Assembly (NCBI GenBank): GCA_022865865.1
Contig: JALHTN010000292.1
Span: 1 to 13,776 of the forward strand
Direction of reading: 5' to 3'
Source of the DNA: Anaerolineales bacterium
GTDB taxonomy: Bacteria; Chloroflexota; Anaerolineae; Anaerolineales; UBA4823
DNA: 13,776 nucleotides
In this document: piece after piece, positions 1-13,776 of the stretch
How the letters are laid out: every line of letters begins with the position of its first letter
Position numbering within the stretch: position 1 is the first letter of the stretch
Notes under the pieces: generated by a model
What the model saw: the letters and a program-made list of their open reading frames with translations, nothing else
Databases searched by the model: none
What the model was told of the DNA's origin: nothing
Position numbers and translations under genes: made by a program

Positions 1-67
1 CCCTGAAGAACTTGAATAATAATTCGCGTCAAGGGGATTTCTCACCCCTGCGGGGTTCGAAATGACA
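1..67. repeat. Palindromic element copy A (right part, cut by window edge)
   Basis: This is the right two thirds of the 102-bp palindromic element seen complete at 169-270 and 361-462. It is identical to positions 396-462 and ends in the terminal arm TCGAAATGACA (57-67). The left arm would lie about 35 bases before the window. The inner arm ending in GATTTCTC and the small CCCC-TGC-GGGG hairpin are both present. Confidence 0.85.
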
Positions 68-168
68 TTGCGGTGTCCACGAAAAACTCGGGTAATGGTG
101 ATTGCTTGGATGAGGGGGAAACCTAAATGATCCTCATGGAGCCACTCGATTGAAACCAATCTAAGCTA
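68..168. repeat. Duplicated spacer with remnant of the HD gene 3' end
   Basis: Positions 68-151 repeat positions 463-546 without indels; over the whole block 1-151 versus 396-546 I count only three differences (at 101, 106 and 141). The right end (about 131-160) matches the last codons and stop of the HD-domain gene on the minus strand: read in that frame it gives GFNRVAP-stop where the real gene ends GFNRVGP-stop. The stretch is therefore a duplicated gene tail plus downstream spacer and not a gene. Confidence 0.8.
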
Positions 169-270
169 TGTCATTTCGAGGAGCGTAATTTGCGACGAGA
201 AATCACTGAAGAAGTTGAATAATTATTCACGTCATGGGGATTTCTCACCCCTGCGGGGTTCGAAATGACA
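169..270. repeat. Palindromic MITE-like element copy B (complete, 102 bp)
   Basis: The ends are the 11-bp perfect inverted arms TGTCATTTCGA and TCGAAATGACA. Inner arms GAGAAATC and GATTTCTC form a second stem, and the loop contains the palindrome GAATAATTATTC. It differs from copy C at a few positions. It is preceded by a 23-bp flank (146-168) that also precedes copy C with one mismatch. Palindromes of this general TGTCATT-CGA type are widespread multicopy repeats in several phyla. No transposase is encoded, so any mobility would depend on an enzyme elsewhere. Confidence 0.85.
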
Positions 271-360
271 TGCAGTTGTTATCGAAAAATAAATGTGAGG
301 TTACACGAATGCTGTATGCTGCCGATTTTGGAGGAATTCGATTGAAACCAATCTAATCTA
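271..360. other. Diverged spacer between element copies B and C
   Basis: No gene is seen here. The first 30 bases resemble loosely the spacer that follows copy A. The last 23 bases (338-360) match the flank of copy B (146-168) with one mismatch and again resemble the HD gene tail. The spacer is therefore an older, decayed unit of the same tandem array. Confidence 0.6.
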
Positions 361-462
361 TGTCATTTCGAGGAGCGCAATTTGCGACGAGAAATCCCTG
401 AAGAACTTGAATAATAATTCGCGTCAAGGGGATTTCTCACCCCTGCGGGGTTCGAAATGACA
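361..462. repeat. Palindromic MITE-like element copy C (complete, 102 bp)
   Basis: Outer arms lie at 361-371 and 452-462 (11 bp, perfect). Middle arms GAGAAATCCC at 389-398 and GGGATTTCTC at 429-438 are also perfect. Small hairpins sit in both side regions: CGCAA-T-TTGCG at about 377-387 and CCCC-TGC-GGGG at 440-450. The single strand can thus fold as a cloverleaf. It lies 66 bp downstream of the HD gene stop codon, where it could also act in transcript 3'-end formation or stability (inference). Confidence 0.88.
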
Positions 463-528
463 TTGCGGTGTCCACGAAAAACTCGGGTAATGGTGGTTGC
501 CTGGATGAGGGGGAAACCTAAATGATCC

Positions 529-1095
529 TCATGGACCCACTCGATTAAAGCCAAGTTCGGGTCCGATACCCCGCATTGCCAGGATAACATTTCCCACGTG
601 TTCCCATAACTCCACCCCGAATCCATCAGTCGCCTGGGCGATCTCCTCCCGGTTTGCACCAGCGGCAAACTTGTGGTCTTTCCACTTTTTCTTTACTGAT
701 TTAACCTTCAAATCATCCAATGAGCGCGAGGGGCGCACCAGGGCAACAGCGGTGATCAACCCGGTGATCTCATCGCAGGCGTAAAGACCTTTTTCCATCA
801 ATGTAGTACGGGGTACACCGGTATGGTCGGCGTGGCTGAGAATGGCCTGGATGATTTCATCTGGTACACCTTTCTCCTGGAGAATTGGGATGCCAGCCTG
901 GGGATGCTCTTCCAGGGTTGGATGGATCTCCCAATCAAAGTCATGCAGCAACCCGGTTATCCCCCATAGTTCCTGGTCCTGTTCCAGCTTTTCTGCATAA
1001 TAGCGCATGGCGGCTTCCACCGCCAGCATGTGGCGGATTAAATTCTCGTTGGAGACGTACTCTGCGACGATTGTGAGGGCAGTCTGACGGTTCAT
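529..1095 (-). CDS. HD-domain (HDIG-type) metal-dependent phosphohydrolase
   Basis: This 188-residue cytoplasmic protein belongs to the HD superfamily, whose members hydrolyse phosphate esters or anhydrides, often nucleotides, using bound divalent metal. The metal-ligand pattern is visible: H22, the H51-D52 pair in GLLHDFDWE, H88 in ILSHADHTG and D108 in ACDEITGLI. H64 and H91 may add to the site. The length fits stand-alone HDIG proteins. The ATG at 1093-1095 overlaps the stop of the upstream SanA-like gene as ATGA, so translation is probably coupled. The last seven codons and the stop lie in sequence that is duplicated in the repeat array at 1-168, so the C-terminus may have been reshaped by the array. 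The substrate cannot be predicted; the family is clear. Confidence 0.88.
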   Translation of the reverse strand: MNRQTALTIVAEYVSNENLIRHMLAVEAAMRYYAEKLEQDQELWGITGLLHDFDWEIHPTLEEHPQAGIPILQEKGVPDEIIQAILSHADHTGVPRTTLMEKGLYACDEITGLITAVALVRPSRSLDDLKVKSVKKKWKDHKFAAGANREEIAQATDGFGVELWEHVGNVILAMRGIGPELGFNRVGP

Positions 1096-1754
1096 TGTGC
1101 TTCCTGTGGGAAGATCGGTTCTGGATTGCCCAGAATTGGCTGTGGACGGGAAATGTGGACCTGCCAGAGGGCAACGGCAGTTGCGGCGGATTCGCGTAAA
1201 TTCCAGAATGTTTGTGACACACGCCGGTACTGGCGCAGATCAGCGGGAACACCAACCGCGGGGACGCCTAACATATTACAGGTGTAGAGTGCCCTTGGTA
1301 GATGGTAAGCCTGTGTTACCAGGATAGCGGAGTCGATCGCGAAGACATGCCGCGCCCGGTAGCAGGTGTCATAGGTGCGGCGGCCAGCATAATCCAGAAT
1401 GATATCCTGATCAGGGACCCCCAAACTGATCGCGTAATCCCGCATTGCTCCAGGTTCATTATGTTCTGGAGTGCTGTTATCACCGCTCATCAGGATTATT
1501 TCTACTTTACCGGCATGATAAAGCTCTGCCGCAGTTGCAACCCGGTCACGTAAAACCGGGGTGGGAGAGCCATTGCGGTAAAGGCCAGCTCCGAAGACGA
1601 TAGCCACTTTTCCTTGGGGTGAGCTGGCGGCATCATACAGACGTGATCCAGCATGTAAATGCGTTAATATGCGTGGCAAAGTCCCAACGAGGAGCAGGAG
1701 AACCACCAGTATGGTAAATAAACCAAAGATCATCTTAATTATTCTGCTGAACAC
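1092..1754 (-). CDS. SanA/YdcF-like DUF218 membrane protein
   Basis: This 220-residue protein has one N-terminal membrane helix (about residues 5-26) followed by a DUF218 domain, presumably outside the membrane. Family motifs are clear: VFGAGLYRNGSPTPVLRDR (53-71), SGDN (90-93), NEPGAMRDYA (99-108), LGVP (111-114), the DYAGRRTYDTCYRA stretch (121-134) and TQAYHLPRAL (147-156). The last two are typical of the SanA branch. E. coli SanA affects envelope permeability to vancomycin; the biochemical activity of the family is not settled, though a role in envelope or lipid-carrier metabolism is often proposed. The start is GTG at 1752-1754, with no Shine-Dalgarno sequence but a -10-like TAAAAT six bases upstream. 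It shares an ATGA overlap with the HD gene downstream, so the two form one transcription unit. Confidence 0.85.
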   Translation of the reverse strand: MFSRIIKMIFGLFTILVVLLLLVGTLPRILTHLHAGSRLYDAASSPQGKVAIVFGAGLYRNGSPTPVLRDRVATAAELYHAGKVEIILMSGDNSTPEHNEPGAMRDYAISLGVPDQDIILDYAGRRTYDTCYRARHVFAIDSAILVTQAYHLPRALYTCNMLGVPAVGVPADLRQYRRVSQTFWNLRESAATAVALWQVHISRPQPILGNPEPIFPQEAQ

Positions 1755-1760
1755 GGGCGA

Positions 1761-1766
1761 ATTTTA
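1761..1766 (-). promoter_or_regulatory. Candidate -10 box of the SanA-like gene
   Basis: On the minus strand TAAAAT is followed by six bases and then the GTG start. No ribosome-binding site lies between them, so a transcript from this box would be leaderless or nearly so. No convincing -35 hexamer is seen, which keeps confidence low. Confidence 0.3.
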
Positions 1767-1857
1767 CCATGTATCCCTAAAACTACCCGGCACCAGCCAG
1801 TTGAATCCAAGTTTTAATTAGAAAAGTTTAATGAAAGTTTTTGGGGATTTACCCGCT

Positions 1858-3675
1858 CTATACAAATCGTTTGCGTAAGGCTGAGCTGGTGTAATCCATG
1901 GTTGCCACCACGATTGCGATGGCGATCATCTGTGTGCTGGCAGCCCGGTAATCGAGCAGGCGGATGTTCTGCTGCAGCAAGAAACCGATGCCACCACCAC
2001 CAGCGAATCCGATGATAGTCGACATGCGTACATTGATGTCCCAACGATACATGGTGAAAGATATGTAGGGTGTGACGATTTGCGGCACGACCGCATAAGC
2101 GATCATCTGGATGCGGTTGGCACCGGTAGCCGTAACGGCTTCCAGAGGACCAGGCAGGATACTTTCAACTTGCTCGGAGTAAAGCTTGGACAGTGCTGCA
2201 GTGGTGTGTAAACCCAGCGCCAACGCACCTGCAAAGGGTCCGATCCCAACCCAAACGACGAAGATGATCACATAAATCAAGGGTTCAATGGAGCGGGTGG
2301 CGTTGAGCAGTGTGCGAGTTATGGTGTAGATCACTGAGCCAATCGGCAGCGCTCTTTTGGGAGTCACCCAAAGCGCTAACGCAATCCCCAGTATCGCACC
2401 CACTGCTGCTGGAATGAAAAAGGTTCTGGTCAGATCACCGAGCTGGTAGAGCCAATCGATGAAGGCACCAACCAGAACGAAAACAGCAGCCCCAGCAAGT
2501 GCGGAAATAATGACATTGGTTAATTTCACTGCGTTTGGTGACCAGCGGTCAGAGATGAAATGACCTATGCGACCTCCAAAGCTGCCCAGAACCCCTCCGG
2601 CTGCCAGGGCTGCCAGGGCGGGTGTGAGCATGCGCAGTATATCTGATAATTGGTAGATGAAATTGCCCATGAAACCAAATGTACCCAGATTATCTGCCAA
2701 GTAGGTGCCGAAAGCGAATCCAAGGTAAGCGATGAAGTTCATCGCGAAAAGCGCCAATACAGCCGCGACAGCCAGGGCCAGCATGCGGGTGATCCTCAGC
2801 GCCAGTTTTGGTTGCTCAAGTTCCTCGGGGGGGACGGCCCATTTGATGATCAACCAGATCACAAGAGCGCTGATCAGGATGCCTGCCAATACAATTAAAT
2901 TATTTTCTGAAAGGTTTTCGCTGGTTTGGCCGATCCAGCGGGCAAGCTGGAGGCCGATCCCTATCCCTACCGTCCATCCTAATAGCATCAATGCAATGCT
3001 GGTCAGGGGGCTCTTTACATCCTCCATCAGGTTGCGGGCAGCCAGGAAGCTGATGAAAATGGCCAGCAGGGTGCCGAAGGTGGTCGCCAGCAGGGCCAGA
3101 AAGACGGTTTCTATAATTTTATCGATGGTGGATAATGCCAATGGAGAGAGGCGAGGTGATCCCACATTCATGCGCGAGGTGGCACGGATAGCTTGAGCCT
3201 CCTCGACCGGTTGGCGATTGGGTAATTCCGTTTTAACTGTGAACTTGCCAGCTTCATCCACTTCAAAATTACCGATCTGCAGTTTGGCGCCGCTGGGGGG
3301 GATGAAATTTACCGGTCCCCTGGTCCCTGGTGTGAAGTTGAAGCCATTGATGGTGACGAAATCTTTCGGACCCGCGCAGGGAGGGTCGACGACGAGATAG
3401 GGACCTGATTGATCAACTGTAATCTCTGGTTCACCTGCCTCTTGACAGGGCAGGTAGTACGGTACTTCGACATCCACCTCGTCCTGATCATATTCAATGA
3501 TGTCCGGGTGAGCCAGGGCTCGGATGATGCGCGTGAGCTGGGTAAGGCGCTCCTCGGAACGGGTGGCTTCGAAATCCACATCCGTGACGCTGAATGCTAA
3601 AGCATAGATCAGGATCGCCGCAATGATGGCCACAAAGATCGCGATGGATCGCAGTAAAGATCGCTTTTTTTTCAC
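1858..3675 (-). CDS. phnE: Oversized PhnE-like ABC permease with IPT-like and membrane insertions
   Basis: This membrane subunit of a phosphonate-type ABC importer has about 605 residues, roughly twice the usual PhnE. Order: membrane helix 9-29; an extracellular part up to about 180 containing an IPT/TIG-like stretch (about 100-152, with VTINGFNFTPG and DEAGKFTV) and cysteines 77 and 100; the first PhnE core segment 181-215 (ETVFLALLATTFGTLLA, FLAARN); an extra region 220-450 with about six hydrophobic helices; then the conserved C-terminal core 453-605. That core includes RSIEPLIY, GIGPFAGALALGLHTT, the EAA-type coupling loop EAVTATGANRIQMIAYAVVP (512-531) and RMSTIIGFAGGGGIG. I chose GTG at 3673-3675 because GAGGTG lies seven bases upstream; a TTG at 3688-3690 overlapping the phnC stop is possible but lacks a site. 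It follows phnC by 11 bp, so one operon. The family is secure; the substrate is not. Confidence 0.85.
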   Translation of the reverse strand: MKKKRSLLRSIAIFVAIIAAILIYALAFSVTDVDFEATRSEERLTQLTRIIRALAHPDIIEYDQDEVDVEVPYYLPCQEAGEPEITVDQSGPYLVVDPPCAGPKDFVTINGFNFTPGTRGPVNFIPPSGAKLQIGNFEVDEAGKFTVKTELPNRQPVEEAQAIRATSRMNVGSPRLSPLALSTIDKIIETVFLALLATTFGTLLAIFISFLAARNLMEDVKSPLTSIALMLLGWTVGIGIGLQLARWIGQTSENLSENNLIVLAGILISALVIWLIIKWAVPPEELEQPKLALRITRMLALAVAAVLALFAMNFIAYLGFAFGTYLADNLGTFGFMGNFIYQLSDILRMLTPALAALAAGGVLGSFGGRIGHFISDRWSPNAVKLTNVIISALAGAAVFVLVGAFIDWLYQLGDLTRTFFIPAAVGAILGIALALWVTPKRALPIGSVIYTITRTLLNATRSIEPLIYVIIFVVWVGIGPFAGALALGLHTTAALSKLYSEQVESILPGPLEAVTATGANRIQMIAYAVVPQIVTPYISFTMYRWDINVRMSTIIGFAGGGGIGFLLQQNIRLLDYRAASTQMIAIAIVVATMDYTSSALRKRFV

Positions 3676-3686
3676 GATGTCACACC

Positions 3687-4439
3687 TCAACCGATTCGTT
3701 CGGCTTCTTTGCCGTAGATCTCTTTGAATTTCTCGTCGTCGATCCCGCTTGGTGGCCCATCATACATCAGCAAGCCTTCGTTGAGGGCAATAGCGCGGTC
3801 AGCGTAGCGGTGCACCAGGTCCAGGAAGTGCAAACTGCATAAGATCATGACCCCATCTTCCTTGTTGATCTGTTCCAGATACTGCATGATGGTATGGGCC
3901 AGTACGGGGTCAAGGCTGGCGACCGGCTCGTCGGCCAGGATCATCTCGGGTTCCTGCACCATGGCGCGGGCGATGCCCACCCGCTGCTGCTGTCCGCCGC
4001 TCAACTCATCGGCGCGTTTATAAGCCTGGTCGGTGATACCCACCCGCTCCAGCTGATGCATGGCCAGATCGATGTCCTTTTGGGGAAATCTATTGAGCAC
4101 GCTCATGAAGGGATTGACATAGCCCAGCCGGCCAGCCAGCACATTGGTGATCACTTTGGAACGGCTGACCAGGTTGAAGTGTTGGAAGACCATGCCGATT
4201 TTCCGGCGGATGCGCAGCATTTCATCCTGGCTGGCCTGGGTGATATCCATGCCATTCCAGATGATCTCACCGGCGGTCGGTTCGATCAGGCGGTTGATGC
4301 AGCGCAGCAGGGTGGACTTCCCAGAACCGCTCAAACCGATCACGGCCATGAATTCTCCGGGTTCAACTTTAAAGGTGACATTGTCCAGGGCCAGGACATC
4401 GCCCGGGTAAATTTTCTTAAGATTATTGATTTCAAGCAT
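3687..4439 (-). CDS. phnC: Phosphonate-type ABC importer ATPase PhnC
   Basis: This is a 250-residue ATP-binding subunit with every ABC motif intact: Walker A GLSGSGKST (35-43), Q-loop Q86, signature LSGGQQQR (146-153), Walker B MILADEP (166-172), D-loop SLDP (175-178) and switch H204. The segment NVLAGRLGYVNPFMSVLNRF after the Q-loop and the RADELSGGQQQR context mark the PhnC branch and not the GlnQ/HisP branch. It would energise PhnE, encoded 11 bp downstream. It is the only ATPase in the window, so it may also have to serve the amino-acid-type permease, unless that permease borrows an ATPase from elsewhere. The ATG at 4437-4439 has no Shine-Dalgarno sequence; TATAAT ends nine bases before it. 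Separated from the binding-protein gene by 244 bp and a strong hairpin. Confidence 0.92.
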   Translation of the reverse strand: MLEINNLKKIYPGDVLALDNVTFKVEPGEFMAVIGLSGSGKSTLLRCINRLIEPTAGEIIWNGMDITQASQDEMLRIRRKIGMVFQHFNLVSRSKVITNVLAGRLGYVNPFMSVLNRFPQKDIDLAMHQLERVGITDQAYKRADELSGGQQQRVGIARAMVQEPEMILADEPVASLDPVLAHTIMQYLEQINKEDGVMILCSLHFLDLVHRYADRAIALNEGLLMYDGPPSGIDDEKFKEIYGKEAERIG

Positions 4440-4448
4440 ATTTTTGCT

Positions 4449-4454
4449 ATTATA
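4449..4454 (-). promoter_or_regulatory. Candidate -10 box (TATAAT) of phnC
   Basis: A consensus TATAAT on the minus strand lies nine bases before the phnC ATG in very AT-rich DNA (4440-4500). No Shine-Dalgarno sequence lies between, so a leaderless transcript is suggested. AT-rich context makes a chance match easy, and no good -35 box is seen at the expected distance. Confidence 0.35.
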
Positions 4455-4629
4455 TTAAGATAAATGATTTTGTTATCGGATAATAAAATAATTACCAGAT
4501 ATAGTTTTGTGCAGACAACACTTTGATTGTAGAACTGATGTTTGACTGGTCTGAGAATGACTCAATTACTTTGATGTAAATCAACTCAGCTGAACAGTTA
4601 CCGGCATTTCTAAATTGTTATTTTCGTTC

Positions 4630-4666
4630 ATATAAGCCCCGGGTTGTTGAATCCCGGGGCTTATAT
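4630..4666 (-). terminator. Strong hairpin downstream of the binding-protein gene
   Basis: The arms at 4630-4643 and 4653-4666 form a perfect 14-bp stem (ATATAAGCCCCGGG and its complement) around a 9-base loop. An outer pair of 8-bp complementary arms, TTTTCGTT at 4621-4628 and AACGAAAA at 4673-4680, could lengthen it across unequal internal loops. It begins 18 bp after the stop of the solute-binding protein gene. No run of U follows the stem on either strand, so it may be a terminator of imperfect form or an mRNA-stabilising 3' structure that favours more binding protein than PhnCE. Confidence 0.65.
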
Positions 4667-4683
4667 TGTAAAAACGAAAAGAT

Positions 4684-6549
4684 TTACTCGCCGATATTCT
4701 CCAGCGTAATGCCTTGCTCTTCCATCATAATGCGAATGCCGTCGAAGTTCTCATCGAAGATGTAATCTGCTCCGGTCCATTCATAGAAATCTGGGGAGCA
4801 GATCAATTCCTCATCCACCTGGCAAGCATCCGATGCAAGGTAGTCGAATATGGCCTGAACGATGGGTTCCTTGAGCTCGTCAGGGAAGTCTGGCGACCAG
4901 GACATGGTGTCGTTGGGAATCTCTTTCGTGAGGGCCAGGATGCGCACTTTCTCGATCACGTCCGGTGCTTCCGCGCGGATCAGTTGGCGGGCGTCCTGAA
5001 CCCGGTATGGGCCGCACCATAATTGGTCTTCATCATTTAAGGCACACTCTGAAATATACTCATCGGGGATATCGGGGGGATCACCCATCTTCCACTCGCC
5101 ACCCTCGATGACTGGAACGCTGTAGAAGTTGGTACCGAAATCAACTTCACCATTGTATACCGCCAGTGCCGTTTGTGCATGACCGCCGGTCTCAACCTGA
5201 TCACCAACGGTGATGCCCAGGTCATTCAGCTCGGCTGCTGGGTAGAGGTAACCGGAGGTGGAGGTGAATTCGCCCAATCCCCAGGTCTTTCCCTCCAGGT
5301 CTTCCAGGGTCTGGATATCGCTGTCGCGGGGGACGATATACTGGGTCCAGTAAACCGTCCAGCCACGGCGTGCCGATGCCAGGGCGGGCTCTACGCCGCA
5401 TAGCTGGTTGGCGAGGGCATAACCCATGGCGGGGATGAAGGCGATTGTGTCGGTCGGGGAGGCACACATCTCCTCGATCGTGGCGGTATAGGAAGTGGGC
5501 ACGCTGACCTCATAAACCAGGCCGGTGGCCTCGCTGAGGAATTCCTCAATCGCATCGCCGCTCTCGACCATGTAGTCAACATTGACGGAGGGCACGAACA
5601 GCACCTTGATCGGGCTGTCAGCTGTACCGAGTTCGACTGCCTCTTCTTCATAGGCGCCGGAACCGAGGTCACCAAACAGGGCAACGATGTCGTCCTCTGA
5701 CATTTTGAACCACTTGGCGTTGATCTCCTGCAGGAATCCATCTGCACTCATCTCGGCAAGGACCGCGTTGAAGGGTTCAACCAGATCGCTGCCCTGGGGG
5801 AAGATAAAGCCCAGTTCGTCGAACGAAATCGAAGGACCAACCAATTTCAGTTCATTCGCATAGACACCAACATATCCCAGTCCAGCGATTTCATCGATGA
5901 TGACACCATCTACATCACCGGAGCGGAGGGCCTGGATGGCCAGGGGGAAGGTATCGGTAGCCAGGATTTGATCTTCTGGCAGGTAGTTTAGAGCGGCGTT
6001 ATAGTTAGTGGTTCCTACTTGCTCAGCTAACATCGCACCGTCTATGGCAGCCAAATCGTCAGCAGATTCGAAGCGATCATCATCAGCACGTACTAACAGG
6101 CGTTGATCGATGCTCACGTAACCATCGGAATAATCGACCTGCTTGGCACGTTCTTCAGTGATGGTGATGCCGTCAGCAGCCATGTCAAACTGCCCATCGG
6201 CCACGGAGGCGATCATCGTATCCCAACCGAATTCGACATAAACAGGTACACAATTCAGACGGGCGCAGGCTTCATTGAGGAAGTCATAATCCCAGCCAGC
6301 GGACTCTCCGGTAGCAAGAGCTTCGAAGTTGAAAGGTATATAGGCGTTCTCGACCGCGATGGTGACCTCGCGCCCATCCAGATCGGGCAGCATCATCTCT
6401 TCTTCTGCGGGTTCTGCTTCGGGTTCTGGTGCCTTGGTGGGCTCCACCTCGGCTTGTGGCGCTTCGGTTGGGGTGGCGGCCGGTGCACAGGCTGCCAGGA
6501 CCATACTGGCCAGAATTAGCATACTAATTAATAGAAAAAGCTTTTTCAT
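4684..6549 (-). CDS. Two-headed lipoprotein: amino-acid-type (SBP_bac_3) plus PhnD-type binding domains
   Basis: This 621-residue extracellular lipoprotein captures substrate for the ABC importer encoded around it. A signal peptide ends in lipobox LAAC (18-21), followed by a Pro/Glu/Ala-rich tether to about residue 51. Domain 1 (about 62-281) is a polar amino acid binding fold: GWDYDFLNEA, DGITITEERAKQVDYSDGY with R134, AEQVGTTNY, and VDGVIIDEIAG with D219. R134 and D219 align by motif with the residues that hold the carboxylate and amino groups in HisJ/GlnH-type proteins. A short linker (282-312) leads to domain 2 (313 to the end), a PhnD-type domain with the anion-binding STSGYLYP motif (430-437), as in phosphonate binding proteins. 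There is no stop or second signal peptide between them. The ATG at 6547-6549 is preceded by GGAGGAG; a 42-codon upstream extension is rejected because it hides the signal peptide. Six cysteines in domain 2 may form disulfides. Confidence 0.88.
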   Translation of the reverse strand: MKKLFLLISMLILASMVLAACAPAATPTEAPQAEVEPTKAPEPEAEPAEEEMMLPDLDGREVTIAVENAYIPFNFEALATGESAGWDYDFLNEACARLNCVPVYVEFGWDTMIASVADGQFDMAADGITITEERAKQVDYSDGYVSIDQRLLVRADDDRFESADDLAAIDGAMLAEQVGTTNYNAALNYLPEDQILATDTFPLAIQALRSGDVDGVIIDEIAGLGYVGVYANELKLVGPSISFDELGFIFPQGSDLVEPFNAVLAEMSADGFLQEINAKWFKMSEDDIVALFGDLGSGAYEEEAVELGTADSPIKVLFVPSVNVDYMVESGDAIEEFLSEATGLVYEVSVPTSYTATIEEMCASPTDTIAFIPAMGYALANQLCGVEPALASARRGWTVYWTQYIVPRDSDIQTLEDLEGKTWGLGEFTSTSGYLYPAAELNDLGITVGDQVETGGHAQTALAVYNGEVDFGTNFYSVPVIEGGEWKMGDPPDIPDEYISECALNDEDQLWCGPYRVQDARQLIRAEAPDVIEKVRILALTKEIPNDTMSWSPDFPDELKEPIVQAIFDYLASDACQVDEELICSPDFYEWTGADYIFDENFDGIRIMMEEQGITLENIGE

Positions 6550-6661
6550 TTTAGTTTTCTCCTCCAGAGAATTGGTTTTATATTTATCGATTTTGATTTT
6601 CGGTATCAGTTTTTCCCGGTCCACCTCCTTTGGATTGAAAATGAAATCCACAATATAAATC
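6550..6661 (-). promoter_or_regulatory. Leader between permease and binding-protein genes, with two ribosome-binding sites
   Basis: The true site, GGAGGAG, lies eight bases before the lipoprotein ATG. A second, near-perfect site AAAGGAGGTGG lies at about 6621-6631 but has no ATG, GTG or TTG at a normal distance downstream. The second could be a decayed start, a ribosome standby site or chance. No hairpin is obvious. The permease and lipoprotein genes are only 112 bp apart on the same strand, so they are probably co-transcribed. Confidence 0.4.
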
Positions 6662-7564
6662 TCATGTCTCTTCACCTACATCCATACGCTGTTCCATATA
6701 TTTGACCCCCATGGAAAGAATCAGCGTCATGCTGAGATATAGGAAAGCCACCACGTTATAAGTCTGCGGGTAAAGGAAGGAAGCTGCGGAGTATTTCTTG
6801 CCCAGCTGGGTGATCTCGCCTACCCCCAACACCGAAACCAGGGAAGATTCCTTCAACATCGAGATAAAGTCGTTCCCTAAAGGGGGTAAGATGCGGCGGA
6901 CTGCTTGCGGCATCACCACATAGCGCATGGTTTGAAACCAGCTCAATCCCAAAGCCTTGGAGGCTTCCAGCTGGCCTTTCTCGATCGATTGGATGCCGGC
7001 GCGGAAGACCTCTGATGAAAAGGCGCCGTAGTTGATTGCTAAAGCGATGATGCCGCGGACCACAAAACTGACTCCGCGCGAGGTCAGATTGCTCAAAGTA
7101 TTATCAGCAGCCAACCAGCCCATGCTGACCATCCAGTCGCCTAAAGCGTTGAGCAAATTGATACTGGCTGGGACAATCACCAGGGCGGTGTAGAAAATGA
7201 GCACGATCACCGGTATGCCGCGGATGATCTGGACATATAAAGTGGCTAGATTTCTGGCGACCACACTTGAGAAATTGGTACCTTGAGACATCTGGGCAAA
7301 AGCGGTGATCAGGCCGATGATCATTGAAAAGGCGAATGAAACCAGGGTGACGGTGACAGTGAGTCGAATACCGGCAACCAAGTAGACGATTATATCCTGA
7401 TAGGTGGCGTTGGTGGTGAAACTAAAAACCAGCAAAACCCCCATCAGGGCTAAGGCTAATCCCCACCAGGGGAAATTCGCCAGGCGATCGGTGATGCGGG
7501 TCTGCACCAGGGGGGTGGCTTCGCTGGTGTTTTTTGGAGTGGTCGAGGAGCTTGAGTTTGTCAA
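6662..7564 (-). CDS. Polar amino acid-type ABC permease (HisM/GlnP family)
   Basis: This is a 300-residue membrane subunit of the His/Glu/Gln/Arg/opine permease family. After a Ser/Thr-rich cytoplasmic tail (about 1-30) come helices at about 33-50, 57-92 (two) and more after 105. RGIPVIVLIFY (115-125) and the coupling loop EASKALGLSWFQTMRYVVMP (200-219), followed by PLGNDFISMLKESSLVSVLGVGEIT, are diagnostic of the family. The gene leads the transporter block and is followed 112 bp later by the two-headed lipoprotein, whose first domain is the matching binding-protein type. Its usual GlnQ-type ATPase is missing from the window. The start is a TTG at 7562-7564 with AGAGG eight bases upstream. 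Such permeases work as homo- or heterodimers; only one is encoded here, so a homodimer is simplest. Confidence 0.9.
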   Translation of the reverse strand: MTNSSSSTTPKNTSEATPLVQTRITDRLANFPWWGLALALMGVLLVFSFTTNATYQDIIVYLVAGIRLTVTVTLVSFAFSMIIGLITAFAQMSQGTNFSSVVARNLATLYVQIIRGIPVIVLIFYTALVIVPASINLLNALGDWMVSMGWLAADNTLSNLTSRGVSFVVRGIIALAINYGAFSSEVFRAGIQSIEKGQLEASKALGLSWFQTMRYVVMPQAVRRILPPLGNDFISMLKESSLVSVLGVGEITQLGKKYSAASFLYPQTYNVVAFLYLSMTLILSMGVKYMEQRMDVGEET

Positions 7565-7608
7565 ATAAAGATCCTCTGGTCAGGCGCAGATCTGTGCATT
7601 GATTTAAC

Positions 7609-7626
7609 CTTTAATCGATATTAAAG
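7609..7626. promoter_or_regulatory. Palindrome in the divergent transporter/folC region
   Basis: CTTTAAT and ATTAAAG form perfect 7-bp arms around CGAT. It lies 45 bp upstream of the TTG start of the permease gene, where a repressor or activator site of the transporter would be expected. No regulator family can be named from the sequence. Confidence 0.3.
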
Positions 7627-7747
7627 TCAGCAGACCTCACAAGAACGATGGCAGTGTTGCGTCGCGTGAGGCTGAAATCATGTTTGGCCAGGTTTGAATG
7701 CGCATTGAAAGAGCGCCGATCACGGACCGTTAAATGATAACGCGATT

Positions 7748-7768
7748 TGTCACCAAAGGCAAGTGACA
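7748..7768. promoter_or_regulatory. Inverted repeat TGTCAC-N9-GTGACA
   Basis: Perfect 6-bp arms at 7748-7753 and 7763-7768 are separated by nine bases. Centre-to-centre spacing is about one and a half helical turns. It lies about 80 bp upstream of the preferred folC start, overlapping where a regulator of the folC-lon unit could bind. It is short enough to be chance. Confidence 0.25.
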
Positions 7769-7806
7769 TTACTCACTCATGGGGACATTCAGGCTGATGC
7801 AACCTC

Positions 7807-7835
7807 TTGCGTCTGGACTGGGCAGGGGTTACAAT
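7807..7835 (+). promoter_or_regulatory. Candidate folC promoter (TTGCGT-N17-TACAAT)
   Basis: TTGCGT at 7807-7812 and TACAAT at 7830-7835 are separated by exactly 17 bp. The -10 box ends nine bases before the preferred folC ATG, so the mRNA would start at or just before the start codon. The -35 match is poor (3 of 6). The arrangement resembles that of phnC. Confidence 0.4.
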
Positions 7836-7844
7836 GCCTTGCAG

Positions 7845-9215
7845 ATGGACATTGACCCGAAATACCAGGAGATCCTGGATTACCTGTACAGCTATATCGA
7901 TTTCAGCCTGGAGAAGGTCACCCGCTACTCAGCGGAGAGATTCGATCTGGACCGCATGCGGGAGTTTATGGCCGCGCTTGGTAATCCGCAAAATCAATAC
8001 AAGATCCTGCATATTGCTGGGACCAAGGGTAAGGGCTCTGTTGCTGCGCTGTGTGCTAGTGCCCTCCAGCAAAGCGGGTTAACGGTAGGAATGTATACCT
8101 CGCCCCACCTGCAGGATTATGCTGAGCGCATCCAGGTTGATGGAACCCCCATCCCGCATGACGATCTGATCGCCCTGGTGGAGGAGATCAAGCCCAAAAT
8201 CACGACCAGCCCTGAGATCACCACCTTTGAGATCACCACAGCCCTGGCATACCTCTATTTTGCCAGGCGCGATGTCAATGTGGCTGTCATGGAGGTAGGA
8301 TTGGGAGGCCGTCTGGATGCAACCAATGTTTGTGTACCTGACGTAACGGTGATCACTTCCATATCTTATGATCACACTTATCTGCTGGGTGGGACACTGG
8401 CCGAGATCGCGGCTGAAAAAGCGGGCATCATCAAAACCGGTATACCGGTGGTCGTCTCATCACAGATGGCCGAAGCACGGGAGACTATCACCCGCATTGC
8501 AGCTGAACGCGCAGCTCCAATCGTCGAAATTGGCGAAGATTATCTCTACCGCTCGTTGGATAAGTCGTTATCTGGCCAGAGCTTAGAGGTGTGTCCAGCT
8601 TCTGAAAGCGAGCAAGATTCGGCAGCTGTACGCCTCAGCATTCCCCTGTTGGGAGACCACCAGCTGCAGAATGCAGCCACTGCGTTCGCGGCTTTGATGG
8701 TCGCCAAAGAGCATGGGATTGCGGTCAGCGATTACGGCATCCAGCATGGATTTCGGACTGTGCAGTGGCCCGGGCGCTTTGAAATCCTGCGTCAGGATCC
8801 AGCGCTGATCATAGACTCGGCTCACAACCGGGATTCTGCCCAGAAGCTGTACAATGTTTTGGAGGATTACTTTCCTGGTCAAAAGGTAGTGCTGGTTTTC
8901 GGAGCTTCCGAAGATAAAGACATCTCCGGGATGCTAACCGAGCTCAAGCCCGGTGTTGACCAGGTCGTGGCAACCAAATCCACACATCCCCGGGCAGCTG
9001 ATCCTGAGGAATTGGTTAACTTAGCTAACAAACTGGACCTCCCGGCAATCTTAACCCAAACCGTCGAAGAGGCAATGATTGAAGCAGAGCAGCTGTCAGG
9101 TGGAAAAACAAACATACTGGTAACCGGTTCAATTTTTGTTGCTGCCGCAGCTCGATCTGTTTGGTTGTTAAGTGTGGGTGAAAACGATTTTACACATATT
9201 GGAAAAAAATTATGA
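7845..9215 (+). CDS. folC: Folylpolyglutamate synthase / dihydrofolate synthase FolC
   Basis: FolC is a cytoplasmic Mur-ligase-family enzyme that uses ATP to add glutamate to (tetrahydro)folate and often also to dihydropteroate. Motifs in the 456-residue product: P-loop GTKGKGS (59-65), TSPHLQDYAERI, MEVGLGGRLDATN (149-161), TSISYDHTYLLG with D176-H177, EKAGIIK, and the C-terminal WPGRFEIL and IIDSAHNRDSA, where most relatives have DGAHN. I prefer the ATG at 7845, giving the typical N-terminus with YQEILDYLYSYIDFS; an upstream in-frame ATG at 7779 would add 22 residues that do not resemble the family and would place the candidate promoter inside the gene. The stop overlaps the lon start as ATGA. 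Whether it has one or both activities cannot be told from motifs. Confidence 0.9.
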   Translation: MDIDPKYQEILDYLYSYIDFSLEKVTRYSAERFDLDRMREFMAALGNPQNQYKILHIAGTKGKGSVAALCASALQQSGLTVGMYTSPHLQDYAERIQVDGTPIPHDDLIALVEEIKPKITTSPEITTFEITTALAYLYFARRDVNVAVMEVGLGGRLDATNVCVPDVTVITSISYDHTYLLGGTLAEIAAEKAGIIKTGIPVVVSSQMAEARETITRIAAERAAPIVEIGEDYLYRSLDKSLSGQSLEVCPASESEQDSAAVRLSIPLLGDHQLQNAATAFAALMVAKEHGIAVSDYGIQHGFRTVQWPGRFEILRQDPALIIDSAHNRDSAQKLYNVLEDYFPGQKVVLVFGASEDKDISGMLTELKPGVDQVVATKSTHPRAADPEELVNLANKLDLPAILTQTVEEAMIEAEQLSGGKTNILVTGSIFVAAAARSVWLLSVGENDFTHIGKKL

Positions 9216-11728
9216 GAAACAGAGATTGGTTCTTTAGAGAAGAAGACGAATTTGGCGAGACCTTACACCGGCGCACAGAGGAACTGTACGGTGTGCAGGA
9301 TGCCAAATCTGATGAGAATGGTTTTATAGAATGTCCGGCAATAGCCCTGCGCGATCTGGTGATCTTTCCCCGCATGGTATCTCCGATATTTGTAGGACGT
9401 GAGGGATCGTTGTTGGCGATCGAGGATACCCAGCTCGAGGATCAAACTATGATCGCCTTATTACAGAATGATCCCGATCAAGATGATCCGGGACCAGGAG
9501 ATTTTTACCCCGTTGGGTTGGAGATCGCAGTGGGGCGCTTATTGAGCATGCCTGATGGTTCAAGTTCTGCATTGGTGCAGGGACGCCGCAGGTTGGAGAT
9601 CGTTGAATTCAGCCAAGTTGAACCCTTTCTCGTCGTGCGGGCAAGACGAATTTATGAACCAACCGACGTGAACCGCCAGATCGACGCCACGATGCGCACA
9701 GCGCTGGATTTGTTCCAGCAAGTCATCCAGCTCGATCGAAGTTTACCAGAAGAAGCATACCTGTATGCCTTGAACATTGAGGAACCTGGCTGGTTGGCAG
9801 ATATGATCGCAACCACAATTGCACCTCCGATTGAAGAGCGGCAAGATCTTTTAATGACCCCAGAGCCATTGAAAAGGTTGCGGAGAATTGTCAAGCTGCT
9901 CGCGAAAGAAGCGGATGTCTTGAAATTGGAGGATGAAATCCACTCCAAAGCTCAGGGAGAAGTGGATCGCACCCAACGCGAGTATTATTTACGGGAGCAG
10001 CTTAAAGTCATTCAGTCCGAATTAGGTGAGGGAGACCCGTGGTCCCGGGAAATTAGCGAGCTGCACAGCAGGATTGAAGGCGTTACTTTGCCAGAAGAGG
10101 TACAAGTTCAGGCGCTGAAAGAAGTTGACCGCTTGGTCCAAATGCCACAGCTATCACCGGAAGTTGGCATCATCCGCACCTACCTGGACTGGATCATGGA
10201 GTTACCCTGGGCAAATGCCTCGGAAGATAACCTTGATGTGGTCCACGCCAGCAAAACTTTAGAGAAATATCATTATGGGCTGCCGCGGATTAAGGATCGC
10301 ATTCTGGAATATATTGCTGTGCGCAGCTTGAACCCAAAAAGCTCCCGGCAGCCGATCCTCTGCTTTGTTGGAGCGCCAGGCACCGGGAAGACTTCCTTGG
10401 GGAAATCAATCAGCGAAGCCCTGGGGCGCAAGTTTGTGCGCCTGTCTCTGGGAGGAGTGCGGGATGAAGCAGAGATACGTGGGCATCGCCGCACTTACAT
10501 CGGTGCCCTCCCGGGAAGAATCCTACAAACCATGCGCCGGGCTGGTACCACCAATCCACTTTTCATGTTGGATGAAGTTGATAAGCTGGGCCAGGATTTT
10601 CGTGGGGACCCGGCTTCCGCATTACTCGAAGTCCTCGATCCAGAACAAAATCACACTTTCTCTGATCATTACCTTGAACTACCATATGATTTATCCAAGG
10701 TGATGTTTATCACCACCGCCAATACAACGGATACAATACCATTTGCACTGCTCGACCGCATGGAATTGATCGAATTCCCAGGCTATATCGAAGAAGAGAA
10801 AGTTGAAATTGCCCGTCGTTTTCTGATCCCCCGCCAGATTGAGGAGAACGGCCTGGAAGGGAGAGATTTCCATTTTACGGATCTGGCATTAAAGAAGTTG
10901 ATCCGGGAATATACTTATGAAGCTGGCGTGCGCAACCTGGAGCGAGAGATTGGCAGGATCAGCCGAAAGATCGCCCGCATCAAAGCGGAGAAGAAGCGCT
11001 ACCCCCACCGGGTCGGTTCCGCATCAGTAGAGCGTTTTCTTGGGCCTCCCCCCATCTTTAATCTTGAAGCTGAACGACGTAATGAGGTGGGTGTTGCCAC
11101 CGCCATCGCCTGGACAGTAAACGGTGGGGAGATCATGCCGGTCGAAGTTCTGCTGGTTGAAGGGAAAGGCATTCTGCAAATCACTGGACAGATCGGCGAC
11201 GTTATGCAGGAATCTGCCCAAGCTGCGTTATCCTATATGAAATCACGCGCGGAACAATTAAACATCAACGTAGGGGATTTTGATCATTTAGATATCCATA
11301 TTCATATACCAGAAGGGGCTATTCCTAAAGATGGTCCCAGCGCGGGGATCACCATGGCTACCGCTCTGATTTCGGCTTTCACTGGAAGAAAAGTTCGCAA
11401 AGAGGTCGGCATGACGGGTGAGATCACCTTGCGCGGGCGTATTCTACCCGTCGGTGGGGTGCGAGAAAAAGTGCTGGCGGCTCACCGGGTGGGTCTCAAA
11501 GCGGTGATCCTACCCAAACGGAATGATAAAGACTTAATTGATGTACCAAAACAGGTTCAGACAGATCTGAAGTTTACCTTTGTCGATCACATGGACCAGG
11601 TACTTGAAATCGCCCTATTGCCAGCCAAGCCTGTTCGCAGGAAACCCATCGTCAAGAATGATGAATTCTCGATAGATGCCCCGGCCAAGACCAGCGGTGA
11701 TCAACCTTCAATTTCAACGGGTGCCTAG
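9212..11728 (+). CDS. lon: ATP-dependent protease Lon (LonA type)
   Basis: This is an 838-residue soluble hexameric AAA+ serine protease that degrades misfolded and regulatory proteins. An N-terminal LAN domain (from about residue 30, [24 protein letters not shown]) is followed by a helical region, then the AAA+ module with Walker A GAPGTGKT (387-394) and Walker B FMLDEVDK (D454, E455), and the C-terminal protease with catalytic S710 in PKDGPSAG and K753 in VREKVLAA. The Ser-Lys distance of 43 equals that in E. coli Lon. There is no membrane segment between Walker A and B, so it is LonA and not LonB. The first 28 residues precede the LAN domain and are acidic; the last 30 form a non-conserved tail. 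The start overlaps the folC stop by four bases, which implies coupled translation. No HrcA or CIRCE-like element is seen upstream. Confidence 0.96.
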
Positions 11729-11753
11729 CAGGAGTATGGATTGACCTGCAGGA

Positions 11754-13184
11754 TTGTGTTTGAGAAAGCTGCTCCACGTGGAAAATCCTGAGTTCGATAT
11801 TTACCCGATCATTGCCCAAGGCATGACCTCAAACCTGCATTGGTGTTCCGAGGATGTGCCCCCGGGGGAATTAGCTGCCATTTTGGTCGCAATGGCGAAT
11901 ACCGAGGGCGGCACCCTTTACCTGGGGATCAATTCTAATTATGGACAGATAGAAGGGGTGCGGGATGTTCCATCAGCAGTCGACCGCCTCTTTCGATCTT
12001 GTTTATTATCTGAGCCAACGCTAGTTTTACCAGTTCCCAGAACACAGCGTGTGGGGCAGGTTGCGGTGTTGGAGATCATTGTGCCGCAAGGTTTGCCCCA
12101 TGTATTCAATATAGAAGGGCGCTATTACTGGCGAGAAGGTCGGCATACGAATCCCATACCAGCTCGCCAATTGCGCCAATTATTGGTTGAAAGAGGGTCG
12201 CTTCAATTTGAATCTCAGGTACCCGCGGATGCCAGCTATGAAGATTTAGATCCCCAGCAGCTTGAAGCCTACGCTGAATCATATTTCTCAGCATTGAACT
12301 TGCCTGAAGATCATGCCCGACCTGGAATTGAAGAAATACTACTGCAGCGAGGCTGCATAAAGAATGTGGACGGTAAACTGCAGCCAACCTATGCAGCCCT
12401 GCTGATATTCGGTCGCTCTCCCCAACGCTGGCTGCCAACTGCCCAAATACTGGCAACCCGGTTCTCCGGAAATTATTTCGGTGATCGCTTTATTAAACAG
12501 GAGATCAACGGGTCCTTGCCTGTGCAGCTAAAACTGGCCGAAAATTTCTTGAGCACGAATTTACAGAATGTCGTGCGCATGGTTGGGTTAACTCACCAGG
12601 AGACACTTGAGTACCCTTATGATGCGGTCCGCGAGCTGATCATCAACAGCGTTGCACACCGGGATTACAATGCTCAGGGGGATTGCATTCACATGAATAT
12701 TTTTTCGAACCGTCTGGAGATCACATCACCTGGGGGTTTACCAGGTCCCATCACCATTAAGAATCTCCTGGAGGCACGCTTCTCTCGCAATCCACTTATT
12801 GTGCAGTTCTTAGCGGATTTAGGATTTGTCGAACGGTTGGGATATGGATTAAAGCGGGTGGTCAGCTCAATGCGCGAAAATTCTTTGCCTCCGCCACATT
12901 TCGAGGAAGCTTCCGGTGCTTTTCGAGTATTGCTCCATAATGAACCCGATAATGATTTTTCCTCCACAGATCTATCCCAATACCAGCTTGAAGGTATTAA
13001 TCCCAGACAGGAATTCGCACTCAATTACCTGGCATCTCGGCGGCGGATCACCAATCGTGAATATCAAGACCTGTGTCCAGATGTTCACCAGGAGACCCTG
13101 CGCCGGGATTTATCGGATTTAGTTTCTCGGGGGGTGCTGCTGAAGATTGGAGATAAGAAATCCACCTACTACATCCTGAAGTAG
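11754..13184 (+). CDS. AlbA_2 / RecG-C-like putative transcriptional regulator
   Basis: This cytoplasmic protein of up to 476 residues has the layout of the AlbA_2 (DUF-type 'ATP-binding/RecG C-terminal') regulators. An N-terminal AlbA_2-like domain (about 38-150) carries ELAAILVAMANTEGGTLYLGI and YYWREGRHTNPI. A GHKL-like C-terminal RecG-type domain (about 285-395) carries AVRELIINSVAHRDY (291-305), LEITSPGGLP and RFSRNPLIVQFLADLGFVERLGYGL. A winged helix ends the protein (about 415-476, TNREYQDL and ETLRRDLSDLVSRGVL). The usual acidic E-x-x-x-E-F-K motif before AlbA_2 is not recognisable. The start is uncertain: TTG at 11754, TTG at 11760 or GTG at 11778, none with a good ribosome site. It lies 25 bp after lon on the same strand, so it is probably in the folC-lon operon. 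Target genes are unknown. Confidence 0.8.
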   Translation: MCLRKLLHVENPEFDIYPIIAQGMTSNLHWCSEDVPPGELAAILVAMANTEGGTLYLGINSNYGQIEGVRDVPSAVDRLFRSCLLSEPTLVLPVPRTQRVGQVAVLEIIVPQGLPHVFNIEGRYYWREGRHTNPIPARQLRQLLVERGSLQFESQVPADASYEDLDPQQLEAYAESYFSALNLPEDHARPGIEEILLQRGCIKNVDGKLQPTYAALLIFGRSPQRWLPTAQILATRFSGNYFGDRFIKQEINGSLPVQLKLAENFLSTNLQNVVRMVGLTHQETLEYPYDAVRELIINSVAHRDYNAQGDCIHMNIFSNRLEITSPGGLPGPITIKNLLEARFSRNPLIVQFLADLGFVERLGYGLKRVVSSMRENSLPPPHFEEASGAFRVLLHNEPDNDFSSTDLSQYQLEGINPRQEFALNYLASRRRITNREYQDLCPDVHQETLRRDLSDLVSRGVLLKIGDKKSTYYILK

Positions 13185-13248
13185 GGGATTTTATCTTGCT
13201 TGAATAATTTTCATGGGCACTACATCAAACCTGGATCGAGCGGGTGGT

Positions 13249-13776
13249 TTATGAACCTGATGTCGCTTCGACAATCTGGTAAATATTTCCGGTCGATCGA
13301 TCAGTTATATAGAGTTCACCTGCTTCATCTTCTCCAAAACTAGAGATCACGAAAGTTGTATCCAACAGCAGCGAATTTTCCCAAATAATGCCTGTACCCT
13401 GCAGTCCCCAGATTTTCCCTGAACAATAGTCGCCAGCAAAATATATGCCCTGCATACCTGGGTATTCCATGCCTCGATATACATAACCCCCACTGATCGC
13501 ACAATCCGAACTGGTTGGATAGGTGAAGACCGGTAATACGAGACCGGTCTGGTCACAAGTGCCGGATGGATAACATCCCATCCCTTCCATGATATTCCAG
13601 CCGTAATTCTCACCACCGGAACTCGAAGCCAGTTGGAAATCAACTTCCTCACTGGTGTTTTGACCGACATCCCCGATGTAAAGGTCTCCGGTCAGGCGAT
13701 CGAAAGAGAAGCGCCAGGGATTACGCAAACCCAATGCCCAGATCTCATCCCGGTACGCAGCCTCACCGGTGAAAGG
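13249..13776 (-). CDS. PQQ-dependent sugar dehydrogenase-like (glucose/sorbosone dehydrogenase) protein, C-terminal part
   Basis: Only the last 175 codons are inside the window; the reading frame is open to the right edge. The family signature around EIWALGLRNPWRFSFDR is followed by GDLYIGDVGQNTSEEVDF, GGENYGWNIMEG, the AISGGYVYRG segment and GIYFAGDYCSGKIWGL, which are blades of the six-bladed beta-propeller of soluble aldose sugar dehydrogenases. Such proteins are usually exported and oxidise sugars with PQQ, but many relatives lack proven activity. Five cysteines (two in GCYPSGTC) could form disulfides, in keeping with an extracellular site. The N-terminus, signal peptide and catalytic His are outside the window. 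The gene converges on the AlbA_2 gene with a 64-bp gap. Confidence 0.85.
   Translation of the reverse strand, partial: PFTGEAAYRDEIWALGLRNPWRFSFDRLTGDLYIGDVGQNTSEEVDFQLASSSGGENYGWNIMEGMGCYPSGTCDQTGLVLPVFTYPTSSDCAISGGYVYRGMEYPGMQGIYFAGDYCSGKIWGLQGTGIIWENSLLLDTTFVISSFGEDEAGELYITDRSTGNIYQIVEATSGS

Follow-up and report, generated by a model that had tools for sequence, protein, structure and literature searches.

The 13,776-nucleotide stretch of Anaerolineales DNA analysed here (the window) encodes, on its reverse strand, a lipoprotein of 621 aa (positions 4684 to 6549) in which substrate-binding domains of two ABC importer families, SBP_bac_3 (D1) and a PhnD-type domain (D2), follow one another in a single chain. 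This protein probably has two substrate-binding heads on a single lipid anchor, each supplying an ABC importer of its own. D1 would capture an amino-acid-like solute and deliver it to the HisM/GlnP-type permease encoded just upstream, for which a GlnQ-type ATPase with its gene at another place in the genome would provide the energy. D2 would capture a phosphorus oxyanion compound and deliver it to a long PhnE permease working with PhnC. The usual description of an ABC importer gives each transporter one binding protein or several that belong to a single family. Here, binding domains of different importer families share one polypeptide, each with what we read as its own permease, and the ATPase for D1 would be encoded apart. 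The SBP_bac_3-D2 fusion belongs to a family whose N-terminal partners are interchangeable. The broader result is that this D2 occurs fused to binding domains of five Pfam families, and also to TIR and WD40 proteins.

Layout of the fused gene and its protein

The reading frame runs unbroken from an ATG at 6549 to 4684 (reverse strand), with a GGAGG upstream at 6565 to 6561. It starts with a signal peptide and lipobox (residues 1 to 21, positions 6487 to 6549; LAAC, ending in C21), followed by a tether, D1 (residues 54 to 283, positions 5701 to 6390), a linker (residues 284 to 312, positions 5614 to 5700) and D2 (residues 313 to 621, positions 4687 to 5613), which contains STS at 430 to 432, H457 and PNDT at 545 to 548, all on the reverse strand. 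The lipobox is the only one in the fusion, and its cysteine is invariant across 18 sequences (the window protein and 17 relatives); the fusion would be exported and lipidated. By-eye inspection revealed no second signal peptide ahead of D2, and export of D2 would thus depend on the lone N-terminal signal.

An earlier note on this DNA had read SBP_bac_3 and PhnD folds in one frame behind a single lipobox, and had proposed domain searches of both halves, a search for homologues with the same domain order and a structure prediction. Pfam confirmed both families far above their cut-offs, with PF00497 (SBP_bac_3) at residues 62 to 282 (111.7 bits; cut-off, 26.4) and PF12974 (Phosphonate-bd) at residues 318 to 571 (137.9 bits; cut-off, 27). 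The AlphaFold2 model (mean pLDDT 82.3) contains two well-formed flytraps joined by a short linker, and a tether of low confidence; since its pTM is 0.52, the mutual orientation of D1 and D2 is not fixed. A Foldseek search with the whole model returned first the GlnPQ SBD1-SBD2 tandem (6h30) and then PtxB (TM score of 0.80 by target) and glutamine-binding proteins.

Relatives and selection

The search for relatives scored 7,999 candidates and gave 2,996 matches, of which 120 were listed and used to read the architecture. SBP_bac_3 was followed by D2 in 114 of these 120, the order for which the earlier note had proposed to search, and the named sources of the listed relatives were all Anaerolineales, Chloroflexi or Chloroflexota assemblies. 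The other six (P0037, P0040, P0043, P0046, P0092 and P0119) are tandem SBP_bac_3 triplets without D2, made of D1-type copies, some of them almost identical to each other. Independent contigs also carry the fusion, e.g., L001 with 83% identity. Against L001, dN/dS (Nei-Gojobori) was 0.12 for D1 (dS 0.60) and 0.23 for D2 (dS 0.42), revealing purifying selection on both domains; dS was near saturation in the comparisons with L002 and L019.

An assembly or annotation artefact was also considered. Contigs of several loci stop within D2 or directly behind it (L005, L024, L036 and L039) or start just before it (L020); D2 repeats within a genome would give such contig ends, and repeats can misjoin. 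Against this, 114 of the 120 listed relatives are fused, on contigs reaching over 3 Mb, the kin proteins diverge steadily across both domains, and both halves are under selection. For the SBP_bac_3-D2 type, the wide range of independent contigs refutes an artefact, and we give it hardly any credence as a general explanation. One locus, L017, has an SBP_bac_1-D2 fusion followed by NupA and NupB genes, while its PhnC-PhnE genes lie on another contig that ends inside PhnC; it could be a misjoin, and it was given no weight in the argument. The existence of a two-family fusion is thus confirmed. A search of the open-licence PMC literature found no description of such fusions, and in the single text matched by the phrase "two SBP domains" these words denote the two lobes of one protein.

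Ligand residues of the two domains

E67, R134 and D219 of D1 align with 4zv1, and R134 and D219, opposite an Arg and an Asp of that structure, are invariant in the 18 sequences; we take an Arg and an Asp of this type to be the canonical SBP_bac_3 ligand residues. D1 reached no amino-acid equivalog cut-off among the NCBIfam models listed, so no specific amino acid can be assigned to it. In D2, S430-T431-S432-G433 and H457 are likewise invariant in the 18 sequences, and STS and H align with the STS-H oxyanion motif of PtxB, whose residues are given for PtxB and PhnD in excerpts of PMC5700983. The retention of ligand residues in both domains (R134 and D219; STSG, 430 to 433), which the earlier note had suggested, is therefore borne out.

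D2 scored 154.5 bits with TIGR01098 (cut-off, 112.05) and 95.7 bits with the PhnD equivalog TIGR03431, below its cut-off of 261.1. In low-scoring phmmer segments, D547 of D2 sits opposite the capping Tyr of Te_PtxB (Y208), which is linked with phosphite specificity in the same excerpts (PMC5700983), and HtxB likewise has an Asp there. Phosphite selectivity is not predicted for D2, since D547 aligns with the capping Tyr. Its residues would predict phosphate, a phosphonate or a phosphate ester as ligand, nothing narrower, and "phosphonate" is here a family name only. According to the parts of the papers available, PhnD relatives may serve phosphate (picocyanobacterial PhnD1; PMC10284923) or glycerol phosphates (GpxB, of the PhnT family; PMC12718374) instead of phosphonates. 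The ligands proposed for the two domains are thus predictions from sequence.

Gene order and the border between the transporters

The gene order on the reverse strand of the window is HisM/GlnP-type permease, fusion, PhnC and long PhnE. The HisM/GlnP-type amino-acid importer permease (300 aa, positions 6662 to 7564) matched PF00528 with 84.1 bits and TIGR01726 with 42.2 bits, which equals the cut-off. PhnC, the ATPase (250 aa, 3687 to 4439), scored 331.9 bits with TIGR02315 (cut-off, 266.1), and the PhnE permease (610 aa, 1858 to 3690) scored 217.2 bits with TIGR01097 (cut-off, 216.7). PhnC and PhnE adjoin the PhnD-type domain, as membership in a PhnCDE importer requires. The view in the earlier note that gene order fits the fusion held when the genes were identified with Pfam and NCBIfam.

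We compared five loci (L003, L004, L007, L011 and L012) that have downstream DUF218 and HD genes in common. Between L003 and L012, bins of one study (co234) to which the contigs bearing HisM-GlnQ in trans were assigned by binning, identity was 96% for D1, 91% for HisM in trans and 94% for GlnQ in trans, whereas it was 60% for D2, 80% for PhnC and 49% for PhnE (DUF218, 79%; HD, 85%). The six cross pairs between L003, L004 or L007 and L011 or L012 gave 83 to 96% for D1, 79 to 91% for HisM and 83 to 94% for GlnQ, against 59 to 63% for D2, 80 to 82% for PhnC and 48 to 51% for PhnE. Within L003, L004 and L007, the values were 86 to 88% (D1), 80 to 90% (HisM), 88 to 92% (GlnQ), 86 to 90% (D2), 90 to 92% (PhnC) and 75 to 83% (PhnE); L011 and L012 share 84% in D1, 75% in D2, 82% in PhnC and 63% in PhnE. 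The domain border is thus also the border between the transporters, since D1, HisM and GlnQ stay alike while D2, PhnC and PhnE diverge. From these identities, we infer that D2, PhnC and PhnE were probably replaced together while D1 was conserved, the breakpoint lying within the fused gene. A swap of the L003/L012 type is the strongest evidence that the two halves of the fusion work for two importers.

The probable permease and ATPase of D1

The order HisM, fusion, PhnC and PhnE is also found in L001, L002, L006, L008, L009 and L019. Among the fused loci holding SBP_bac_3 and with about 1 kb or more upstream, 7 of 12 (3 of these 7 being Bmp-SBP_bac_3-D2 triples) had a HisM gene within 9 kb, versus none of 46 stand-alone D2 loci, a set from which the cut fusions L020 and L039 were excluded and in which 40 loci have the same flank (7/12 versus 0/40, Fisher test; P = 6e−6, with related loci taken as independent). 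Six of the 79 loci (L065, L066, L067, L069, L073 and L077) stand outside the count because an overlapping ORF frame was chosen there. No HisM gene was found within 9.7 kb upstream in L036 and L039.

Genomes were searched with profiles for the TIGR01726 permease (12 genomes) and for SBP_bac_3 (10 of those 12). Exactly one TIGR01726 match was found in G001, G003, G410, G412 and G419, and also in G414, and exactly one SBP_bac_3 domain, always the fused D1, in the first five; these being draft genomes of unstated completeness, such counts are lower bounds. The sole permease adjoins the fusion in G001, G003, G410 and G412, and lies on another contig in G419, where the contig of the fusion ends inside the gene. 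In G001, the nearest kin of the window, this permease scored 38.2 bits, below the TIGR01726 cut-off of 42.2. Each of these five genomes has one strong GlnQ gene, with no such permease or binding protein adjoining it in the flank, which is short in G001 and G412. In G407, G408, G411, G414 and G415, either HisM is absent upstream of the fusion or the flank is too short to show it, and all five carry a two-gene HisM-GlnQ pair on another contig. The paired HisM is 41 to 44% identical to that of the window, and none of the five contigs with the pair had an SBP_bac_3 match (flanks are short in G411, with about 150 bases on one side). A conventional second set (binding protein, permeases and GlnQ on one contig) is present in G407, G408, G411 and G415, and G414 has the pair only. 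G406 and G417, other genomes with HisM adjacent to the fusion in which SBP_bac_3 was not counted, have further HisM-type permeases with GlnQ. Since the fused D1 is the sole SBP_bac_3 domain found in five genomes and the contigs with HisM-GlnQ pairs gave no SBP_bac_3 match, D1 can be assigned, largely by elimination, to the HisM-GlnQ importer. The GlnQ of the window itself is presumed from the kin genomes.

A self-contained two-permease importer, in which PhnC would be the ATPase shared by the HisM permease and PhnE, was set aside as the main reading once the lone GlnQ genes and the HisM-GlnQ pairs were found. It agrees with the window operon having no other ABC ATPase, with PhnC being the only PhnC-like ORF (at 1e−4) in L001, L002, L006, L008, L009 and L019, and with the four SBP_bac_8-D2 loci with MalF and MalG, where a motif search over about 9 kb found PhnC as the sole ATPase (4/4). 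However, a strong GlnQ was present in 7 of the 7 genomes searched, scoring far above PhnC on NF007027 (211 to 330 bits, the lowest of these cut by a contig feature, versus 164 to 180 bits for PhnC). Where only one HisM was found, in five genomes, this GlnQ has no partner gene. HisM is paired directly with GlnQ in five other genomes, and MalK-type ATPases are found elsewhere in all four SBP_bac_8-D2 genomes. We thus regard a shared PhnC as unlikely and keep D1 with HisM and GlnQ. SBP_bac_3 domains also occur away from D2 in frames of 616, 1,347 and 1,313 aa (G408:C57, G408:C89 and G411:C103, respectively).

D2 has many partners

The partners of D2 were surveyed in 219 proteins (6 of them without D2) and 113 loci, a redundant set drawn by similarity to the fusion. 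Partner labels are BLAST matches to reference domains, mostly checked with Pfam; for Peripla_BP_4, the reference was taken from P0157 on the strength of its precomputed Pfam label. Five Pfam binding-domain families were found N-terminal to D2: SBP_bac_3, Bmp, SBP_bac_8, SBP_bac_1 and Peripla_BP_4. D2 may also be preceded by two Bmp domains, by Bmp and SBP_bac_3, or by SBP_bac_1, SBP_bac_3 and Bmp (P0147, 1,351 aa), the latter having four binding-domain families in one chain including D2, which is the maximum found. The first domain of P0147 had no direct Pfam match at 1e−5 and is 84% identical to the part of L024 called SBP_bac_1 by Pfam. The domains of the Bmp-SBP_bac_3-D2 triple were identified by sequence only (its structure model has a pLDDT of 31.9, with 7 close sequences). 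Two TIR proteins (P0189 and P0197) likewise have D2 at their C terminus, as does a WD40 protein (L111:5754-10544), in which AAA and TPR regions were read by eye. P0205 has a C-terminal D2 on a protein that looks kinase-like by eye, and P0125 (1,077 aa) has two D2 copies at its N terminus and PKD domains in precomputed Pfam.

These partners bear on the earlier note, which had offered two substrates for one protein or a hybrid substrate, such as an aminophosphonate, held at its two ends by the two domains. For the latter speak the typical residues kept in both pockets and the joining of the halves in one chain. Yet the two permease sets are inherited separately, and D2 is elsewhere joined to nucleoside-, sugar- and ribose-type binding domains or stands alone. 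Venus-flytrap pockets close over their ligand, and two of them closing on one small molecule is unlikely. The aminophosphonate reading was set aside after the Bmp, SBP_bac_1, SBP_bac_8 and Peripla_BP_4 partners were found, and a hybrid substrate now seems very improbable; two substrates are favoured by the separable HisM-GlnQ and PhnC-PhnE sets.

The matching of partner and permease seen for D1 extends to Bmp, less completely. Nup genes lie near 5 of 7 Bmp fusions (versus 3 of 46 stand-alone D2 loci), and MalF and MalG near all 4 SBP_bac_8 fusions (versus 2 of 46). Against this rule, Nup genes were found near none of the 3 Bmp-SBP_bac_3-D2 triples, and no sugar-type permease was seen around the two SBP_bac_1 fusions, whose flanks are short on one side. 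In five of the eight genomes searched (G003, G410, G412, G419 and G423), no Bmp other than the fused one was found. A NupA-NupB-NupC set without Bmp is present elsewhere in G003, G412 and G423, in the last next to a further lipoprotein; the single region examined in G410 holds another transporter. In L009, the Bmp part closely resembles 6pi5 (atrazine periplasmic binding protein by name), and in L110 and L113 a nucleoside hydrolase gene adjoins the Nup genes.

Fusions are a minority among D2 genomes in an even draw of the class. D2 was found at E ≤ 1e−40 in 71 of 396 genomes, of which 5 have it in a frame of at least 700 aa, one of these being the WD40 protein of L111 (the count misses frames truncated at a contig end). 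In a tree of 118 representative D2 sequences (quick search, unrooted), the partner labels need 47 changes, and the starred branches force a minimum of 13 (SBP_bac_3), 11 (Bmp) and 8 (SBP_bac_8). The Acidobacteria fusion of L036 combines a D1 of only 36% identity with a D2 placed next to a stand-alone copy, which, on these sequences, points to a separate origin. There were 154 pairs of D2 at least 86% identical with different partners (a redundant count that includes truncated frames such as L020). L166 and L167, on one 5.35-Mb contig, have D2 copies 94.8% identical over 916 aligned bases in unlike surroundings, one beside PhnC-PhnE-NupA and the other beside a kinase-looking gene.

Such close sisters with different partners may result from fast swapping between genomes or from several D2 copies per genome. 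Several copies are suggested by the identical D2 of P0206 and P0212, which also agree in the length of their longest contig (42,821), by contigs ending at D2 or in PhnC, by two copies in G261 and by two matches in 9 of the 71 genomes, most second matches being weak or partial. Against them, 10 of 10 genomes had one match, and 24 of 26 had a single match, the other two having a weak second match only.

D2 could also be mainly an anchor or sensor module that no longer delivers substrate, the common extracellular part of binding and signalling proteins. Its C-terminal place in TIR and WD40 proteins, the different partners of near-identical D2 and the two copies on the 5.35-Mb contig, one of them next to the kinase-looking gene, are consistent with this, as is L164 (G436), a Bmp-D2 end followed by neither PhnC nor PhnE, in a genome where no PhnE was found. 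However, among the stand-alone D2 loci PhnC adjoins D2 in 41 of 46 and PhnE in 44 of 46, both diverging together with D2, and a functional pocket is indicated by its ligand motif and dN/dS. A purely anchoring or sensing role appears quite improbable, and D2 is better regarded as a delivering domain. As a tentative picture, to which we give somewhat less than an even chance, Chloroflexota would have a portable D2 module, copied and recombined within and between genomes, that is a common C-terminal carrier for the binding proteins of unrelated importers. One lipid-anchored "poly-receptor" would then serve two to four importers with partly scattered permeases, and D2 would also be an extracellular sensor of TIR and other cytoplasmic signalling proteins.

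Comparison with known systems

We take both binding domains of GlnPQ to belong to one family. Like the fusion, GlnPQ has two binding domains in tandem in one chain (SBD1-SBD2; 6h30; PMC8025302), there attached to the permease of just one amino-acid importer; the fusion differs in being a lipoprotein with separate permease genes, read as serving two importers, and in that D1 and D2 belong to different Pfam families, which sets it apart from a GlnPQ-type tandem. PtxB, HtxB and PhnD (PMC5700983, in part) share the fold and the STS-H motif of D2, which lacks the capping Tyr of PtxB (D547) and remains under the PhnD equivalog cut-off. In the portions of PMC10284923 and PMC12718374 available, picocyanobacterial PhnD1 and GpxB are described with no mention of a fusion, unlike the D2 protein. 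ArtJ and glutamine-binding proteins have the D1 fold and the aligned Arg and Asp in common with D1 and are not fused. The periplasmic tandem flytraps of BvgS (4q0c) ranked ninth in the Foldseek search with the whole model; they are presumably part of a sensor kinase, not of a transporter lipoprotein.

D1 and D2 would each dock on their own permease. Chloroflexota are mostly monoderm, and our working guess is that joining binding proteins fixes their ratio on one anchor at a surface without periplasm, instead of coupling the transport steps. The fusion makes it testable whether binding proteins act as shared hubs, whether tethering links the import of dissimilar nutrients and why recombination and domain borders coincide. 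It is also a warning for annotation: many fusions are named "phosphate/phosphite/phosphonate" binding from the C terminus alone, so that, in such genomes, an importer for amino acids or nucleosides may look as if it had no binding protein.

Other elements of the window

The PhnE of the window has 610 aa, versus 252 positions in the TIGR01097 model, and a length of about 600 aa is recurrent in most related loci. Between the fusion and PhnC lies a hairpin (positions 4621 to 4680, reverse strand; −32 kcal/mol, z = −6.1) with a perfect inner stem of 14 pairs (4630 to 4666) and no T tract after it, which is perhaps an mRNA stabiliser raising the binding protein over the permease. Positions 11754 to 13184 encode a protein with AlbA_2/Schlafen and HATPase_c_4 domains, perhaps a regulator, adjoining an ORF that looks Lon-like by eye.
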